Assembly: GCA_001898625.1 (NCBI GenBank)
Contig: MKUP01000010.1
Location: 310,001 to 374,000 of the forward strand
Length of the DNA stretch: 64,000 nt
Direction of reading: 5' to 3'
Origin: Burkholderiales bacterium 67-32
GTDB lineage: Bacteria; Pseudomonadota; Gammaproteobacteria; Burkholderiales; Burkholderiaceae_B
Position numbers and translations under genes: made by a program. The stretch's first letter is position 1, and each line of letters starts with the position of its first letter. Shown here piece after piece: positions 1-64,000 of the stretch. The notes under the pieces were generated by a model, which did no database searches, was not told the origin of the DNA, and worked only from the letters and a program-made list of their open reading frames with translations.

Positions 1-2
1 TC

Positions 3-1534
<1,532 letters not shown>

Positions 1535-1556
1535 AGAGAATTTGCCGGGGCGCCCG

Positions 1557-1991
1557 TCAAGGCGCAGGGGGAGGGCTCTTTTTTTCGTCCGCGGAGTAAT
1601 AGTGCTCGTCATCCAGCGTATCGGTACGGAACCGGGCCGCCGTGGTCTCCCCATCCGGCAGCGGCACGTCCTTCCCCGCCCGCCGGTGCCGATACAGCGC
1701 CGCCCGCGCCAGCATCAAGGTCGTCGCCGGCACCGTCAAGGTCAGGAATACCGCGATCAACACTTCATGCAGCGCCGGCCCTTCGTCGGTCATCGTGAAA
1801 TACAACATCGACGCCAGAACGACGAACACCATTCCCATCGTCGCCCCCAAGGTCGGCCCGTGCATGCGCTGGTAGAAACTGTGGAAGCGCCACAGCCCCA
1901 GGCAACCGGCCAGCGTCAGCAGCCCGCCCGCCACCAGCAGCAGCGAAACCGTGATCTCCGCCCATAGCGGCAACATCATCTCGCCCGTCAT
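1557..1991 (-). CDS. mnhG: Mnh/Mrp antiporter subunit G
   Basis: Last gene of the multisubunit Na+(K+)/H+ antiporter operon. The 144-residue protein has an MnhG/PhaG domain of three membrane segments in its first ~100 residues, including the typical LGLWRFHSFYQRMHGPT stretch, followed by a polar cytoplasmic tail rich in Asp, Glu and Lys. The start is the ATG at 1991, which overlaps the subunit F stop by four bases (ATGA). A longer open frame extends upstream but runs into mnhF and has no membrane-protein character, so it was not used. Small subunits E-G are needed for assembly and activity of the complex. Confidence 0.92.
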   Translation of the reverse strand: MTGEMMLPLWAEITVSLLLVAGGLLTLAGCLGLWRFHSFYQRMHGPTLGATMGMVFVVLASMLYFTMTDEGPALHEVLIAVFLTLTVPATTLMLARAALYRHRRAGKDVPLPDGETTAARFRTDTLDDEHYYSADEKKSPPPAP

Positions 1992-2266
1992 TCGATCACC
2001 TCGCCGCGCAGCAGGAACTTGGCCAGCGCCACCGAACTGACGAAGCCCAGCAGCGCGATCGTGACCGCGGCCTCGAAATACTCCGTGCTGCCTGTCCGTA
2101 TGCCCAGCACCAGCAGCATCAGCATCGCGCAGATGTACATGGTGTCCAGCGCCAGCACCCGGTCCTGCGCGGCCGGGCCCTTCAGCAGCCGCAGCGTGGC
2201 CAGCAGCATGGCGATGGCGATGCACAGCAGCGAGAACAGGCCGGCCCATTCGAGCATGCCATTCAT
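1988..2266 (-). CDS. mnhF: Mnh/Mrp antiporter subunit F
   Basis: A 92-residue three-helix membrane protein of the MnhF/PhaF family. The conserved loop GPAAQDRVLALDTM between the first and second helices is the family signature and carries the buried Asp residues. It overlaps subunit G by four bases, and its start at 2266 overlaps the end of subunit E by four bases, so the three small subunits are translationally coupled. Acts in the inner membrane as part of the cation/proton antiporter. Confidence 0.92.
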   Translation of the reverse strand: MNGMLEWAGLFSLLCIAIAMLLATLRLLKGPAAQDRVLALDTMYICAMLMLLVLGIRTGSTEYFEAAVTIALLGFVSSVALAKFLLRGEVIE

Positions 2267-2754
2267 TCGAAGATCTCCATCAGCGGTTGTTCATAACGGG
2301 TATGGATCGTATCGATCCAGTACTGCTCGTCGTTCAGGTCCAGCACGTGGATCAGCAGCCAGCTCTTGTCGTCGGCCAGCTCGATGCAGACCGTGCCCGG
2401 GATCGCCGTCAGGATCAGCGCCAGCGTGGTCAGGCCGTGTGCGTCCCGCAAGGTCAGCGGCATCCGGATGAAACCGGAGTTGTCGCGCCTCGCCTTGGAC
2501 CCGAGGATGACCCGCGCGACGTCGTAGTTGGACTTGATGCTGTCCAGGATGACGACGCCCAGCAGCTTGAGGGCCACGCCGGGCCGGCGCAGGCGGGCCC
2601 TGACCGGCCGCAGCGGCGCGGTCCACAGCGGCACGGCGATGGCCAGCAGGGCGCCCAGCAGGATATGGCCGAGCGAGAGCGTCTGGTTGAGCAGCAGCCA
2701 CATCGCCAGCAGGAACAGCGAAGTAAGCGGCCAGGGAACGATGCGTCTGATCAT
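2263..2754 (-). CDS. mnhE: Mnh/Mrp antiporter subunit E
   Basis: A 163-residue MnhE/PhaE-family subunit. Two or three N-terminal membrane segments (MIRRIVPWPLTSLFLLAMWL onwards) are followed by a cytoplasmic domain containing the family sequence PGTVCIEL and a C-terminal acidic region. The ATG at 2754 overlaps the subunit D stop by four bases, which fixes the start against a longer upstream reading. Part of the operon that runs mnhA to mnhG on this strand. Confidence 0.92.
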   Translation of the reverse strand: MIRRIVPWPLTSLFLLAMWLLLNQTLSLGHILLGALLAIAVPLWTAPLRPVRARLRRPGVALKLLGVVILDSIKSNYDVARVILGSKARRDNSGFIRMPLTLRDAHGLTTLALILTAIPGTVCIELADDKSWLLIHVLDLNDEQYWIDTIHTRYEQPLMEIFE

Positions 2755-4397
2755 GGGGTGGCGCCTCCTGGGCCGGCCTGCCGGGCCGACATGATGCCGC
2801 GCACATAGTCGTCGGGGTGGTGCAGGGCACGGGCGGTGTCGGTGAAATAGCGCATGGCGGGCTGGGCCTGGACCATCAGCACGATGCCCAGCACGAGCAT
2901 GGCAGCGATGGGAAAGACCTCGATCACGCGCAGCCGGGGCTGGGCGCGGCCGGAAGGCACCCAAAAGGCGCGTATGCCGATGCGGGTCAGCGACACCACC
3001 GTCGTCAGGCCCGAGACCACCAGCAGGCCCAGCAGCACCCAGGCCAGCACGGGCTCGGGGCTGCCGATCTCGGGCGTGAGCCCGTCAGGGTTCAGGATGG
3101 TGGTCAGCAGCGCGAACTTGGCGACGAAGCCCGACAGCGGCGGCAGCCCGGAGAGCACCAGCGCGCACGCGATGAAGCTCAGCCCCAGGAAGGCCATGGC
3201 GGCGGGAATGGCCACGCCGATGTCGGTCGTGCTCATGTCCTCTTCGGTGTCGGCCGAGCGGTCCAGGCCGAAGGCCTCCAGCGTGACCGCCAGCAGGTCG
3301 GCGCCGAAGGTCCGGCTGCGCTCCATCAGCTCCTGCAGCAGGAAGAAGGCGCCCAGCGCCAGCGTCGAACTGACCAGGTAGAACAGGGCGGCGGCCGTTA
3401 CGCTGTCGCGGCCGAAGCCTATGGCCGACAGCAGCGTGCCGGAAGAGATGATGACCGCGAAGCCCGCCAACCGCCCGGTATTCTGCGAGGCCAGCATGCC
3501 CAGCGTGCCGAAGGTCAGCGTGGCCAGTCCGATGTACAGGATCCATGGCTGGGCGAAGCCGCTGGATTCGCCGGCCTGGTCGCCGAACATCAGCAGCGAG
3601 AGCCGCAGGATCACGTACACGCCCACCTTGGTCATGATGGAAAACAGGGCGGCGGCGGGCGGCGAGGCGGCGGCGTACGAGGGCGGCAGCCAGAAGTTCA
3701 GCGGCCAGGCCCCCGCCTTGGTCAGGAAGGCCACGCCCAGGATCGCGGCGCCGGCCTCCATCAGCATGCGGTCGGATCCCGCGACCTGGCCGATGCGCAC
3801 GGCCACGTCGGCCATGTTCAGTGTACCGGTCACGCCATAGATCAGCGCCACGCCGATCAGGAACAGCGAGGACCCGACCAGATTGACGGCGATGTAGTGC
3901 AGGCCCGCCTTGACCCGCTGCGGCCCGGACCCGTGCAGCAGCAGTCCGTAGGAGGCCGCCAGCAGGATCTCGAAGAACACGAACAGGTTGAAGAGGTCGG
4001 CGGTCAGGAACGCGCCGTTGAGCCCCATCAACTGGAGCTGGAACAAGGGATGGAAATGGACGCCCGCGCGGTGCCACCTGGCCAGCGAATACAGCAGGGA
4101 GCCCAGCGCCATGATGGCGGTCAGCAGCAGCATGATGGCCGACAGCCGGTCCAGCGCCAGCGCGATGCCGAAGGGCGCCGGCCAGTTGGCGGCGAGGTAG
4201 ACCGCGACCCGCACCGGGCCGGTGTCCGCCTGCCGCAGCAGCGCGATCGCCACGGCCAGCAGCGCCACCGTGGCAACCACGTTGACCACGGCCTTGGCCG
4301 TGGCGCGGCCTTCGCCCAGCAGCAGCATGAAGCCGGCCACCAGCATGGGCAGGACGATGGGGACGATCATGAGATGGTCATGCCAGGACAGCATCAT
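2751..4397 (-). CDS. mnhD: Mnh/Mrp antiporter subunit D
   Basis: A 548-residue proton-translocating subunit homologous to NuoN/NuoM-type complex I antiporter subunits. It is highly hydrophobic with roughly 14 membrane segments and carries the family's conserved stretches: FEILLAASYGLLLHG with its membrane Glu, FLTKAGAWPLNFWLPPSYA, and GLPPLSGFVAKFALL. The start ATG at 4397 overlaps the subunit C stop (ATGA). In the Mrp complex subunits A and D carry the proton and cation pathways; this gene sits in the usual place between C and E. Confidence 0.94.
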   Translation of the reverse strand: MMLSWHDHLMIVPIVLPMLVAGFMLLLGEGRATAKAVVNVVATVALLAVAIALLRQADTGPVRVAVYLAANWPAPFGIALALDRLSAIMLLLTAIMALGSLLYSLARWHRAGVHFHPLFQLQLMGLNGAFLTADLFNLFVFFEILLAASYGLLLHGSGPQRVKAGLHYIAVNLVGSSLFLIGVALIYGVTGTLNMADVAVRIGQVAGSDRMLMEAGAAILGVAFLTKAGAWPLNFWLPPSYAAASPPAAALFSIMTKVGVYVILRLSLLMFGDQAGESSGFAQPWILYIGLATLTFGTLGMLASQNTGRLAGFAVIISSGTLLSAIGFGRDSVTAAALFYLVSSTLALGAFFLLQELMERSRTFGADLLAVTLEAFGLDRSADTEEDMSTTDIGVAIPAAMAFLGLSFIACALVLSGLPPLSGFVAKFALLTTILNPDGLTPEIGSPEPVLAWVLLGLLVVSGLTTVVSLTRIGIRAFWVPSGRAQPRLRVIEVFPIAAMLVLGIVLMVQAQPAMRYFTDTARALHHPDDYVRGIMSARQAGPGGATP

Positions 4398-4735
4398 TCG
4401 CCCTCCCTGCCGTCCACGTGGTCGGTGCCGCTCAGGCCGCGCGAGGCGAGCATGAGAACCAGGAAGAGCGCGGTCATGGCAAAGCCGATGACGATGGCGG
4501 TCAGCACCAGCGCCTGGGGCAGCGGGTCGGCGTAGTCGGCGACCTCGCTGGCGCGGCTGGCCCGCAGGATGGGGATCTGGTCCAGGGACAGCTTGCCCAT
4601 CGAGAAAATGAACAGGTTCACGGCGTAGGACACCAGCGAGATGCCCATGATGACCTGGAAGGTCCGGGGCCGCAGCAGCAGCCAGATGCCGGAACCGCCC
4701 AGCGCGCCGATGGCGATGGCGATGATCACTTCCAC
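4394..4735 (-). CDS. mnhC: Mnh/Mrp antiporter subunit C
   Basis: A 113-residue NuoK-like subunit with three membrane segments and the characteristic LVSYAVNLFIFSMG helix. There is no ATG at the beginning of the conserved region; the likely start is the GTG at 4735, giving the MEVIIAIAIG beginning expected for the family. An alternative GTG at 4729 would give a GTGA overlap with the mnhA stop. Either way the gene overlaps the end of mnhA. The start is moderately certain and the identity secure. Confidence 0.9.
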   Translation of the reverse strand: MEVIIAIAIGALGGSGIWLLLRPRTFQVIMGISLVSYAVNLFIFSMGKLSLDQIPILRASRASEVADYADPLPQALVLTAIVIGFAMTALFLVLMLASRGLSGTDHVDGREGE

Positions 4736-7641
4736 CGGGCACCCCCCCGGGGAAGCTCGGCCTCGGCCTGCTGCGCGGCGCGGTGGCTGCGTATGGACTG
4801 GTGGCCCAGGGCGGTCAGGATAAGCATCGTGGCTCCGACGACCAGGCTGAACACGCCCAGGTCGAAAAGAAAGGCGCTGGGCACGTGGATCTCGCCCACC
4901 AGGGGCAGGTGCAGGTGGGCACCGTGCGAGGTCAGGAAGGGATAGCCGAACAGCCAGGCCCCCATGCCGGTCAGCACGGCGAACAACAGGCCCAGGCCTA
5001 TCCAGCGCTGCGGGTGCAGGCGCATCTTGGATTCGACCCAGGCGGTGCCGCCCACCATGTATTGGAGGATGAAGGCCACCGACAGCGTCAGCCCGGCGAC
5101 GAAGCCGCCCCCGGGCAGGTTGTGCCCGCGCATGAAGAGGAAAACAGCGAACAGCGCGATGATCGGCAGCGCGAGCCGGATCAGCACCGAGGGCATCAGC
5201 AGGTAGCCCACCGCCGGGTCGTCGCCCGCGCGCGCGGCGGCGTCGGTCTTGCCCTGGTCGATCTGCTGGTGCGGCAGGGCGATGCTCTCGGGCGCGGGGC
5301 GGAAGCGCCGCAGCAGCGCGTAGACGGTCAGTGCGACGATGCCCAGCACCGAGATTTCGCCCAGCGTGTCGAAGCCGCGGAAGTCCACCAGCAGCACGTT
5401 GACGACGTTGGTGCCGCCGCCCTCGGTCAGCGCCCGCTCCAGGAAATAGTTGGAGATGGTGTCGGGATAGGGACGCGTCAGCACGGCATAGGCCAGCAGC
5501 GCCATGCCGGCGCCACCCGCCACGGCGATGGCGAGGTCGCGCACCCGGTGCAGCCAGGCGATGGCGGGCACGCGTATGCCCAGTTCCTTGGGCTCCTTGC
5601 GGCGCGGCAGCCAGCGCAGGCCGAGCAGCAGCAGGATGGTGGTGACCACCTCGACCAGCAACTGCGTCAGCGCCAGGTCGGGGGCGGAGAACCAGACGAA
5701 GGTGATGCAGGTGACCAGCCCGGCGCCGCCCATCATGATCAGCGAGGCCAGCCGGTGGTACTTGGCCTGGTAGGCGGTGCCGATGGCGCAGGCGATGCCG
5801 ATCAGCCACAGGATGGCGAAGGTCGGGTCGATGGGCGAGGTCTGCACCGCGGGCAGCAGCAGCGGCCGGCCATACAGCGTGACGACGGCCACCAGGATGG
5901 CGAAGGCGACGACGCCCAGCAGTTGCGATTGCAGGCCGCGCGCGCCCAGGCTGTTGGTCAGCCGGTCCGCCAGGGCGGTGGCGAGGGTCATGATGCGCTC
6001 GAAGGCGCGCTTGCCGTTGAAGCGGTAGAACAGCGGCAGGCGCTCGACCGTGCTCAGGCGCAGGGTCTTCTGCAGGATCATGTACAGCGCCGATCCACCC
6101 GCCAGCGCGACGAAGCTCATGATCAGCGGCAGGTTGAAGCCGTGCCAGATGGCCAGGCTGTAGGCGGGCACCGCGTCGCCCAGGATGGCGCGCACGGCGG
6201 TGGCCAGGAAGGGGGCGATGGTATAGCCCGGCGCCACGCCCACGGCCAGGCACAGGAAGGCCAGGACCTCGGCGGGGAAGCGCATCCAGCGCGGGGCCTC
6301 GTGCGGGGTGCGGGGCAGGTCGTGCGGCGGCGGTCCGAAGAACACGTCGTGCAGGAAGCGCCACGAATAGGCCACGCTGAAGGCGCCTGCCACGGTGGCG
6401 GCGATGGGCAGCGCGTGGCTCATGCCCACGGCGTTGCCGACCACCACGGCCTCGGTGAAGAACATCTCCTTGGAGATGAAGCCGTTCAGCAGCGGCACGC
6501 CGGCCATCGCCGCCCCAGCCACCATGGCCAGGGTCGCCGTGATGGGCATGACCTGGGCCAGCCCGCTGAGCCGGCGGATGTCGCGGGTGCCGCATTCGTG
6601 ATCGATGATGCCGGCCGCCATGAACAGCGAGGCCTTGAAGGTCGCGTGGTTCATGATGTGGAAGACCGCGGCCACCAGCGCGAGCGGGCTGCCCAGCCCC
6701 AGCAGCAGCGTGATCAGGCCCAGGTGGCTGATGGTGGAGTAGGCCAGCAGCCCCTTCAGGTCCTGCTGGAAGATGGCCGCATAGGCTCCCAGCAGCAGCG
6801 TGCACAGGCCCGCTCCGCCGATGATCCAGAACCATTCCTCGGTGCCGGCCAGCACCGGCCATAGCCGGGCGAGCAGGAACACCCCGGCCTTGACCATGGT
6901 GGCCGAGTGCAGGTAGGCGGACACCGGGGTGGGCGCCGCCATGGCGTGGGGCAGCCAGAAGTGGAAGGGGAACTGCGCGCTCTTGGTCAGCGCGCCCAGC
7001 GCGATCAGGACCAGCGCGACCTCGTAGACGGGGTGGGAGCGGATCAGGTCCCCCGAGGACAGCACCGTTTCCAGGTCATAGCTGCCGACGATGTGGCCCA
7101 GCACCAGGATGCCGGCGAACAGGCACAGGCCGCCGGCGGCCGTGACCGTGAGCGCCATGCGGGCCCCGCGCCGCGCGTCGGGCCGGTGGTGCCAGTAGCC
7201 GATCAGCAGGAAGGACACCAGACTGGTCAGTTCCCAGAACAGCGCGAGCTGGATCAGGTTGCCGGACAGGACCACGCCCAGCATGGAGCCCATGAAGGCG
7301 AGGAAGAAGGAGAAGAAGCGCGGCACCGGATCTTCCGGCGACATGTAGTAGCGCGCGTACAGCACCACGAGCAAGCCGATGCCGGTGATCATCAGGCTGA
7401 ATATCCAGGCCAGCCCGTCCATGCGCAGCACGAAGTTCAGTCCCAGCGAAGGCAGCCAGGCGAACTCGTAGCGGACCACGCCGCCATACGAGATTTCGGG
7501 ATAAAGCAGGGCGGCCTGTACCGTCCCCGCCAATGCGACCAAACCAGCAAGCCAGGCTTCGCGGTTTCGGGCATTGGCGGGCAGCAAGGCCGCCACGACA
7601 CTGCCGGCGAAAGGAAGCGCTAGGAGAATCAGCAAGGACAT
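4726..7641 (-). CDS. mnhA: Mnh/Mrp antiporter subunit A fused to subunit B
   Basis: First gene of the antiporter operon. The 971-residue protein joins an NuoL-like subunit A (residues 1 to about 780, with FWELTSLVSFLLIGYW and LTKSAQFPFHFWLPHAM) to a subunit B domain (last ~170 residues, with MRGHNLPGGGFVAGL). A separate mnhB is absent, so the complex is encoded by six genes rather than seven. This A/B fusion is known for PhaAB-type systems in proteobacteria. The complex exchanges Na+ or K+ for protons in the inner membrane, supporting pH and salt tolerance. The start ATG at 7641 has only a weak purine-rich site upstream. Confidence 0.95.
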   Translation of the reverse strand: MSLLILLALPFAGSVVAALLPANARNREAWLAGLVALAGTVQAALLYPEISYGGVVRYEFAWLPSLGLNFVLRMDGLAWIFSLMITGIGLLVVLYARYYMSPEDPVPRFFSFFLAFMGSMLGVVLSGNLIQLALFWELTSLVSFLLIGYWHHRPDARRGARMALTVTAAGGLCLFAGILVLGHIVGSYDLETVLSSGDLIRSHPVYEVALVLIALGALTKSAQFPFHFWLPHAMAAPTPVSAYLHSATMVKAGVFLLARLWPVLAGTEEWFWIIGGAGLCTLLLGAYAAIFQQDLKGLLAYSTISHLGLITLLLGLGSPLALVAAVFHIMNHATFKASLFMAAGIIDHECGTRDIRRLSGLAQVMPITATLAMVAGAAMAGVPLLNGFISKEMFFTEAVVVGNAVGMSHALPIAATVAGAFSVAYSWRFLHDVFFGPPPHDLPRTPHEAPRWMRFPAEVLAFLCLAVGVAPGYTIAPFLATAVRAILGDAVPAYSLAIWHGFNLPLIMSFVALAGGSALYMILQKTLRLSTVERLPLFYRFNGKRAFERIMTLATALADRLTNSLGARGLQSQLLGVVAFAILVAVVTLYGRPLLLPAVQTSPIDPTFAILWLIGIACAIGTAYQAKYHRLASLIMMGGAGLVTCITFVWFSAPDLALTQLLVEVVTTILLLLGLRWLPRRKEPKELGIRVPAIAWLHRVRDLAIAVAGGAGMALLAYAVLTRPYPDTISNYFLERALTEGGGTNVVNVLLVDFRGFDTLGEISVLGIVALTVYALLRRFRPAPESIALPHQQIDQGKTDAAARAGDDPAVGYLLMPSVLIRLALPIIALFAVFLFMRGHNLPGGGFVAGLTLSVAFILQYMVGGTAWVESKMRLHPQRWIGLGLLFAVLTGMGAWLFGYPFLTSHGAHLHLPLVGEIHVPSAFLFDLGVFSLVVGATMLILTALGHQSIRSHRAAQQAEAELPRGGARWK

Positions 7642-8000
7642 GGGTGGCGGTCACTCTCTTTGATATAAGTATGGGTGGGGCAACGCAGGAGCGAGCAACA
7701 AAGAACGAACCTCGCCAGGCCACGGGGCGGGCAGGATCCCGCGCTCGGTCTTGCGCCATCGTGTTCAGGAGAGGCTTGCGCACGTGGCCGGTCGCAGTTC
7801 CGGCTTCGTAGCTATGCGCCCAATGGTAACAAACGACGGTGCGATGCTGCGCGGGCGCGTGGGCCGTCGGGCCCTCCATGTCCATTCTGTAAATATTCGG
7901 GTCAACCCGGATCAGGGCTGTTACACTAATAGGTTGATCTTTGCGCTTCCGCCCTGGCTGCGCGCGACGTTTCTTTTTTTCTTGCGAGCCCGTTTCCGCC
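7642..8000. promoter_or_regulatory. Divergent region between mnhA and ybiT
   Basis: A 359-base non-coding stretch between divergently transcribed genes that must hold both promoters. Near mnhA the sequence is AT-richer (around 7660-7672, TGATATAAGTATG), offering possible -10 elements for the minus strand. Near ybiT, TACACT at 7922-7927 is a fair -10 candidate without a convincing -35. No operator palindrome, riboswitch or small gene is evident. Promoter positions are weak inferences. Confidence 0.35.
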
Positions 8001-9602
8001 GTGATTTCCACCGCCAACCTCACCATCCAGTTCGGCCCCAAACCCCTGTTCGAGAATGTCTCGGTCAAGTTCGGGGAAGGCAACCGCTATGGCCTCATCG
8101 GTGCGAACGGCAGCGGCAAGTCCACGCTGATGAAGATCATCGGCGGCGACCTCGAGTCGTCGGCCGGCAACGTCTCGCTCGAACCCAACACCCGCCTGGG
8201 CAAGCTGCGCCAGGACCAGTTCGCCTACGAAGACGTGCGCGTGCTGGACGTCGTGCTGATGGGCCACGCCGAAATGTGGCAGGCCATGAGCGAGCGGGAC
8301 GCCATCTACGCCAATCCCGACGCCACCGACGAAGACTACATGCGGGCGGCCGATCTCGAGGCCAAGTTCGCCGAATACGATGGCTACACCGCGGAAGCCC
8401 GCGCCGGCGAACTGCTGCTGGGCCTGGAAATCCCGGTCGAGCAGCACCAGCAGCCCATGCGCGAGGTCGCGCCGGGCTGGAAGCTGCGGGTGCTGCTGGC
8501 GCAGGCGCTGTTCTCCAACCCGGACGTGCTGCTGCTGGACGAACCCACCAACAACCTCGACATCAACACCATCCGCTGGCTGGAAACGGTCCTGAACCAG
8601 TACCAGTCGACGATGATCATCATCAGCCACGATCGCCACTTCCTGAACCAGGTCTGCACCCACATGGCCGACCTGGACTACCGCGAAGTGCGGATCTATC
8701 CCGGCAACTACGACGATTACATGCTGGCCTCGGCCCAGGCGCGCGAGCGGCTGATGAGTTCCAACGCCAAGGCCAAGGAACGCATCACCGAGCTGCAGGA
8801 CTTCGTGCGCCGGTTCTCGGCCAACAAGTCCAAGGCCCGCCAGGCCACCTCGCGCCTGAAGCAGATCGACAAGCTCAAGGCCGACACCGTCGAGGTCAAG
8901 CCGTCGTCGCGCCAGAACCCCTACATCCGCTTCGAGATGGCCAAGGTCATGCACCGCCAGGCGGTCGAGATCGAGGGCATCGTCAAGTCCTACGACCACC
9001 CCGTCATCCCGAAGTATTCCGCCATGATCGAGGCCGGGGAAAAGATCGCCATCATCGGTGCCAACGGCGTGGGCAAGACCACGCTGCTGCGCATGCTGGC
9101 CGGCGACCTGGCGCCCGACCAGGGCACGATCAAGTGGTCCGAGAACGCCAACCTGGGCTACATGGCGCAGGACGTGTCCGACAACTTCCAGACCGACGAC
9201 AACGTCTTCGACTGGATGGGTCAGTGGCGCCAGCCCGGCGACGACGACCAGGCCATCCGCTCGGTGCTGGGGCGCCTCCTGTTCTCCAGCGACGACATCG
9301 GCAAGGCCGTGGGCGTGCTGTCGGGCGGCGAGAAGAACCGGATGATGTTCGGCAAGCTCATGCTGCGCCGGCATAACGTGCTGCTGCTGGACGAACCCAC
9401 CAACCACCTGGACATGGAATCGATCGAGTCGCTGCAACTGGCGCTGGAGAAGTTCCAGGGTACGCTGTTCTTCGTGTCGCACGACCGCGAGTTCGTGTCG
9501 GGCCTGGCCAGTCGTATCATTGAAATACTGCCCGACGGCCAGCTGATCGACTACAAGGGCACGTACGACGAGTACCTGGCCTCGCGCGGCATCGAGGACT
9601 GA
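8001..9602 (+). CDS. ybiT: ABC-F family ATPase YbiT
   Basis: Soluble ABC-F protein with two nucleotide-binding domains and no membrane part, thought to act on the ribosome as a translation factor. The first Walker A is GANGSGKS at residues 34-41, with Walker [12 protein letters not shown] and a degenerate signature ([15 protein letters not shown]). The second half has [18 protein letters not shown] and [11 protein letters not shown]. The ABC-F linker lies between the halves. The sequence matches E. coli YbiT closely along its length. The GTG at 8001 is preferred because residues align from there (533 aa versus about 530); an ATG 60 bases upstream would add an arginine/phenylalanine-rich tail not seen in the family. 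Confidence 0.93.
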
Positions 9603-9679
9603 CCGGGGCAGAACGGCACGAAGATTGCTTGGTCTGCTTCGAGTCCGGTGGCATCCGTTCCACCGCCAAGGAGAAGACG

Positions 9680-9742
9680 ATGCGGAAATCTTTGTCTATC
9701 GCCACCCTCATGGCGCCGGGGGCCCCCGGCGCCCCGGGCTGA
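9680..9742 (+). CDS. Possible 20-codon leader peptide or lost signal peptide
   Basis: A short frame beginning MRKSLSIATLMA and ending in a Gly/Ala/Pro run, with a TGA four bases before the ATG of the next gene. It has a strong Shine-Dalgarno (AAGGAG at 9668-9673, six bases from the ATG), whereas the downstream gene has almost none. The N-terminus looks like the beginning of an export signal and lies one frame away from the BMP-family protein that follows. It may be a translationally coupled leader, or the remains of the signal peptide after a frameshift in the G/C-run at 9711-9739. Both readings are inference. Confidence 0.35.
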   Translation: MRKSLSIATLMAPGAPGAPG

Positions 9743-9746
9743 AGCC

Positions 9747-10676
9747 ATGCGCGTCAAGGTCCTGCTCTTCGGTTCCCCCGGCTACGGCAGCTTCAACCAG
9801 TGCGGCGTGGCCGGCGTGGAGATCGCCCGGCGCGCCGGCCGCCAGGTCGAACTGATCTGGATCGAGTCCACCGGCCCGGCCATACGCGCGGCCCGCGTGA
9901 TCGACGTCTGCCATCGCGGCGCGGACCTGATCGTGGCCTACGGCAGCGCCGGCGACTATCCGGTGGCGATGGCCGCCGAACGCTTTCCCCATATCCATTT
10001 CGTCGTGATCCAAGGGTCGCACCTGGCCGAGAACTGCGCGGTCTATGGCGTCCTGCAGGAGCAGTCGGCCTTCCTGGCCGGGGTCGCGGCGGCCGCCGAG
10101 AGCCGTACCGGCGGGCTGGGCCACCTGTCGGCGGTCAAGACCGACGCGGCGCTGTCGGCCCGGGCGGCCTATGTGGACGGGGCCATGCGACAGTCGCCGG
10201 GCATGGGCATGATGACGTCCTTCTGCGGCAGCCAGGACGACGAAGGGCTGGCCTTCGAGACCTGCGAGGCCATGGCCAAGCGCGGTGTGGACGTGGTGTT
10301 CGCGGCCATCGACGGGGGCCGGCCGGGCGCGGTGCTGGCCTGCCAGAAATTCCGGTTGCGCCAGATTGGTGCAATCGTCGACTGGACCGAGACCGATCCG
10401 AAACTGTTCGTGGGCTCGGCCATTTCCGACACCGGCCGCTGCATCGCGGCGGCCATCCAGGATCATGCCGAGGGCAATCTGCCTTTCGGCACCCGTATCG
10501 ACTATGGCGTGGAGCGCCCCGAATACGTCCGGCTGGCGCTGAGCCCGCTGGCCGGGCCGTCCACGCGGCAGGCCGTGGAGGAATGGAGCCAGGCCCTGGC
10601 GCGGGGCGAGGTCGCCCCGAGCCGTGAATACGCGGGGCGGGAGTTCGACCTGAGCGGGCTGCTCAGCCGGATATAG
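9747..10676 (+). CDS. BMP-family (PnrA/Med-like) binding protein
   Basis: A 309-residue protein with the basic membrane protein fold of ABC-type nucleoside-binding lipoproteins. Visible features are the N-terminal beta strand [15 protein letters not shown], the [20 protein letters not shown] segment, and [18 protein letters not shown] near the end. From this ATG there is no signal peptide or lipobox, unlike typical members, and no permease or ATPase gene is adjacent. It may be a cytoplasmic Med-like sensor, or a binding protein whose signal lies in the short frame just upstream. Its 3' end overlaps the convergent purT by 14 bases. Confidence 0.75.
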
Positions 10677-11886
10677 CGCGCGGCTTGACCGCCGACGAGA
10701 CGCGCTTGGCCTTGGCCCGGGCCTCGTCCACGGTGGCGGCCGAGGCCAGCCCGACGCCCATGCGGCGCTTGACGAAGGACTCCGGCTTGCCGAACAGCCG
10801 CAGGTCGGTGCCAGGCTCGGCCAGCGCCTGGGCCACGCCGTCGAAGGCCACCGCGCCCGCCTCGATGCCCCCGTAGATGACGCTGCTCGCACCGGGCTGG
10901 CGCAGCGAGGTGTCCACCGGCAGGCCCAGGAAGGCCCGGGCGTGCAGTTCGAATTCGTTCTGGACCTGCGAGATCATGGTGACCATGCCGGTATCGTGAG
11001 GACGCGGGCTGACCTCGGAGAACCAGACCTCGTCGCCCGCCACGAACAGCTCGACGCCAAAGATGCCATAGCCGCCCAGCTCGCCGGTGACCTTGGCGGC
11101 GATCTCGCGGGAACGGGCCAGGGCGGCGGGCGACATGGGATGGGGCTGCCAGCTCTCGACGTAGTCGCCGTCCACCTGTACGTGGCCGATGGGCTCGCAG
11201 AAATCGGTGCGATCCTGGCCGTCAGCCCCGCGCGAGCGGACGGTCAGCAGGGTGATCTCGTAGTCGAAGCGCACGAAGCCCTCGACGATGACCCGGCCGG
11301 CGCCCACGCGGCCGCCTTCCTGGGCGTAGCGCCAGGCGTGTTCCACGTCCTGCGGGCCGTCGAGCTTGGACTGGCCCTTGCCGGAAGACGACATGACCGG
11401 CTTGACGATGCACGGGTAGCCGATGTGCTGGTCGATGGCCGCCTGTAATTCTTCCCGGGTCGCGGCGAAGCGGTAGGGCGAGGTGGGCAGGCCCAGGGTC
11501 TCGGCCGCCAGGCGCCGTATGCCCTCGCGGTTCATCGTCAGCTGGGCGGCGCGGGCGGTGGGCGTGACGCGCGCCATGCCGGCCGCTTCCAGTTCGACCA
11601 GCAGGTCGGTGGCGATGGCCTCGATCTCGGGGACGATGATGTCCGGGCGCTCGGCCTCGATCAGTGCCTTGAGCGCGTCCCGATCGGTCATGGCGACGGT
11701 GCGGGCGTGATGCGCGACCTGGTGGCCCGGGGCGTCGGCATAGCGGTCGACAGCAATGACTTCCACGCCCAGCCGCTGGAGGGCAACGATGACCTCCTTG
11801 CCGAGCTCGCCTGAGCCCAGGAGCATGACGCGCACGGCTGCGGGGGAGAGCGGGGTGCCCAGGGTGGGGAAACGGGTGGCGGTCAT
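10663..11886 (-). CDS. purT: Formate-dependent phosphoribosylglycinamide formyltransferase PurT
   Basis: ATP-grasp enzyme that makes formyl-GAR from GAR, formate and ATP, the folate-independent version of the third step of purine synthesis. The 407-residue length fits. The N-terminal domain has [12 protein letters not shown]; the ATP-grasp core has [16 protein letters not shown]; the metal-binding region includes [25 protein letters not shown]. The ATG at 11886 is the only plausible start. The gene follows marR by 81 bases on the same strand but is functionally unrelated, so it probably has its own promoter. Confidence 0.95.
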
Positions 11887-11967
11887 CGCGGAGGTCGTCC
11901 AGAAGCGAAAACCGAAATGTAGCGCGAACCGGCCGGTCTTGCTGCGCGCGCCCGCGCGGGCGGCGGC

Positions 11968-12468
11968 CTACGCCGGGCGGCCGCCCGTGGCGATCTTGCG
12001 CAGCAGCTCGAACAGCAGCAGTTGTTCGCCCGCGGTCAGTACCGACAGGGCTTCGGCCTCCATGGCCAGGGAGCGCGCATGGGCGAGATCCGCCAGTTGC
12101 CGGCCCTCGTCGGTCAGTTCCACGTGCTGTTCGCGCCGGTCCTCCTCGCTGCGTATGCGGCGCAGCAATCCACGCTCCTGCAGGCGGGTCAGGACCACGA
12201 CCAGGTTGGGAGCGGGCGTGTCCAGGGCCAGGCAGAGTTTTTTCTGCGTGACCCGCTGGTTGACCGCCAGCAGCGCCAGGATGGAGAACTCGACCGGACG
12301 AAGCCTCAGGTCGCCCATCTGCGCGACGAAGGCCTTGCGCAGCGTGGCGTCCGCCAGCGAGGTCATGAAACCGAGCAGATGGTCCAGCCGGCTTCGGTCC
12401 AGGCCGCCGCGCCGGCTCCTTCCGTCATGCGGCCGCTCCACGACGGGCGGGGCTTCAATCGCAGTCAT
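11968..12468 (-). CDS. MarR-family transcriptional regulator
   Basis: A 166-residue winged-helix regulator. The segment RPVEFSILALLAVNQRVTQKKLCLALDTPAPNLVVVLTRL is cited here only by its ends (RPVEFSIL...VLTRL) and forms the helix-turn-helix, followed by the wing sequence RIRSEEDRREQHVELTDEG. The ATG at 12468 overlaps the end of the acyl-CoA dehydrogenase gene by 14 bases, making this the last gene of the catabolic operon. MarR repressors of hydroxycinnamate operons typically bind the CoA ester of the substrate. The palindrome at 22556-22571, upstream of the first gene, is the obvious candidate operator, so the operon may be autoregulated. Confidence 0.9.
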   Translation of the reverse strand: MTAIEAPPVVERPHDGRSRRGGLDRSRLDHLLGFMTSLADATLRKAFVAQMGDLRLRPVEFSILALLAVNQRVTQKKLCLALDTPAPNLVVVLTRLQERGLLRRIRSEEDRREQHVELTDEGRQLADLAHARSLAMEAEALSVLTAGEQLLLFELLRKIATGGRPA

Positions 12469-14212
12469 CGAGTTCGGGCAGGGCGCGCCGGGCGCACCGT
12501 ATGCGATGTTCGACATGGGCTATCCCAGGCAATACGGTATCGAAGAAATGGCAGGCCGTCGCGGCCTTGCCGCGCGGCGCCGCGCCGTCCTCGCGGGACA
12601 GCGCCAGCACCTTCAGCCACCAGCGGCCCAGGCAGAGCAGGGCGGCGGCGCGCAGGAAATCGTCCGCGGCACGATAGGGATAGAGGGGATCCTGGGCCGA
12701 GGCCTGGACGAGCTCGGCCAACAGGCGGCGATGCGCGGCCAGCGCCTCCAACTGGACCGCTTGCTGCACCAGGCCCTGGCCGTCGTGGCGGGCCGCGGCT
12801 TCCAGGTCATCCAGCAGGCGGCCGTAGGCGGCGCCGCTGTCGGCGACGACCTTGCGAACCAGCAGGTCGACCGCCTGGATTTCGTTCGTTCCTTCGTAGA
12901 GGAGTGGGATGCGGCTGTCCCGCAGCGCCTGCGCCGCGCCGGTCTCCTCGATGTAGCCGTGCCCGCCGAACACCTGCAGGGCCTGGTCGGCCACCTCGAA
13001 TCCCGTCCGCGTGCCCCAGGCCTTGACCATGGGTGTCAGCAGGGCCAGGCGCTCGTGCGCGTGGCGCCGCTGCTCGGGGGTGGGCCCGTACTCGGATTCG
13101 TCCAGCAGCTGCGCCGTCCAGTAGGCCAGCATGCGCGCCCCCTCGACCGCGCAGCGCTGCGCCGCCAGGCTGGCGTGCACCGCCGGATGGCGCGCGATAG
13201 GCACCGGTTCCGTGCCCACGGCGACGCCGGGCGCGGGGCGTCCCTGGATGCGCTCGCGGGCGTAGCGCAGCGCGTGCTTGTAGGCGGCTTCGCCATGGGC
13301 CACGCCTTGCAGCCCGACGCCCAGCCGAGCGGCGTTCATCATCACGAACATGGCCGCGAGGCCCTTGCAGGGTTCGCCCAGCAGCCAGCCGCGCGCGCCC
13401 TCGAAGCGCATGGAGCAGGTGGCGCTGCCGCGTATGCCGAGCTTGCTTTCCACGCCGTCGCAGTACACCGCGTTGCGCTCGCCGGTATCGGGCAGGACCT
13501 TGGGCACGAGGAACAGCGACAGTCCGCGCGGCCCGGGCGGGCCGCCGGGATGGCGGGCCAGGACCAGGTGCACGATGTTGTCGGTCAGGTCGTGCTCGCC
13601 GCCCGAGATGAAGATCTTGCCGCCGTCGATGGCGTAGGCGCCGTCGCGTTCGGTGGCGCGGGTGCGTATGCGCCCCAGGTCGGAGCCGGCCTGGGGCTCG
13701 GTCAGGCACATGGTGCACAACCATTCGCCGTTGGCCAGCCTGGGCAGGTAGCGCGCCTGCAGGGCGGCGTCGCCATGGGCCACGATGCAGGCGTAGGCGC
13801 CGTGCAGCAGGCCCGGGTACATGGACCACGCATGGTTGGCCGACACCAGCATTTCCTGGATGGCGGCCTCCAGCAGGTGCGGCAAGCCCTGGCCGCCCCA
13901 TTCGGGCGCGCAGCCCAGGCTGGCCCACCCGGCCTCGACATAGGCGCGGTAGGCGCTGGCGAAGCCCGTGGGGGTCGTGACCTGCCCGCCAGACCACGCG
14001 CAGCCTTCGCGGTCGCCCACGGCGTTCAGCGGCGCGAGCACGTCGGCGGCGAAGCGCCCGGCCTCGGTCAGCACGTGGCGGGCCGTCTCGGCGTCTTGCT
14101 CGGCCAGCGCGGGCAGGTCCGGCCACTGCTCCGGGGCGCGCAGCACGCGTTCGATCACGAACTGCATGTCATCCAGCGGCGGTACGTAGCGTCGCAAGGC
14201 GCTTCCCCTCAA
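12455..14212 (-). CDS. Acyl-CoA dehydrogenase
   Basis: FAD enzyme that introduces a 2,3-double bond into an acyl-CoA. The 585 residues are long for the family and match the class with an extra C-terminal domain (AcdA/DmdC type). Seen are CLTEPQAGSDLG (flavin binding), FGGHGYIEETGAAQ, and the catalytic Glu in LLYEGTNEIQ. The start ATG at 14212 overlaps the livF stop by four bases. Within this operon it would supply the enoyl-CoA for the hydratase, or act on a saturated phenylpropanoyl-CoA; the exact substrate cannot be read from sequence. Confidence 0.9.
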   Translation of the reverse strand: MRGSALRRYVPPLDDMQFVIERVLRAPEQWPDLPALAEQDAETARHVLTEAGRFAADVLAPLNAVGDREGCAWSGGQVTTPTGFASAYRAYVEAGWASLGCAPEWGGQGLPHLLEAAIQEMLVSANHAWSMYPGLLHGAYACIVAHGDAALQARYLPRLANGEWLCTMCLTEPQAGSDLGRIRTRATERDGAYAIDGGKIFISGGEHDLTDNIVHLVLARHPGGPPGPRGLSLFLVPKVLPDTGERNAVYCDGVESKLGIRGSATCSMRFEGARGWLLGEPCKGLAAMFVMMNAARLGVGLQGVAHGEAAYKHALRYARERIQGRPAPGVAVGTEPVPIARHPAVHASLAAQRCAVEGARMLAYWTAQLLDESEYGPTPEQRRHAHERLALLTPMVKAWGTRTGFEVADQALQVFGGHGYIEETGAAQALRDSRIPLLYEGTNEIQAVDLLVRKVVADSGAAYGRLLDDLEAAARHDGQGLVQQAVQLEALAAHRRLLAELVQASAQDPLYPYRAADDFLRAAALLCLGRWWLKVLALSREDGAAPRGKAATACHFFDTVLPGIAHVEHRIRCARRALPELDDCD

Positions 14213-14946
14213 GCGGCGGGGGCCGGCGCGGCCCCCAGGTAGCTGTCGACCACGCGGCCGTCGCCGGCCAGTTCCCGGGCCGGGCCATGCAGCGAGATCT
14301 CGCCCATCTCCAGCACGTAGCCGTAGTCGGCCACCTCGAGCGCGGCGCGGGCGTTCTGTTCGACCAGCAGGATGCTCACACCGGTGCGGCGCAGGCGCTC
14401 GATCACCTCGAACACCTCGGCGACGATGCGGGGCGCGAGGCCCAGGCTGGGCTCGTCCAGCATCAGCAGTTCGGGACGGCTCATCAGTGCGCGCCCCACC
14501 GCCAGCATCTGCCGTTCGCCGCCCGAGAGCGTGCCGGCCAGTTGGCGCCGCCGCTCGTGCAGGCGGCCGAACATGGCGTAGATCTCGTCCAGCGTCTCCA
14601 TGTACGCGCGGTTGCGCAGCCGCACCTGGCGAAAGGCGCCCAGGACGAGGTTGTCCTCCACCGTCATGCTGGAGAACAGCTCGCGTTTCTCGGGTACCAG
14701 CGAGATCCCCAGCATGGCCCGGTCCTCCAGGCGCATGTGGGTGATGTCCCGGCCTTCGTACCGGATGCGGCCGCGCGCGCCCACGGCACCGATCAGGGTG
14801 TTGAGCAGGGTCGACTTGCCCGCGCCGTTGGGGCCGATCACGGTCACGACCGAGCCCCGCCCGGCCCGCAGCCCGATGCCGTGCAGGACTTCGGCCCGGC
14901 CGTAGCCCGCGTGCAGGTCCGAGACCTCCAGCAATGCCTGGTTCAT
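14209..14946 (-). CDS. livF: Branched-chain-type ABC transporter ATPase LivF
   Basis: A 245-residue ATPase of the HAAT (Liv) family. Walker A GPNGAGKS is at about residues 38-45, the signature is LSGGERQM, Walker B is LLMLDEPSLGLAP, and the switch His becomes Gln in LLVEQNA, as normal for LivF. The ATG at 14946 is chosen because GGAG lies six bases upstream; an in-frame ATG at 14958, overlapping the preceding stop as TGATG, is the alternative. It pairs with the LivG domain of the neighbouring fusion protein. Given its operon, the cargo is probably an aromatic acid rather than an amino acid. Confidence 0.92.
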   Translation of the reverse strand: MNQALLEVSDLHAGYGRAEVLHGIGLRAGRGSVVTVIGPNGAGKSTLLNTLIGAVGARGRIRYEGRDITHMRLEDRAMLGISLVPEKRELFSSMTVEDNLVLGAFRQVRLRNRAYMETLDEIYAMFGRLHERRRQLAGTLSGGERQMLAVGRALMSRPELLMLDEPSLGLAPRIVAEVFEVIERLRRTGVSILLVEQNARAALEVADYGYVLEMGEISLHGPARELAGDGRVVDSYLGAAPAPAA

Positions 14947-14957
14947 GCCTCGCTCCA

Positions 14958-16787
14958 TCAATGTTCCGTGCCCAGATAGGCTGCGCGCACAGCGGGGCTG
15001 GCGCGCACTTCGACGGGCGTGCCTTCCATCAGCCGGGTGCCGAACTCCATCACGACGATGCGGTCGGCCACGTTCATCATCAGGTCCATGTCGTGCTCGA
15101 CCAGCAGGATGCCCATGCCTTCGCCGCGCAACTGCCGCAGCACCTGGGCCAGGGCCTGCTTCTCGAAGTGGCGCAGGCCGGCCGCGGGTTCGTCCAGCAG
15201 CAGCACGGCGGGATCGCTGCATAGCGCGCGAGCGATTTCCATCAGGCGTTGCAGGCCCATGGCCAGGTTGCCGGCGGGCTCGTACAGGTGGTCGCCCAGG
15301 CCCACCCGCGCCAGTTGCGCCTCGGCTTCCCGCAGCAGGCTGCGCTCCTGCGGGCGGTCCAGCCGCAGCATGGAGCGCAGGGCGCCCGTGCCGCCGCGCA
15401 GGTGCGCGCCCAGCGCGACGTTCTCCAGCACGCTCATGTCGGGAATCATCTTGACGTGCTGGAAGGTGCGGGCCAGGCCTCGGCTGGCGATCACGCGCGA
15501 GGGCAGGCCGTCCACGCGCCGGTCGTGCAGCAGGATCTCGCCCGCGCTCAGCGCCAGCACGCCGCTCAGCAGGTGGAAGGTGGTGGACTTGCCGGCGCCG
15601 TTGGGGCCGATCAGCCCGACGATGTCGCCGGCGCGCACCGCCAGGTCCACGTCGTTGACCGCGACCAGGCCGCCGAACTGGCGCCGCAGCCCCTTGCCCT
15701 CGAGCACGATGGCGCCGCGTTCGGGCTTGGGCCGTACCGGCAGCGGCGCGGCCGCGGCCCAGTCGCGCTTGCGGCGGGCGCGTGGCGCGAGGCCGTCCAG
15801 GAAAGACCAGACGCCTTGCCGGGCATACTTGAGCACCAGCACCAGGATGATGCCGAAGGCGATGACCTCGAAGCTGCCGGTACGGCCCAGCAGCGCGGGG
15901 ATCAACACTTGGAGCTGGTCTTCGATCAGCTTGACCGCCGCCGCGCCGGTCAGCGCGCCCCAGACCGAGCCCAGTCCGCCCAGCACGGCCATGAACAGGT
16001 ACTGGATGCCCATGTTGAGCCCGAAGGGCGAGGGGTTCACGCTACGCTGGAAATGGGCGAACAGCCAGCCCGATACCGAGGCGAACAGCGCGGCCAGGAC
16101 GAACACGCCGATCTTGTAGCGCAGCGTATTCACCCCCATGGCCTCGGCCAGCACGCTGCCGTCGCGCAGGGCGCGAATGGCCCGCCCGGTACGGGAGTCC
16201 AGCAGCCAGGCGGCCACCAGCGTGGCGGCCAGCGTAAAGGCCCAGATCAGGTAGAACTGCGAGCGGCCGGTGTCGAAGACCAGGCTGCCGATGGACACCG
16301 GCGCGATGCCCATCAGGCCGTCGTACTTGCCCAGCCAGCCGATGCTGCTAAGCAGGTAGAACACCGCCAGGCCCCAGGCGATGGTGGCGACGGGCAGGTA
16401 GTGGCCCGACATGCGCAGGGTCAGCGGGCCGATCAGCAGCGCCGCGCAGGCCGTGACGGCCAGCCCCGCCAGCAGGCCCAGCCAGGGCGAGACGCCATAG
16501 GTGACCGACAGCACGCCGGTGGCATAGGCACCCAGGCCGACGAAGGCCGCCTGGCCGAACGACGTCAGGCCGGCCATGCCGGTCAGCAGCACGACGCCGA
16601 CCACGACGATGGCGTACAAGCCGATGTAGTTGAGCTGGGTGATCCAGAATTCGGGCACGGGCAGCAGCGGCAGCGCCAGCAGTGCGGCGATGAACAGCGC
16701 GAGGACCGCGGTGCGCACCGGGTAGCCGCCGGGCCGGCGGGCGATCTCGGTGCCGGGTGCATGCAGGGTGTCGGAATGGGGCTTCAT
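14958..16787 (-). CDS. LivM permease fused to LivG ATPase
   Basis: A single 609-residue protein carrying an inner-membrane permease (residues ~30-325, LivM type, with GMAGLTSFGQAAFVGLGAYA and GGLGSVWGALTGAAAV) and an ATPase (residues ~355-609, LivG type). The ATPase has GLIGPNGAGKST, a signature reduced to NLAMGLQRLMEIARAL, Walker B VLLLDEPAAGL, and LLVEHDMD. The fusion is continuous with a linker of basic residues and no internal stop. The ATG at 16787 shares one base with the livH stop (TGATG). LivM-LivG fusions occur in proteobacterial aromatic-acid transporters. Confidence 0.93.
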   Translation of the reverse strand: MKPHSDTLHAPGTEIARRPGGYPVRTAVLALFIAALLALPLLPVPEFWITQLNYIGLYAIVVVGVVLLTGMAGLTSFGQAAFVGLGAYATGVLSVTYGVSPWLGLLAGLAVTACAALLIGPLTLRMSGHYLPVATIAWGLAVFYLLSSIGWLGKYDGLMGIAPVSIGSLVFDTGRSQFYLIWAFTLAATLVAAWLLDSRTGRAIRALRDGSVLAEAMGVNTLRYKIGVFVLAALFASVSGWLFAHFQRSVNPSPFGLNMGIQYLFMAVLGGLGSVWGALTGAAAVKLIEDQLQVLIPALLGRTGSFEVIAFGIILVLVLKYARQGVWSFLDGLAPRARRKRDWAAAAPLPVRPKPERGAIVLEGKGLRRQFGGLVAVNDVDLAVRAGDIVGLIGPNGAGKSTTFHLLSGVLALSAGEILLHDRRVDGLPSRVIASRGLARTFQHVKMIPDMSVLENVALGAHLRGGTGALRSMLRLDRPQERSLLREAEAQLARVGLGDHLYEPAGNLAMGLQRLMEIARALCSDPAVLLLDEPAAGLRHFEKQALAQVLRQLRGEGMGILLVEHDMDLMMNVADRIVVMEFGTRLMEGTPVEVRASPAVRAAYLGTEH

Positions 16788-17833
16788 CAGTGTTCTTCGT
16801 GATGAGGGGTGTAGAGCGACCGCCACAGCAGCACCGGCAGGATCAGCGTGAAGACGATGGCTTCCTTCAGGGAGCTGGCCCAGAACGAGCCGAAGGACTC
16901 GGCCACGCCCAGCAGCAGCGCGCCCACGGCGGTGGCAGGATAACTGGCGAGCCCGCCGCCGACGGCGGCGATGAATCCCTTCAGGCCGATCAGGAAACCC
17001 GAGTCGTAGAAAACCGTCGTGGTCGAACCGATCAACAGGCCGGACAGCGCGCCGATGAAGGCCGCCATCGCGAACGCGAGCTTGCCGGCGGCATCGGCCG
17101 AGATTGCCAGGAGGCGGGCGCCCAGGCGGTTGACGGCGGTGGCGCGCAGGGCCTTGCCGTACAGCGTGCGGCCGAAGAAGAGCTTGAGCAGGGCCATCAG
17201 CAGCACGAAGGCGACGAAGATCGCGATGACCTGCCCGGACAGGTTGAGCGGCCCCAGCGCATAGCGGGCATCGACGAAGGGCGGATTGCGGAATCCTTCG
17301 GCGCCGAAGAAGAACAGCGCCAGGCCGAGCAGCACGAAATGCACGCCCACCGAGACGATCAGCAGGACCAGCACGCTGGCCTCGGCGATGGACTGGTAGG
17401 CGAGGCGATAGGTGAGCGGCCCCAGCGGCGTGACGATCAGCAGCGTCAGCAGGCCCTGGAGCAGGATGGGCAGGTCCCGCGGGGCGGCCCAGACGGAGAC
17501 GGCGGCGATCGCGGCCGGCAGGGCCAGTTGGCCCAGCGCCAGGCGCAGGACGGCCCGCGCGCGGCCCGGCGCGGCCGGCACGCGCAGCAGGATGCGCAGG
17601 TCGAGCAGGAAGGCCGCCGCGGAGGCCACCAGCAGCAGCCAGACCGTGCCGGGTACCTGGCCGGTCTGGAACAGGGCGAGGGTGAGCGCGCCGAAGGCGA
17701 CGAACTCCCCCTGGGGGATGAACAGGATGCGCGTAACGGTGAAGATCAGGACAGTGGCGATGCCCAGCAGCGCGTAGATCGCGCCGTTGGTCAGGCCGTC
17801 CAGCGTCAAGACGCCGGCTATCGTCAAGTCCAT
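16787..17833 (-). CDS. livH: Branched-chain-type ABC permease LivH
   Basis: Inner-membrane permease of the HAAT family, 348 residues from the MDLTIAG start (an in-frame ATG at 17839 adds two residues). It has the N-terminal [20 protein letters not shown] helix typical of LivH and the C-terminal [23 protein letters not shown] segment. It is longer than the usual ~300 residues because of an insertion around residues 75-120 (arginine-rich loop plus an extra hydrophobic stretch). The gene lies 58 bases downstream of the binding-protein gene and is coupled to the LivM-LivG fusion. Confidence 0.92.
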
Positions 17834-17891
17834 GTGCAAGCTCTTGGTCTGGGGTGGAAAAGGCCGGCGCCCGCACGCCGGCCGGGGTGGC

Positions 17892-19028
17892 TTATTGCTC
17901 GACCTTCCAGTCGCCGTTGACGACCTTCATGATCAGCCCGGTTTCCTTGGTGAAGCCCCAGTGGTCCTGTGGCGTGTAGTTGATGATGCCCTGCGAGACC
18001 GGCGTGACGCCGCCGCTTTCCAGCGCTTCCTTCAACGCGGCGCGGAACTCCGGCGTGCCCGGCCGGGCCTTCTTCAGCGCGGCGGGCACCGCCTTCTCGA
18101 GCAGGATGGCGGCGTCGTACATGTGCGCGGCGAACTGGTTGCGCGAGCCTGCGCCATGGATCTTCTCGTAGCGGGCGATGTAGTCCACGCCGAATTTCTT
18201 CGATGGATTGCTGTCGGGCAGTTGATCCGCCACCGTGGCGGGGCCGGACACGACGAAGGCCCCCTCGACGTCCTTGCCGCCCACCCGCATCAGGTCGCGC
18301 GAGGCGGCCGAGTGGGTCTGGTAGATCTTGCCGCGATAGCCGCGATCGACCACCGCCTTGTGGGGCATCGCCGCGCCGCTGCCCGAGGCGGCGATCAGGA
18401 TGGCGTCGGGGTTGGCTGACGTCAGTTTCAGCGCCTGCGCGGTCACGCTGGTATCGGTGCGGGCGAAGCGCTCGGCGCCGATCACCGCGATGCCGGCGGC
18501 CTTGGCCTCCTTGGTGAAGTCGTTGAGCCAGCTTTCGCCGTAGGTGTCGGAATAGCCCAGGAAACCGACGGTCTTGACGCCATGCTTTTTCATGTGGGCG
18601 ACGACGGGGATGGCCATGACCGCATTGGACTGGGCCAGCCGGAACGACCATTCGTCCTTGCCCGGGGCGGTCACGATGGGCGAGGCCGCCAGCTGCACCG
18701 TCCTGGCCTGGGCGGCGACGTCCGACATCGCCAGCGCGACAGGCGTTGCCGCCGAGCCGACGATCAGGTCCACCTTGTCCTCGGACACGAAACGGCGCGC
18801 GTTCTTGACGCCCACCGTGGGATCGGAGGCATCGTCGAGCACGATGACGCGCAGCGTTTCGCCGCCGATGGACTTGGGCCATAGCGCCAGGCCGTTGTTG
18901 CAGGGGATGCCCAGGCCGGAGGCGGGGCCGGTCAGCGGCAGGCTGACGCCTATGGTGATCTCGGCCTGCGCGGCGGGCTGGAACAGCAATGCGACGAGGG
19001 TGGGAACGAACAGCTTGCGTAAGGTCAT
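17892..19028 (-). CDS. Branched-chain-type ABC periplasmic binding protein
   Basis: A 378-residue type I periplasmic binding protein of the Leu/Ile/Val (Peripla_BP_6) family. A signal peptide ([22 protein letters not shown]) precedes [18 protein letters not shown]. The start at 19028 is fixed by the Shine-Dalgarno AAGGAG ahead of it; a further ATG eight codons upstream has none. Homologues of this type bind aromatic acids such as p-coumarate or benzoates as well as amino acids. The acyl-CoA genes on both sides favour an aromatic or phenylpropanoid ligand here. Confidence 0.9.
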
Positions 19029-19110
19029 GGGTGTCTCCTTTGGGGCATTCATGGGACGGCGAGCGTGTCTGGGACGCCCTTGCGCCGGTTCGACTACAGG
19101 CGCCTGGACG

Positions 19111-19872
19111 TCATCGCGGCGGCATGCGCAGCGCGCCGTCCAGGCGGATCACCTCGCCGTTCAGGTAGGCGTTCTCGACGATGTGCGCCACCAGGGCGGC
19201 AAATTCCGCTGGCTGGCCCAGCCGCTTGGGGAAGGGGACCGAGCCGCCCAGGCTGGTCTGGACCTCCGGCGGCAGTTCGTCCAGCAGCGGCGTCCGGAAC
19301 AGGCCGGGGGCGATCGCCATGACGCGCACGCCGAACTGCGCCAGGTCGCGCGCCGCAGGCAGGGTCAGCGCGGCGATGCCGCCCTTGGAGGCGGCGTAGG
19401 CGGTCTGGCCCATCTGGCCGTCGTAGGCGGCGATGGAGGTGGTGTTGACCATGACACCGCGCTCGCCGTCGTCCAGGGGATCGAGAGCGGTCATTCCGGC
19501 CGCGGCCAGGCGCATGACGTTGAAGGTGCCGACCAGGTTGATCTGCACGATGCGGCTGAAATCGGCCAGCGGCATGGGGCCCTGCCTGCCGGCTATCCGG
19601 TGCGCGCCGCCGACCCCGGCGCAGTTGACCAGGACGCGCGCGGGGCCATGTTGCCCGCGAGCCGCGTCCAGCGCCTGCTGCACGCTGTCGGCGTCGGTCA
19701 CGTCGCAGGTCAGCGCGAGGCCGCCGATGTCGGTGGCCACGGCCTGGGCCTGGGAGGCGTTGCGGTCCAGGACCGCGACCTTGGCGCCGCGCGCGGCCAG
19801 CAGTCGCGCGGTCTGCGCCCCCAACCCGGAGGCGCCGCCGGTGACCAATGCTGCCAGTCCTTCAATCTTCAT
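19111..19872 (-). CDS. SDR 3-hydroxyacyl-CoA dehydrogenase-like
   Basis: Short-chain dehydrogenase/reductase of 253 residues. The cofactor motif is TGGASGLG near residue 12, the structural NCAG motif is present (VLVNCAGVGG), and the catalytic Ser-Tyr-Lys is NTTSIAAYDGQ...YAASKG. Overall resemblance is to the type II 3-hydroxyacyl-CoA dehydrogenase (HSD17B10-like) group, which uses NAD+. The ATG at 19872 overlaps the ligase stop by four bases. It fits as the step after hydration in side-chain beta-oxidation. Confidence 0.88.
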   Translation of the reverse strand: MKIEGLAALVTGGASGLGAQTARLLAARGAKVAVLDRNASQAQAVATDIGGLALTCDVTDADSVQQALDAARGQHGPARVLVNCAGVGGAHRIAGRQGPMPLADFSRIVQINLVGTFNVMRLAAAGMTALDPLDDGERGVMVNTTSIAAYDGQMGQTAYAASKGGIAALTLPAARDLAQFGVRVMAIAPGLFRTPLLDELPPEVQTSLGGSVPFPKRLGQPAEFAALVAHIVENAYLNGEVIRLDGALRMPPR

Positions 19873-21740
19873 GATGGGCTCCCGGGGGATGCATGGGGAA
19901 GGATGACGCGCGGATCGGTGCCGGCGTACATCAATTCGACCGCGTCGGCGCGCTGCCTGAGCACGTTGCGCTGGTTGATGGAGCCCTTGTCGGTGGCCTC
20001 GCCCAGATCGATCGACGGCGGCGTATCGAGGACCAGCGCGCGAGCCACGCGCGTCGCGCTGCCGGTGCCCGAAGCCCAGAGCCGGTCCACCAGCTCCTGG
20101 AACATTTCGCGCACCGCGGGCGCGGCCAGCACTTGCGCGGCCGTGGCGTCGGTCCCCAGGGCCGCGAGCTGACGGCACTCGGCCATACGGGGGAAGACCA
20201 GGATGCCGACGTCGTTGCGGTTGAGGCCGGCGATAACCACGTCCTGCACATAGGGTTCGCCGGCGGCGATGACGCGTGCCCGCAGCGGTCCGGTCGAGAC
20301 GAAGGTGCCGGTGGAGAGCTTGAAGTCTTCCGAGATGCGGCCATCGAAGGCCAGGCCAAGTTCCAGCCGTTCGGGATCGATGGGGCGGGCCGCGTCGCCC
20401 GAGCGGAAATAGCCTTCCTCGTCGAAGGACTCGGCCGTTTGCTGCGGGGCGCGCCAGTAGCCGGGCGTGACGGTGGGGCCGCGGTAGCGGACCTCGAGCT
20501 TGCCTTGCACCGGCACGAGCTTGACCTCCAGCCCCGGCGCCGGCAGGCCGATGACGCCGGAAAACACCAGGTCCGAGTTGGCGCACAGCGCGAACGGCGC
20601 GGTCTCGGTCATTCCGAGGCCGGTCAGCATGCGGATGCGCTCGCCGCACAGGCGCTGCGCGGCCAGGTCCAGGCGTTCCCAGACCTGCGGCGACAGGCCC
20701 GCGCCCGAGAAGAAGAAGGCCTTGACCCGGGCCAGGAAGGTACGGCCCAGGGCTTCGTCGCGTTCGATGGCGGCGACGATCTCCTCGAAGCCTTTGGGCA
20801 CGTTGAAGTAGATGGTGGGCGAGATCTCGCGCAGGTTGCGCAGGGTCTCGGCCATCCCCTGTGGCGTGGGCTTGCCTTCGTCGATGTACAGCGTGCCGCC
20901 GTTGTAGAGAGCGATGCCGATATTGTGGTTGCCGCCGAAGGTGTGGTTCCACGGCAGCCAGTCCACCAGCACGGGCGGCTCCTCGGCCAGGAAGCGCAGG
21001 CACTGCACCAGCATCTGCTGGTTGGCGCACAGCATGCGCTGCGTGTTGATGACCGCCTTGGGCAATTGGGTCGAGCCTGAGGTGAACAGGAACTTGACGA
21101 TGGTGTCGGGCGTCACGCGGGCATGCGCGGCATCGACCGCGTCCGTGGCCTGCGTGGCGAGCAGGTCACTGAAAGACGTGAGCCGGCGCCCGGCAACCTC
21201 GCCGCGCACGGCCACGACCTCGACGTCGGCGGGAACCTTGGCGTCGATGGCGCGCGCATAGGCCGTGGCATTCGAGACGAACACCAGGCCCGGCGTGAGT
21301 ACCTTGAGCGTGTGTTCCAGCTTGGCGAAGTCCTGCGATACCAGCGAATAGGCGGCCGAGATGGGGGCGTAGGGCACGCCCGCCAGCATGGCGCCCAGCG
21401 CCACCTGCAGGTGTTCGAGGTCGTTGTCCGACAGCACGACGATGGGTCGGTCCACCGACAGGCCGCGGTCGATCAGTGCCTGCGCGATGGCTCGGGCCTT
21501 GTGCAGGGCGTCGCCGTAGCGCATCTCGGTCCAGGCGCCGCCGTCCCGACGCTTGGCGGCAAACAGGCGGTCGGGATACATGGCCGCCCAATGCAGCAGG
21601 CAGTCCGTCAGGCGTCCGGGGTAGGGGCGCAGCGGTTCGGTCGAGCGCAGGTGCAGCGTGCCGTCGTCCCGGCGCTCGATGTGCGCGGACAGCGAACCGC
21701 CCCGCGACGCCTGGCGGTACGGGATGTGAGCGGTGGTCAT
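19869..21740 (-). CDS. Feruloyl-CoA synthetase-like acid-CoA ligase
   Basis: AMP-forming acid-CoA ligase of 623 residues. The phosphate-binding loop is FLFTSGSTQLPKAV, the adenine motif is LTGLGMTETAP, and the hinge/ATP Asp lies in YFRSGDAAR. The segment VDWLPWNHTFGGNHN is characteristic of the bacterial feruloyl-CoA synthase subfamily, which activates hydroxycinnamates and related aromatic acids. It overlaps the hydratase gene upstream and the SDR gene downstream by four bases each. The exact substrate (ferulate, p-coumarate or another phenylpropanoid) is not determined by sequence. Confidence 0.85.
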   Translation of the reverse strand: MTTAHIPYRQASRGGSLSAHIERRDDGTLHLRSTEPLRPYPGRLTDCLLHWAAMYPDRLFAAKRRDGGAWTEMRYGDALHKARAIAQALIDRGLSVDRPIVVLSDNDLEHLQVALGAMLAGVPYAPISAAYSLVSQDFAKLEHTLKVLTPGLVFVSNATAYARAIDAKVPADVEVVAVRGEVAGRRLTSFSDLLATQATDAVDAAHARVTPDTIVKFLFTSGSTQLPKAVINTQRMLCANQQMLVQCLRFLAEEPPVLVDWLPWNHTFGGNHNIGIALYNGGTLYIDEGKPTPQGMAETLRNLREISPTIYFNVPKGFEEIVAAIERDEALGRTFLARVKAFFFSGAGLSPQVWERLDLAAQRLCGERIRMLTGLGMTETAPFALCANSDLVFSGVIGLPAPGLEVKLVPVQGKLEVRYRGPTVTPGYWRAPQQTAESFDEEGYFRSGDAARPIDPERLELGLAFDGRISEDFKLSTGTFVSTGPLRARVIAAGEPYVQDVVIAGLNRNDVGILVFPRMAECRQLAALGTDATAAQVLAAPAVREMFQELVDRLWASGTGSATRVARALVLDTPPSIDLGEATDKGSINQRNVLRQRADAVELMYAGTDPRVILPHASPGSPS

Positions 21741-22534
21741 GGCTTGCCCACCTTGGCCGCGCGTCCTTGCAGGAAGGCTTCCAGCCTGGCCTTGGCGTCG
21801 ATGTCGCCCTGGGCGATGGCAGCCATCAGCGATTCGGTGAACAGACCCTCACTTTGCGACTGGTCGGCGATGCGGGGCAGGGCCTGCAGCACGGCGTAGT
21901 TGCTGAGCGGCGCGTTGGCGGCGATGCGCGTGGCCAGTTCCTCGGCCTTGGCCAGCCCGCCCCCCTCGGGGACCAGGTATTGCGACAGGCCCGCGGCGAG
22001 GCCTTCCTGCGCATCGTAGACGCGGCCGGTCAGCATCATGTCGCTCATGCGGGCGACGCCGATCAGGCGCGAGATGCGCACCGAGCCGCCCCCGCCGACG
22101 AACAGGCCGCGCTGGCCTTCGGGCAGCCCGTAGAAGGCGGTGTGTTCGGCAATGCGGATGTGGCAGGCGCTGGCCAGCTCCAGGCCGCCGCCGACCACGG
22201 CGCCGTGCAGCACCGCCACGACGGGGACCTTGCCGAACTGGATCTGCTCGAACGCGGCATGCCAACTGCGGGAGTGGACGATGCCGTCGGCCACGCTGCG
22301 CTGGCGCAGCTCCGACAGGTCCAGTCCGGAACAGAAGTGCTCGCCTTCGCCCGTGAGGATGACCACGCGCACATGCTCGGGCATGTTGATGAAGGCAATG
22401 TGCAACTGGGCGATCAGGTCATCGTTCAGCGCATTGCGTTTGCCGGGGCGAGCGAGCGCAATGCGTCCGATCGGCCCGTTGGTATCGACGGACAACAAGC
22501 TGTCTTCTCCACTGGTGTCCGCGGCGAGAGCCAC
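21737..22534 (-). CDS. Enoyl-CoA hydratase/isomerase family protein
   Basis: First gene of the CoA-pathway operon, 265 residues of the crotonase fold. The oxyanion-hole segments are HFCSGLDLSEL and GAVVGGGLELASACHIRI; the active-site Glu pair is present in GGLELAS and LPEGQRGLF. It starts with GTG at 22534; no ATG is nearby and only a weak purine stretch precedes it. It could hydrate an enoyl-CoA or act like a hydroxycinnamoyl-CoA hydratase-lyase; sequence alone does not separate these. The MarR-type palindrome lies 22 bases upstream of the start. Confidence 0.88.
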   Translation of the reverse strand: MALAADTSGEDSLLSVDTNGPIGRIALARPGKRNALNDDLIAQLHIAFINMPEHVRVVILTGEGEHFCSGLDLSELRQRSVADGIVHSRSWHAAFEQIQFGKVPVVAVLHGAVVGGGLELASACHIRIAEHTAFYGLPEGQRGLFVGGGGSVRISRLIGVARMSDMMLTGRVYDAQEGLAAGLSQYLVPEGGGLAKAEELATRIAANAPLSNYAVLQALPRIADQSQSEGLFTESLMAAIAQGDIDAKARLEAFLQGRAAKVGKP

Positions 22535-22548
22535 GGATTGTTCTCTGT

Positions 22549-22571
22549 ATTAGTTATTAGTATGAACTAAT
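22549..22571. promoter_or_regulatory. MarR-type operator palindrome
   Basis: ATTAGTATGAACTAAT at 22556-22571 is a perfect 6-bp inverted repeat around four bases. A further ATTAGTT at 22549-22555 extends it, pairing exactly with AACTAAT at 22565-22571. Size, AT-richness and geometry fit MarR-family sites. It sits just upstream of the first gene of the operon whose last gene encodes a MarR protein, so repression by steric block is likely. The binding assignment is inference. Confidence 0.65.
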
Positions 22572-22719
22572 TTTTCGCATGAAACGCTGGGGCTTACCCT
22601 AGGTCGATCAGCGCAATACAGAGAGTGGAAAAGATGGTGAAGAGGAAGGAAGATTCGGCCCGGTCATGACAATATGATTAAGAAGGATAATCGTCTACCG
22701 GGCCTCACGCCATGCGGGA

Positions 22720-24444
22720 TCAGCGTGCGCCACCCGGTCCGGTGTGGGTGATGACCGCGCCCTCGGGCAGGGGCCGCACAACCTGTTCGTACACCGACAG
22801 CCAGCCGCGTACCCGTCCGGGGGCGGGCGGCGCGAAGGCCGCGCGGCGAAGAGCCAGTTCCTGCTCGGCCACCCTCAGGTCCACGGTGCGAGCATCGATG
22901 TCGATAGCGATGGGGTCACCGTCGCGCACCAGTCCCAGCGGCCCGCCGGCGGCAGCCTCGGGAGAGAGCTCGCCCACGACCAGTCCCTTGTTCACCAGGC
23001 CGGAAAGCTGTCCGTCGGTGACGACCGCGACATGTTCGCCCAGGCCCGCGCCGTCCAGGACGAACACGAAGCGCGAGGCCATGCCCATGCCCGGCCCGCC
23101 GCGCACGCCCAGCCCGCGCATCACGACCACGGCGCCGCGCTCGATCTCGCCGCGCTGCAAGGCCGCAATGGCGTCTTCCTGCGACTCGAACACCCGTGCC
23201 GGCCCCTCGAAGCGCATGGCCTTGCCGGTCGCCAGGCCCAGCTTGACGATGCCGCCCTCGGGCGCCAGCGAACCGCGCAGGATGACGATGGAGGGGCGGC
23301 TGGACAGCGGCTGGTCGGCGGGACGCAGGATGGTTTCGTCGCGCACCCGGGCCTCATCCACGGCGGCGCCCAGCGGCCGGCCGGACACGGTCAGCGCGCC
23401 CGGGTGGTAGAGGCCGGCCAGGCGCTTGAACACCGCCAGCGTTCCGCCCGCGTGTTCCAGGTCTTCGATGGAGTGGTCGCCGTTGGGGCGGATGGCGGCG
23501 ATCAGGGGCGTGGTGTCCGCCAGCCGTTCGAACAATCCGTAGACGTCCACACCGGCCTGCGCTTCGTTGGCGATTGCCTGCAAGTGCTTGATGGTATTGA
23601 TGGAGCCGCCCAGCGCGAGCACCACGCGCGCTGCATTGGCGAAGGCCTCGGGGGTCAGGATGGCCCGTGGCCGCAGGTCGTCCCAGACCATCTGGACGAT
23701 GCGGGCGCCGGCCTGCTCGACCGTGGCCATCATGCGGGGACTGTTGGCGGCCACCGGGGCGCTGCCGGGCAAGGCCATGCCCAGCGCCTCGCACACCATG
23801 TGCATGGAATTGGCGGTGCCGATGCCGGCACAGACGCCGGGGCCGCGCACCGCCTGCTCGCTCATCGCCGTCAGCTCCGCCGGATCCATCCGGCCGGCCG
23901 CGACGTGGCCCGCCGCCAGGAACACCTCTTCGATGTCGACGTGCTGTTGCATGTGGTGGCCGCTGCGTTGGTAGCCGCACACCACGACCAGCGTGGGGAG
24001 ATCCAGGCGGGCCGCCGCCATGAGTTGGCCGGGTGTGGTCTTGTCGCACGAGGCCAGGCAGACCATGCCGTCCAGCAGGGCGCCTTCCACCGCCACCTCG
24101 ATGTCGTTGGCGATCAGGTCGCGGCTGGGAAGGATGTAGCCGCCGCGCGCGCCGGCGCTGGTGATGAAGTCGCTGGGCGCGGCGGTGCGCACCTCGAAGG
24201 GCAGGCCGCCGGCATCGCGTATGGATTGCTTGATCGCGGCGGCGACGCCGTCCAGGTGGCTGAAGCAGCTCGACAGTTCCGACGAGGTGTTGACCACGGC
24301 GATCTTGGGTTTCTCCATGTCGGCGTCGGTCAGGCCCAGCGCGCGCCATTGCGCCCGCCTGACCGCCCAGCGCGAGGTGCCGGGTTCGAAGTTGCTGCGC
24401 AGCGGACGGCGGGGCGCCATCTTGCCGGTTTCGGACGAGGACAT
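22720..24444 (-). CDS. IlvD/Edd-family dehydratase
   Basis: Iron-sulfur dehydratase of 574 residues related to dihydroxy-acid dehydratase and to sugar-acid dehydratases (arabonate, xylonate, phosphogluconate). Family Cys residues are seen in SSCFSH (Cys60), LASCDKTTPGQ and GVCAGIGTANSM, and the C-terminal VVTDGQLSG motif is present. It is probably not the biosynthetic ilvD, because it faces a catabolic gene set and an IclR-type regulator. It diverges from the FAD oxidoreductase gene; the 24462-24478 operator lies 18 bases upstream of its ATG. The substrate is unknown, presumably a polyhydroxy carboxylate. Confidence 0.88.
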   Translation of the reverse strand: MSSSETGKMAPRRPLRSNFEPGTSRWAVRRAQWRALGLTDADMEKPKIAVVNTSSELSSCFSHLDGVAAAIKQSIRDAGGLPFEVRTAAPSDFITSAGARGGYILPSRDLIANDIEVAVEGALLDGMVCLASCDKTTPGQLMAAARLDLPTLVVVCGYQRSGHHMQQHVDIEEVFLAAGHVAAGRMDPAELTAMSEQAVRGPGVCAGIGTANSMHMVCEALGMALPGSAPVAANSPRMMATVEQAGARIVQMVWDDLRPRAILTPEAFANAARVVLALGGSINTIKHLQAIANEAQAGVDVYGLFERLADTTPLIAAIRPNGDHSIEDLEHAGGTLAVFKRLAGLYHPGALTVSGRPLGAAVDEARVRDETILRPADQPLSSRPSIVILRGSLAPEGGIVKLGLATGKAMRFEGPARVFESQEDAIAALQRGEIERGAVVVMRGLGVRGGPGMGMASRFVFVLDGAGLGEHVAVVTDGQLSGLVNKGLVVGELSPEAAAGGPLGLVRDGDPIAIDIDARTVDLRVAEQELALRRAAFAPPAPGRVRGWLSVYEQVVRPLPEGAVITHTGPGGAR

Positions 24445-24461
24445 GGAGTCTCCACAAAAAT

Positions 24462-24478
24462 TTGAAACGATATTTCAA
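24462..24478. promoter_or_regulatory. IclR/KdgR-type operator, site 1
   Basis: TTGAAACGATATTTCAA is a perfect 6-bp inverted repeat with a 5-base spacer. The TGAAA-N5-TTTCA shape resembles the KdgR class of IclR operators. It lies just upstream of the dehydratase start and shares the form GAAAC-N3-ATTTC with site 2 at 24532-24546. The likely ligand-responsive regulator is the IclR protein at 27008-27871. Confidence 0.6.
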
Positions 24479-24531
24479 TTTATCATTCGACAGGTCTTCC
24501 GGGCAACGATTGCCCGAGGTTAAAATTAAAA

Positions 24532-24546
24532 TGAAACATCATTTCG
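24532..24546. promoter_or_regulatory. IclR/KdgR-type operator, site 2
   Basis: TGAAACATCATTTCG is a near-palindrome (one arm mismatch) with the same GAAAC-N3-ATTTC arrangement as site 1, 70 bases away on the FAD-oxidoreductase side. It sits about 95 bases before that gene's ATG in an AT-rich stretch (TAAAATTAAAATG) likely to hold the promoter. The paired sites suggest coordinated control of both divergent transcripts. Confidence 0.55.
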
Positions 24547-24640
24547 AAAAATGTTGACGCTCGGGGATCGGTTGCCGGAGAATCTGCGGCGACACGGGTC
24601 CCAAGCCCCGAACAGCATGACCGCATCAAGGAGAGTCCGC

Positions 24641-25909
24641 ATGGCAAACCAAGTACGAACCGTCCGACGAACCGAAAACCGTCCCTGGCACGTCGATGCC
24701 GACCTGTGCGTGGTCGGGGCCGGCATCTCGGGGGTCTCGGCCGCCCTCGAGGCAGCGGCGCTGGGCCGCCGGGTCGTGCTGGTCGACAGCCTGCCCATGC
24801 TGGGCGGCCAGGCGGTGGGGTCGATCATCGGCACCTTCTGCGGACTGTTCTCGAACGGGCCGAACCGCATCCAGCTCACGCATGGCATCGCCGACGGCAT
24901 TCTCGAAGATCTGGGCAAGGCCGGCGCGCTCCACCATAACGTCGGGCCGCTGACCACGGTCGTCTACTACGATGAGGTGGCGCTGGGCCGCTGGATCGAA
25001 CAGAAGATCAGCGACGCCGGCATCACGGTGGTACTGGGCGCGGTGCTGCGCGAGGCGCGGCGCGAAGGCGGCCGGCTGCAGCGGCTGGAACTGGCCACCC
25101 GCTACGGCGACGTGCACGTGGATGCGCGGGGCTATGTCGACGCCAGCGGCGACGCCGCGCTGGCGTGGCTGGCGGGCCTGGACTGCCGCGAGCCGGACGT
25201 GCCGATCTTCGGTACCCAGATGTTCGTGCTCGAACACCTGGACGAGGCTCATCTGCCCACGCGCGAGGCCTTCACGAAGCGCATCAAGGAAAAGGCGGCG
25301 CAGTACGGCATCTCGCGCGACGACGGGCTGTTCTTCCGTTTCCCGGGGCGGGGCGTGGCGGCAATGAACATGACCCACATGGAAACGCCGCTCGATCCGC
25401 TGGCCGCCTCGGCCACGGCCCTGGCCGGCCGCGAACAGGTGGACCGCGTCATCGAATTCCTGAAGGCGGAATATCCGCAGGCTTTCGGCGCCGCCCGCAT
25501 CCGCGCCTATGCCTTGCCAGGCATCCGGCAGACGCGCTGGATAGCCGGCCTGCATCAACTGACGACGGACGAGGTGCGTGCGGCCACGCGCTTCCCGGAC
25601 ACCATCGCGCGGACCTCGTGGCCGGTCGAACTGCATGACCAGCCCGAGGGCTATGTGTGGGAGCCTTTCGGCGAGGACCACGTGCACACGGTGCCGCTGC
25701 GCAGCCTGATCCCGGCCGGCAGCGACAACCTCGTCGCCGCCGGCCGCTGCATCGACGCCGACGCCGCGGCCCTGTCCAGCGTGCGGGTCATGGGGCCGTG
25801 CATCGCCATGGGCGCGGCGGCGGCCCATGCCCTGGACCTGACCCTGGGGGGGAAGGTGCAGGACGTGGACGTGCCGGCGCTGCAGGAACGCATACACGCC
25901 AACATCTGA
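24641..25909 (+). CDS. FAD-dependent oxidoreductase (FAD_oxidored family)
   Basis: A 422-residue flavoprotein. The N-terminal dinucleotide-binding motif is LCVVGAGISGVSAALEAA, followed by a GGQAVGS loop and a GxFC-type segment (IIGTFCGLF). The C-terminal part has NLVAAGRCIDADAAALSSVR, typical of this GidA/thiazole-synthase-like oxidoreductase group. The start at 24641 is chosen for the Shine-Dalgarno AAGGAG at 24628-24633; an open frame 30 codons longer lacks one. There is no signal peptide. Its substrate is unknown; the neighbours suggest oxidation of a hydroxy- or amino-carboxylate in the same pathway. Confidence 0.82.
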   Translation: MANQVRTVRRTENRPWHVDADLCVVGAGISGVSAALEAAALGRRVVLVDSLPMLGGQAVGSIIGTFCGLFSNGPNRIQLTHGIADGILEDLGKAGALHHNVGPLTTVVYYDEVALGRWIEQKISDAGITVVLGAVLREARREGGRLQRLELATRYGDVHVDARGYVDASGDAALAWLAGLDCREPDVPIFGTQMFVLEHLDEAHLPTREAFTKRIKEKAAQYGISRDDGLFFRFPGRGVAAMNMTHMETPLDPLAASATALAGREQVDRVIEFLKAEYPQAFGAARIRAYALPGIRQTRWIAGLHQLTTDEVRAATRFPDTIARTSWPVELHDQPEGYVWEPFGEDHVHTVPLRSLIPAGSDNLVAAGRCIDADAAALSSVRVMGPCIAMGAAAAHALDLTLGGKVQDVDVPALQERIHANI

Positions 25910-25959
25910 ACATAAGCGGGGACGCCGGCGTTCCCCGCGCCATTCCTGAAGGAGACACC

Positions 25960-26931
25960 ATGAAAATCCTGTTCGCGTCCCTGCTGGGCGCCGCCTGCGC
26001 CGCAAGCGCCCCCCAGACAGTGGCCGCCGCTGGCCCGGCCTATCCGTCCCGGCCCGTTACGCTGATCGTGCCGAATGCCCCGGGCGGCGCCATCGACATC
26101 CTGAGCCGCCTCTTGTCCGAACGCCTGCAGAAAACCTGGGGGCAGCCGGTGGTGGTGATGTACAAGCCGGGCGCCAATACGGTGGTCGGCACGGACCACG
26201 TCGCCAAGTCGGCGCCCGATGGCTACACGCTGGGCATCGTCGTGACCTCGCACGTCATCAATCCGACGCTGCGCAAGACCATGCCCTTCGACACGGTCAA
26301 GGACCTGGCGGGCGTCTCGATGCTGGTGACCTCGCAGATCGTCATCACCGCGACGCCGTCGCTGCCGGCCAGCGACCTGGCCGGCGTGATCGCGATGGCC
26401 AGGAAGGATCCGGGCAAGATGAGTTATGCCTCGCCGGGCAGCGGCAGTTCCATGCACCTGACCGGCGAATTGCTCAAGAGCATGACCGGCGTGGACATGC
26501 TGCACATCCCGTACAAGGGCAGCGGCCCCGCCTACACCGAGGTGATGGCCGGCCGGGTGCCGCTGCTGATCGACCCGCTGTTCTCGTCCATGCCGTACAT
26601 CAAGTCGGGCAAGCTCAAGCCCATCGCCGTCACCGGCAAGACGCGGGACCCCAGCGCCCCGGACATCCCGACGGTGGCCGAGACCATCCCGGGCTTCAAC
26701 GTGCAGAGCATCTTCGGCCTGGTGGCGCCGGCGGCAACGCCGCGCGACGTGATCAACAAGATCAGCGCCGACGTGGGCACCATCCTGCGCAGCGCGGACT
26801 TCAAGGCGCGGCTGGCCGAAGTGGGCCTGACCTCGGCGCCCAGCACGCCCGAGGAGTTCGACGCCCTCGTCAAGACCGAGATCGAGAAGTGGGCGCCGGT
26901 GGTGAAGGCCTCGGGCGCCACCGCCGATTGA
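25960..26931 (+). CDS. Bug-family tripartite tricarboxylate receptor
   Basis: Periplasmic solute-binding protein of 323 residues. A signal peptide (MKILFASLLGAACAASA...) is followed by the Bug signature YPSRPVTLIVPNAPGGAID and later DGYTLGIV and HIPYKGSGPAYTEVMAGRV. The start at 25960 has GAAGGAG just upstream. Bug proteins bind carboxylates and feed TctAB-type transporters or signal their presence; no TctAB genes are here. It lies 50 bases behind the FAD oxidoreductase and probably imports the substrate of this locus. Confidence 0.92.
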   Translation: MKILFASLLGAACAASAPQTVAAAGPAYPSRPVTLIVPNAPGGAIDILSRLLSERLQKTWGQPVVVMYKPGANTVVGTDHVAKSAPDGYTLGIVVTSHVINPTLRKTMPFDTVKDLAGVSMLVTSQIVITATPSLPASDLAGVIAMARKDPGKMSYASPGSGSSMHLTGELLKSMTGVDMLHIPYKGSGPAYTEVMAGRVPLLIDPLFSSMPYIKSGKLKPIAVTGKTRDPSAPDIPTVAETIPGFNVQSIFGLVAPAATPRDVINKISADVGTILRSADFKARLAEVGLTSAPSTPEEFDALVKTEIEKWAPVVKASGATAD

Positions 26932-27007
26932 GGCGTGTCCATGGAAACCTGTCGGCTTCTCTATAAAATGGACGGTCCTTTCTTGCCGCCGCATCCGGAG
27001 TCCCGCC

Positions 27008-27871
27008 ATGCCACGAAGCGCCCCCCGAGCCCAGACCGCCGCCAAGACCCGGCGGGCGTCCACCGCGGCCGAGCCGAGCGGCACCGTGTCCGCCCTGGAG
27101 CGGGGGGTCGCGGTGCTGCGCTGTTTCCGCGAGGACCTGCGCGTCTTGAGCAATGCCGAGCTGGCGGCGATGACCGGGATTCCCAAGCCCACGGTCACCC
27201 GGCTGGCGACCACGCTGGTTGCGCTGGGCCTGATGAAGCAGGAGCCCGAGACCGAACGATTCTCGCTGGCGGCCGGTGTGGTATCGCTGGCCCAGGCCTT
27301 CCTGGGAGGGGTCGACACGCGGTCGATCGCGCGTCCGCACATGCTCGCGCTGGCCAACGAGACCGAAGGCTCGGTCTATCTGGCGATCCGAGACGAGCTG
27401 CACATCGTGCTGATCGAGACGGCCTCGCCGCAATCGGCGCTGCTGCTGGCGCGGCTGCGGGTCGGGTCGCGTTTCTCGGTGGCCAGCTCGGCGCTGGGCC
27501 GCGCCTACCTGAGCGCGATGACCGACCAGTACGAAAAAGACCGCCTGCTGCACAGCATCCGCGAGGAATGCGGCGAGGCGGAGTGGGCGCGGCTCGAAAA
27601 AGGGCTGGAGCGTTCGCAGCGGGATGCGCGCATGCAGGGCTACTGCCTGTCGCTGGGCGAATTCCACCGCGACATCAATTCGGTGGCGGTGCCGCTGGTC
27701 GTGCCGGGTGGCGAGATCATGGCGCTGAACTGCGGCGGGCCGGCCTTCTCGTTCACCGAGAAGCACCTGCGCAACGAGGTGGCGCCGCGTCTGATCGAGG
27801 CCGCGCAGGCCATCGCGCGCGATACGGGCGGCAAGGTGCCGCTGCCGGACAAATTGCTCAAGGTTTCCTGA
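27008..27871 (+). CDS. IclR-family transcriptional regulator
   Basis: A 287-residue regulator. After a basic, alanine-rich N-terminal tail, the winged helix spans about residues 27-90 (SALERGVAVLRCF, then LAAMTGIPKPTVTRLATTL), followed by the IclR effector domain (ARPHMLALANETEGSVYLA through HRDINSVAVPLVVP). It lies between the Bug gene and the aconitase X genes on the same strand. A TATAAA at 26962-26967 could be its own -10 element. The KdgR-like sites in the divergent promoter region make it the probable local regulator. Confidence 0.92.
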   Translation: MPRSAPRAQTAAKTRRASTAAEPSGTVSALERGVAVLRCFREDLRVLSNAELAAMTGIPKPTVTRLATTLVALGLMKQEPETERFSLAAGVVSLAQAFLGGVDTRSIARPHMLALANETEGSVYLAIRDELHIVLIETASPQSALLLARLRVGSRFSVASSALGRAYLSAMTDQYEKDRLLHSIREECGEAEWARLEKGLERSQRDARMQGYCLSLGEFHRDINSVAVPLVVPGGEIMALNCGGPAFSFTEKHLRNEVAPRLIEAAQAIARDTGGKVPLPDKLLKVS

Positions 27872-27914
27872 CCCGCGCGGTGTCGCGGGCCGGCTGCCAG
27901 GAAGGAGGGCGGCA

Positions 27915-29198
27915 ATGCGACTGACCGATCACGAGAAGGCCATGCTCGACGGCGCGCATGGCGCGGCCAAGCAGAAGGCCATGGACCTGCTGCTGCGCTA
28001 CGGCAACGCGCTGGGCGCCGAGCGCCTGGTCGAGACCCGCAACGTGGCGGGTACGATCGGCGCCACCACGCCCTTCATGCGCAAGTTCGCCGACGAGCGG
28101 GGCGGCCTGGACGCGGTGTTCTCCGAGTTCAACCTGGACAGCGCCGAGGTGGTCGCCATCCCGCCCGTCGAGGTCTACAGCAGCCACCTGCAACAGGGCA
28201 TCGATCCCGAGCACGCGGCCCGGCAGGGGGTGGGCGAAGAGGTCGTGCGCATCTTCCGCAAGGGCGATGCCTACAGCGCGGGCCTGGGCGTGCAGCTCCT
28301 GAACACCTGCACGCCCTACCAGGTCGGCAACCTGCCGGCCCGGGGCGAGCACTGTGCGTGGATGGAGTCCTCGGCCGTCATCTACATCAACGCCGTGCTG
28401 GGCGCGCGATCGAACGCGGAGGGACGGGAGAGCACGGGCGCGGCCATGCTGACGGGCCGAATTCCGTATTGGGGCTACCACATCGAGTCCGAGCGGCGCG
28501 GCACCCACCTGGTGGAACTGGACATGCCCGTCGAATCGATGTCGGACTGGGGCATGCTGGGCTACTACGTGGGCGACAAGGTGCAGGACAGGGTGCCCGT
28601 CATCGTCGGCGCCGGGCTGGCGCCCAGCACCCTCAAGCTCAAGCACTTCGGCGCCGCGGCGGCGTCCTCGGGCGGGGTGGAGATGTATCACATCCCTGGC
28701 TTCACGCCCGAGGCGCCGACGGTCGAGGCGGCCTTCGGCGGCAACCGTCCGCGCGAAGTGTTCCGCTTCGGCCCCAGGGAGCTGCGCGAGACCTACGAGA
28801 ACCTGAACGCCACGGCGCGCGATCCCGACGTCGATTTCGTCATGCTGGGCTGCCCGCACTACAGCATCGAGCAGATCTGGGAAGTGTGCCGGCTGCTGCA
28901 GGGCAAGCGCGTGCACGAGAACACCCAACTCTGGATCTTCACGCCCCGGGCCACCAGACAGATCGCCGACCAGAACGGCTACACCCGGATCATCGAGGAG
29001 GCGGGCGGCTACCTGATGTCGGACACCTGTTCGGCGCTGGGGCGCGTCATTCCCCAGGGCACCAAGGTGGCGGCGGTCGATTCGGCCAAGCAGGTCCACT
29101 ACCTGCCGGCCATCATGGGCATACAAGCCTGGTTCGGCAGCACCGCCGATTGCGTCGAGGCCGCGGTAACCGGCCGCTGGAAAGGAGGTTTGCGATGA
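27915..29198 (+). CDS. Aconitase X catalytic (large) subunit
   Basis: A 427-residue DUF521/AcnX catalytic subunit, a [2Fe-2S] dehydratase distantly related to aconitase. Candidate cluster cysteines are in LLNTCTPYQVG, MLGCPHYS and MSDTCSALGR. Characterised bacterial AcnX proteins act as cis-3-hydroxy-L-proline dehydratases, while archaeal ones dehydrate mevalonate 5-phosphate. The ATG at 27915 has a strong AAGGAGGG site. The stop overlaps the small-subunit ATG by four bases, matching the two-polypeptide AcnX type. The substrate here is open; hydroxyproline is the precedent, not a demonstration. Confidence 0.9.
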   Translation: MRLTDHEKAMLDGAHGAAKQKAMDLLLRYGNALGAERLVETRNVAGTIGATTPFMRKFADERGGLDAVFSEFNLDSAEVVAIPPVEVYSSHLQQGIDPEHAARQGVGEEVVRIFRKGDAYSAGLGVQLLNTCTPYQVGNLPARGEHCAWMESSAVIYINAVLGARSNAEGRESTGAAMLTGRIPYWGYHIESERRGTHLVELDMPVESMSDWGMLGYYVGDKVQDRVPVIVGAGLAPSTLKLKHFGAAAASSGGVEMYHIPGFTPEAPTVEAAFGGNRPREVFRFGPRELRETYENLNATARDPDVDFVMLGCPHYSIEQIWEVCRLLQGKRVHENTQLWIFTPRATRQIADQNGYTRIIEEAGGYLMSDTCSALGRVIPQGTKVAAVDSAKQVHYLPAIMGIQAWFGSTADCVEAAVTGRWKGGLR

Positions 29199-29647
29199 GC
29201 GGGCAGGATCGTTCCACGGCCGTTTCCGAGGTCATCGTGCTGCAAGGCCGGGGCATCGTGGGCGGATGCGCCGAGGGCGAGGCGCTGGTCACGCGCGACC
29301 GGATCTCGGGCTGGGGCGGCATCGACCCGCGCACCGGCACCGTCATCGAGACCCGCCATGAACTGCGCGGCATCAGCTTCGCCGGCAAGGTGCTGGTGTT
29401 TCCCGGCGCGAAGGGGTCGTCGGGCTGGTCCGGCCAGTTCCACATCGCCCGCATCTCCGGCATGGCGCCGGCGGCGATGCTGTTCAACGAAATGACGACC
29501 AAGATCGCGCTCGGGGCCGTGGTCACGCACGCGCCGTCGGTTACCGATTTCGACATCGACCCCTTGTCGGTGATCGAGACCGGCGACTGGGTCCGGGTGG
29601 ACGGCGACCTGGGCCGGGTGGAAGTGACCAAGCGGGGCAGGGGCTAG
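29195..29647 (+). CDS. Aconitase X swivel (small) subunit
   Basis: A 150-residue DUF126 protein, the swivelling domain that completes the AcnX active site. The family's serine-rich motif is seen in FPGAKGSSGWSGQFHIA, followed by GMAPAAMLFNE and VVTHAPSVTDFD. It overlaps the large subunit by four bases and has AAAGGAGG just upstream of its ATG. As a separate gene downstream of the large subunit it matches the split bacterial form. It probably ends the transcript starting at the FAD oxidoreductase. Confidence 0.9.
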   Translation: MSGQDRSTAVSEVIVLQGRGIVGGCAEGEALVTRDRISGWGGIDPRTGTVIETRHELRGISFAGKVLVFPGAKGSSGWSGQFHIARISGMAPAAMLFNEMTTKIALGAVVTHAPSVTDFDIDPLSVIETGDWVRVDGDLGRVEVTKRGRG

Positions 29648-29739
29648 GCATTTCCCCGGTCGAGCACGATAATGAGCTGCCGCCCGGCAGTCAGCCGTGG
29701 GCGACCGGAGTCCCCGCAAACCAAGGTTCGGAGTTCACG

Positions 29740-30015
29740 ATGAAAAAAACGCTAGCAGTGTCCCTGACCGCCCTGTTCATAGCCCTGACCGGCCCCGCCC
29801 TGGCCGCCGAAAACACCCAGCAGAACAAGATGACCACCTGCAACAAGGACGCCGGCGACCGCAAGGGCGACGACCGCAAGGCCTTCATGAAGTCCTGCCT
29901 GTCCACCAAGAAGATGACCCAGCAGGAAAAAATGACCTCCTGCAACAAAGAAGCCACCGGCAAAAAAGGCGATGACCGCAAGGCATTCATGAAACAGTGC
30001 CTGAGCGCGAGCTAA
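29740..30015 (+). CDS. psiF: PsiF-repeat family exported protein
   Basis: A 91-residue periplasmic protein. A signal peptide ends at about Ala23 (LTGPALAAE) and is followed by two tandem PsiF repeats: KMTTCNKDAGDRKGDDRKAF and its copy KMTSCNKEATGKKGDDRKAF, each ending in a Cys-Leu-Ser motif. E. coli PsiF was named for phosphate-starvation induction, but no Pho box is evident here. The gene stands alone, with a hairpin-rich intergenic element downstream. Function is unknown. Confidence 0.88.
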   Translation: MKKTLAVSLTALFIALTGPALAAENTQQNKMTTCNKDAGDRKGDDRKAFMKSCLSTKKMTQQEKMTSCNKEATGKKGDDRKAFMKQCLSAS

Positions 30016-30045
30016 GCAAGCAAGCGGTGTTCCGCACCGAGACAG

Positions 30046-30130
30046 CCCCCTAGACCCAGGATGCGGTGGATCCGGCTCCGCCGGTCCACCCGCATCGCCC
30101 CCTGGGGGGCGCGCGAAGCGCGTAGGGGGG
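30046..30130. repeat. Hairpin-rich intergenic palindromic element
   Basis: Between psiF and the convergent aminotransferase gene lie nested inverted repeats. CCCCCTA at 30046-30052 pairs with TAGGGGG at 30123-30129. GCCCCCTGGGGGGC at 30097-30110 is nearly palindromic. CGCGC-GAA-GCGCG at 30110-30122 forms a small hairpin. An imperfect repeat of ATGCGG...CCGCAT type spans 30061-30096. It may act as a bidirectional terminator or be a dispersed REP-like element; no second copy is visible in this window. Confidence 0.5.
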
Positions 30131-30133
30131 GGA

Positions 30134-31393
30134 CTAAACCTGCAGGCTGTATTCCAGCGTAGCCATGCTGGCGGGCATGTCGACCTTGGCGCCCAGGTCG
30201 CGCATGGTCGAACCCAGCGCGTGCAGCGTGCGGAACAGGTTGTGGGCCCGGCACTGTTCGCCCATCTGGCCGATGCGGACGATGGGCTGCCCGAACGAGC
30301 CCGAGATCTCGACCCGGTAGCGTTCGGAGATATGGGCGCAGATACCGGTATTGGTCAGGCCTTCCGGCACCGTGATGCCGACCACCGAATTCAGGCGCGA
30401 GGCCGGCGGCGCATACAGGCGCAGGCCCATGGCCTCGATGCCGTTCTGCAAGGCGAAGGACGAGCGCGAGTGGCGCGCGAAGCGCACCGGCAGCGTCTCG
30501 GCGCAGACCAGGCGCAGCGCCTCGTGCAGCGCCAGCACGCCCGACACCGGCGCCGTGTAGTGGTAGGACCCCTTGTGCCAGAAGTTCTCGGCCAGCTTCG
30601 CATCCAGCACCCAGTGGGTATTGGGCGTCTTGCGCTGGCTGATGTGTTTCCAGGCATCGTTGGAGAACGCGATCAGCGACACGCCGGGGATCGACGACAG
30701 GCCTTTCTGCCCGCCAGTGATGACGGCGTCGATCTGCCAGTCGTCCATCTGCAGCGGCATGGTGCTGAGCGTGCAGACGGCATCGACCACGACCAGGCAG
30801 CCGTGCTTCTTGGCGGCCTTGGCGATGGCGGGCAGTTCGCGGTTGAAGACCGTATTGGAGGTCTCGCCCTGGACGATGGTCAGGACGTCGGGGCGGTGCT
30901 GCTCGATCGCCTGTTCCACCTGCTGGGCGGAGGCGGCCTGGTTGCCCTCGATTTCCAGCGTGACGACGTCGGCATCCAGGCGGCGGCTCATCTCGGCCAT
31001 GCGGGCGCTGAAGAAGCCGTTGACCACGCACAACACCTTGCTGCCCGGGGATACCAGGTTGCAGATCGCCATCTCCATCGCGGCCGAGCCCGGTCCGGCC
31101 ACGCCCAGCACCCATTCCGACTTCGTCTGGAACACGTAGCCCGCCATCTGCTTGACCTGCGAGATGATGGTCGACATGGTCGCGCCCAGGTGGTTGATGA
31201 CCACCGAATTGGCGTGGGCCACCACGTCGGGAATGGGCACGGGGCCGGCGCCCATCATCAGCAGGGGGTCGTCGGGCAGGATATCGCTCAGCAGGCGCAC
31301 GCGCGGCGGCTGCGAGTAGACAAGCGGGGGGTGGTCGGTCGAGGAAGCGGTGTCAGCGGTTTCTTCGGCGGCGCGAAGCGGACGGGTAGGCAT
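30134..31393 (-). CDS. Class V aminotransferase (alanine/serine-glyoxylate type)
   Basis: PLP enzyme of 419 residues from the alanine-glyoxylate / serine-pyruvate / ureidoglycine aminotransferase group. Seen are the start of the domain MMGAGPVPIPDVV, the phosphate-binding GPGSAAMEMAI, and the PLP lysine in GGQKGLSSIPG. The ATG at 31393 is preferred; an upstream TTG would abut the psd stop. It lies 30 bases behind psd on the same strand and may be co-transcribed, though the two have no obvious joint role. Substrate preference cannot be assigned from sequence. Confidence 0.87.
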   Translation of the reverse strand: MPTRPLRAAEETADTASSTDHPPLVYSQPPRVRLLSDILPDDPLLMMGAGPVPIPDVVAHANSVVINHLGATMSTIISQVKQMAGYVFQTKSEWVLGVAGPGSAAMEMAICNLVSPGSKVLCVVNGFFSARMAEMSRRLDADVVTLEIEGNQAASAQQVEQAIEQHRPDVLTIVQGETSNTVFNRELPAIAKAAKKHGCLVVVDAVCTLSTMPLQMDDWQIDAVITGGQKGLSSIPGVSLIAFSNDAWKHISQRKTPNTHWVLDAKLAENFWHKGSYHYTAPVSGVLALHEALRLVCAETLPVRFARHSRSSFALQNGIEAMGLRLYAPPASRLNSVVGITVPEGLTNTGICAHISERYRVEISGSFGQPIVRIGQMGEQCRAHNLFRTLHALGSTMRDLGAKVDMPASMATLEYSLQV

Positions 31394-31423
31394 GTTGGAT
31401 GAACGGCTGTGCGACAGCGTCAA

Positions 31424-32284
31424 TTATAGATTCACCGCGCGTCCGAGTGCCTGGCCCATGCGGAGTCCGCTGAGCGGCCCCAGGGCATCGCTCCAATCGA
31501 CCCGGCCGGCGCCGAACAGCAGGACCACGGTCGAGCCGAGCTTGAAGCGGCCCATTTCGGCGCCTTTTCCGAGCTGGATGGCACCGTCGTCGTAGCGCGT
31601 CGTCACGATGCGCGAGCCGTGCGGGGCGACCTGGCCGCCCCAGACGGTTTCCATGGCGCCCACGATCATCGCGCCCACCAGCACCATGGCCATGGGGCCG
31701 ATTTCGGTATCGAACAGGCAGGCCAGGCGTTCGTTGCGCGCGAACAGGCGCGGCACGGACCGGGCCGTGAGCGGGTTGACCGAGAACAGGCGCCCCGGGA
31801 TGTAGACGGTTTCGCGCAGGGTGCCGGCCACCGGCATGTGCACCCGGTGGTAGTCGCGCGGGGAAAGGTAGATGGTGGCGAAGCTGCCGTCCTGGTAGGG
31901 GCTGGCACGCCGGGCATCGCCGCCCAGCAGTTCCTCGGCGCTGAAATCATGCCCCTTGGCCTGGAAGATGCGGCCGGCGCGGATGGGGCCCAACTGGCTG
32001 ATGGCGCCGTCGGCGGGGCACAGGACGGCGTCCGGGGCGGGATCCAGCGGCCGCGCGCCGGGCTTGAGCGCGCGGGTGAAGAAGGCGTTGAAGTGCTCGT
32101 AGGCGGTGGGATCGGGCTCCAGGGCCTCGCTCATGTCCACGCCGTACCGGCGGATGAAGCGGGCGATGGCGGGGTTCTTCAGGGCGGCGACGCGGCAGTG
32201 CGCGAGGCGTCCGAACAGGCTGGAGACGAGCGCCTGGGGCGCGAGATGCTGGCCGTAGATGAAAAGCTGGTCTTTGATGGACAT
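31424..32284 (-). CDS. psd: Phosphatidylserine decarboxylase proenzyme
   Basis: Makes phosphatidylethanolamine from phosphatidylserine at the inner membrane. The 286-residue proenzyme contains the self-cleavage motif LGST ([11 protein letters not shown]); cleavage before the Ser gives the pyruvoyl group on the alpha chain. Other family segments are [25 protein letters not shown] and the late RFKLGS region. Length matches the E. coli type. The ATG at 32284 is the natural start ([10 protein letters not shown]). Confidence 0.95.
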
Positions 32285-32330
32285 GTCGGGGCCTCGCGGG
32301 CGAGGCAGGTTCGAGTTTGCGCCTGGGATA

Positions 32331-33347
32331 TTACAGCGGTGCGGACGAGCCGCGCACGACCAGCTCGGGCCGCAGGACGACCGTGGATGTCGTGCCCGGC
32401 ACCCCGCGCAGGCTGTCCAGCAACAAACGGGCCGCCCGAAAGCCCATTTCGTAGTGCAGGATGCGCACGGTGGTCAGGGGAGGGGAGACGCGGTCCATCA
32501 GCGGCATGTCGTTGTGCCCGACGACCGAGACGTCCTGCGGCACCCTGCGCCCCTGCGCCTGCAGGGCCTGGATCGCACCCAGCGCGATCAGGTCGTTGGC
32601 GGCGACGATGGCGGTGAATTCGGCCGCGGTGCCCAGCAGCCTGCGCGTGCCGTCCTCGCCGGCATCGCAGGAATAGGCGTCGCATTCGGCGTAGCCGGCC
32701 GGCTCCAGCCCGTGGGCGGCCATGGCCTGGCGAAAACCGGCCTGGCGCAGCGAGCCGGTGGACAGCGCCAGCGGGCCGGACAGATGGGCGATGCGGCGGT
32801 GGCCGATGGACACCAGGTGGTCGACGGCCAGTTTCATGCCCAGCATGTCGTCGCTGACGACGGCAGGCAGGCTGCCGTCTTCGTCGCGGCGGTTGACCAG
32901 CACGACCTTGACCTGGTCGCGCACCAGGCGCTCGACCAGCGGGTCGTGCAGGCTGGAGGTGGCGATGATCAGCCCCTCGACCCGCTGGGCCAGCATGCGG
33001 TCCGCGGCCTGGTCGGGCGCCTGTTCGTTGCCGGTGTCCGCCACCAGGACGAAGAAGCCCTCAGCCGCCAGCGCCTGTTCGATGCCGCGCAGGATGGGCG
33101 GGAACACCGGGTTGGTGATGTCGGGCAGCAGCACGCCGACCGTGCCGGAGCGCCCCGTGCGCAGCGCCGACGCCGCGCGGTTGACTCGGTAGTTCAGGGC
33201 GCGGGCGGCGGCCTCGACACGGCCCACCACCTCGGGGCTGACCATGTGGCGACGTTCGGGATCCAGCGCGCGCGAGGCGGTGGTCTTGTGCACCTGGGCA
33301 TGCAGGGCGATGTCGGCGAGGGTGGCGGCAGAGGAACGCTTGGGCAT
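32331..33347 (-). CDS. LacI-family transcriptional repressor
   Basis: A 338-residue LacI/GalR protein. The N-terminal helix-turn-helix ([20 protein letters not shown]) and hinge ([20 protein letters not shown]) are followed by a periplasmic-binding-protein-like effector domain with [16 protein letters not shown] and [13 protein letters not shown]. An ATG ten codons upstream is possible, but MPKRSS is the usual kind of beginning. It is divergent from the dioxygenase operon; the 16-bp palindrome at 33429-33444 is its likely operator. Effector unknown, probably a pathway intermediate. Confidence 0.93.
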
Positions 33348-33398
33348 GGGCGAGATGATAGCGAAGTGCCGGCGCATGGTTCGAGGGAAATCTCCTTG

Positions 33399-33426
33399 TT
33401 GACAAGCGGAATGAACCGGATAAACT
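33399..33426 (+). promoter_or_regulatory. Sigma-70 promoter of the dioxygenase operon
   Basis: TTGACA at 33399-33404 is a consensus -35, followed after 16 bases by TAAACT at 33421-33426 as -10. Transcription would start near 33433, inside the palindrome at 33429-33444. This is one of the clearest promoters in the window. An RNA beginning there would leave an ATG at 33443 nearly leaderless, which supports the start at 33458 for the first gene. Confidence 0.7.
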
Positions 33427-33428
33427 GA

Positions 33429-33444
33429 ATGCTATCGATAGCAT
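33429..33444. promoter_or_regulatory. LacI-type operator palindrome
   Basis: ATGCTATCGATAGCAT is a perfect 16-bp palindrome with the central CG typical of LacI-family operators. It begins two bases after the -10 hexamer and covers the expected transcription start, so bound repressor would block initiation. The repressor gene lies immediately on the other side. A related imperfect site, TGCAATCGATGGCA, occurs at 33498-33511 within the first gene. Confidence 0.75.
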
Positions 33445-33457
33445 GAGGTTTTGCCAA

Positions 33458-34327
33458 ATGTTGCCCAGTACTCCCGAATCACTGACACCCATCGTTGTGC
33501 AATCGATGGCAAATACATCCGACGCCCGGGTCAAGGAACTGCTATGCAGCCTGGTCAGGCACCTGCACGCCTTCGTGCTGGAAACCCGCCTGACCGAGGC
33601 CGAGTTCGAATATGCGCTGGGCTACATCAACGCCATCGGCCAGGCCACCTGCGACACCAAGAACGAAGCGGTGCTGGTGGCCGACCTGCTGGGGGTGTCG
33701 TCGCTGGTGGCGCTGCTGAACAACGCCGACCACCACGGCGAGTCGGATGCCGCGCTGCTGGGCCCGTTCTGGCGCGCCAATTCGCCCAGCCTGGAACCCG
33801 GCGCGTCGCTCGCGGCGCCGGGCACGCCTGGCATTCCGCTGGAGGGCAGCGGGCGGGTGCAGGACCGCGAGGGCCGGCCGGTGGCGGGCGTCACGGTGGA
33901 CATCTGGCATGCCTCGCCCAGCGGCCTGTACGAAAACCAGGACGAAACCCAGCCCGACATGAACCTGCGCGGCCGCTACACCACCGACGAGAACGGCTGC
34001 TTCCGTTTTCGCTCGGTGCGGCCGGCCGGCTATCCGGTGCCGGTGGACGGGCCGGGCGGCGTGCTGCTGCGCGCCCAGGAGCGCCACGAGTTCCGGCCGG
34101 CGCACCTGCATTTCATGTTCTCCAAGCCCGGCTACAAGGTCCTGATCACCCAGGTCTACGCCGACGATTCGGAATTCCTGCACAGCGACCCCACCTTCGG
34201 CGTGACGCGCCGGCTGGTCGGCCAGTACCGGGTGGAGCCGCGCCCGGGCGGAGACGTCGCGGTGTTCGACCACTGCTTCACGCTGCTGGAAGGCGAGATG
34301 GTCTTCCCGCATCCCCCCATTCCCTGA
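33458..34327 (+). CDS. Intradiol ring-cleavage dioxygenase (hydroxyquinol 1,2-dioxygenase-like)
   Basis: Non-haem Fe(III) dioxygenase of 289 residues that cleaves an aromatic diol between its hydroxyls. An N-terminal catechol-dioxygenase dimerisation domain (RVKELLCSLVRHLHAF...) precedes the catalytic beta-sandwich. The four iron ligands are visible: Tyr in SGLYENQ, Tyr in RGRYTT, and two His in RPAHLHFMFSKPGY. Overall it most resembles hydroxyquinol 1,2-dioxygenases. The ATG at 33458 has GAGG ten bases upstream; ATG 33443 overlaps the operator and ATG 33506 would trim the domain. First gene of the LacI-controlled operon. Confidence 0.87.
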   Translation: MLPSTPESLTPIVVQSMANTSDARVKELLCSLVRHLHAFVLETRLTEAEFEYALGYINAIGQATCDTKNEAVLVADLLGVSSLVALLNNADHHGESDAALLGPFWRANSPSLEPGASLAAPGTPGIPLEGSGRVQDREGRPVAGVTVDIWHASPSGLYENQDETQPDMNLRGRYTTDENGCFRFRSVRPAGYPVPVDGPGGVLLRAQERHEFRPAHLHFMFSKPGYKVLITQVYADDSEFLHSDPTFGVTRRLVGQYRVEPRPGGDVAVFDHCFTLLEGEMVFPHPPIP

Positions 34328-34357
34328 TTTCCCCACGCATCTCCTAAGGAACTCTTC

Positions 34358-35125
34358 ATGACCCAAGCAACCCCATTCGCGCCGCAGGACCGCCTGGACG
34401 GCAAGGTGGCCGTGATCGCCGGCGGGACTGGCGCGATCGGCCATGCCAGCGCGCGGCGCCTGGCGGCCCGCGGGGCCCGCTGCGTGCTGCTGCACAACGG
34501 CGATCCCGCCGCCGCTGCCCGGGTGGCCGAGCTGCCCGGCGAAGGCCACGCCGAAGTCGTCGCCTCCATCACCGACAGTCCGGCCCTGAAGGCCGCGGCC
34601 GACCGCGTCCGCGCCGATTTCGGCACCTGCCACATCCTGGTCAACAGCGCCGGCTACACCAAGCCCGTGCCCGCGGCCGACCTGGACGCACTGACCGACG
34701 AACTGATCGACGACATCCTGAAGGTCAATTTCCGGGGCGTCTTCTCGACCATCCGCGCCTTCGCGCCCCTGCTCAAGGAAAGCGGCGACGGCCTGATCGT
34801 GACGCTGTCCTCGATCGCCGCCTTCACCGGCGTCGGCAGCAACCTGGCCTACGTCGCGGCCAAGGCCAGCGTCGACGTGGTGGGCGAGGCCCTGGCGCGC
34901 GTGCTCGCGCCGCAGGTGCGCGTGCTGTCGGTCAGCCCGGGCGTGGTCGATTCCGCCTTCGTGCCGGGCCGGGGCGCCGATTTCAACGCCAAGACCGCGG
35001 CCACCACGCCGCTGGGCCGCATCGGCACCACCGACGACATCGCCGCCGCGGTCGAAGCCTGCGCCACCTCGCTGCGCTTCGCCACCGGCACCCGCATCGT
35101 GGTCGATGGAGGACGCCACCTGTGA
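34358..35125 (+). CDS. SDR family oxidoreductase
   Basis: Short-chain dehydrogenase/reductase of 255 residues. Cofactor motif GGTGAIGHA, structural NSAG (ILVNSAGYTK), and catalytic Ser-Tyr-Lys as LSSIAAFTG...YVAAKAS; the C-terminus is GTRIVVDGGRHL. The Shine-Dalgarno AAGGA precedes the ATG. It follows the dioxygenase by 30 bases and overlaps the next gene as GTGA. In this context it might reduce a ring-cleavage product, a role a maleylacetate reductase normally plays, but that is inference. Confidence 0.9.
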   Translation: MTQATPFAPQDRLDGKVAVIAGGTGAIGHASARRLAARGARCVLLHNGDPAAAARVAELPGEGHAEVVASITDSPALKAAADRVRADFGTCHILVNSAGYTKPVPAADLDALTDELIDDILKVNFRGVFSTIRAFAPLLKESGDGLIVTLSSIAAFTGVGSNLAYVAAKASVDVVGEALARVLAPQVRVLSVSPGVVDSAFVPGRGADFNAKTAATTPLGRIGTTDDIAAAVEACATSLRFATGTRIVVDGGRHL

Positions 35126-36003
35126 ACCCGACCGTCATCACCTGCGCGATCACCGGCAACCTGACCAAGCCGGAGCAGACGCCGCACCTGCCCATCACGC
35201 CCGAACAGATCGCCGACTCGGCGCTGGAGGCGGCCCGCGCCGGCGCGGCGCAGGTCCACATCCACGTGCGCGACCCGCAAACCGGCCGGCCCTCGATGGA
35301 CGTCGGGCTGTACGACGAGGTCATCCGCCGCATCCGCGCGCAGAACCGCGAAGTCATCATCAACCTGACCACCGGCCCCGGCGGCCGCTACGTGCCGAGC
35401 GAGGCCGAGCCCCGCGTGGCCGGCCCCGGCACCACGCTGCTGCCGCCGGAAAAACGGGTCGAGCACATCGCGCGGCTGCGGCCCGACGTCTGCTCGCTGG
35501 ATCTGAACACCATGAACTCCGGCGCCGAGGTGGTCATCAACACCCCGCGCAACGTGCGCGTCATGGCCGGCGTCATCCGCGAGGCGGGCGTCAAGCCGGA
35601 ACTGGAGATCTTCGATAGCGGCGACATCCATCTTGCGCGCGACTTGATCGCCGATGGCACGCTGGACGGGCCGGGCATGTGGACCTTCGTCACCGGCGTC
35701 AAGTACGGCTTCGAGGCCACGCCCGAGACGCTGCTGTACGCCCGCAGCCTGTTGCCGGCGGGCGCGTTCTGGTCCGCCTTCGGGGTGGGCCGCCACGAGT
35801 TCCCGATGCTGGCGGCCTCCTTCGTGTCGGGCGGCCACGTTCGCGTGGGCCTGGAAGACAACATCTACCTGGCCCGCGGGGTCCTGGCGCCCAGCAACGC
35901 GGCGCTGGTGGAGCGCGCCGTGCGCATCGTGCAGGACCTGGGAGGAAGCGTGGCGAGCGCCGGCGAGGCGCGCGACATGCTGGGCCTGCCCATCAAGAAC
36001 TGA
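35122..36003 (+). CDS. Beta-keto acid cleavage enzyme (BKACE, DUF849)
   Basis: A 293-residue zinc TIM-barrel enzyme of the family of 3-keto-5-aminohexanoate cleavage enzyme (Kce). These enzymes react a beta-keto acid with acetyl-CoA, giving acetoacetate and a new CoA thioester. The metal motif HIHVRD, the DLNTMNSG segment, and GGHVRVGLEDNIYL with its metal-binding His and active-site Glu are all present. It starts with GTG at 35122, overlapping the SDR stop. Characterised family members accept varied beta-keto acids; a product of aromatic ring cleavage such as beta-ketoadipate is plausible here. Confidence 0.9.
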   Translation: MNPTVITCAITGNLTKPEQTPHLPITPEQIADSALEAARAGAAQVHIHVRDPQTGRPSMDVGLYDEVIRRIRAQNREVIINLTTGPGGRYVPSEAEPRVAGPGTTLLPPEKRVEHIARLRPDVCSLDLNTMNSGAEVVINTPRNVRVMAGVIREAGVKPELEIFDSGDIHLARDLIADGTLDGPGMWTFVTGVKYGFEATPETLLYARSLLPAGAFWSAFGVGRHEFPMLAASFVSGGHVRVGLEDNIYLARGVLAPSNAALVERAVRIVQDLGGSVASAGEARDMLGLPIKN

Positions 36004-36020
36004 AGGAACCGCTACCGATC

Positions 36021-37043
36021 ATGTCCATCGTCATGCAAGAAACCCAATCCGGACCGGCCGTGCGCGTGCTGGCGAAAGCCGAGTCCGCCGCCCATCTGGC
36101 CCCGGCCATCGAAACGCTGGCCATGCCCCGGCCAGCGCCCGGCCACGCCATCGTCAAGGTGGCCAGCGCGGCCGTCAATCCCAGCGACGTGAAAGCGGCA
36201 ATGGGCCTGATGCCGCAGGCCGTCTGGCCGCGCACGCCCGGCCGCGACTTCGCTGGCACGGTTGTGGCGGGACCCACCGAATGGATAGGCCGCCGCGTCT
36301 GGGGCTCGGGCGGCGACCTGGGTATCACACGAGACGGTTCCCATGCCGCCTGGCTCACGCTGCCGCTGGCCGCGCTGGAGGAAATGCCCTCGGGCCTGGA
36401 CTTCGACGCCGCCGGGTCGATAGGCGTGCCGTTCGTGACGGCCCATGAAGGCTTCCAGCGCAGCGGCATGCCGCAACCGGGCCAGGTGGTCGCCGTCATG
36501 GGCGCCAACGGCAAGGTGGGGCAGGCCTCGGTGCAGCTCGCGGCACAGGCCGGGGCACGGGTCATCGCGGTCCAGCGACGGCCGGGCCCCTATGCCGGGT
36601 TCGCCTGCGCGCCCGTCGAGGTGGTGGACGCCAGCCGGGAAGACGTTGCCGCGCGGCTGCGCGAGCTGACGGATGGCCGCGGCGTGGACCTGGTCTACAA
36701 CACCGTGGGCAGCCCGTACTTCCAGGCCGCCAACCAGGCCATGGCCAAGCGCGCCACGCAGATCTTCATCTCCACGGTCGAGCGCCCGGTGCCGTTCGAC
36801 ATCTTCACGTTCTACCGCGCCATGCACACCTACGTGGGCGTGGATTCGCTGGCCATGGACTGCACCGAGGCGGCCGCGCACCTGCGGGCGCTGCGGCCCG
36901 GGTTCGAGGCCGGCACGCTGCGGCCCTTTCCCGTGGGCGACGATGCCGTCTACGCGCTGACCGATGCGCTCGAGGCCTATCGCACCGTGATAGGTGGATC
37001 GGACCAGCGCATCGTGCTGCGTCCCTGGGGAACCGCGGCATGA
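36021..37043 (+). CDS. MDR-superfamily quinone-type oxidoreductase
   Basis: A 340-residue medium-chain dehydrogenase/reductase. The GroES-like N-domain has GHAIVKVASAAVNPSDVKA and PRTPGRDFAGTVV; the Rossmann motif is VMGANGKVGQASVQLA, followed by RGVDLVYNTVGSPYF. The Cys/His zinc ligands of alcohol dehydrogenases are not evident, so it is likely a zinc-free quinone or enoyl reductase using NAD(P)H. The ATG at 36021 follows the BKACE gene by 17 bases with AAGGA upstream. It might reduce a double bond in the ring-cleavage product; this is inferred from position. Confidence 0.85.
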   Translation: MSIVMQETQSGPAVRVLAKAESAAHLAPAIETLAMPRPAPGHAIVKVASAAVNPSDVKAAMGLMPQAVWPRTPGRDFAGTVVAGPTEWIGRRVWGSGGDLGITRDGSHAAWLTLPLAALEEMPSGLDFDAAGSIGVPFVTAHEGFQRSGMPQPGQVVAVMGANGKVGQASVQLAAQAGARVIAVQRRPGPYAGFACAPVEVVDASREDVAARLRELTDGRGVDLVYNTVGSPYFQAANQAMAKRATQIFISTVERPVPFDIFTFYRAMHTYVGVDSLAMDCTEAAAHLRALRPGFEAGTLRPFPVGDDAVYALTDALEAYRTVIGGSDQRIVLRPWGTAA

Positions 37044-37402
37044 ACGTCACCCGTTATCCCGAGGCCCCGGTCTACGAGGCCCCCAACCACTTCGACATGC
37101 GCTGCGTGCGCCTGCAGGGCAGGGAAGCCGGCCCGGCCGAGCAACTGTGGCTGGGCGTCTCGACGCTGGAGCCCGGCGGCCACACCTCGCTGGATGGCTC
37201 GCCCATGGAGAAGCACTACGTAGTCCTGGAAGGCGAGCTGGTCGTCGTGAGCGAGCTGGACGGGGTACGCCAGGAAGCCATGCTGGGGCGCCTGGACTCC
37301 TGCCGCCTCGCGCCCGGGGAGAAACGCCAGTTGATCAACCGCAGCGGCCGGACGGCATCGGTGCTGCTGGCCATGCCATTCAGTCCGCCCGTCCAGGGCT
37401 AG
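37040..37402 (+). CDS. Single-domain cupin protein
   Basis: A 120-residue cupin. The first cupin motif is degenerate (LEPGGHTSLDGSPMEKHYVVLEGEL, quoted by its ends LEPGGHT and VLEGEL), with candidate metal ligands His and Glu; the second motif (LAPGEKRQLINRSGRTAS) lacks the usual His. It overlaps the oxidoreductase gene by four bases. It may be a small isomerase, decarboxylase or effector-binding protein of the pathway. Function is not assignable. Confidence 0.8.
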   Translation: MNVTRYPEAPVYEAPNHFDMRCVRLQGREAGPAEQLWLGVSTLEPGGHTSLDGSPMEKHYVVLEGELVVVSELDGVRQEAMLGRLDSCRLAPGEKRQLINRSGRTASVLLAMPFSPPVQG

Positions 37403-37442
37403 GGCCGCCGTTCCATTCGATAAATCAGAGAGGAGACACACC

Positions 37443-38435
37443 ATGCAACGACATTCCCACGCGCGCCGGACCTCGCTGCGCGTCCTCGCGGCCGCGACGA
37501 TGCTGGCCGCGGGCGCGAGCGCCCAGGCCCAGGGCAACTGGCCCCAGGGCACCCCCATCCGCTTCATCGTTCCGTTCACAGCGGGCAGCGGCACCGACGT
37601 GGTGGCGCGTTCGATCGCCGACAAGCTCGGTCCCATCCTGGGCGCGCAGATCGTGGTCGAGAACAAGCCCGGCGCGGGCGGCACGCTGGGCGCTGCCCAG
37701 GTCGCCAAGGCGCCCGCCGATGGCTACACCCTGCTGATCCACAGCTCGGGCCACCTCGTCAATCCGTCCATCTATCCGAATCTGCCGTACGACACGCTCA
37801 AGGACTTCGAGGGCATCACGCCGCTGGCCAGCCTGCCCAACGTGCTGGTGGTCTCGCCCTCGGCCGGGTTCAAGAACCTGGGCGACCTGATCGCCAAGGC
37901 CAAGGCCGATCCCGGCAAGCTGTTCTACGCCTCGGCGGGCAATGGCTCGGCCACCCACATGAATGCGGAGCAGTTCCGTGTGGCCTCCGGCATCGAGGCG
38001 GTGCACGTGCCGTTCCGCGGAACGCCTGAAGCCATGACCGAGACCATCGCGGGCCGCACGACCTGGTTCTTCGCGCCGCTGGTGTCGGCCCTGCCCATGA
38101 TCAAGGACGGCAAGCTGCAGGCGCTGGCCGTGGGTGCCGCCGCGCGCTCGGCCGCGCTGCCCGACGTGCCCTCGATGACCGACTCGGGCCTGCCGGCCGC
38201 GGCCTACACGTTCTGGGTGGGCCTGTTCGCGCCGGCCAAGACGCCGCAGCCCGTGGTCGACAAGATCCACGCCGGCGTGCTGAAGGTGCTGGAAATGCCC
38301 GACATCAAGACCCGCTTCGCCAACTTGGGCGCCACCCCCATGCCCATGGACCAGAAAGCCTTCGAAAAGTACCTGACGGACGAAACGAAGTCCGCGTCCC
38401 AGCTCGTGAAAGCCGCCGGCATCAAGATCGAGTAG
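37443..38435 (+). CDS. Bug-family tripartite tricarboxylate receptor
   Basis: Periplasmic carboxylate-binding protein of 330 residues. A twin-basic but ordinary Sec-type signal (ending around ASAQAQG) precedes PIRFIVPFTAGSGTDVVARS; DGYTLLIHSSG and HVPFRGTPEAMTETIAGR are family hallmarks. GAGGAG lies a few bases before the ATG. It is the last gene of the LacI-controlled operon, before the strong terminator at 38471-38505, and probably captures the substrate, likely an aromatic acid. Confidence 0.92.
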   Translation: MQRHSHARRTSLRVLAAATMLAAGASAQAQGNWPQGTPIRFIVPFTAGSGTDVVARSIADKLGPILGAQIVVENKPGAGGTLGAAQVAKAPADGYTLLIHSSGHLVNPSIYPNLPYDTLKDFEGITPLASLPNVLVVSPSAGFKNLGDLIAKAKADPGKLFYASAGNGSATHMNAEQFRVASGIEAVHVPFRGTPEAMTETIAGRTTWFFAPLVSALPMIKDGKLQALAVGAAARSAALPDVPSMTDSGLPAAAYTFWVGLFAPAKTPQPVVDKIHAGVLKVLEMPDIKTRFANLGATPMPMDQKAFEKYLTDETKSASQLVKAAGIKIE

Positions 38436-38470
38436 GCGAGCGGCGCTCCCCGCCTGTCGTCTGCCAAGAA

Positions 38471-38505
38471 AAACGGCCTCGCATCTTTCGAAAGCGAGGC
38501 CGTTT
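38471..38505. terminator. Bidirectional intrinsic terminator
   Basis: Perfect 12-bp stem: AAACGGCCTCGC at 38471-38482 pairs with GCGAGGCCGTTT at 38494-38505 around an 11-base loop, with an A-run before and a T-run after. It lies between two convergent Bug genes (ending at 38435 and 38526) and should stop transcription from both sides. Confidence 0.88.
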
Positions 38506-38525
38506 TCAGTTTCGCAGAGATACGA

Positions 38526-39491
38526 TCAGTCAAGCATCGGGAGCTTGGCTTCTTCGGCCAATTTCTTCAGCGAGGCCTGGCCGTCCAGCATGAACTTGGC
38601 GAAGTCCTTGCCGACGATCATGTTCAGTTGCGAGCCCATCTGGTCGAACTGTTCGCTCATGCCGGGCTTGGACAGTTCGGTGGTCAGGATGTTGGTGATC
38701 TTGGCGATCACCTCGGGCGGAGTGTTGGCCGGCGCGTACAGGCCCAGCCAGGTGGAGAACTGCAACTGCGGATAGCCCAGCTCCACCGTGGTGGGAACGT
38801 CCGGCAGGGTGGGCCAGCGCTTGGGACCCATGACGGCCAGCGCGTGGACGCGGCCGCTCTTGGCGTTGGGCGCCACGCTGCCCGGGGAGTCGAACATCGA
38901 CTGCACCTGCCCGCCCATCAGGTCGTTCATGGCCGGAGCCGCGCCGCGGTAGGGGATGTGCAGCATGCTGGCGCCGACGCCGTGGGCGAACAGTTCACCC
39001 GCCAGGTGGTAGCCGGTGCCGTTGCCCGAGGACGCGAAGGTCGTGCCCGGGTGCGACTTCACGTAGGCCACGAAGTCCTTGAAGTCCTTGACCGGCAGCG
39101 AACGGGTGGCGACCACCACGTGCGGCGACACGGTCACCGTCATGATGGGCGTGAAGTCCTTGTTCGCGTCGTAGGGCACGTCCTTGCGCAGCACGGGGGC
39201 GACCAGGTGCGTGGACGAGGACGTCAGCAGCAGGGTGTAGCCGTCGGCCGGCGACTTGGCGACGAAGCTCGCGCCGATCGCACCGCCCGCGCCGGTCTTG
39301 TTCTCGACGATGGTGGCCTGGCCCCAGTTCTGTTGCAGTTTCTGGGCCAGCAGGCGCGCGACCGTGTCGGTGTTCGTGCCGGGCGGGAACGGGTTGATGA
39401 TGCGGACGGGGCGGTCGGGGTAGGGTCCGGCATGAGCAGGAGCGACGGCCAGGGTGCCCAGCACGAGGGCGGCGGCGAGTGCGCGATACAT
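38526..39491 (-). CDS. Orphan Bug-family receptor
   Basis: Third Bug protein of the window, 321 residues. The signal peptide MYRALAAALVLGTLAVAPAH is followed by YPDRPVRIINPFPPGTNTD, DGYTLLLTSSS and HIPYRGAAPAMNDLMGGQV. It has no enzyme, regulator or TctAB partner next to it and converges on the LacI operon's Bug gene. The substrate is unknown, presumably a carboxylate; it could serve a transporter encoded elsewhere. Confidence 0.92.
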   Translation of the reverse strand: MYRALAAALVLGTLAVAPAHAGPYPDRPVRIINPFPPGTNTDTVARLLAQKLQQNWGQATIVENKTGAGGAIGASFVAKSPADGYTLLLTSSSTHLVAPVLRKDVPYDANKDFTPIMTVTVSPHVVVATRSLPVKDFKDFVAYVKSHPGTTFASSGNGTGYHLAGELFAHGVGASMLHIPYRGAAPAMNDLMGGQVQSMFDSPGSVAPNAKSGRVHALAVMGPKRWPTLPDVPTTVELGYPQLQFSTWLGLYAPANTPPEVIAKITNILTTELSKPGMSEQFDQMGSQLNMIVGKDFAKFMLDGQASLKKLAEEAKLPMLD

Positions 39492-39650
39492 AGATGAAAC
39501 AACCTTGAAATGGTAAATGGGCTTTGTGGTCTTATCGTTGCCGCGAGCAACTATCGATTATACGTGCATGGGCGGGAGAGCCCCGTATCACGCGGGCTTC
39601 GCGCTAGACTGTCGCTCCGTCCGACCGGCCGTCCATCGACGAATACCACC

Positions 39651-40265
39651 TTGACCGACACCTGTACCTCACTGACCGTGCATGGCCTGCACGGCCGCCT
39701 CGCGGGTCCTTTCAACCTGGCTGTCGAGAGCGGGGAGTGCGTGGCATTGTCCGGCCCGTCCGGCGTGGGCAAGAGCCTGTTGCTGCGCATGATCGCCGAC
39801 CTTGAACCGGCCAGGGGCCGTGTCGAACTGGACGGCACGGACCGCGATCGCATGCCGGCACCGGTATTTCGCCGCCAGGTGACCTATGTCGCGGCCGACG
39901 CGGGGTGGTGGGCGGACATCGTGGCCGAGCACATGGCGTATCCGGACCGGGCGCGCGCGCTGCTGCCGCAACTGGGGCTGGCCGATGCGCTGTTCGAGGC
40001 GCCGGTGGCCACGCTGTCGACCGGCCAGCGCCAGCGGCTCGCGCTGGTGCGCGCCATCTCGCAGGAGCCGCGATTCCTGCTGCTGGACGAACCGACCTCG
40101 GCCCTGGATCCGGAAGCCACCGCCCGGGTCGAGGTCCTGCTGGCGCGGCTGCGCGAACAGGGCACCGGGCTGCTGGTGGTCACGCACGATGCGGCGCAGG
40201 CTGCGCGCATCGCCACCCGCCGGCTGCGGATGACACCCGGGGGACTGGAGGACGAGACGCCATGA
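39651..40265 (+). CDS. fetA: FetA-like ABC transporter ATPase
   Basis: A 204-residue ATPase of the FetAB (YbbL/YbbM) exporter family, linked in E. coli to iron export and oxidative-stress resistance. Walker A GPSGVGKS, signature reduced to LSTGQRQRLALVRA, Walker B LLLDEPTSALDPE, and His switch VVTHDAAQ. The start is uncertain: TTG at 39651 gives a normal-length N-terminus, while an ATG at 39510 would add 47 residues unlike the family. The stop overlaps the fetB ATG by four bases. Confidence 0.82.
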   Translation: MTDTCTSLTVHGLHGRLAGPFNLAVESGECVALSGPSGVGKSLLLRMIADLEPARGRVELDGTDRDRMPAPVFRRQVTYVAADAGWWADIVAEHMAYPDRARALLPQLGLADALFEAPVATLSTGQRQRLALVRAISQEPRFLLLDEPTSALDPEATARVEVLLARLREQGTGLLVVTHDAAQAARIATRRLRMTPGGLEDETP

Positions 40266-41068
40266 GCCCCATTTCCCTGACCCCGCTGGAACTGGCCATG
40301 GCATCCGTGTTGGTGCTGGCCAGCGCCGCGCTGTCGATGCGCCTGGCGCTGGGGATCCAGCGTCCGCTGCTGGTGGCGGCGGCGCGCATGGTCGTGCAGT
40401 TGATCCTGGTGGGCCTGTTCCTGCGGCAGGTGTTCGCGCTGACCTCGCCCTGGGTGACCGGCGCGGTCGTCGCGCTGATGATCGCCGCGGCCTGCCACGA
40501 GGTCGGCTCCAGGCAGGAACGGCGCTTCCAGGGGGCATGGCGCTACGGCGTGGGCGGCGTGCCAGTGGGCATCGCCACGCTGGGCATCGCGCTGCTGGCG
40601 CTGGCCACGGCGCTGCGTCCCGATCCCTGGTACGACCCGCGCCATGCGATCCCGCTGGCCGGCATCGTGCTGGGCACCGCCATGAACAGCGCCAGCCTGG
40701 CCTTGAACGGAGTGTTCACCTCGGTATCGCGCGAGCGGGCGGCCATCGAGGCCCGGCTGGCCCTGGGCGCCGACCGCTACACCGCCTTCCAGGGCATCAT
40801 CCGCGGCGCCGTGCGGGCAGGGGTGCTGCCGGTCATGAACCAGATGGCGGCGGCCGGCGTCATCACCATGCCCGGCATCATGACCGGGCAGATCCTGGCC
40901 GGCATGGATCCCATCGAATCGGCCAAGTACCAGATCCTGCTGATGTTCCTGCTGGCCGGCGGCGGGTTCGCGGCCTCCGCCGGCTCGGTCTACCTGGCGG
41001 TGTGGCGGCTGACGGACGCACGCGACCGACTGCGGCTGGAGCGACTGGTCTCGCGGCCGCGCGGCTGA
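40262..41068 (+). CDS. fetB: FetB-like iron-exporter permease
   Basis: A 268-residue inner-membrane permease of the UPF0014/FetB family. It has about seven hydrophobic segments and the family motifs RMVVQLILVGLFL, LGTAMNSASLALN and AAAGVITMPGIMTGQILAG. The start overlaps fetA (ATGA). Together they form a compact two-gene exporter that in E. coli reduces intracellular iron stress; substrate in this organism is assumed by homology. Confidence 0.9.
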   Translation: MSPISLTPLELAMASVLVLASAALSMRLALGIQRPLLVAAARMVVQLILVGLFLRQVFALTSPWVTGAVVALMIAAACHEVGSRQERRFQGAWRYGVGGVPVGIATLGIALLALATALRPDPWYDPRHAIPLAGIVLGTAMNSASLALNGVFTSVSRERAAIEARLALGADRYTAFQGIIRGAVRAGVLPVMNQMAAAGVITMPGIMTGQILAGMDPIESAKYQILLMFLLAGGGFAASAGSVYLAVWRLTDARDRLRLERLVSRPRG

Positions 41069-41170
41069 CGCAGCTGCAACCGGCCGCTGCAACTGGATAC
41101 CTTGTCGGGACCGTCTCCCGTGGCCTTGCGCTATGCTTGGTTCGTTGCACGTCTGTGCTCGAGGAGCCGA

Positions 41171-41662
41171 ATGCAAATGATGCGTAAACCGCGACGCGAA
41201 ATTTTCCTTGTCCTGATGCTGGCGGGCTCGCTGGGCATGACGCCCGCGTGGGCCGATCCGCCCAGTGGCAAAGGCAACGGCAACGCCCATGCCGGAGGCG
41301 GCCACGGCGGCGGGAAGGGCCAGGGAGACAAGACGCCGGGCAAGGGGGGTGGTTCCAAGCAGGGCAAGCGCGCCGATGGCGGCGACCTGATCCGCGCTGG
41401 CATCACCGTCTCGCTGGCCCGGGACTACGCTTCCGACTACCGCGCGGTGGGCTATGGCCCCTTGCCCCCAGGCATACGCAAGAACCTGGCCCGGGGCAAG
41501 CCACTGCCGCCGGGCATCGCCAAGAAGGTCGTGCCATCCGGCATGCTGTCGAGACTGCCGGTCTACCCCGGCTACGAGTGGCGTGTGGCGGGCACGGACC
41601 TGATCCTGGTGTCCCTGGCCACCCTGGTCGTGGCCGACGTGCTCGCGGACGTATTCCGTTGA
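41171..41662 (+). CDS. CigR/RcnB-family exported protein
   Basis: A 163-residue envelope protein. A signal peptide (MQMMRKPRREIFLVLMLAGS... to AWA) precedes a low-complexity Gly/His/Lys-rich region (residues ~30-70). A C-terminal RcnB-like domain follows, with the repeated YGPLPPGIRKNLARGKPLPP pattern, and a final hydrophobic segment (LVSLATLVVADVLADV) that may be a membrane anchor. Related proteins include the Salmonella anti-virulence regulator CigR and the nickel-homeostasis protein RcnB. No partner is evident; function unknown. Confidence 0.78.
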   Translation: MQMMRKPRREIFLVLMLAGSLGMTPAWADPPSGKGNGNAHAGGGHGGGKGQGDKTPGKGGGSKQGKRADGGDLIRAGITVSLARDYASDYRAVGYGPLPPGIRKNLARGKPLPPGIAKKVVPSGMLSRLPVYPGYEWRVAGTDLILVSLATLVVADVLADVFR

Positions 41663-41712
41663 CCGAATTGCATAGCATTCATTCCCAAGCGCTCATTCCC
41701 AAGGAGAACAAG

Positions 41713-42324
41713 GTGCGAAGCCTGATCACTGCCTTCCTCGTCATGCTGGCGGCCACGCTGTCCGGCTGCGGCTACAACGACCTGCAACGCGCGGACGAAC
41801 AGGTCAAGGCCAGTTGGTCCGAAGTGCTGAACCAGTACCAGCGGCGCGCGGACCTCATCCCCAACCTGGTCAACACGGTCAAGGGCTATGCCAGCCACGA
41901 GCAGGACACGCTGACCGCCGTGGTCAACGCCCGGGCGCAGGCCACCGGCATCAACGCCACGCCGGAATTGGTCAACGATCCCGAGGCCTTCGCCAAGTTC
42001 GACGCCGCCCAGCAACAGCTGACCAGCGCGCTGTCGCGCCTGATGGTGGTGGTGGAGCGCTATCCGGACCTGAAGGCCAACGAGAACTTCCGCGACCTGC
42101 AGGCGCAGCTCGAAGGCACCGAGAACCGCATCACCGTGGCCCGGAACCGCTACATCAAGTCGGTCCAGGACTACAACGTGATCGTGCGCTCGTTCCCAAG
42201 CAACCTGACCGCCAAGGCCTTCGGCTATCCGGTCAAGGCCAATTTCTCGGTGGCCAACGAAAGCGCCATTTCCACGCCGCCGACGGTCGACTTCGGCGGC
42301 AACAAGCCCGCGGGCGCGCGATGA
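41713..42324 (+). CDS. lemA: LemA-family lipoprotein
   Basis: A 203-residue LemA protein. It begins with GTG at 41713 (AAGGAG at 41701-41706) and its N-terminus ends in the lipobox LSGC, so it is probably an outer- or inner-membrane lipoprotein. The coiled-coil core has WSEVLNQYQRRADLIPNLV and ITVARNRYIKSVQDYNVIV, both hallmarks. It is coupled by a four-base overlap to the TPM-domain gene, a common LemA-TPM arrangement of unclear function in the envelope. Confidence 0.9.
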   Translation: MRSLITAFLVMLAATLSGCGYNDLQRADEQVKASWSEVLNQYQRRADLIPNLVNTVKGYASHEQDTLTAVVNARAQATGINATPELVNDPEAFAKFDAAQQQLTSALSRLMVVVERYPDLKANENFRDLQAQLEGTENRITVARNRYIKSVQDYNVIVRSFPSNLTAKAFGYPVKANFSVANESAISTPPTVDFGGNKPAGAR

Positions 42325-43235
42325 GCGCTTGGCGGGCCTGGAGGCGCAGGGCTGCTGCGTGGCTGGCCGCCGGCGTCGCCGTGCTCTGGCTGGCGGCCGC
42401 GCCCGCCCAGGCCGCCACTGACGGCCTGGTGGCGATTCCGCCCTTCGGCGGACTGGTCACCGACCTGACCTCGACGCTGACCGCCGAGCAGCGGTCCGGA
42501 CTGGAACAGCAATTGCGCGACTTCCAGGAACGCAAGGGCAGCCAGCTTGCCATCCTTATCGTTCCCAGCACCGCGCCCGAGAGCGTCGAGCAGTATTCGC
42601 TGCGGGTGGCCGAGGCCTGGAAACCCGGCCGCAAGAACGTGGACGATGGCGTGCTGTTCCTGGTCGCCAAGGACGATCGACGGATGCGGATAGAGGTGGG
42701 CTACGGCCTGGAAGGCGTGCTGAACGACGCCACCGCCAATCGCATCCTGAACGAGATCGTTACGCCCCGGTTCCGCGAAGGGGACTACTACGGCGGCATT
42801 TCCCAGGGAGCCGACCGCATCATGCGGCTCATCGACGGTGAACCGCTGCCGCCGCCTCCCGAGCGCGCCGCGCAGGAAGGCAGCGACCTGGAAGGCATCG
42901 CGCCGGTATTGCTGATCGTCGCGCTGGTGGCGGGCGGCATGCTGCGGCGCGCGCTGGGCAGGCTGCCGGGAGCGCTCGTGACCGGCGGCGTCGTGGGCGG
43001 AGCGGCCTGGCTGCTGTCCGGCGCGGTGGCCATCGCGATCGTGGGCGCCTTGCTGGCGTTCTTCTTCACGCTGGTGGGCGGTGGCTTCGCCGGATTGCCC
43101 GGCGGCTACGGCGGCAGCCATCGCGGCGGCCGGGGAGGGGGCGGCGGCTTTGGCGGCGGAGGGTTCGGCGGGGGCGGTTTTGGAGGCGGTGGCGGCGGCG
43201 GCTTCGGTGGCGGCGGTGCCTCGGGAAGGTGGTAG
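42321..43235 (+). CDS. TPM-domain membrane protein with Gly-rich tail
   Basis: A 304-residue protein: signal peptide (ending APAQA), periplasmic TPM phosphatase-like domain (residues ~45-165, with FVVS-like core ILIVPSTAPESVEQYSLRVA and the conserved NVDDGVLFLVAKDDR), and two membrane helices around residues 205-265. The C-terminus is almost entirely glycine and phenylalanine (repeats of GGGGF). This is the YgcG/Psb32 architecture usually paired with LemA. The DNA for the tail (about 43085-43225) is a GGC/GGT-rich repeat. Confidence 0.88.
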   Translation: MSAWRAWRRRAAAWLAAGVAVLWLAAAPAQAATDGLVAIPPFGGLVTDLTSTLTAEQRSGLEQQLRDFQERKGSQLAILIVPSTAPESVEQYSLRVAEAWKPGRKNVDDGVLFLVAKDDRRMRIEVGYGLEGVLNDATANRILNEIVTPRFREGDYYGGISQGADRIMRLIDGEPLPPPPERAAQEGSDLEGIAPVLLIVALVAGGMLRRALGRLPGALVTGGVVGGAAWLLSGAVAIAIVGALLAFFFTLVGGGFAGLPGGYGGSHRGGRGGGGGFGGGGFGGGGFGGGGGGGFGGGGASGRW

Positions 43236-43237
43236 GC

Positions 43238-43732
43238 ATGGCGATCAAACGATTCCTCAAACATCTGGCGACGACTCGCCGCGAAGCACACCAGGCCTTC
43301 CCGGCCCAGGCGCTGGATCGCATCGAGCGGACCATCCGCGAGGTCGAATCCCGCCATGACGGCCAGATCCGTTTCGTGGTCGAGGCCGCGCTGGACATGG
43401 GGCCGCTGTGGCAGCAGCAGTCGCCGCGGGAACGGGCGCTGGAAGTCTTCGCGCTGCAAGGCGTGTGGGACACGCCGGACAACAACGGCATCCTGCTGTA
43501 CGTGCTGATGGCCGACCATGCGGTCGAGATCGTCTGCGACCGCGGCATCCACGCCTGCGAAAGCGCCGGAACCTGGGAAGCCGTCTGCCGCGGCATCCAG
43601 GAGGCGTTCGGCCAGGGCCGCTACGAACAGGGCGTGATCGATGGCATCACCGCGCTGGGCGCTTCGCTGGCCCGGCACTATCCCGGCGCATCCCGCGCCA
43701 ACACGCTGCCCGATCGTCCGCAGATCATGTAG
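43238..43732 (+). CDS. Second TPM-domain protein, no signal peptide
   Basis: A 164-residue soluble TPM-domain protein following the membrane-bound one by two bases. It lacks signal peptide, helices and Gly-rich tail. Seen are AIKRFLKHLATTRREAHQAF at the start, WDTPDNNGILLYVLMADHAV corresponding to the core TPM strand, and EQGVIDGITALGASL. The ATG at 43238 is preferred for the GGAAGG upstream; GTG 43229 is possible. LemA plus two TPM genes is a recurrent proteobacterial cluster; the biochemical role is not established. Confidence 0.85.
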   Translation: MAIKRFLKHLATTRREAHQAFPAQALDRIERTIREVESRHDGQIRFVVEAALDMGPLWQQQSPRERALEVFALQGVWDTPDNNGILLYVLMADHAVEIVCDRGIHACESAGTWEAVCRGIQEAFGQGRYEQGVIDGITALGASLARHYPGASRANTLPDRPQIM

Positions 43733-43754
43733 CGGCCAGGGGACGGCCACGCCC

Positions 43755-43788
43755 CTTTCATGAAAGTGTCACCCATGCCTCCTAGCAT
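43755..43788 (+). promoter_or_regulatory. Pho box and PhoB-type promoter
   Basis: CTTTCATGAAAGTGTCAC at 43755-43772 matches the E. coli Pho box consensus CTGTCATAAAACTGTCAC at 15 of 18 positions, including both TGTCA-like half-sites in tandem. TAGCAT at 43783-43788 follows after ten bases, the position expected for the -10 of a PhoB-activated promoter. The downstream gene is a PhoX phosphatase, so phosphate-starvation control is strongly suggested. Confidence 0.75.
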
Positions 43789-43890
43789 TCGCCCAGACGC
43801 GAATCGGGAGGCATGATTCCCTGGTTTCCGGAACCGGGATGCCGCCGTCGATTCGACGTTGCAACGCACCCCTCCTTGGAAACCAGAACA

Positions 43891-45861
43891 ATGTCCGATA
43901 CGTTACTCAACAACTCGCGCCGCCAGGCGCTGAAGTTTCTGGCCGGCGCGCCCGCCATGCTGCCTCTCGGGACGGTCACCGCGTCCCTGCTGGCAGCCTG
44001 TGGCGGGGACGACGATCCCATCACGCCCACGCCCCAACCGTCCGCGGATTTCGTGTCGGCCTCGTTCACGTCAACCCCCGCGCCGTCGCTGTCCAATGCC
44101 GCCGCGATGGCCACGACCACGGTCAATTCCACGCTGACCGTCAAGCTGAGCGACGGCAGCTCGCATGCCTACAAGCTGGCGTACCAGCCGTTCTTCATCA
44201 CCGGCGACATGGTCTCGGACGGCAAGGGCGGCAAGACCCTGGCCGGCGGCTATGTCGACATCAACAACAAGCCGATCATCGACAAGTCGGTGGCGGGCAA
44301 GGAACGCCAGATCTTCTCGGACTCGCCCGACGGTACCTCGCTGCTGGCGCTGTCCAACGCCAACGTGGCGGGCATCAAGGGCAAGGCCGTGTTCGCCGTG
44401 GTGCAGTTCGAATACACGACGCGCGACCAGAGCGGGGCCGATACCTACGGCACGCTGCCGTCGCCCATCGCCGTCCTGACCCTGGACCAGGACCAGACGA
44501 CCGGCAAGCTGAGCCTGGTCAAGTACCACAACGTCGATACCTCGTCCGCCCATGGCCTGTGGATCACCTGTGGCGCCAGCCTTTCGCCCTGGAACACTCA
44601 CCTGTCCAGCGAGGAATACGAGCCGGACGCGCCGTTCGTCTCCACCAATGCCCAGTTCAAGGCCTTCAGCAAGAACGTGTACGGCGACGAGACCAAGGCC
44701 CGTCCCTACCACTACGGCCACATTCCCGAAGTGACGGTGAACCCGGACGGCACGGGCTCGATCAAGAAGCACTACTGCATGGGCCGGATCTCGCACGAAC
44801 TGATCCAGGTGATGCCCGACAACCGCACCGTGCTGATGGGCGACGACGCCACCAACAGCGGCCTGTTCGTGTTCGTGGCGGACAAGGAGAAGGATCTGTC
44901 GGCGGGCACGCTGTACGTCGCCAAGCTCGGCGCCGGCTTCTCTGTCGATCCGGCCGCCGCTGGCGCCAACCTGACCTGGATCAAGCTGGGCCATGCCACC
45001 AGCGCGGAAATCGAGCAGATGGCCAATACGCTCGATCCCGCGGACATCATGACGGTGCTCAAGGCCGATCCCTCGGATGCGACCTACACCAAGATCTTCT
45101 CGAACGGCGCGGCCAACTGGATCAAGATCAAGCCTGGCATGGAGAAGGCCGCGGCCTTCCTGGAAACCCACCGCTACGCTTACCTGGTGGGCGGCAGCAT
45201 GGGCTTCACCAAGATGGAAGGCACCACGGTCAACATCAAGGACAAGGTCGCCTACTCGGCCCTGCAGAACATCCAGGACTCCATGGTCAAAGGCAATGCC
45301 AAGGGCTGGAACGAGCAGAGCGGCATCGCGCTGGACAAGGCGCTGATCGCCGGCGGCGTGCTGGCCCACAACCTGACCGGCGGCCAGAAGGACCAGGCCG
45401 GTGCGGCCATCAACAGCGAATGGATGCCGGTGCACACCAGGATGCTGCTGGTGGGCGAGGACATCTCCGCCGACGCGCTGGGCAACAAGGCCAACCCCGA
45501 GCTGGTCGCCAACCCGGACAACCTGAAGTTCTCGGAAAAGCTGCGTACGCTGTTCATCGGCGAGGACAGCGGCTCGCACGTGAACAACTTCCTGTGGGCC
45601 TACAACGTCGATACCAAGTCGCTGTCGCGGCTGCTGTCGGTGCCGGCGGGCGGCGAGTCGACCGGCCTGCACGCGGTGGACGAGATCAACGGCTGGACCT
45701 ACATCATGAGCAATTTCCAGCACGCCGGTGACTGGAGCTCGCTGCACGACAAGGTCAAGGACACGCTGGACCCGCTGATCCGCAGCAACTACAAGGACCG
45801 CTTCGGCGCCGCGGTGGGCTACCTGACCGCCGATCCCACGAGCATCAAGCTCAAGGGTTGA
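43891..45861 (+). CDS. PhoX-family phosphatase, Tat-exported lipoprotein
   Basis: A 656-residue DUF839/PhoX protein, a Ca/Fe-dependent alkaline phosphatase family. The N-terminus has a twin-arginine motif (NSRRQALKFLAGA) and an apparent lipobox (LLAACGG), implying folding with cofactor before Tat export and anchoring. Family segments include HGLWITCGASLSPWNTHLSSEE, quoted here by its ends HGLWIT and LSSEE, MGRISHELIQVMPDNRTVLMG shortened to GRISHE, and FIGEDSGSH. The ATG at 43891 gives the correct Tat signal; an upstream ATG would bury it. The Pho box upstream fits its role in phosphate acquisition. The 3' end overlaps the convergent usp gene. Confidence 0.87.
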   Translation: MSDTLLNNSRRQALKFLAGAPAMLPLGTVTASLLAACGGDDDPITPTPQPSADFVSASFTSTPAPSLSNAAAMATTTVNSTLTVKLSDGSSHAYKLAYQPFFITGDMVSDGKGGKTLAGGYVDINNKPIIDKSVAGKERQIFSDSPDGTSLLALSNANVAGIKGKAVFAVVQFEYTTRDQSGADTYGTLPSPIAVLTLDQDQTTGKLSLVKYHNVDTSSAHGLWITCGASLSPWNTHLSSEEYEPDAPFVSTNAQFKAFSKNVYGDETKARPYHYGHIPEVTVNPDGTGSIKKHYCMGRISHELIQVMPDNRTVLMGDDATNSGLFVFVADKEKDLSAGTLYVAKLGAGFSVDPAAAGANLTWIKLGHATSAEIEQMANTLDPADIMTVLKADPSDATYTKIFSNGAANWIKIKPGMEKAAAFLETHRYAYLVGGSMGFTKMEGTTVNIKDKVAYSALQNIQDSMVKGNAKGWNEQSGIALDKALIAGGVLAHNLTGGQKDQAGAAINSEWMPVHTRMLLVGEDISADALGNKANPELVANPDNLKFSEKLRTLFIGEDSGSHVNNFLWAYNVDTKSLSRLLSVPAGGESTGLHAVDEINGWTYIMSNFQHAGDWSSLHDKVKDTLDPLIRSNYKDRFGAAVGYLTADPTSIKLKG

Positions 45862-46336
45862 CGGGCGTGCCCGGGCCGGCTTCATCGCCGGCCTCGGGCA
45901 GCCGGACCAGCAGCACGGGAACCGGCGCCTCGCGCAGGATCTTCTCGGCGCTGCTGCCCAGCACCATGCGGGGCAGGCCGCGCCGGCCATGTGTGCCGAT
46001 CACGATCAGGTCGGCCGGCCACTTGCGCGCTTCCTGGATCACCAGTTCGTGCACGGGGCCGGCGAAATTGTCGTGCAGCACCGTGTCCGCCGCGATGCCG
46101 GCAGCTTTCGCCTTGGCCTGAGCCTGCTGGATCAGTTCGGCGCCGTTGGCGCGCAGGACGTTGATCCAGTCGGAGTAGGCGGCGTAGGCGCCCATGGACC
46201 CGGCCAGCGACAATTCATCGATCACGTGCATCAGGCGCAGTTGGCCCTTGGTCAGGGCGGCGATGCGCAGGGCCTCGTCCAGTCCTCGATTGGAGGTGGG
46301 GCTGCCGTCGACGGGAACGAGTATGCGCTGGTACAT
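45851..46336 (-). CDS. Universal stress protein (UspA, single domain)
   Basis: A 161-residue UspA-fold protein. It opens with YQRILVPVDGSPTSNRGL and ends with the ATP-binding pattern IGTHGRRGLPRMVLGSSAEKIL, in which G-x2-G-x9-G-S/T is intact, so ATP binding is expected. The ATG at 46336 has AGGAG seven bases upstream. Last gene of a three-gene operon with another Usp and a small exported protein; induction under oxygen limitation is suggested by the FNR-type site upstream of the operon. Confidence 0.9.
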   Translation of the reverse strand: MYQRILVPVDGSPTSNRGLDEALRIAALTKGQLRLMHVIDELSLAGSMGAYAAYSDWINVLRANGAELIQQAQAKAKAAGIAADTVLHDNFAGPVHELVIQEARKWPADLIVIGTHGRRGLPRMVLGSSAEKILREAPVPVLLVRLPEAGDEAGPGTPVNP

Positions 46337-46370
46337 GGGATGCTCCTGGAAGGACGGACGACCGGTCCGG

Positions 46371-46772
46371 TCAGAAATAGAAGGAAACCTCGGCGCGTCC
46401 CGAGGCGGGAACGCGAACCTGGCGGCTTTGCCGGGCCGATCCGTATTCGGCATCGATCCGGTAGTTGCCCGGCGCGAGCCTGGCCAGCAGGTAGGGGCCC
46501 TGGGTGGTTACGGACAGGACGTCCTTGCCGCCACTGTCGTGGACGGCCACGCGCACGTCGGCCACATATTCGCCATTCCTGGCTGCCGCCAGCATGCGCA
46601 GGCTGTAGTCCTTGGCCATGCCGCGGATGGCGGTCGATTCGTCCTGGCCGACGCCGCCCGTCACGTAGGCGATGCCGTTCTGCTCGCCCTTGTCCATCGC
46701 CTGGCCGGCCAGCGGCCACGCGGCCGCCAGCGCAAGCGCCAGGGGCGCTGCCCATCGTAGGTGCTGCTTCAT
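46371..46772 (-). CDS. Small exported carboxypeptidase-regulatory-like protein
   Basis: A 133-residue secreted protein. A clear signal peptide (MKQHLRWAAPLALALAAAWP... to GQA) is followed by a domain whose second half (GPYLLARLAPGNYRIDAEYG) looks like a carboxypeptidase-regulatory or transthyretin-like beta-sandwich. It lies between two usp genes with spacings of 43 and 34 bases, so it is co-transcribed. Function unknown; it may be an envelope stress component. Confidence 0.75.
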   Translation of the reverse strand: MKQHLRWAAPLALALAAAWPLAGQAMDKGEQNGIAYVTGGVGQDESTAIRGMAKDYSLRMLAAARNGEYVADVRVAVHDSGGKDVLSVTTQGPYLLARLAPGNYRIDAEYGSARQSRQVRVPASGRAEVSFYF

Positions 46773-46815
46773 GGTGCTGCTCCTTGCCGATCCCCGGGCC
46801 GTCCAGGCCCGTGGA

Positions 46816-47655
46816 TCAATGGGAAAACAGGACCGGCACGGTCATCGACTCCAACAGGGTCCGTGTCGTGCCGCCCAGGACTGCCTCCCGCACGCGGCTG
46901 TGGCCGTAGGCGCCCATCACGATCAGGTCGCAGGCGTTGTCCGCGGCCGCGTTCAGGATGCAATTGCCTATCCCTATCCGGGCGCTCTCGCGCACGGTTT
47001 CCTGCGGGATGGGGTATTGCCGCCCGGCGCAGTAGGCCAGGAAATCGGCCCGCTTGACCTGGGCGGCCTGCTCCGGTTCGGACGGCGGGTCGACCCGCAG
47101 CGCGAACAGTTCGGAGGCTTCTTCCAGGATGGGGCCGGCATCGGCCAGCGCACGGGCCGATTCGCGCCGTTCGTCCCAGCAGAAAAGCACGCGGCGGCCG
47201 ATGGCGTTCAACTCGCCCACCGACGGCAGCATCAGGACGGGTCGGCCCGCGCCCAGCATCACGGCGGCCAGCAGGACCGGCATCTGCTGCGGCCCCGGGT
47301 CGGCGTCGTCGGGCTGGCTCATGACCAGCAGGTCGCAATAGCGGGCCTGCTCGCACAGGACGTTCTCGGCCAGGCCGTTGCCGCTGCGCCAGTGCGCCGT
47401 CACGCCGGTTTCGCCGGCGACTTCCTGCAGCAGGGCCTCGGTCGCTGCGCGGTCGTCGTCCACGCGCTGGCGCAGCATGCGATTGACGTCGTCGGAAACG
47501 AAGAAACCTTCGTAGAGATAGGGGAGAGGGCGGCCGAAGCTGGCGTGAATGCCGACCAGCGTGGCATCGTGCTCGGCGGCCAGTTGCGCAGCGGCGCGTA
47601 CGCGCCGCCTGCAGCCCCGGTCCAGATCCAGATGAACTGCGATACGTCCCAGCAT
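46816..47655 (-). CDS. Tandem-domain universal stress protein
   Basis: A 279-residue protein of two UspA-like halves. The N-terminal half (MLGRIAVHLDLDRGCRRRVR) lacks a clear ATP-binding glycine motif. The C-terminal half has VMGAYGHSRVREAVLGGTTR, which keeps G-x2-G-x9-G-x-T in modified form. It is the first gene of the usp operon. Just upstream lie an FNR/Anr-type box (47714-47727) and a TAGGAT -10 element at the right distance, so it is probably induced at low oxygen. Confidence 0.88.
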   Translation of the reverse strand: MLGRIAVHLDLDRGCRRRVRAAAQLAAEHDATLVGIHASFGRPLPYLYEGFFVSDDVNRMLRQRVDDDRAATEALLQEVAGETGVTAHWRSGNGLAENVLCEQARYCDLLVMSQPDDADPGPQQMPVLLAAVMLGAGRPVLMLPSVGELNAIGRRVLFCWDERRESARALADAGPILEEASELFALRVDPPSEPEQAAQVKRADFLAYCAGRQYPIPQETVRESARIGIGNCILNAAADNACDLIVMGAYGHSRVREAVLGGTTRTLLESMTVPVLFSH

Positions 47656-47685
47656 ATGCGCCTCCAGCCGTGAGTGGATGACTCC

Positions 47686-47727
47686 ATCCTAGCCGCGACG
47701 CGATGCGTGAACCTTGATCTGGCTCAA
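47686..47727 (-). promoter_or_regulatory. FNR/Anr-type class II promoter
   Basis: Read on the minus strand, TTGAGCCAGATCAA (47727-47714) matches the FNR/CRP-family consensus TTGAT-N4-ATCAA at nine of ten fixed positions. TAGGAT (47691-47686) follows after exactly 22 bases, which centres the box near -41.5, the class II activation position. The first usp gene starts 30 bases beyond. Activation by an oxygen-sensing FNR/Anr protein is inferred. Confidence 0.65.
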
Positions 47728-47836
47728 GTCCGCCGCACGCGTGGGCGACGGTGGCAACTCATGAATAGTCTGGTACGAAAAAAGCCAAAAGGAAAGGGCG
47801 GCGGCCGGGGAGTTGGTAACCAGAACTGAACGGTTG

Positions 47837-49102
47837 CTAGACCGCCGCCGAACGCCGCGCCAGCAGGATGGCATTGGCCGCCGCCAGCGCCAGCAGGACG
47901 ACCACCAGGCCGACGAAGCCGTTCCAGCCGGCCAGGTCCAGCGCGTAGCCTCCGCCCAGCCCGATCAGGCTGGAGCCGCAGTAGTACCCGAACAGGTACA
48001 GGGACGACGCCTGGGCTCGGCCCTGCCGGGCGGCGCGGGCCACCCAGGAACTGCAGATGGAATGCGCGCCGAAGAAGCCGAAGGTCAGCACCGCCATCCC
48101 GAGGACCAGCAGCCACAGGTTGCCCGACAGGGTCAGCAGCGCGCCGGCCAGTTGTAGCAGGACGCCCGCCGCCATGACGCGTCCGTGCCCCAGGCGGGCG
48201 GCCAGGTCACCCATCCACGCGGAACTGACGATGCCCGCCAGGTAGACTACCGACACCATGCCGACCACGGCATGGCTGAGCGAGAACGGCGGGGCCAGCA
48301 GCCGGAAGCCGATGTAGTTGTACACGGCGACGAAGCCGCCCATCAGCAGGAAACCCTGGGCGTACAGGCGCAGCATGACGGGATTGCGCAGGTGGGCCCG
48401 GAAGCTGCCCAGGGCGCCGGCCAGGTCCAGCGCGCGCGGCTTGAAATGCCGCGATGCGGGCAGGGTCTTCCAGAACAGCACCGCGCCGGCGAAGCCGATC
48501 AGGCCGATGACCAGCGCCGCGACACGCCAGCCATGGCCATCGGCGATCACGCCAGCCAGCAGGCGGCCGGACATGCCGCCGATGGCGGAACCGCCTATGT
48601 ACAGGCCCATGGCCAGGCCGGCCGCGCGCGGCTCCATTTCCTCGCCCACGTAGGCCATGGCGACGGCCGGCAGGCCGCTCAGAGTGATGCCCATCAAGGC
48701 GCGCAGCGTCAGCAGCGCCGGCCATTGCGGAAAGAGGGCCATCGCGGTGGTCAGCGCCGCCGAGCCCAGCAGCGAGGCGAACATCAGCGTGCGCCGGCCC
48801 AGCCGCTCGGACACGGCGCTGGCCACCAGCATGGAAACCGCCAGCAGGGCGGTGGACAGCGACAGCGCCAGGCTGCTGGTCGCGGCCGACAGGCCGAAGT
48901 CGTGGGCGAACAACGGCATCAGCGGCTGCACGAAATACAGCAGCGAAAAAGTCGAGAAACCGGAGGCGAACAGCGCGACCACCGCCCGCCAGAAGGCCGG
49001 CGTGCCGCGTTCGATGTGGCCGGACGGGAGAGCAGACACGGCAGGGGTAACGGAGTTGTCCACGGAGGGCAGGGAGGCGCCGACGGGCGGAGCGGAAGAC
49101 AT
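47837..49102 (-). CDS. MFS transporter (YnfM-like)
   Basis: A 421-residue major facilitator protein with 12 predicted membrane segments after a ~35-residue polar N-terminus. The loop 2-3 motif is ASAVSERLGRRTLMFASLL and a related loop SAWMGDLAARLGHGRV lies between helices 8 and 9. Overall it resembles the YnfM/arabinose-polymer exporter group of drug:H+ antiporters. It diverges from a LysR gene 93 bases away, the typical arrangement of a LysR-controlled exporter. Substrate unknown. Confidence 0.87.
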   Translation of the reverse strand: MSSAPPVGASLPSVDNSVTPAVSALPSGHIERGTPAFWRAVVALFASGFSTFSLLYFVQPLMPLFAHDFGLSAATSSLALSLSTALLAVSMLVASAVSERLGRRTLMFASLLGSAALTTAMALFPQWPALLTLRALMGITLSGLPAVAMAYVGEEMEPRAAGLAMGLYIGGSAIGGMSGRLLAGVIADGHGWRVAALVIGLIGFAGAVLFWKTLPASRHFKPRALDLAGALGSFRAHLRNPVMLRLYAQGFLLMGGFVAVYNYIGFRLLAPPFSLSHAVVGMVSVVYLAGIVSSAWMGDLAARLGHGRVMAAGVLLQLAGALLTLSGNLWLLVLGMAVLTFGFFGAHSICSSWVARAARQGRAQASSLYLFGYYCGSSLIGLGGGYALDLAGWNGFVGLVVVLLALAAANAILLARRSAAV

Positions 49103-49162
49103 GGCGGTCGAGCGAGTAACGATATAGGGTTAACTCTAGGCCTTTTGTCTGATATCGTCCAA

Positions 49163-49182
49163 TACTGAAATCATGCTCAGTA
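49163..49182. promoter_or_regulatory. Candidate LysR-binding inverted repeat
   Basis: TACTGAAATCATGCTCAGTA is a perfect 6-bp inverted repeat with an 8-base spacer, and it contains a T-N11-A core. It lies 14 bases upstream of the LysR ATG within the 93-base divergent region shared with the MFS gene, the usual place for an autoregulatory LysR site. Confidence 0.5.
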
Positions 49183-49195
49183 ATATCGAACCCCT

Positions 49196-50104
49196 ATGAT
49201 CGATCTGCGCCGGGTGAGGTACTTCGTGGCGGTGGCAGAGGAACTGCATTTCGGCCGGGCGGCGGCTCGGCTGGGCATCTCCCAGCCGCCGCTGAGCCAG
49301 CAATTGCAGGCCCTGGAGCAGGACCTGGGCGCCCGGCTGCTCCATCGCAACAAACGCCAGGTTTCCCTGACCGAGGCCGGCCAGTTGTTCCTGCCCGAGG
49401 CCCGCGCGCTGCTGGCCCAGGCCGAACGCGCGGCGTCCATCGCGGCGCGGGCCGCGCGCGGCGAGCTTGGCACCCTGCGGGTGGGTTTCACCGAAAGCGC
49501 CGTCCTGACCGGCGCGCTGCCCAACCTGTTGTCGCGTTTCCGCGAACGCCATCCGGCGGTGGCGGTGCAACTGATCGAAGAGACCAGCCAGGAGCAGATC
49601 CAAGCCCTGTTGGACGGGCGCTGCGATGTGGGCTTCATGCGCCTGCCGGCCAGCGGTGCCTTTCCCGCGGAACTCGACGCCTATCCGCTGCTGTCCGATC
49701 CGCTGGTGGCGGTCTTGCCTCGCCAGCACCGGCTGGCCGACGCCAGCGAGGCGCTGGGCGTGGCCGAGCTGGCCCAGGAGCCCTTCGTGTTCTTCGCGCC
49801 GGGTGCGGGTACCGGCGTCTACAGCCAGGTATTGAACCTGTGCCGGGCGGCGGGCTACGCGCCCCGCGTCGCTCAGGAAGCCCGTGAGGTGATGACCATC
49901 GCGGGGCTGGTGGCCGCGCGTTTGGGCGTCTCCATTCTGCCGGCCTCGGTGCGCCGGCTGGACGTGGCCGGCGTGGTCATCCGGACGCTGCGCGAACCCG
50001 AGGCCGCCTCGAAGCTGTGGCTGGCCAGCCGCCGCGACGGGGCCTCGGCCACCGGGGCGGCTTTCCGGCGCCTGGCGATGGGGCCGGAGCCCGCATCCTT
50101 ATAA
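49196..50104 (+). CDS. LysR-family transcriptional regulator
   Basis: A 302-residue LysR regulator. The N-terminal helix-turn-helix reads RRVRYFVAVAEELHFGRAAA then ISQPPLSQQLQALEQDLG; the effector domain begins TLRVGFTESAVLTGALPNLL. The ATG at 49196 is the natural start (MIDLRRVRYF). It most likely controls the divergent MFS gene. The inducer is unknown. Confidence 0.92.
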   Translation: MIDLRRVRYFVAVAEELHFGRAAARLGISQPPLSQQLQALEQDLGARLLHRNKRQVSLTEAGQLFLPEARALLAQAERAASIAARAARGELGTLRVGFTESAVLTGALPNLLSRFRERHPAVAVQLIEETSQEQIQALLDGRCDVGFMRLPASGAFPAELDAYPLLSDPLVAVLPRQHRLADASEALGVAELAQEPFVFFAPGAGTGVYSQVLNLCRAAGYAPRVAQEAREVMTIAGLVAARLGVSILPASVRRLDVAGVVIRTLREPEAASKLWLASRRDGASATGAAFRRLAMGPEPASL

Positions 50105-50148
50105 TCGTCGGCAACCGCATCCTGCTTTCCGTTTCCTGTCGCCTCGCC

Positions 50149-50718
50149 ATGTCCCAGCCTGCCTCCCGTACTCCCGCCACACAGACCTCGCCCTGGAAAC
50201 GTTGGCTGGGCTGGGCCTGCCTGGCGTTGGCGCTGGGTCTGGTGGGCGCCTTGACGGTCAGTTGGGTCATGCGCGAGAGCTCGCCCCAGTTCGGCGAACA
50301 GCTCCGCACCGACGGCCAGGCCCGCTCGCTGGACCTGCCCGACGGTTCCCGCATCGACGCCGGTCCCGACACCTCGCTGTCGGTCGGGTACTACGCTCGC
50401 CGGCGCCAGGTGATCCTGGCCCGCGGCGAGGCCTCCTTCCACGTGCGCTGGCAGTACCGCGCCGCGTTCTCGGTACAGTGGGGCGTGAACGAGGTGGTCA
50501 TCGACGGCACCCGCATCGAAACGCCCGACATCCTGTTCCGGGTCGCGGCCGAGCCCGAGCGCCTGCGGGTCGAACTCCTGGAAGGCAAACTCAAGGTGCG
50601 CACCGTGACGGCCGGCCCACGCGAGTTCGTGGAGCTACAGCCGGGAGACTCCCTGACCGTGGACATGGGCTCGCGTACCCACCAGCTCACGCACGCGGAC
50701 CCGACCCCCGCGCGTTAG
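50149..50718 (+). CDS. Orphan FecR-domain protein
   Basis: A 189-residue protein with one membrane helix (residues ~18-42) and a periplasmic FecR-like domain: GQARSLDLPDGSRIDAGPDT, then RRQVILARGEASFHV and ELLEGKLKVRTV. Classical FecR anti-sigma proteins have a cytoplasmic N-terminal DUF4880 region, an adjacent ECF sigma gene and a TonB receptor; none of these is here, and the short N-terminus cannot hold the anti-sigma region. It may be a structural FecR-fold protein rather than a regulator. The 3' end overlaps the convergent MFS gene by four bases. Confidence 0.78.
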   Translation: MSQPASRTPATQTSPWKRWLGWACLALALGLVGALTVSWVMRESSPQFGEQLRTDGQARSLDLPDGSRIDAGPDTSLSVGYYARRRQVILARGEASFHVRWQYRAAFSVQWGVNEVVIDGTRIETPDILFRVAAEPERLRVELLEGKLKVRTVTAGPREFVELQPGDSLTVDMGSRTHQLTHADPTPAR

Positions 50719-52142
50719 GACGGTTCGTCCGGCCGCCGAGCCAGCAGGGGCGGCGCGATCTCTTCCAGCGACTTGCGCTCGGCGTCCACGCCATGGCGCA
50801 GCGCCCCCAGGCCCGCAGCCACCATCATCACGGCCGCCACGCCATAGCCGGCGGCCACGGCCGCATGGCTGCCGGTGCCTATCAGCTCGCCGAACAGGGC
50901 CGGACCGGCAAATCCTCCCAAGCCCGTTCCCACCGCGTAGAACACCGCGATCGCCACCGCCCGCATCTCCAGCGGGAAGATCTCGCTCACGGTCAGATAG
51001 GCGGAACTGGCCGCCGCCGAGGCCAGGAAGAAGACCGCCGACCAGCACCAGGCCTGGCTGCGCGCGTCCAGCCATCCCTGCGCGAAGGCCCAGCCCGTCA
51101 GCGCCAGCCCCAGGCCGGCCGAGACATAGGTGGCCGCGATCATGCGCCGGCGGCCGACGAGGTCGAATAGCGGCCCCAGCAGCAGCGGGCCCAGCACGTT
51201 GGCGAGCGCGAATGGAAAGACGTAGAGGCCGACGCGGCCTTCCTCCACCCCGTGGAAACTGGTCAGCACCAGCGAATAGGTGAAGAAGATGGCGTTGTAG
51301 AAGAAAGCTTGTGCCACCATCAGGCCGAGGGCCACGGCGCTGCGGCGGCGATAGTCGCGCAGCAGGATGCGGGCGACCTGGAGCAGGGTGGGGGAGCGCC
51401 CCGCCACGGGGGAAGCGCCGGTGACCGGCGGCAGCGCGCCGTGGCGGCGGGCCGCCTCGGCCTCGACCGCGAGCACGATGCGCCGGGCCTCGTCCAGCCT
51501 GCCGTGCGCGGCCAGCCAGCGCGGGCTTTCCGGGACGTGGCGCCGCACCAGCAGGATGGCGGCCGCCATCACGCCGCCGGCCAGGAAGGCCGCGCGCCAT
51601 CCCCATACCGGCCCCAGCACGCGCGCATCGAGCAGTACCAGGCTCAGGCCCGCCCCCAGGGCCGCGCCCAGCCAGAAGCTGCCGTTGATGGCGAGGTTCA
51701 CCCGTCCGCGCACGCGGGCCGGTATCAGTTCGTCGATGGCGGAATTGATCGCGGCGTATTCGCCCCCTATGCCCAGGCCCGTCACGAAACGGCAGGCGGC
51801 GAAGAAGGCGAAGCCGGGGGCGAAGGCCGTCGCCAGGCTGCCCGCCATGTAGATCGCCAGGGTGATCAGGAACAGCCGCCGGCGTCCCAGGCGATCGGTC
51901 ATCCGGCCGAACGCCAGCGCGCCCAGCACCGCGCCCGCGATGTACAACGAACCCGACCAGCCGACCTGCGCCGCGCTCAGGGCCAGCGTATCGCCGCGCT
52001 CCAGGACACCGCCCACGCTGCCGACCAGGGTGACCTCCAGGCCATCGAGCACCCAGGCCACGCCCAGCGCAACGGCCACGCGAGTGTGCCAGGGCGACCA
52101 GGGCAGCCGGTCGAGGCGGTTCGGCAGGTCGGTTTGCGTCAT
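50715..52142 (-). CDS. MFS transporter (sugar/carboxylate-type)
   Basis: A 475-residue major facilitator with 12 helices. Seen are the start [20 protein letters not shown], the loop motif [18 protein letters not shown], and [21 protein letters not shown], which place it with the metabolite:H+ symporter group (aromatic acid or sugar type). A long central loop lies at residues ~215-250. The ATG at 52142 overlaps the TerC-gene stop by four bases, an odd pairing with no obvious functional logic. Substrate unknown. Confidence 0.87.
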
Positions 52143-53668
52143 GGTTCGTCCAGTCTGGTCACCTCCACCTCGGAGATGCGGTTGTCGTCCAGTTCCCTGA
52201 CGGTGTAGCGGTAGCCGGCATGATCCAGCCACGCGCCTACGGGAGGCAGTTCGGCGAACCTGGCCAGCAAGAAGCCGGCCAGGCTGGTGTAGCCGGCGCC
52301 GGCCAGCCCCGACGGCAGGCCGAGTGCCTGCTCCACATGCCTCAGGTCGGCGGCGCCATCCATGCGCCAGCGCCCCGGCCCCAGCGGCTGGATGGACGGC
52401 GCTTCGTCCTCGTCGGGGAAGTCGCCGGCGATGGCTTCCAGCAGGTCGACCGGCGTGACCAGCCCCAGGACCGCGCCGTACTCGTCGGTCACGAGGACCA
52501 GTTGCCCGCGCGAATCACGCAGCACGTCCATCAGGTCCAGGATGGGGATCGATTCGTGCACGTAGATGGGCGCGCGCAAGCCGGAAACGTCGATGGACCC
52601 GGTTTCCAGCAGACTGGCCAGGAGGTCCTTGGCGCGCGCGACGCCGGCGATGTCGTCGAAGTGACGCCGGCAGACCGGCATGTAGCTGTGGGGGGTATCG
52701 AGGATGCGCGCGCGCTGTTCGTCCGCGCCGGCCGTCAGGTCCACCCACGAGATCTCCGAGCGTGGCGTCATGATGGAGCGCACCGAACGGTCGGCCAGCG
52801 CCAGCACGCCGCTGACCATGTGGCGTTCCTCTTCGGCGAAGGCGCCGAGCGTCGGAGCGGGCGCGCCTTCCTCCGTTCCCTGGGCGGTGCGATGGCCGCC
52901 CAGCATCGTCAGGATCGCATCGGCGGTCCGCGCCCGCAGCGGCCGGCGCGCCGCGTGCTTGAGTGCGTTGCGGCGGGCGGTCTGGTTGAAGGCCTCGATC
53001 AGGATGGAGAAACCGATCGCCGCGTACAGATAGCCCTTGGGAATGTGGAACCCCAGGCCGTCGGACACCAGGCTCAGGCCGATCATCAGCAGGAAGCTCA
53101 GGCACAGCACCACGACCGTCGGGTGGGCATTGACGAAGCGCGTGAGCGGCTTGGACGCGAACAGCATGATGGCCATGGCCACAACGACCGCGATCATCAT
53201 GATGGACAGCTCGTTGACCATGCCCACGGCGGTGATGACCGAGTCCAGCGAGAAGACGGCATCGAGCAGCACGATCTGCGCGATGACCAGCCAGAACCCC
53301 GCTTCGACCTTGCGGTTGCCTGCGTGGTCGCCGCTGCCTTCCAGCCTTTCGTGCAGTTCCAGCGTGGCCTTGAACAGCAGGAACAGGCCGCCTGCCAGCA
53401 GGATCAGGTCGCGTCCCGCGAACGAGAAGCCCGCCATGCTGAACAGCGGGCGGGTCAGCGTGGCCAGCCAGGAGATGGCGGACAGTAGCGCCAGCCGCAT
53501 GACCAGGGCCAGCGACAGGCCGATGACCCGGGCCCGGTCCCGCTGGGCGGCAGGCAGCTTGTCGGCCAGGATGGCGATGAAGACCAGGTTATCGATGCCC
53601 AGCACGATCTCGAGCACGATCAGGGTCAGCAGTCCGGCCCAGGCAGTGGGGTCCATCAACCAATCCAT
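52139..53668 (-). CDS. TerC - CBS pair - CorC transporter-associated protein
   Basis: A 509-residue three-part protein. Residues ~1-220 form a TerC-type membrane domain ([36 protein letters not shown] with its conserved acidic residues). Residues ~290-410 are a CBS-domain pair ([34 protein letters not shown]). The C-terminus is a CorC_HlyC domain. This is the YegH/YoaE architecture, linked to metal (Mn) export by TerC and to CorC-type regulation. The ATG at 53668 ([10 protein letters not shown]) begins just before the first helix. Confidence 0.9.
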
Positions 53669-53887
53669 GGCTTGCTCCGCGGGTAGGGAAGACCCCGCAG
53701 TGTCGCATGGCGTCCGGGAATCCGGACAGCGCGGGGGTGGCGATTCCGCGTTTCCGCCAGTCTTCGCGGCGTGCGCGCGCCGTGGCCCGGAGCTGCCATG
53801 GATGAGCCGCAATGGCGCACATATTGCTTGCGTTGCCCCCTGCGGCGGACCGCCTCCGGGCCGCTTGCCATGACAAGGAGAACAAAG

Positions 53888-55204
53888 GTGACAACCCACG
53901 CAGCGTCCATGCCCCAGTCCTCATCCCGTCCGTCCTGGATGCCGCCGCTAGGCCGCGGCCTCGTCTACAGCCTGGCGCTGGCCGGCATGATCGGCCTGGC
54001 CGGCTGTGGCAGCGACGACGACGATCCGCCGCCCGCGCCGCCCGGCCCGCCGGCCAATACGTATCCGCATGCGAAGGAACCGATAGGCACGGTGCGTGAG
54101 ATGTACGACGGCACCCTGACGCCCGATCTCGCGGTCAATACCTTCCGCAACATCGATCGCCTGTTCCCCACCCGCAGCATCGCGCCCGCCGCCACGCCGC
54201 GTCCGCTGCCCAAGGCAGCCAAGCAATTGCCCGCGATCAAGTTCACGGCCGGCGCCAAGACCTACGACATCTACGACTACCTGGCGCTGAACCGCGTCTC
54301 GGGCCTGCTGGTACTCAAGAACGGCGAAATCGCCTACGAGACCTACCAGTACGGCAATACCGAGAAAACCCGCTGGATGTCCATGTCGGTGGCCAAGTCC
54401 ATCACTTCGACGCTGATCGGCGTCGCCATCCAGGACGGCCTGATCGGCAGCGTGAACGACCAGGTGGTCAAGTACGTGCCCAAGCTGGCCGGCAGCGCCT
54501 ACGACGGCGCCACGGTGCGCGACGTGCTGATGATGTCCTCGGGCGTGAAATGGGACGAGACCTACACCAACCCCGCCTCGGACCGCCGGGCGTTGCTGGA
54601 AGCCCAGATCGGCCAGAAACCGGGCACGGCGCTGGAACTGATGAGCAAGCTGCCGCGCGCGGCCGCTCCCGGCTCCACCTTCAACTACAGCACGGGGGAA
54701 ACGCAGATCGCCGGCGAACTGCTGCACGGCGCCATCAAGAAGCCGCTGGCCCACTACCTGTCCGAGAAGATCTGGTCCAAGTTCGGCATGGAGGCCGAGG
54801 CCAACTGGTGGCTGGATTCGCCGGACGGCATCGAGATCGGCGGCAGCGGCCTGAGCGCCACGCTTCGCGACTGGGGACGCTTCGGGCTATTCTTCATGAA
54901 CAATGGCGTGATCGACGGCAAATCCATCCTGCCCAACAACTGGGTGGCCGATGCCGGCAGCGGCAAGACGCTCAGCGGCGGTGATCCCTTGCCGTACTAC
55001 GGCTACATGTGGTGGGTGAACACCGACGGCCAGTCGGCGATCGACAAGGCGTTCTACGCGACCGGCATCTTCGGCCAGAACATCTACATCAACCAGAAGG
55101 AAAAGGTGGTCATCGTGACCTGGGGCGCGCAGTCCAAGCCCACCGGCGCGGGCGTCGTCAACAACACGGCGTTCTTCGACGCGGTGGTGAAGGCGCTGCA
55201 ATAA
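53888..55204 (+). CDS. Serine hydrolase lipoprotein (beta-lactamase/class C family)
   Basis: A 438-residue lipoprotein of the penicillin-binding/beta-lactamase class C fold. The signal ends in the lipobox LAGC, followed by an Asp/Pro-rich linker. The SxxK nucleophile is SVAKS, the second motif is YSTGE (YxN/S position), and the late WGAQS region fits the third. GTG at 53888 is the start of choice, with AAGGAG seven bases upstream; an ATG seven codons on is the alternative. Likely a D,D-peptidase-like or esterase activity in the envelope; the substrate is unknown. It stands alone. Confidence 0.85.
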
Positions 55205-55219
55205 GGGCAGGGCGGTTGC

Positions 55220-55262
55220 CGGGACGAGGAGGGCGGGGCGCCGCCCCCTTTCCTTCGTCCCG
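55220..55262 (+). terminator. Candidate hairpin after serine hydrolase gene
   Basis: CGGGACGA at 55220-55227 pairs with TCGTCCCG at 55255-55262, and inside it GGGCGG (55231-55236) pairs with CCGCCC (55241-55246). The long stem lies in the gap between two plus-strand genes. There is no T-run after it, so it may be a weak or Rho-assisted terminator. Confidence 0.4.
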
Positions 55263-55290
55263 CGATTCATTCACAAGGAACATTCCCGCC

Positions 55291-55731
55291 ATGCTCATCC
55301 GCCCTGCCACCGACACGGATTTCGATCAATGGTTGCCGCTGTGGCGCGGCTACCAGGCGTTCTACCGGGTCGATATCCCGCCGGAAACCACCCGACTGAC
55401 CTGGGCCCGGATGATGGACGACCGCGAACCCATGCATTGCGCGGTCGCCGAGTCCGATGGCCGTCTGGCCGGACTGGTGCACTATATCTTCCATCGGAGT
55501 TGCTGGACGCAGGGCGACTACGTCTACCTGCAGGATCTGTACGCGCTACCTGAACGCCGGGGACAAGGCGTGGGCCGGGCGCTGATCGAACACGTCTACC
55601 GGGCCGCCGCCGACGCCAACGCGGCGCGCGTGCATTGGCTGACCCACGAGAGCAATGCGCAGGCGATGCGGCTGTATGACCAGGTGGCGGAGAAAAGCGG
55701 GTTCGTTCAGTACAGGAAGGTGCTGGGATAG
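55291..55731 (+). CDS. GNAT-family N-acetyltransferase
   Basis: A 146-residue acetyltransferase. It begins MLIRPATDTDFDQWLPLWRG and contains the acetyl-CoA loop LPERRGQGVGRALIEHVYRAA (Q/R-x2-G-x-G/A form RRGQGVG), then WLTHESNAQAMRLYDQV, typical of the small-molecule GNAT group. A weak AAGGA precedes the ATG. Acceptor substrate unknown; no operon partner. Confidence 0.9.
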   Translation: MLIRPATDTDFDQWLPLWRGYQAFYRVDIPPETTRLTWARMMDDREPMHCAVAESDGRLAGLVHYIFHRSCWTQGDYVYLQDLYALPERRGQGVGRALIEHVYRAAADANAARVHWLTHESNAQAMRLYDQVAEKSGFVQYRKVLG

Positions 55732-55843
55732 GGAGCGGGCGAGAAGGCCGCGGCAAACCGCGATTTTGTCGTGTTGTCGGCTGAAGTGTCGATGCGGGAG
55801 CCGGTGTCAGTATTTCTAGCCATGTGCCCCGGCAGGCATCAGG

Positions 55844-56125
55844 CTATAGGCCCAGCTCGGAATGAGAGCCTAGGCGGACCAGGCGCAATGTACTGGTGTC
55901 CAGCTTCTGGTAGATCAGGACCAGGTCAGGTTTGACGTGGCAGTCGCGGTGATCTTTCCAATTGCCTGTCAACGGATGATCGCGGTGACGTGGTGCTAAT
56001 GGCTGGTCGGCCAGCAATGCGGATAGAACAGCGTGGAGGTCGGCATCTAGCGTGAGACGATGCCGCCCCTTTTTTTCGCGCTTGTAGTCTCGGACAAACT
56101 GGCCGGTATAGTCAGGCGTCCGCAT
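55844..56125 (-). CDS. yafQ: YafQ-family mRNA interferase toxin
   Basis: A 93-residue RelE/YafQ-type ribosome-dependent endoribonuclease. The family pattern RHRDHPLTGNWKDHRDCHV followed by PDLVLIYQK and the C-terminal GSHSELGL includes the His residues of the active site. The ATG at 56125 overlaps the antitoxin gene by 14 bases. Codon use and base composition are visibly more AT-rich than the surroundings, in keeping with a mobile toxin-antitoxin module. Confidence 0.9.
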   Translation of the reverse strand: MRTPDYTGQFVRDYKREKKGRHRLTLDADLHAVLSALLADQPLAPRHRDHPLTGNWKDHRDCHVKPDLVLIYQKLDTSTLRLVRLGSHSELGL

Positions 56126-56375
56126 TGAGGTCCCGGAACAGGGTTTCAAGGTCCGCAGCCTTCGTGACGCGGCCGGCGCGAGCGTCCTTCATTGCCTGGA
56201 TCGTTGTTGCGTTGGGGATGAGCGGTTCGAAGGGCAAGGCTTTGTCTTGCGCCACCTTCGTGAGCAACAGCCGTACCGCATCGGACACGGTAAGGCCCAT
56301 CGCGGCCAGCACTGCCGAGGCTTCTTCCTTGATGGCGCCGTCAATGCGCGCCTGTACGAGTTGATTCGCAGCCAT
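56112..56375 (-). CDS. dinJ: RelB/DinJ-family antitoxin
   Basis: An 87-residue ribbon-helix-helix antitoxin. The N-terminus LVQARIDGAIKEEASAVLAA with GLTVSDAVRLLLTKVAQDK matches the RelB/DinJ domain; the C-terminal part would wrap the toxin. The ATG at 56375 is eight bases from AGGAG; ATG 56381 is too close to it. Antitoxins of this type repress their own promoter; two ATTGTRATTCAC repeats upstream may be the operator. Confidence 0.9.
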   Translation of the reverse strand: MAANQLVQARIDGAIKEEASAVLAAMGLTVSDAVRLLLTKVAQDKALPFEPLIPNATTIQAMKDARAGRVTKAADLETLFRDLNADA

Positions 56376-56404
56376 GATCATTTCTCCTGTGGCTAATGAA
56401 TGAC

Positions 56405-56444
56405 ATTGTAATTCACCGAGACTGGGAGAGCAATTGTGATTCAC
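56405..56444. repeat. Direct repeats upstream of the toxin-antitoxin pair
   Basis: ATTGTAATTCAC at 56405-56416 and ATTGTGATTCAC at 56433-56444 are 11/12 identical and 28 bases apart start to start, 30-70 bases upstream of the antitoxin start. They could be operator half-sites for autoregulation by the RelB/DinJ-type antitoxin. Confidence 0.5.
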
Positions 56445-56838
56445 TTCGGCGGTACCTCGACGGTTGCCCCGTCCAGGGCGGAACCGGAGGCCGCATGCGG
56501 AGCGCAGCCACAGGCGAGCACCGAACGGGTGAGGATTCCGGCGTAGCGCACCCTGGATCGGTCGAGAACAGGAATTAAGCTGCCGGCTGGCCGGGGGTGG
56601 TTGAAGACCACCCCCGGGCTGCCTTAGCGGCGAGCGCGCCTTTGGCTTTTGTACGGCCGCTGCATGTAGCCGCGGCATGCGGGGGCAGCAATCCAGCGAG
56701 ACATAAAAAAACCCCGCCGGAGCGGGGTTGCATGGACAAGAACAGGATCAGGCAGAAAAGCCTGTAGAACCTCTCATACGCGACCATCGCCGGACTGCCG
56801 AGATCAGCTTCCGCATCATTGACTTGACATAATACACA
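56445..56838. other. Gene-free stretch with hairpins
   Basis: No convincing gene lies between the toxin-antitoxin promoter and the response-regulator gene. The stretch holds a perfect 11-bp stem at 56591-56617 (CCGGGGGTGGT / ACCACCCCCGG, 5-base loop, no T-run) and an intrinsic terminator near 56704-56729. The remainder shows no tRNA, promoter or recognisable repeat that I can support. Confidence 0.6.
56704..56729 (-). terminator. Intrinsic terminator of the efflux operon
   Basis: On the minus strand AACCCCGC-TCCG-GCGGGGTT forms an 8-bp stem with a 4-base loop, continuing into a run of T residues (plus-strand A-run at 56705-56711). It lies about 110 bases after the response-regulator stop and should end the efflux operon transcript. 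Confidence 0.85.
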
Positions 56839-57597
56839 TTATGCGCAAATTAAAGGACCGGAACAGTGGTCGGCGTGGAGCTCATCTGCTGGCGATTCGC
56901 ACAATCCCCGTTCGCTGGCCGGCGGGCATTCCGACAGCATGTAGCCCCGTCCGCGCACTGTGTGCAGCAAGGGTTTGGAGAATCCGGTCTCGATACGGGC
57001 CCGGATTCGGCTGACCAGGAGATCGACCGCGTTGTATTTCACCGGCTGGTCTCCCCATACCGCCTTGAGCAGAATCTCGCGCGCGACGATCTGCTGGGCC
57101 TGTTCCGCCAGCGTTTGCAGGAGCCGCAGCATTCTGGGCTGCACGGGTATCCGCCTGCCTGCCCGGCTGACCTGGCGGCGCACGAGGTCGATCTGGAGAT
57201 CGCCGACCTGCAGGAGGTCCGGCTTGGAGATCTGGCCGAACCGGCGCGCCCGGGATTCGATCCGGGCGTACAGTTCCGAGAACGCGATCGGAACCGACAG
57301 GTATTCATCGGCACCGGCATGCAGCGCCCGAACCACCGTGGCCGTGTCGCTACCGGTGCCGAGCATCGCGACGATGCCTTCATGGCCGGTCCGGCGCAAC
57401 ATCGCCACCAACTGGATGCTATCGGCCTCGGGGTCGGACAGATGTTCGATCAACAGGAGTTCCCAGGGGGCGTCCATCGCGCACCGGATACCATCGAGAT
57501 CGAAAGCATGCCCGGTCACGACGTGGCCCAATTCCCGGAAACCGTTGCGCAGGTACCGGGCAAGCGCCTGGTCCCGCAGGAGAATGAGGCAGCGCAT
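56839..57597 (-). CDS. Atypical OmpR/PhoB-family response regulator
   Basis: A 252-residue regulator with an N-terminal receiver domain and a C-terminal winged helix (VQPRMLRLLQTLAEQAQQIV, VDLLVSRIRARIE, LLHTVRGRGYML). The receiver lacks normal phosphorylation residues. The acceptor Asp aligns with Glu51 (LLLIEHLSD), the acidic pair is Arg8-Asp9, and the conserved Lys of the KP motif is Val in EYLSVPI. It is therefore probably phosphorylation-independent. No sensor kinase is adjacent. It is the last gene of the RND/Wzi operon (15 bases after Wzi) and may regulate it. Confidence 0.88.
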   Translation of the reverse strand: MRCLILLRDQALARYLRNGFRELGHVVTGHAFDLDGIRCAMDAPWELLLIEHLSDPEADSIQLVAMLRRTGHEGIVAMLGTGSDTATVVRALHAGADEYLSVPIAFSELYARIESRARRFGQISKPDLLQVGDLQIDLVRRQVSRAGRRIPVQPRMLRLLQTLAEQAQQIVAREILLKAVWGDQPVKYNAVDLLVSRIRARIETGFSKPLLHTVRGRGYMLSECPPASERGLCESPADELHADHCSGPLICA

Positions 57598-57612
57598 GGT
57601 TTGTGGTCGCGG

Positions 57613-59118
57613 CTAGAACTTGGACAACGGGATGTTGGCTGTCACCATGAGGCTGGCGATGTCATGGATGGCCGGGTCGTGGCTGCGCAGGTAGACCAGC
57701 CCCGCCCGCAGCGTGACCGGGCGCATGACCCAATCCACCGTAAGTTCGCCGCCGGTCCATCGGTTCTTGCCGGGAAACGCCTGGTTGATCGCCTGATTCA
57801 ACGGGTTGACGTCGGCATGCAGGAGGCGCGCGCCGTAGCGCGAGAAATGCCGGGTATCGTCCGGCACGACGCTCAGGCCCACGGTAACCATGCGGCCGTC
57901 GCCGCCGATGGGATGGCCCAGCGGCAGGCCGTCCTGGTAGAGGCCGTTGCGGTAGGTGCTGTGGGCGTAGGCGACGCCGGGGTCGCCGGCGGCGCGCCCG
58001 AACAGGCGCCTGACCATGGTATCCGCGGCCTCGGCATGCCACTGCAGCCGGGTCGTGCCGATCAGGTGCTTGAACTGCACGCCGGCCAGCGCGATGTATT
58101 TGGACGGCAGGTGCCCTGCCTCGTCCTCGCCGGCAAACTGGCCGTAGACCGAGAGCGGATTGCCGAACACGAGCATCGAGTAGCGGGCGTCGAAGCCCGA
58201 CAGCTCGTTGCTGGGGTCGGGTTTGATTTCGTTGGAATTGCCGGTGATGGCTTTCCAGAAAGTGCCCAACCCCGACGGCCGCCCTGCTCCCCCCCATTCG
58301 ATGAAGCGCGAGGCGCCCAGTTCCAGCCCCGGCAGCGGGCGGACGAACACGCGCATGTTGAAGATGCGGGTGCCCGGTACGGCCGTGTCATGCTGCAGCT
58401 GCCCGGCAAAGACGTTATAGCCCCACGGGCCGATCCATGACAGCCATGGAGAGGAAAACGCGCGTTGCTGCGCGCGCTGCAGGCCGATGCCGGGAATGGG
58501 CGTCGCGGCGTTGCCCCAGTTGACGCTGCCGTCCATGCCAGGCCCCCACCAGTGGTTCAAAGCGCCGGCATACGCAACCTGCCCCAGGAACGAGGCCGCG
58601 ACATAGCTGCCTTCGAAATTGCCCGAGGACTGCTTGGCGGTCAGCGGACTGGCCAAGGCGTTGACCTGGAGTTTTCCGGCGACCGCGCCGCTGCCCGACT
58701 GCACATAGGCTCCGCCGGAGGCGCGGCCGCGCGGCTGGCTGGCAAAGCCCAGAACCGGCGCCCGGTCGGTGTTGAGTCCCGCCACCATCCCGTAATCGGC
58801 CTGGCCGTGCTGCGCCACGATGCGCTCCACATTACGCAGGGCGACCAGGTCGGCCTGGCCGAGCCGGACTTGCGCGCGGCGGGCCAGCGCATCTTCCAGC
58901 GCCGCCAGAGGCAATGGCCAGGTCGATGCCGTCAGGTCGATGATGCGCCGGTCGATCAGCCACTGTATGTCTTCCCGCAACGCCTGGTCGCCGGCTTCGA
59001 TCATGACGGCGGTTCCGGCGGCCAGCGCGGCGTGTCCGGCCAGGCCGGAGGCGCACGCGGCTGCCGCCAGCATCCGGCGCGTCCAGGTCTTCATTGTTTC
59101 TTTTCCCATGGGCATCAT
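57613..59118 (-). CDS. Capsule-assembly Wzi-family outer-membrane protein
   Basis: A 501-residue exported protein of the Wzi family. The signal peptide is within MKTWTRRMLAAAACASGLAG; the N-terminal periplasmic part (ALREDIQWLIDRRIIDLTAS) precedes a beta-barrel-like region rich in aromatic, glycine and alternating residues, ending in ANIPLSKF with the terminal Phe expected of outer-membrane barrels. ATG 59118 has AAGGGGG upstream; ATG 59094 would also give a full signal. In E. coli Wzi anchors capsule, but no capsule genes are here: it sits inside an RND efflux operon. Confidence 0.82.
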   Translation of the reverse strand: MMPMGKETMKTWTRRMLAAAACASGLAGHAALAAGTAVMIEAGDQALREDIQWLIDRRIIDLTASTWPLPLAALEDALARRAQVRLGQADLVALRNVERIVAQHGQADYGMVAGLNTDRAPVLGFASQPRGRASGGAYVQSGSGAVAGKLQVNALASPLTAKQSSGNFEGSYVAASFLGQVAYAGALNHWWGPGMDGSVNWGNAATPIPGIGLQRAQQRAFSSPWLSWIGPWGYNVFAGQLQHDTAVPGTRIFNMRVFVRPLPGLELGASRFIEWGGAGRPSGLGTFWKAITGNSNEIKPDPSNELSGFDARYSMLVFGNPLSVYGQFAGEDEAGHLPSKYIALAGVQFKHLIGTTRLQWHAEAADTMVRRLFGRAAGDPGVAYAHSTYRNGLYQDGLPLGHPIGGDGRMVTVGLSVVPDDTRHFSRYGARLLHADVNPLNQAINQAFPGKNRWTGGELTVDWVMRPVTLRAGLVYLRSHDPAIHDIASLMVTANIPLSKF

Positions 59119-59138
59119 GGCCCCCCTTTTTGTTCGGA

Positions 59139-62100
59139 TTACGCAGCCGCGGGTTGCGGCGGTCCGGACGGCGGTTTGCGCCCCTGCCGCGAGAAGAGTG
59201 AGATCAGCACCGGAAAGATGATCAGCACGAGCAAGGGCGCCACCGATATTCCCCCGACCACGACCAGCGCGAGCGGCCGCTGGACCTGTGCGCCGATCGC
59301 GCTGGAGAACGCCGCCGGCAGCAGCCCCACCGCGGCCGCCAGGCAAGTCATCATCACCGGCCGGAAGCGGACCGTGCATGCCTCGAGCACGGCCGCCGTT
59401 CGATCCATGCCTTCCCGCATCAATTGATTGAAATAGGACAGCAGGATGATTCCTTCCATCACGGCGATGCCGAACAGCGCGATGAAACCGATCGCGGCCG
59501 ACACGCTGAAAGGCGTCCCCGTCACGAACAGCGCGAAGATGCCGCCGACCATGGCCATGGGAATGACGCTCAGGCCCAGTGCCGTATCGGTCAACGACGC
59601 GAAGGTCGTATACAGCAGCAAGGCGATCAGGACCAGCGTGATGGGCACGATGATCTTGAGGCGATCGATGGCTTCCTGCAGGTTTCCGAACTGCCCCGCC
59701 CATTCGATGTGATAGCCCGGAGGCAGGTCGATTTGCGCGATGCGCGCCTGGGCGTCCTTGATGGCGCTACCCAGGTCGCGGTCGCGCACGCTGAACTTGA
59801 TGGGGAGGTAGCGCTGCTGGCCTTCCCGATAGATGTAGGCGGGGCCCGACACCAGTTCTATGTTGGCGATCTCAGCCAGCGGGATCTGGAGCATCTTGCC
59901 GCTCTCGTCGCTGCGCACGCCCACGGTCAATCGCTTGATCGTTTCGATGTCGTGCCGATGCTCCGGCGCCAGGCGTACGCGGATCGGGAAATAGCGATCG
60001 CTGCCGGGCTCGTACAGGTTCCCCGCCTCGGTACCGCCTACGGCTGCCTGCACGGCGGCGTTGACCTCGCCGGTGCCCAGGCCGTAGCGCGCGGCGGCGG
60101 CCCGGTCGACGCGGATGTTCAGCGTGGGCTGTCCAAGCAGGGTGTAGGCGCTCAGGTCGGTGATGCCGGGCACTGTGTCCATGACGTCCTTGATCTGGTT
60201 CGCCGTGCGCTGCAGCGTGTCCAGGTCGTAGCCATAGAGCTTGACGGTGTTCTCGCCCTTCACGCCCGAGATCGATTCGGCGACGTTGTCCTGCAGATAC
60301 TGCGAGAAATTGAACTCCACGCCGGGAAACTCGGACTGCAGCTTCTCGTCCAGCTCGCGGATCAGATGGGGCTTGTCCAGCCCCTTGCGCCATTGGGAAC
60401 GAGGCGCGAGCGGGATGTTGAATTCGGCGTTGAAGAATCCGTTGGAGTCCGTGCCGTCGTCGGTCCGGCCCTGCTGCGAGACCACGGTCAGCACCTCGGG
60501 CACCGAACCGATGGTTTTCCTGATGCGGTTGACCGTGTCGTTTCCCGCTTCGAGCGAGATCGAGGCCGGCATGGTGGCGCGCACCCACATGTTGCCTTCC
60601 TCCAGCGTGGGCAGGAATTCCATGCCGAGTCCCCTGCCCGCCAGCACCGAGGCCGCGATCAGGACCAGGGCCGCGGCGATGGTCACGGGCTTGTGGGCCA
60701 GGGCCTTGTTCAGGACGGGCAGGTAGATGGCGCGCATCTTGCGCACGACCCAGGTGTCCTTGTGCGAGACCTTGTCGGACAGCAACAGCGAGCTGAGCGC
60801 GGGAGCAACGGTGAAGGTCGCGATCAGTCCGCCTGCCAGCGCATAGGCATAGGTCTTGGCCATGGGACCGAAGATGTGCCCTTCGACGCCGCTCAGGGTG
60901 AACAGCGGCAGGAAGCCGGCCAGGATGATGATGGCCGAGAAAAGAATGGGCTTGCTCACTTCCGTGGCGGCGCGGTAGATGGCCGCCAGCTTGCTGTCGA
61001 ACTCGGGCGGAACGAAGCCTGCCCTGCCCTCGCCCGGCTGCCCGGCGCCCCGGGCCAGGTGTCGAAATATGTTCTCCACCATGATGACCGTGGCATCGAT
61101 GATCAGGCCGAAATCGATGGCGCCTATCGACAGCAGGTTGGCCGATTCGCCCCGCAGCACCATGATCGATATGGCGAAGCAGAAGGCGAACGGAATCGCG
61201 GATGCCACCACGATCGCGCTGCGCAGGTCGCCCAGGAACAGCCACTGCACGAGAAAGACCAGGGCCACGCCAAACAGGATGTTGTGCAGCACCGTCTTGG
61301 TCGTGACCGCGATGAGATCGCTGCGGTCGTAGATGCGTTCGATGCGGACGCCCGGAGGCAGCAGGTCGGAGCGGTTGATGCGCTCGACCTCGGCCTTGAC
61401 CCGTTCGATCACGGGCGTGCTCTGCTCGCCACGCCGCATCAGCACGGTCCCCTGGACGATATCGTCGCTGTCGTCCCGGCCAGCGATGCCCAGGCGCGGC
61501 AGGTTGCCGACGATCACCTGGCCGACGTCGCTCACGCGCACGGGATTGCCGTTGGCCTGCGTCAGCAGCGTGTTGCGGATGTCGTCGGCGTCCTGGATCA
61601 GCCCCACGCCCCGGACCACGGCCGATTGCATGCCGATGTTGACGGTCTGGCCGCCCACGTTGACGTTGCTGCTTTCCAGCTTGTCGACCAAGTCGGAGAT
61701 ACTCAGACCATAGGCGGTCAGCTTGCCGGTGTCGACCTGGACCTCGAAGGTCTTGGTCTTGCCGCCCCAGCTCGACACGTCCAGCACGCCGGGAACGGCG
61801 CGGAAGCGGCGCGCCAGCACCCAGTCCTGCAAGGTACGCAGGTCCAGGACGCTGTAGCCGGGCGGACCCACCAGCTGATAGCGATAGACCTCGCCGATCG
61901 GGCTCCAGGGAGATATCTCCGGCTGCGCGTCGTTCTGCAGAGGCGGCAGTTGGCTGAGCAGGTTCAGGACCTTTTGCAGCGCCTCGTCATAGGTCAGGTC
62001 GTAGGTGAATTGCAGGCGCACGTCCGACAGGCCGAACAGCGAGATCGAACGGATGGCGTTCAGGTGCTGGGCGGTGGTCAGCCCGGTTTCGACGGGAATC

Positions 62101-62297
62101 GTGACGTAGCGTTCGATGTCCTCGGCGGACTGCCCGGGATTCTGGGTGATCACCTGGACCGATGGGGGAACCGGATCCGGATAGGCCTCGATGTTGAGCT
62201 TCGCGAAAGTCACGAGCCCCAGGCTCAGCAGGACCACGAACATGGCAATGACGAGCGTCCGGAGCCTCAGGACGGACTGGATCAGTGAGTGCATCAT
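59139..62297 (-). CDS. RND efflux permease, HME (CusA/CzcA) type
   Basis: A 1052-residue inner-membrane proton-driven pump. The helix-4 signature reads DFGLIIDATVIMVENIF, keeping the two Asp and the Glu-Asn of heavy-metal RND pumps (CzcA has DFG...DGAV..EN). Other landmarks are the N-terminal LNIEAYPDPVPPSVQVITQN, MEFLPTLEEGNMW at the second repeat, and MEGIILLSYFNQLMREGMDR near the C-terminus. It starts three bases after the fusion-protein stop. The metal or other substrate is not fixed by sequence; CusA-like Met ligands are not obvious. Confidence 0.9.
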   Translation of the reverse strand: MMHSLIQSVLRLRTLVIAMFVVLLSLGLVTFAKLNIEAYPDPVPPSVQVITQNPGQSAEDIERYVTIPVETGLTTAQHLNAIRSISLFGLSDVRLQFTYDLTYDEALQKVLNLLSQLPPLQNDAQPEISPWSPIGEVYRYQLVGPPGYSVLDLRTLQDWVLARRFRAVPGVLDVSSWGGKTKTFEVQVDTGKLTAYGLSISDLVDKLESSNVNVGGQTVNIGMQSAVVRGVGLIQDADDIRNTLLTQANGNPVRVSDVGQVIVGNLPRLGIAGRDDSDDIVQGTVLMRRGEQSTPVIERVKAEVERINRSDLLPPGVRIERIYDRSDLIAVTTKTVLHNILFGVALVFLVQWLFLGDLRSAIVVASAIPFAFCFAISIMVLRGESANLLSIGAIDFGLIIDATVIMVENIFRHLARGAGQPGEGRAGFVPPEFDSKLAAIYRAATEVSKPILFSAIIILAGFLPLFTLSGVEGHIFGPMAKTYAYALAGGLIATFTVAPALSSLLLSDKVSHKDTWVVRKMRAIYLPVLNKALAHKPVTIAAALVLIAASVLAGRGLGMEFLPTLEEGNMWVRATMPASISLEAGNDTVNRIRKTIGSVPEVLTVVSQQGRTDDGTDSNGFFNAEFNIPLAPRSQWRKGLDKPHLIRELDEKLQSEFPGVEFNFSQYLQDNVAESISGVKGENTVKLYGYDLDTLQRTANQIKDVMDTVPGITDLSAYTLLGQPTLNIRVDRAAAARYGLGTGEVNAAVQAAVGGTEAGNLYEPGSDRYFPIRVRLAPEHRHDIETIKRLTVGVRSDESGKMLQIPLAEIANIELVSGPAYIYREGQQRYLPIKFSVRDRDLGSAIKDAQARIAQIDLPPGYHIEWAGQFGNLQEAIDRLKIIVPITLVLIALLLYTTFASLTDTALGLSVIPMAMVGGIFALFVTGTPFSVSAAIGFIALFGIAVMEGIILLSYFNQLMREGMDRTAAVLEACTVRFRPVMMTCLAAAVGLLPAAFSSAIGAQVQRPLALVVVGGISVAPLLVLIIFPVLISLFSRQGRKPPSGPPQPAAA

Positions 62298-62300
62298 GGT

Positions 62301-63536
62301 CTACTTGCTCGCGCTGCGCAGCGTGGCTGCCCGGTCGATGAAGAGGCTGCCGCCGCTGACGACTTGGTCGCCTTGCGCGAGGCCTTCCACGATCTGCACG
62401 AGGTCGCCGTTCACCACCCCGGTCCTGACGGGACGCAGTTCGACGGCGCCGTCATCGCGCGCGATCCAGACCCGCGCCGCGCTGCCCTCGTGGATGAGGG
62501 CCTGCATGGGAACCGCCGGACTGGGCGCCGTCCGGTCGATGACGATCCGCACGTTCGCGAACATCTCCGGCTTCAGGACGCCCGAGACGTTGTCCACCGA
62601 GGCGCGCACCAGCAGGCGCCGGCTGTCGGCGTCCAGCGACGAGCCGACATAGTCGACCTTGGCCTGGAAACGCTGGCCGGGCAGTGTCAGGATGGTGAAG
62701 TCGACGTTCTGTCCGACCTTCACCAAGGCCGCTTCCGCTTCCCTGACATAGCCCGCGAGCCAGACACGCGACAGATCGCCGACGAGCACAGCGGGCGTGC
62801 CGTCGGCCGCCCCCGCGTCCAGGTATTGGCCAGGGCCGACGTTGCGTTGCAGGACGATGCCCGCGATGGGGGAATGCACCGGCGCGTCGGGGGAAATCCG
62901 GCCGGTCTGGCGGAAACGATCGATCTCGGCGCCGGTCTTGCCCAGCAGCAACAGGCGGTTGCGGACGGCTTGCAGGGCGATCTCCGCGGAATGCTGGTCG
63001 GCCTGGGCCGCCACCATGGCGGCCCGGGCTTCGTCCCAGTCCTTCTTCGGCACCGCCTCGTCCTGGTACAGGGCGGCCAGCCGCTGCTCCACCATCGTCG
63101 TCAGCTCGACCTGAGCCTTCGCCTTGTTGATGTCTCCCAGGATCGACACGAAATCCTTTTGCGCGTCGATCGAATCCGCGGCTTCCACGACGAACAACTG
63201 CTGTCCGCGCACGACGCGGTCGCCCGAGCTCACCAGCAAGCGGGTGACCCGCCCGCTGAACGGCGCGTATATGCGTGTGGCCCGGTTCTCGTCGATGACG
63301 ATCTTGCCCTCGGTGGTCACCTGGGTATCGAATACCTTGACCCGGACCGGCTCTACGGCCAGCGCTTTCCACTGTTTGTCGCTGGGGCGGAACAGCTTGT
63401 CGCCGGCCTCGGCCGGCGGAGCCGCGACGGCCTGGCCGTCGCCATGCGGTATGGTCCAGATGCCCGTGGCCGCGGCGATCGCGATCACGGCTGTCAGGAC
63501 GAATCGGGGCCGGGTGAAGACCGGGGTTGTCGCCAT
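62301..63536 (-). CDS. RND membrane fusion protein (CusB/CzcB-like)
   Basis: A 411-residue periplasmic adaptor. A single N-terminal helix or uncleaved signal (FVLTAVIAIAAATGIWTI) is followed by the barrel-sandwich parts (GKIVIDENRATRIYAPFSGR, APVHSPIAGIVLQRNVGPGQ), an alpha-hairpin of about 100 residues between them, and a beta-barrel ending in VVSGGSLFID. The ATG at 63536 is preceded by AGGAG ten bases upstream; two further ATGs lie 7 and 11 codons upstream. It links the pump to the outer-membrane factor encoded just upstream. Confidence 0.88.
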   Translation of the reverse strand: MATTPVFTRPRFVLTAVIAIAAATGIWTIPHGDGQAVAAPPAEAGDKLFRPSDKQWKALAVEPVRVKVFDTQVTTEGKIVIDENRATRIYAPFSGRVTRLLVSSGDRVVRGQQLFVVEAADSIDAQKDFVSILGDINKAKAQVELTTMVEQRLAALYQDEAVPKKDWDEARAAMVAAQADQHSAEIALQAVRNRLLLLGKTGAEIDRFRQTGRISPDAPVHSPIAGIVLQRNVGPGQYLDAGAADGTPAVLVGDLSRVWLAGYVREAEAALVKVGQNVDFTILTLPGQRFQAKVDYVGSSLDADSRRLLVRASVDNVSGVLKPEMFANVRIVIDRTAPSPAVPMQALIHEGSAARVWIARDDGAVELRPVRTGVVNGDLVQIVEGLAQGDQVVSGGSLFIDRAATLRSASK

Positions 63537-63678
63537 GGAATGGTTTCTCCTGTCCATCATGCGTTCCATCGGTTGCGGACGACGCGCACGCGCGCAGCCA
63601 CGCAGCCTCTCCTGAGTTGCGTATCGGTTGTAGAAAAAGGATTCCGGATACGCCGACGAGGCGGCATCCGGGTGCGTA

Positions 63679-64000
63679 TCAGTCGGCTTTCGCCGCCACC
63701 AGTGGGGCGTCCGGACGGTTCCACCACCCTCCTCCGAGCGCCTGGAACAGCGCCGCGGTGTCGGCCAGCCGGTTGGCCTGGGCCTGGGCCCGGGAGATCA
63801 CGGCCTCCTGGTAGGTCTGCTGGCTGCTCAGCAACGCCAGCACGTCCACCTGTCCGGCGGCCAGTTGCTTCTGGACGAGGGTCAGCGCCCGGGTCGAGGC
63901 CTGCTCCGTGCGCGCGGCGGCCTGCAGCGCCGAGGCATCCGCCTGCAGCGCATAGAGCGTATCCGCGACATCCTGGAACGCGCCGATCACCGTCTCTTTG
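63679..64000 (-). CDS. Outer-membrane efflux factor (TolC/NodT type), C-terminal part
   Basis: The last ~107 residues of an outer-membrane efflux protein; the gene continues beyond the right edge. The visible sequence, KETVIGAFQDVADTLYALQA followed by a long alpha-helical stretch with ALTLVQKQLAAGQVDVLALL, is the C-terminal coiled coil of CusC/OprM-type factors. It is the upstream partner of the fusion protein and pump, giving the full tripartite set. The 142-base gap to the fusion-protein start shows no obvious terminator. Confidence 0.85.
   Translation of the reverse strand, partial: KETVIGAFQDVADTLYALQADASALQAAARTEQASTRALTLVQKQLAAGQVDVLALLSSQQTYQEAVISRAQAQANRLADTAALFQALGGGWWNRPDAPLVAAKAD

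Follow-up and report, generated by a model that had tools for sequence, protein, structure and literature searches.

Gene content and organization of the operon

The analysed stretch of 64,000 nucleotides (the window) derives from the 6.66 Mb genome of a Pigmentiphaga-like bacterium. It contains a gene for a LacI-family repressor and, divergent from it, six genes that code, in this order, for an intradiol dioxygenase, a short-chain dehydrogenase/reductase (SDR), a BKACE (DUF849) enzyme, a zinc-free MDR oxidoreductase, a small cupin, and a Bug-type binding protein, with a terminator at the end:

32331..33377, minus strand: LacI-family repressor, divergent from the operon (Pfam LacI and Peripla_BP_3)
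33399..33426, plus strand: sigma-70-like promoter, TTGACA-16-TAAACT (10 of 12 matches to the pattern)
33429..33444, no strand: operator O1, perfect 16-bp palindrome ATGCTATCGATAGCAT directly past the -10 box (pattern search)
33458..34327, plus strand: intradiol ring-cleavage dioxygenase (PF00775/PF04444; ORF open from 33443)
33498..33511, no strand: possible second operator TGCAATCGATGGCA, one mismatch, within the 5' end of the dioxygenase gene
34358..35125, plus strand: SDR (adh_short_C2)
35122..36003, plus strand: BKACE, Phe type (PF05853, 331.8 bits)
36021..37043, plus strand: zinc-free MDR oxidoreductase of the quinone oxidoreductase/enoyl-reductase type (ADH_N + ADH_zinc_N)
37040..37402, plus strand: small cupin without conserved metal site (weak Cupin_2 match, predicted structure)
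37443..38435, plus strand: Bug/TctC-type periplasmic binding protein (TctC, 244 bits)
38470..38506, plus strand: strong hairpin terminator with a 13-bp stem (-23.0 kcal/mol, z -5.3)

The first-pass annotation had described a LacI gene, a six-gene operon, and a strong terminator at this place, and this layout is borne out by the Pfam assignments (Dioxygenase_C/N, adh_short_C2, BKACE, ADH_N + ADH_zinc_N, TctC for Bug, LacI + Peripla_BP), the gene spacing, and hairpin folding. The intergenic gaps of 30, -4, 17, -4, and 40 bp are consistent with a single transcript. Since the first ATG of the dioxygenase ORF (33443) overlaps the operator, position 33458, which is preceded by GAGG at 33445-33448, is the likely and preferred start. 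The dioxygenase has its catalytic residues intact (two Tyr and two His as iron ligands), as does the SDR (Ser152-Tyr165-Lys169, unchanged in all 43 operon copies), and the zinc ligands of the BKACE are intact as well.

Regulation

The promoter pattern, found twice in the region where 0.9 sites are expected, is weak evidence by itself. The adjoining operator O1, however, is the sole match of its 16-mer pattern across the entire genome; the reversed pattern, used as a control, had no match in 25 of 25 genomes, and for the 14-mer with at most one mismatch 0.03 sites are expected by chance per window. The possible second operator lies 68 bp from O1 (between centers). Among 48 operon loci, a strict operator is present in 32 of the 36 with a LacI gene vs. 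one of the 12 without (Fisher p 6.5e-7), so that repressor gene and operator co-vary. One operator type is common to the operons of Alcaligenaceae, Comamonadaceae, and Burkholderiaceae. In Variovorax, the pattern used matches just 46 of the 66 genomes bearing the BKACE, and in 44 of these 46 the site is located 3-43 bp upstream of the dioxygenase gene. The palindrome at the promoter and its tie to LacI mark this as a LacI-regulated operon, and by its sequence features and by comparison the locus is a single conserved transcription unit with one dedicated operator. At its far end, between two convergent Bug genes, stands the terminator hairpin, to which none of 200 shuffled sequences was equal; it was unlisted in an earlier pattern scan, probably because its T run is short or its loop wide.

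Conservation of the gene set

Other genomes contain 52 loci with a BKACE of 70.5% identity or more. Its neighbors within 6.5 kb include the dioxygenase in 50, the SDR in 51, the MDR in 50, and the cupin in 51 of these loci, and the two without dioxygenase are cut contigs. When each gene was searched separately in 101 Variovorax genomes, the BKACE was found in 66 and both it and the dioxygenase in 63; in 62 of the latter the two genes share one strand and are 791-919 bp apart, a gap that fits one SDR. A complete failure to find BKACE and dioxygenase genes together in other genomes had been named beforehand as the observation that would overturn the proposed link between these enzymes; the 50 close loci and 62 adjacent Variovorax pairs show the opposite. 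Protein distance matrices among the operon genes correlate at 0.78-0.96, and the operon is kept in four families (Alcaligenaceae, Comamonadaceae, Burkholderiaceae, and Roseomonadaceae). When 399 genomes were sampled evenly over the order, five others gave a match to the dioxygenase at E <= 1e-75; a BKACE at E <= 1e-110 was seen in none.

The dioxygenase and the type of ring

The best solved relatives of the dioxygenase are hydroxyquinol dioxygenases (PnpC, 208.8 bits, vs. 123.4 for the best catechol enzyme). All 49 operon dioxygenases compared (that of the window and 16, 8, 22, and 2 in four groups) have Asp at 1TMX position 83, a residue which we take to be important for hydroxyquinol 1,2-dioxygenase, whereas 11 of 11 members of the nearest outside clade have Gly; all 89 rows together comprise 77 Asp, 11 Gly, and one Asn. 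Nevertheless, the window enzyme is not part of the supported clade that comprises the solved (PnpC, 1TMX, 8R2W) and the Fe-ADH-linked hydroxyquinol enzymes in a tree whose base is unresolved, and by identity it is nearer to paralogs with Gly at position 83 (46.5% to L141), one of which (L157) stands beside 4-oxalocrotonate-type genes. The only operon dioxygenases inside the hydroxyquinol clade are two Roseomonadaceae copies, flagged for long branches. In Humitalea and Roseomonas these belong to an operon of similar kind, a LacI-MDR-BKACE-SDR-Bug set, and are 45.6 and 48.0% identical to PnpC, and about 37% to the window enzyme. Thus, the earlier assignment to hydroxyquinol retains the support of Asp-83 and of the two Roseomonadaceae loci, but membership in the characterized clade does not hold for the window enzyme; on balance, a hydroxyquinol-type ring is favored.

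The BKACE

The BKACE combines the family profile match with the zinc ligands H46, H48, and E245, and further carries R89 and F164. All of 80 loci, like the window, have this Phe in place of the catalytic Tyr of characterized BKACEs (Tyr145 in CcaKce, according to PMC12871164), and four of the five BKACE paralogs of the same genome have Tyr. Against the NCBI model for 3-oxoadipate:acetyl-CoA acetyltransferase (NF053568) the protein scores 191 bits, below the cut-off of 350. Its nearest solved relative is BsfD (PDB 9ZSC; 371.6 bits, 57.7% identical over 286 residues), with which it has in common the zinc ligands, a loop insertion, Phe (F166/F164), and, by alignment, Arg (R91/R89). According to PMC12871164, BsfD is a biosynthetic enzyme of the flavophos pathway that acetylates and decarboxylates a phosphonate rather than cleaving it; Arg91 is placed near the far anionic group, and the authors suggest that the exchange of Tyr for Phe could contribute to the altered chemistry. 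No sign of phosphonates was seen around the operon. Phe-type BKACEs without a nearby dioxygenase likewise have both R89 and F164, so these residues are not specific to a ring-cleavage route. The first-pass annotation had cast the BKACE as a beta-ketoadipate-cleaving enzyme; it is conserved with the dioxygenase, but Phe164, the low model score, and the proximity to BsfD speak against this role, and by sequence the protein is not of the characterized beta-ketoadipate kind.

Accessory enzymes

Quinone oxidoreductases are the best profile matches of the MDR, which is related to reductases of C=C bonds and of quinones, and its place in this branch suits C=C reduction. At what we take to be the position of the zinc-ligand motif it has invariant N53, D56, and G74 and near-invariant P54, S55, R75, and D76, on which basis we call it zinc-free. 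Together with Bug, a Cupin_2 protein, and a related dioxygenase, the MDR recurs at a second locus of the same genome (L134) and in a second genome from the family (L142), where no SDR or BKACE was seen within the surrounding 18-19 kb. The cupin scores 19.3 bits against a Cupin_2 cut-off of 27.2, although structure prediction clearly gives the barrel of a cupin; the motif-1 HxH is absent and an invariant Arg96 replaces the motif-2 His, both presumably metal-site positions.

In most loci the SDR gene lies between those for dioxygenase and BKACE. Related SDRs also accompany Phe-type BKACEs where there is no dioxygenase: 63-64% identical and about 2 kb away in L119 and L120, 46-50% identical in rhizobia and relatives, and 41-45% identical and adjoining in L122, L124, and L125. 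The SDR may therefore act at the BKACE step. Plain hydroxyquinol as the substrate leaves it without an obvious job.

A putative lower pathway and its alternatives

We tentatively read the operon, with a probability of roughly 0.42, as a lower pathway that is complete in itself, is repressed by LacI, and degrades a ring of hydroxyquinol type, either benzene-1,2,4-triol itself or something closely derived from it. The Bug protein would capture the inducing acid or phenol, and the ring compound or its product would bind LacI and lift repression. The dioxygenase would open the ring to maleylacetate (3-hydroxymuconate), the metal-free cupin might aid the enol-to-keto step or guard a labile product, and the MDR would reduce the C=C bond to give 3-oxoadipate, replacing the iron-type maleylacetate reductase. 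The Phe-type BKACE, with R89 holding the far carboxylate, would then take over from PcaIJ and PcaF by converting the beta-keto diacid and acetyl-CoA to acetoacetate and succinyl-CoA, while the SDR could work beside it on a hydroxy or keto acid. This chemistry is plausible; the literature searched contained no assay of any operon protein.

The SDR would gain a required step if the ring bore an extra oxygen (tetrahydroxybenzene or a substituted hydroxyquinol), since it could then correct a hydroxy/keto group before the BKACE cut; 2-hydroxy-4-oxoadipate, for example, would yield malyl-CoA and acetoacetate. The dioxygenase-free SDR and BKACE pairs (L119, L120, L122, L124, L125, rhizobia) fit this, as does deoxyribonate oxidation, for which PMC6365646 gives genetic support for such a pair. 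However, the core operon has no hydroxylase for such a ring and its Roseomonadaceae version has a hydroxyquinol-clade dioxygenase; overall, we think such a substrate somewhat unlikely. We consider it unlikely that the roles are swapped, with the SDR as maleylacetate reductase and the MDR recycling autoxidized hydroxybenzoquinone to hydroxyquinol: the profile matches of the MDR and the usual position of the SDR gene agree with this assignment, but L134 and L142 keep dioxygenase, MDR, and Cupin_2 protein with the SDR absent, and related SDRs go with the BKACE where no dioxygenase is near.

A BsfD-like reaction, in which the BKACE acetylates C2 and decarboxylation gives a beta-diketone (succinylacetone from 3-oxoadipate), CoA, and CO2, would agree with the nearest solved protein, the shared F164, R89, and loop insertion, and the Tyr-to-Phe suggestion made in PMC12871164. 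Yet the route would stall because the core operon has no diketone hydrolase, and Phe-type BKACEs also occur in catabolic-looking sugar-acid and TctABC clusters, where cleavage fits better; we regard this chemistry as very unlikely. That the genes share an operon and no common pathway is hardly credible: the roles of SDR and cupin are at most putative, but conservation over four families and the co-occurrence counts largely refute chance. A broader proposal, quite unlikely in our estimate, makes the operon a central pathway for cyclitol-like polyols that are aromatized first and then opened, the Phe-type BKACE finishing the route; it would otherwise be hard to account for a ring-cleavage operon with a repressor and a transporter of the sugar type. 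In P. elongata the operator also precedes a porin after a LacI gene and a sugar-type ABC transporter (CUT2-like, below family cut-offs), and operator, porin, and permease are arranged in the same way in three more Paraburkholderia. P. tagetis and P. oxyphila have the operator between the dioxygenase gene and a divergent one for a flavoprotein resembling 3-ketosteroid/4-oxocyclohexanecarboxylate dehydrogenases (below cut-offs), which could aromatize a ring ketone to a hydroxyquinol.

Relation to known systems and significance

Like the hydroxyquinol branch of the beta-ketoadipate pathway, the operon route probably starts with intradiol cleavage of a trihydroxybenzene-type ring. That branch comprises hydroxyquinol 1,2-dioxygenase and an iron-type maleylacetate reductase, followed by CoA-transferase and thiolase; the operon, in contrast, has MDR and BKACE instead of Fe-ADH, CoA-transferase, and thiolase, is under LacI control, and has a dioxygenase outside the characterized clade. 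The initial observation that maleylacetate reductase and transferase genes are missing nearby proved correct: tblastn (E <= 0.001) with the CoA-transferase pair, thiolase, and two Fe-ADHs of the same genome found no match in the window, and none of the six Fe-ADH matches of the genome lies on the contig, so that this is not a classical hydroxyquinol operon. Elsewhere in the genome, Fe-ADH accompanies a dioxygenase at two loci that look like the classical branch, L135 and L136, the latter also with a CoA-transferase pair and thiolase; the BKACE route is thus not needed for hydroxyquinol as such. Both resemble the operon in having a small barrel protein and Bug near the dioxygenase.

A BKACE finishing the beta-ketoadipate route in place of PcaIJ/PcaF has been proposed for Methylobacterium (PMC8963497, which assigns several of its BKACEs to group G4) and Ralstonia eutropha (PMC6449761). 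Those clusters, however, belong to the protocatechuate/catechol branches, whereas the operon BKACE is of Phe type and below the 3-oxoadipate cut-off. Deoxyribonate oxidation likewise places SDR and BKACE in tandem to give acetoacetate and an acyl-CoA, as proposed in PMC6365646, but on a sugar acid and without ring cleavage. The operon is apparently a variant of the hydroxyquinol/beta-ketoadipate theme that is undescribed in the literature searched, in which BsfD was the only solved and assayed relative of Phe-type BKACEs found.

The nearly unique operator lets the inducer be sought directly with a reporter. Variovorax is common on roots and in soil. If the proposed pathway is correct, hydroxyquinol-type degradation would be completed without iron-type maleylacetate reductase, CoA-transferase, or thiolase, and Phe-type BKACEs would gain a physiological role through which the meaning of the Tyr-to-Phe change could be probed.

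Gene Organization

Six genes, running from an intradiol dioxygenase (P0001) to a Bug protein, follow a divergent LacI-family gene in the window:

32331-33377, divergent from the operon: LacI-family gene
from 33399: promoter-like site
33443-34327 (ORF; likely start 33458), + strand: intradiol dioxygenase
34358-35125, + strand: SDR
35122-36003, + strand: BKACE (DUF849)
36021-37043, + strand: MDR
37040-37402, + strand: cupin
37443-38435, + strand: Bug protein
38470-38506: hairpin (-23.0 kcal/mol, z -5.3)

The gaps between the six genes (30, -4, 17, -4, and 40 bp) are compatible with the single transcript proposed by the first-pass annotation, and the hairpin agrees with the strong terminator proposed there. 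A phosphatidylserine decarboxylase gene (31424-32284) comes directly after lacI in the same orientation, and read-through from the repressor gene could therefore matter. The window also contains a two-part aconitase X (27915-29647; large subunit 27915-29198, swivel subunit 29195-29647) in a stretch found also in genome G196 (L143).

Conservation of the Operon

Judged by this operon, the closest named organisms are Pigmentiphaga sp. NML080357 and P. humi, with BKACE identities of 92 and 90%. The dioxygenase occurs at 87–99% identity in six of the ten other genomes of the genus that are named, a list to which further unmatched genomes may have to be added. Two more of these ten (G193, G194) carry a dioxygenase version of about 50% identity, followed by SDR and BKACE genes, which groups with Burkholderiaceae operon types (tree support 90/93, not starred). 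A BKACE-led scan of GTDB contigs gave at least 594 matching stretches, of which the best 80 loci were compared. Among the 52 of these best 80 with a BKACE identity of at least 70.5%, the dioxygenase lies within 6.5 kb in 50, the SDR in 51, the MDR in 50, the cupin in 51, LacI in 36, and Bug in 37; the two loci lacking the dioxygenase (L077, L130) are both truncated by contig ends. Below 70.5%, 2 of the 28 loci in the same best 80 have a dioxygenase, namely L128 (Humitalea) and L129 (Roseomonas).

Because loci chosen through their BKACE form a biased set, the BKACE and the dioxygenase were also sought independently of each other in 101 Variovorax genomes. BKACE was found in 66, the operon-type dioxygenase (E < 1e-100) in 64, and both in 63 (Fisher p 3e-22, for genomes that are relatives and thus not independent events). 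In 62 of these 63 the two genes are adjacent on the same strand with 791–919 bp between them, and in the 63rd they are split over two contigs. Co-occurrence of dioxygenase and BKACE, which the first-pass annotation had named as a test, is therefore borne out by 50 of 52 close loci and by adjacency in 62 of the 101 Variovorax genomes, and the same observations all but rule out a chance neighbourhood. Pairwise distance matrices of the operon genes correlate at 0.78–0.92 (four genes, 38 loci) and 0.90–0.96 (six genes, 30 loci). Across 399 genomes sampled evenly from the order, BKACE (E <= 1e-110) was detected solely in the genome studied here, and the operon unit is therefore patchy; five other genomes of this sample have a dioxygenase of 46–53% identity without the BKACE. 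The 833 plasmid records matched by P0001 all lie below 60%. No description of the six-gene operon was found in the literature searched, whose coverage leaves out most subscription journals.

Probable Ring Cleavage

The best solved relatives of P0001 are PnpC and other hydroxyquinol dioxygenases, and its iron ligands are intact. Its identity is 40.8% to PnpC and 36.2% to own-genome paralogues linked to Fe-ADH, the family of the iron-type maleylacetate reductases. In the tree, for which same-gene duplicate loci and proteins under 230 aa were left out, P0001 falls outside the hydroxyquinol clade formed by PnpC and the Fe-ADH-linked enzymes, with no resolution at the base. All 49 operon copies, P0001 among them, and each of the 12 sequences compared from the hydroxyquinol clade have Asp at position 83 of the hydroxyquinol dioxygenase 1TMX, which we take to be a residue of importance in that enzyme, and the neighbouring clade has Gly there (11/11). 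In Humitalea and Roseomonas, genes for LacI, MDR, BKACE, SDR, and Bug surround dioxygenases 45.6 and 48.0% identical to PnpC, which group with the hydroxyquinol clade on branches flagged as long; these loci offer the best pointer to the ring. The own genome has nine intradiol-type matches, that of the window included.

The operon is not a plain canonical hydroxyquinol operon: the contig has no Fe-ADH, and queries with the own genome's CoA-transferase, thiolase, and Fe-ADH gave no match in the window. Such enzymes accompany other dioxygenases of this genome, at L135 (7431-12428), which has an Fe-ADH, an FAD monooxygenase, and a Dabb protein, and at L136 (4829-8488 and 12282-13774), where an Fe-ADH is found and a CoA-transferase pair and thiolase lie about 5 kb from the dioxygenase. 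The classical reductase and the operon can be near neighbours, as in P. elongata an Fe-ADH gene (L087 673-1731) lies 6.6 kb upstream of the operon dioxygenase in the same direction. The next relatives of P0001 raise the possibility of pyrogallol-type cleavage leading to 4-oxalocrotonate, as they include L157 of P. fungorum, where a Gly-type dioxygenase stands with a tautomerase, two FAA-hydrolase-fold proteins, and a DmpG aldolase in what is predicted to be a 4-oxalocrotonate-type route. For P0001 this route is less likely, because its product is not a beta-keto acid and because P0001 has Asp and not Gly at position 83.

The BKACE and the Proposed Route

The BKACE family, whose original screen is reportedly that of Bastard 2014, is represented in the operon by a protein with the zinc ligands H46, H48, and E245. 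The position of the catalytic Tyr is occupied by Phe164, both here and in all 80 of the best-scoring loci (from at least 594 matching stretches), and Arg89 is likewise invariant among them; four of the five own-genome paralogues are of the Tyr type, three of these scoring above the cut-off of the NCBI 3,5-dioxohexanoate model. The nearest solved protein, BsfD (57.7% identical), shares the Phe, the Arg, and the loop, which in BsfD go with acetyl transfer and decarboxylation and not with cleavage (PMC12871164). The presence of Phe-type BKACEs in sugar-acid and TctABC clusters argues that they may cleave. Five rhizobial Phe-type BKACEs (L092, L104, L106, L108, L110) adjoin TctA/TctB genes, and three of the five adjoin an HpcH aldolase; the five also share f8, a protein some 300 aa long, of which one copy (L106:11092-11940) was searched against Pfam and gave no match. 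That a BKACE can complete protocatechuate or catechol degradation is proposed in PMC8963497 and PMC6449761, and BKACE groups are described second-hand in PMC4922564.

The MDR has conserved NPSD and GRD at what is presumably the position of the zinc-ligand motif, which fits its earlier zinc-free label. Clusters of dioxygenase, MDR, Bug, and a Cupin_2 protein of 174–176 aa occur in the own genome (L134 6861-11490) and in another of the same family (L142 6543-11300), with neither SDR nor BKACE seen in the stretches examined around them. They tie the MDR to the ring product and are possibly a second MDR-based ring-cleavage unit. The SDR has an intact Ser-Tyr-Lys set, and its relatives occur with Phe-type BKACEs that have no dioxygenase close by. 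In the cupin, the motif-2 His position is an invariant Arg96 (22/22) and no metal site is conserved. Its AlphaFold2 model (pLDDT 92) is closest to TM1459, a match that confirms the fold and not the substrate. The best NCBIfam match, NF050094, is below cut-off, and its label 'beta-D-galactosidase' is unlikely for a 120-aa cupin. Small barrel proteins also stand beside the dioxygenases of L135 (Dabb), L136 (SnoaL), and L129 (YciI), and may share a tautomerase or guard role with the cupin.

The first-pass annotation had proposed cleavage of a hydroxyquinol-type ring to maleylacetate, reduction to 3-oxoadipate, and splitting by the BKACE into acetoacetate and succinyl-CoA. The operon unit and its operator are firm; the route rests on putative cleavage by a BKACE type that lacks the catalytic Tyr, and it leaves the SDR idle. 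We consider this route the best single guess, with a probability of roughly 0.4.

Operator and Regulon

The LacI operator O1, ATGCTATCGATAGCAT, is a perfect palindrome at 33429-33444, just after the -10 box, and its 16-mer pattern has this single site in the whole 6.66 Mb genome. A second operator-like 14-mer with one mismatch lies at 33498-33511 (0.03 sites expected per window by chance). Of 48 operon loci, 37, the window among them, have the palindrome or one of its variants (TGCAAACGTTTGCA, TGCAATCGATTGCA, TGCAACCGGTTGCA) where the dioxygenase gene begins. The strict pattern is present in 32 of 36 loci with LacI and in 1 of 12 without (p 6.5e-7), counts that depend on the pattern, as the strict 14-mer overlooks four sites of the palindrome scan (L055, L061, L063, L113); at L065, the lone locus with operator and no nearby LacI, a LacI gene does lie at a distance of 42 kb.

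With a pattern stricter by two bases, 46 of the 101 Variovorax genomes have the operator (reversed-pattern control: one match, in G757). It lies 3–43 bp upstream of the dioxygenase match in 44 of these, counting one row per genome where both palindrome strands gave rows; in the remaining two the BKACE is 1.7 kb further on. All 46 have the BKACE, as do 20 further genomes without the exact pattern. No second site was found in any Pigmentiphaga or Variovorax genome scanned with the pattern, and the LacI regulon there therefore looks like a single operon.

Some Burkholderiales have genes of the molybdenum-hydroxylase type close to the operon (L057 18191-20856; L083 1-3614, here beside two amidohydrolases), which might feed in N-heterocycles or aldehydes. 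The 16-mer operator is present in 18 of 144 Paraburkholderia genomes. There it also precedes a porin gene that follows LacI and a CUT2-like ABC transporter. In P. fungorum it stands before a RidA gene set against an AAHS transporter and before an ALDH-amidohydrolase pair that is transcribed away from LacI; the corresponding gene in P. tagetis and P. oxyphila is a divergent flavoprotein of the FAD_binding_2 family. Two matches (L163, L164) are in unrelated contexts. RidA is likewise a member of the cluster at L101 in C. basilensis. RidA and the ALDH-amidohydrolase pair would suit a nitrogen-containing substrate of the operon; they are better taken as peripheral feeders, because the operon proper contains neither of them in Pigmentiphaga or Variovorax. 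We interpret the genes linked to the operator in Paraburkholderia as distinct supply routes to a common lower pathway.
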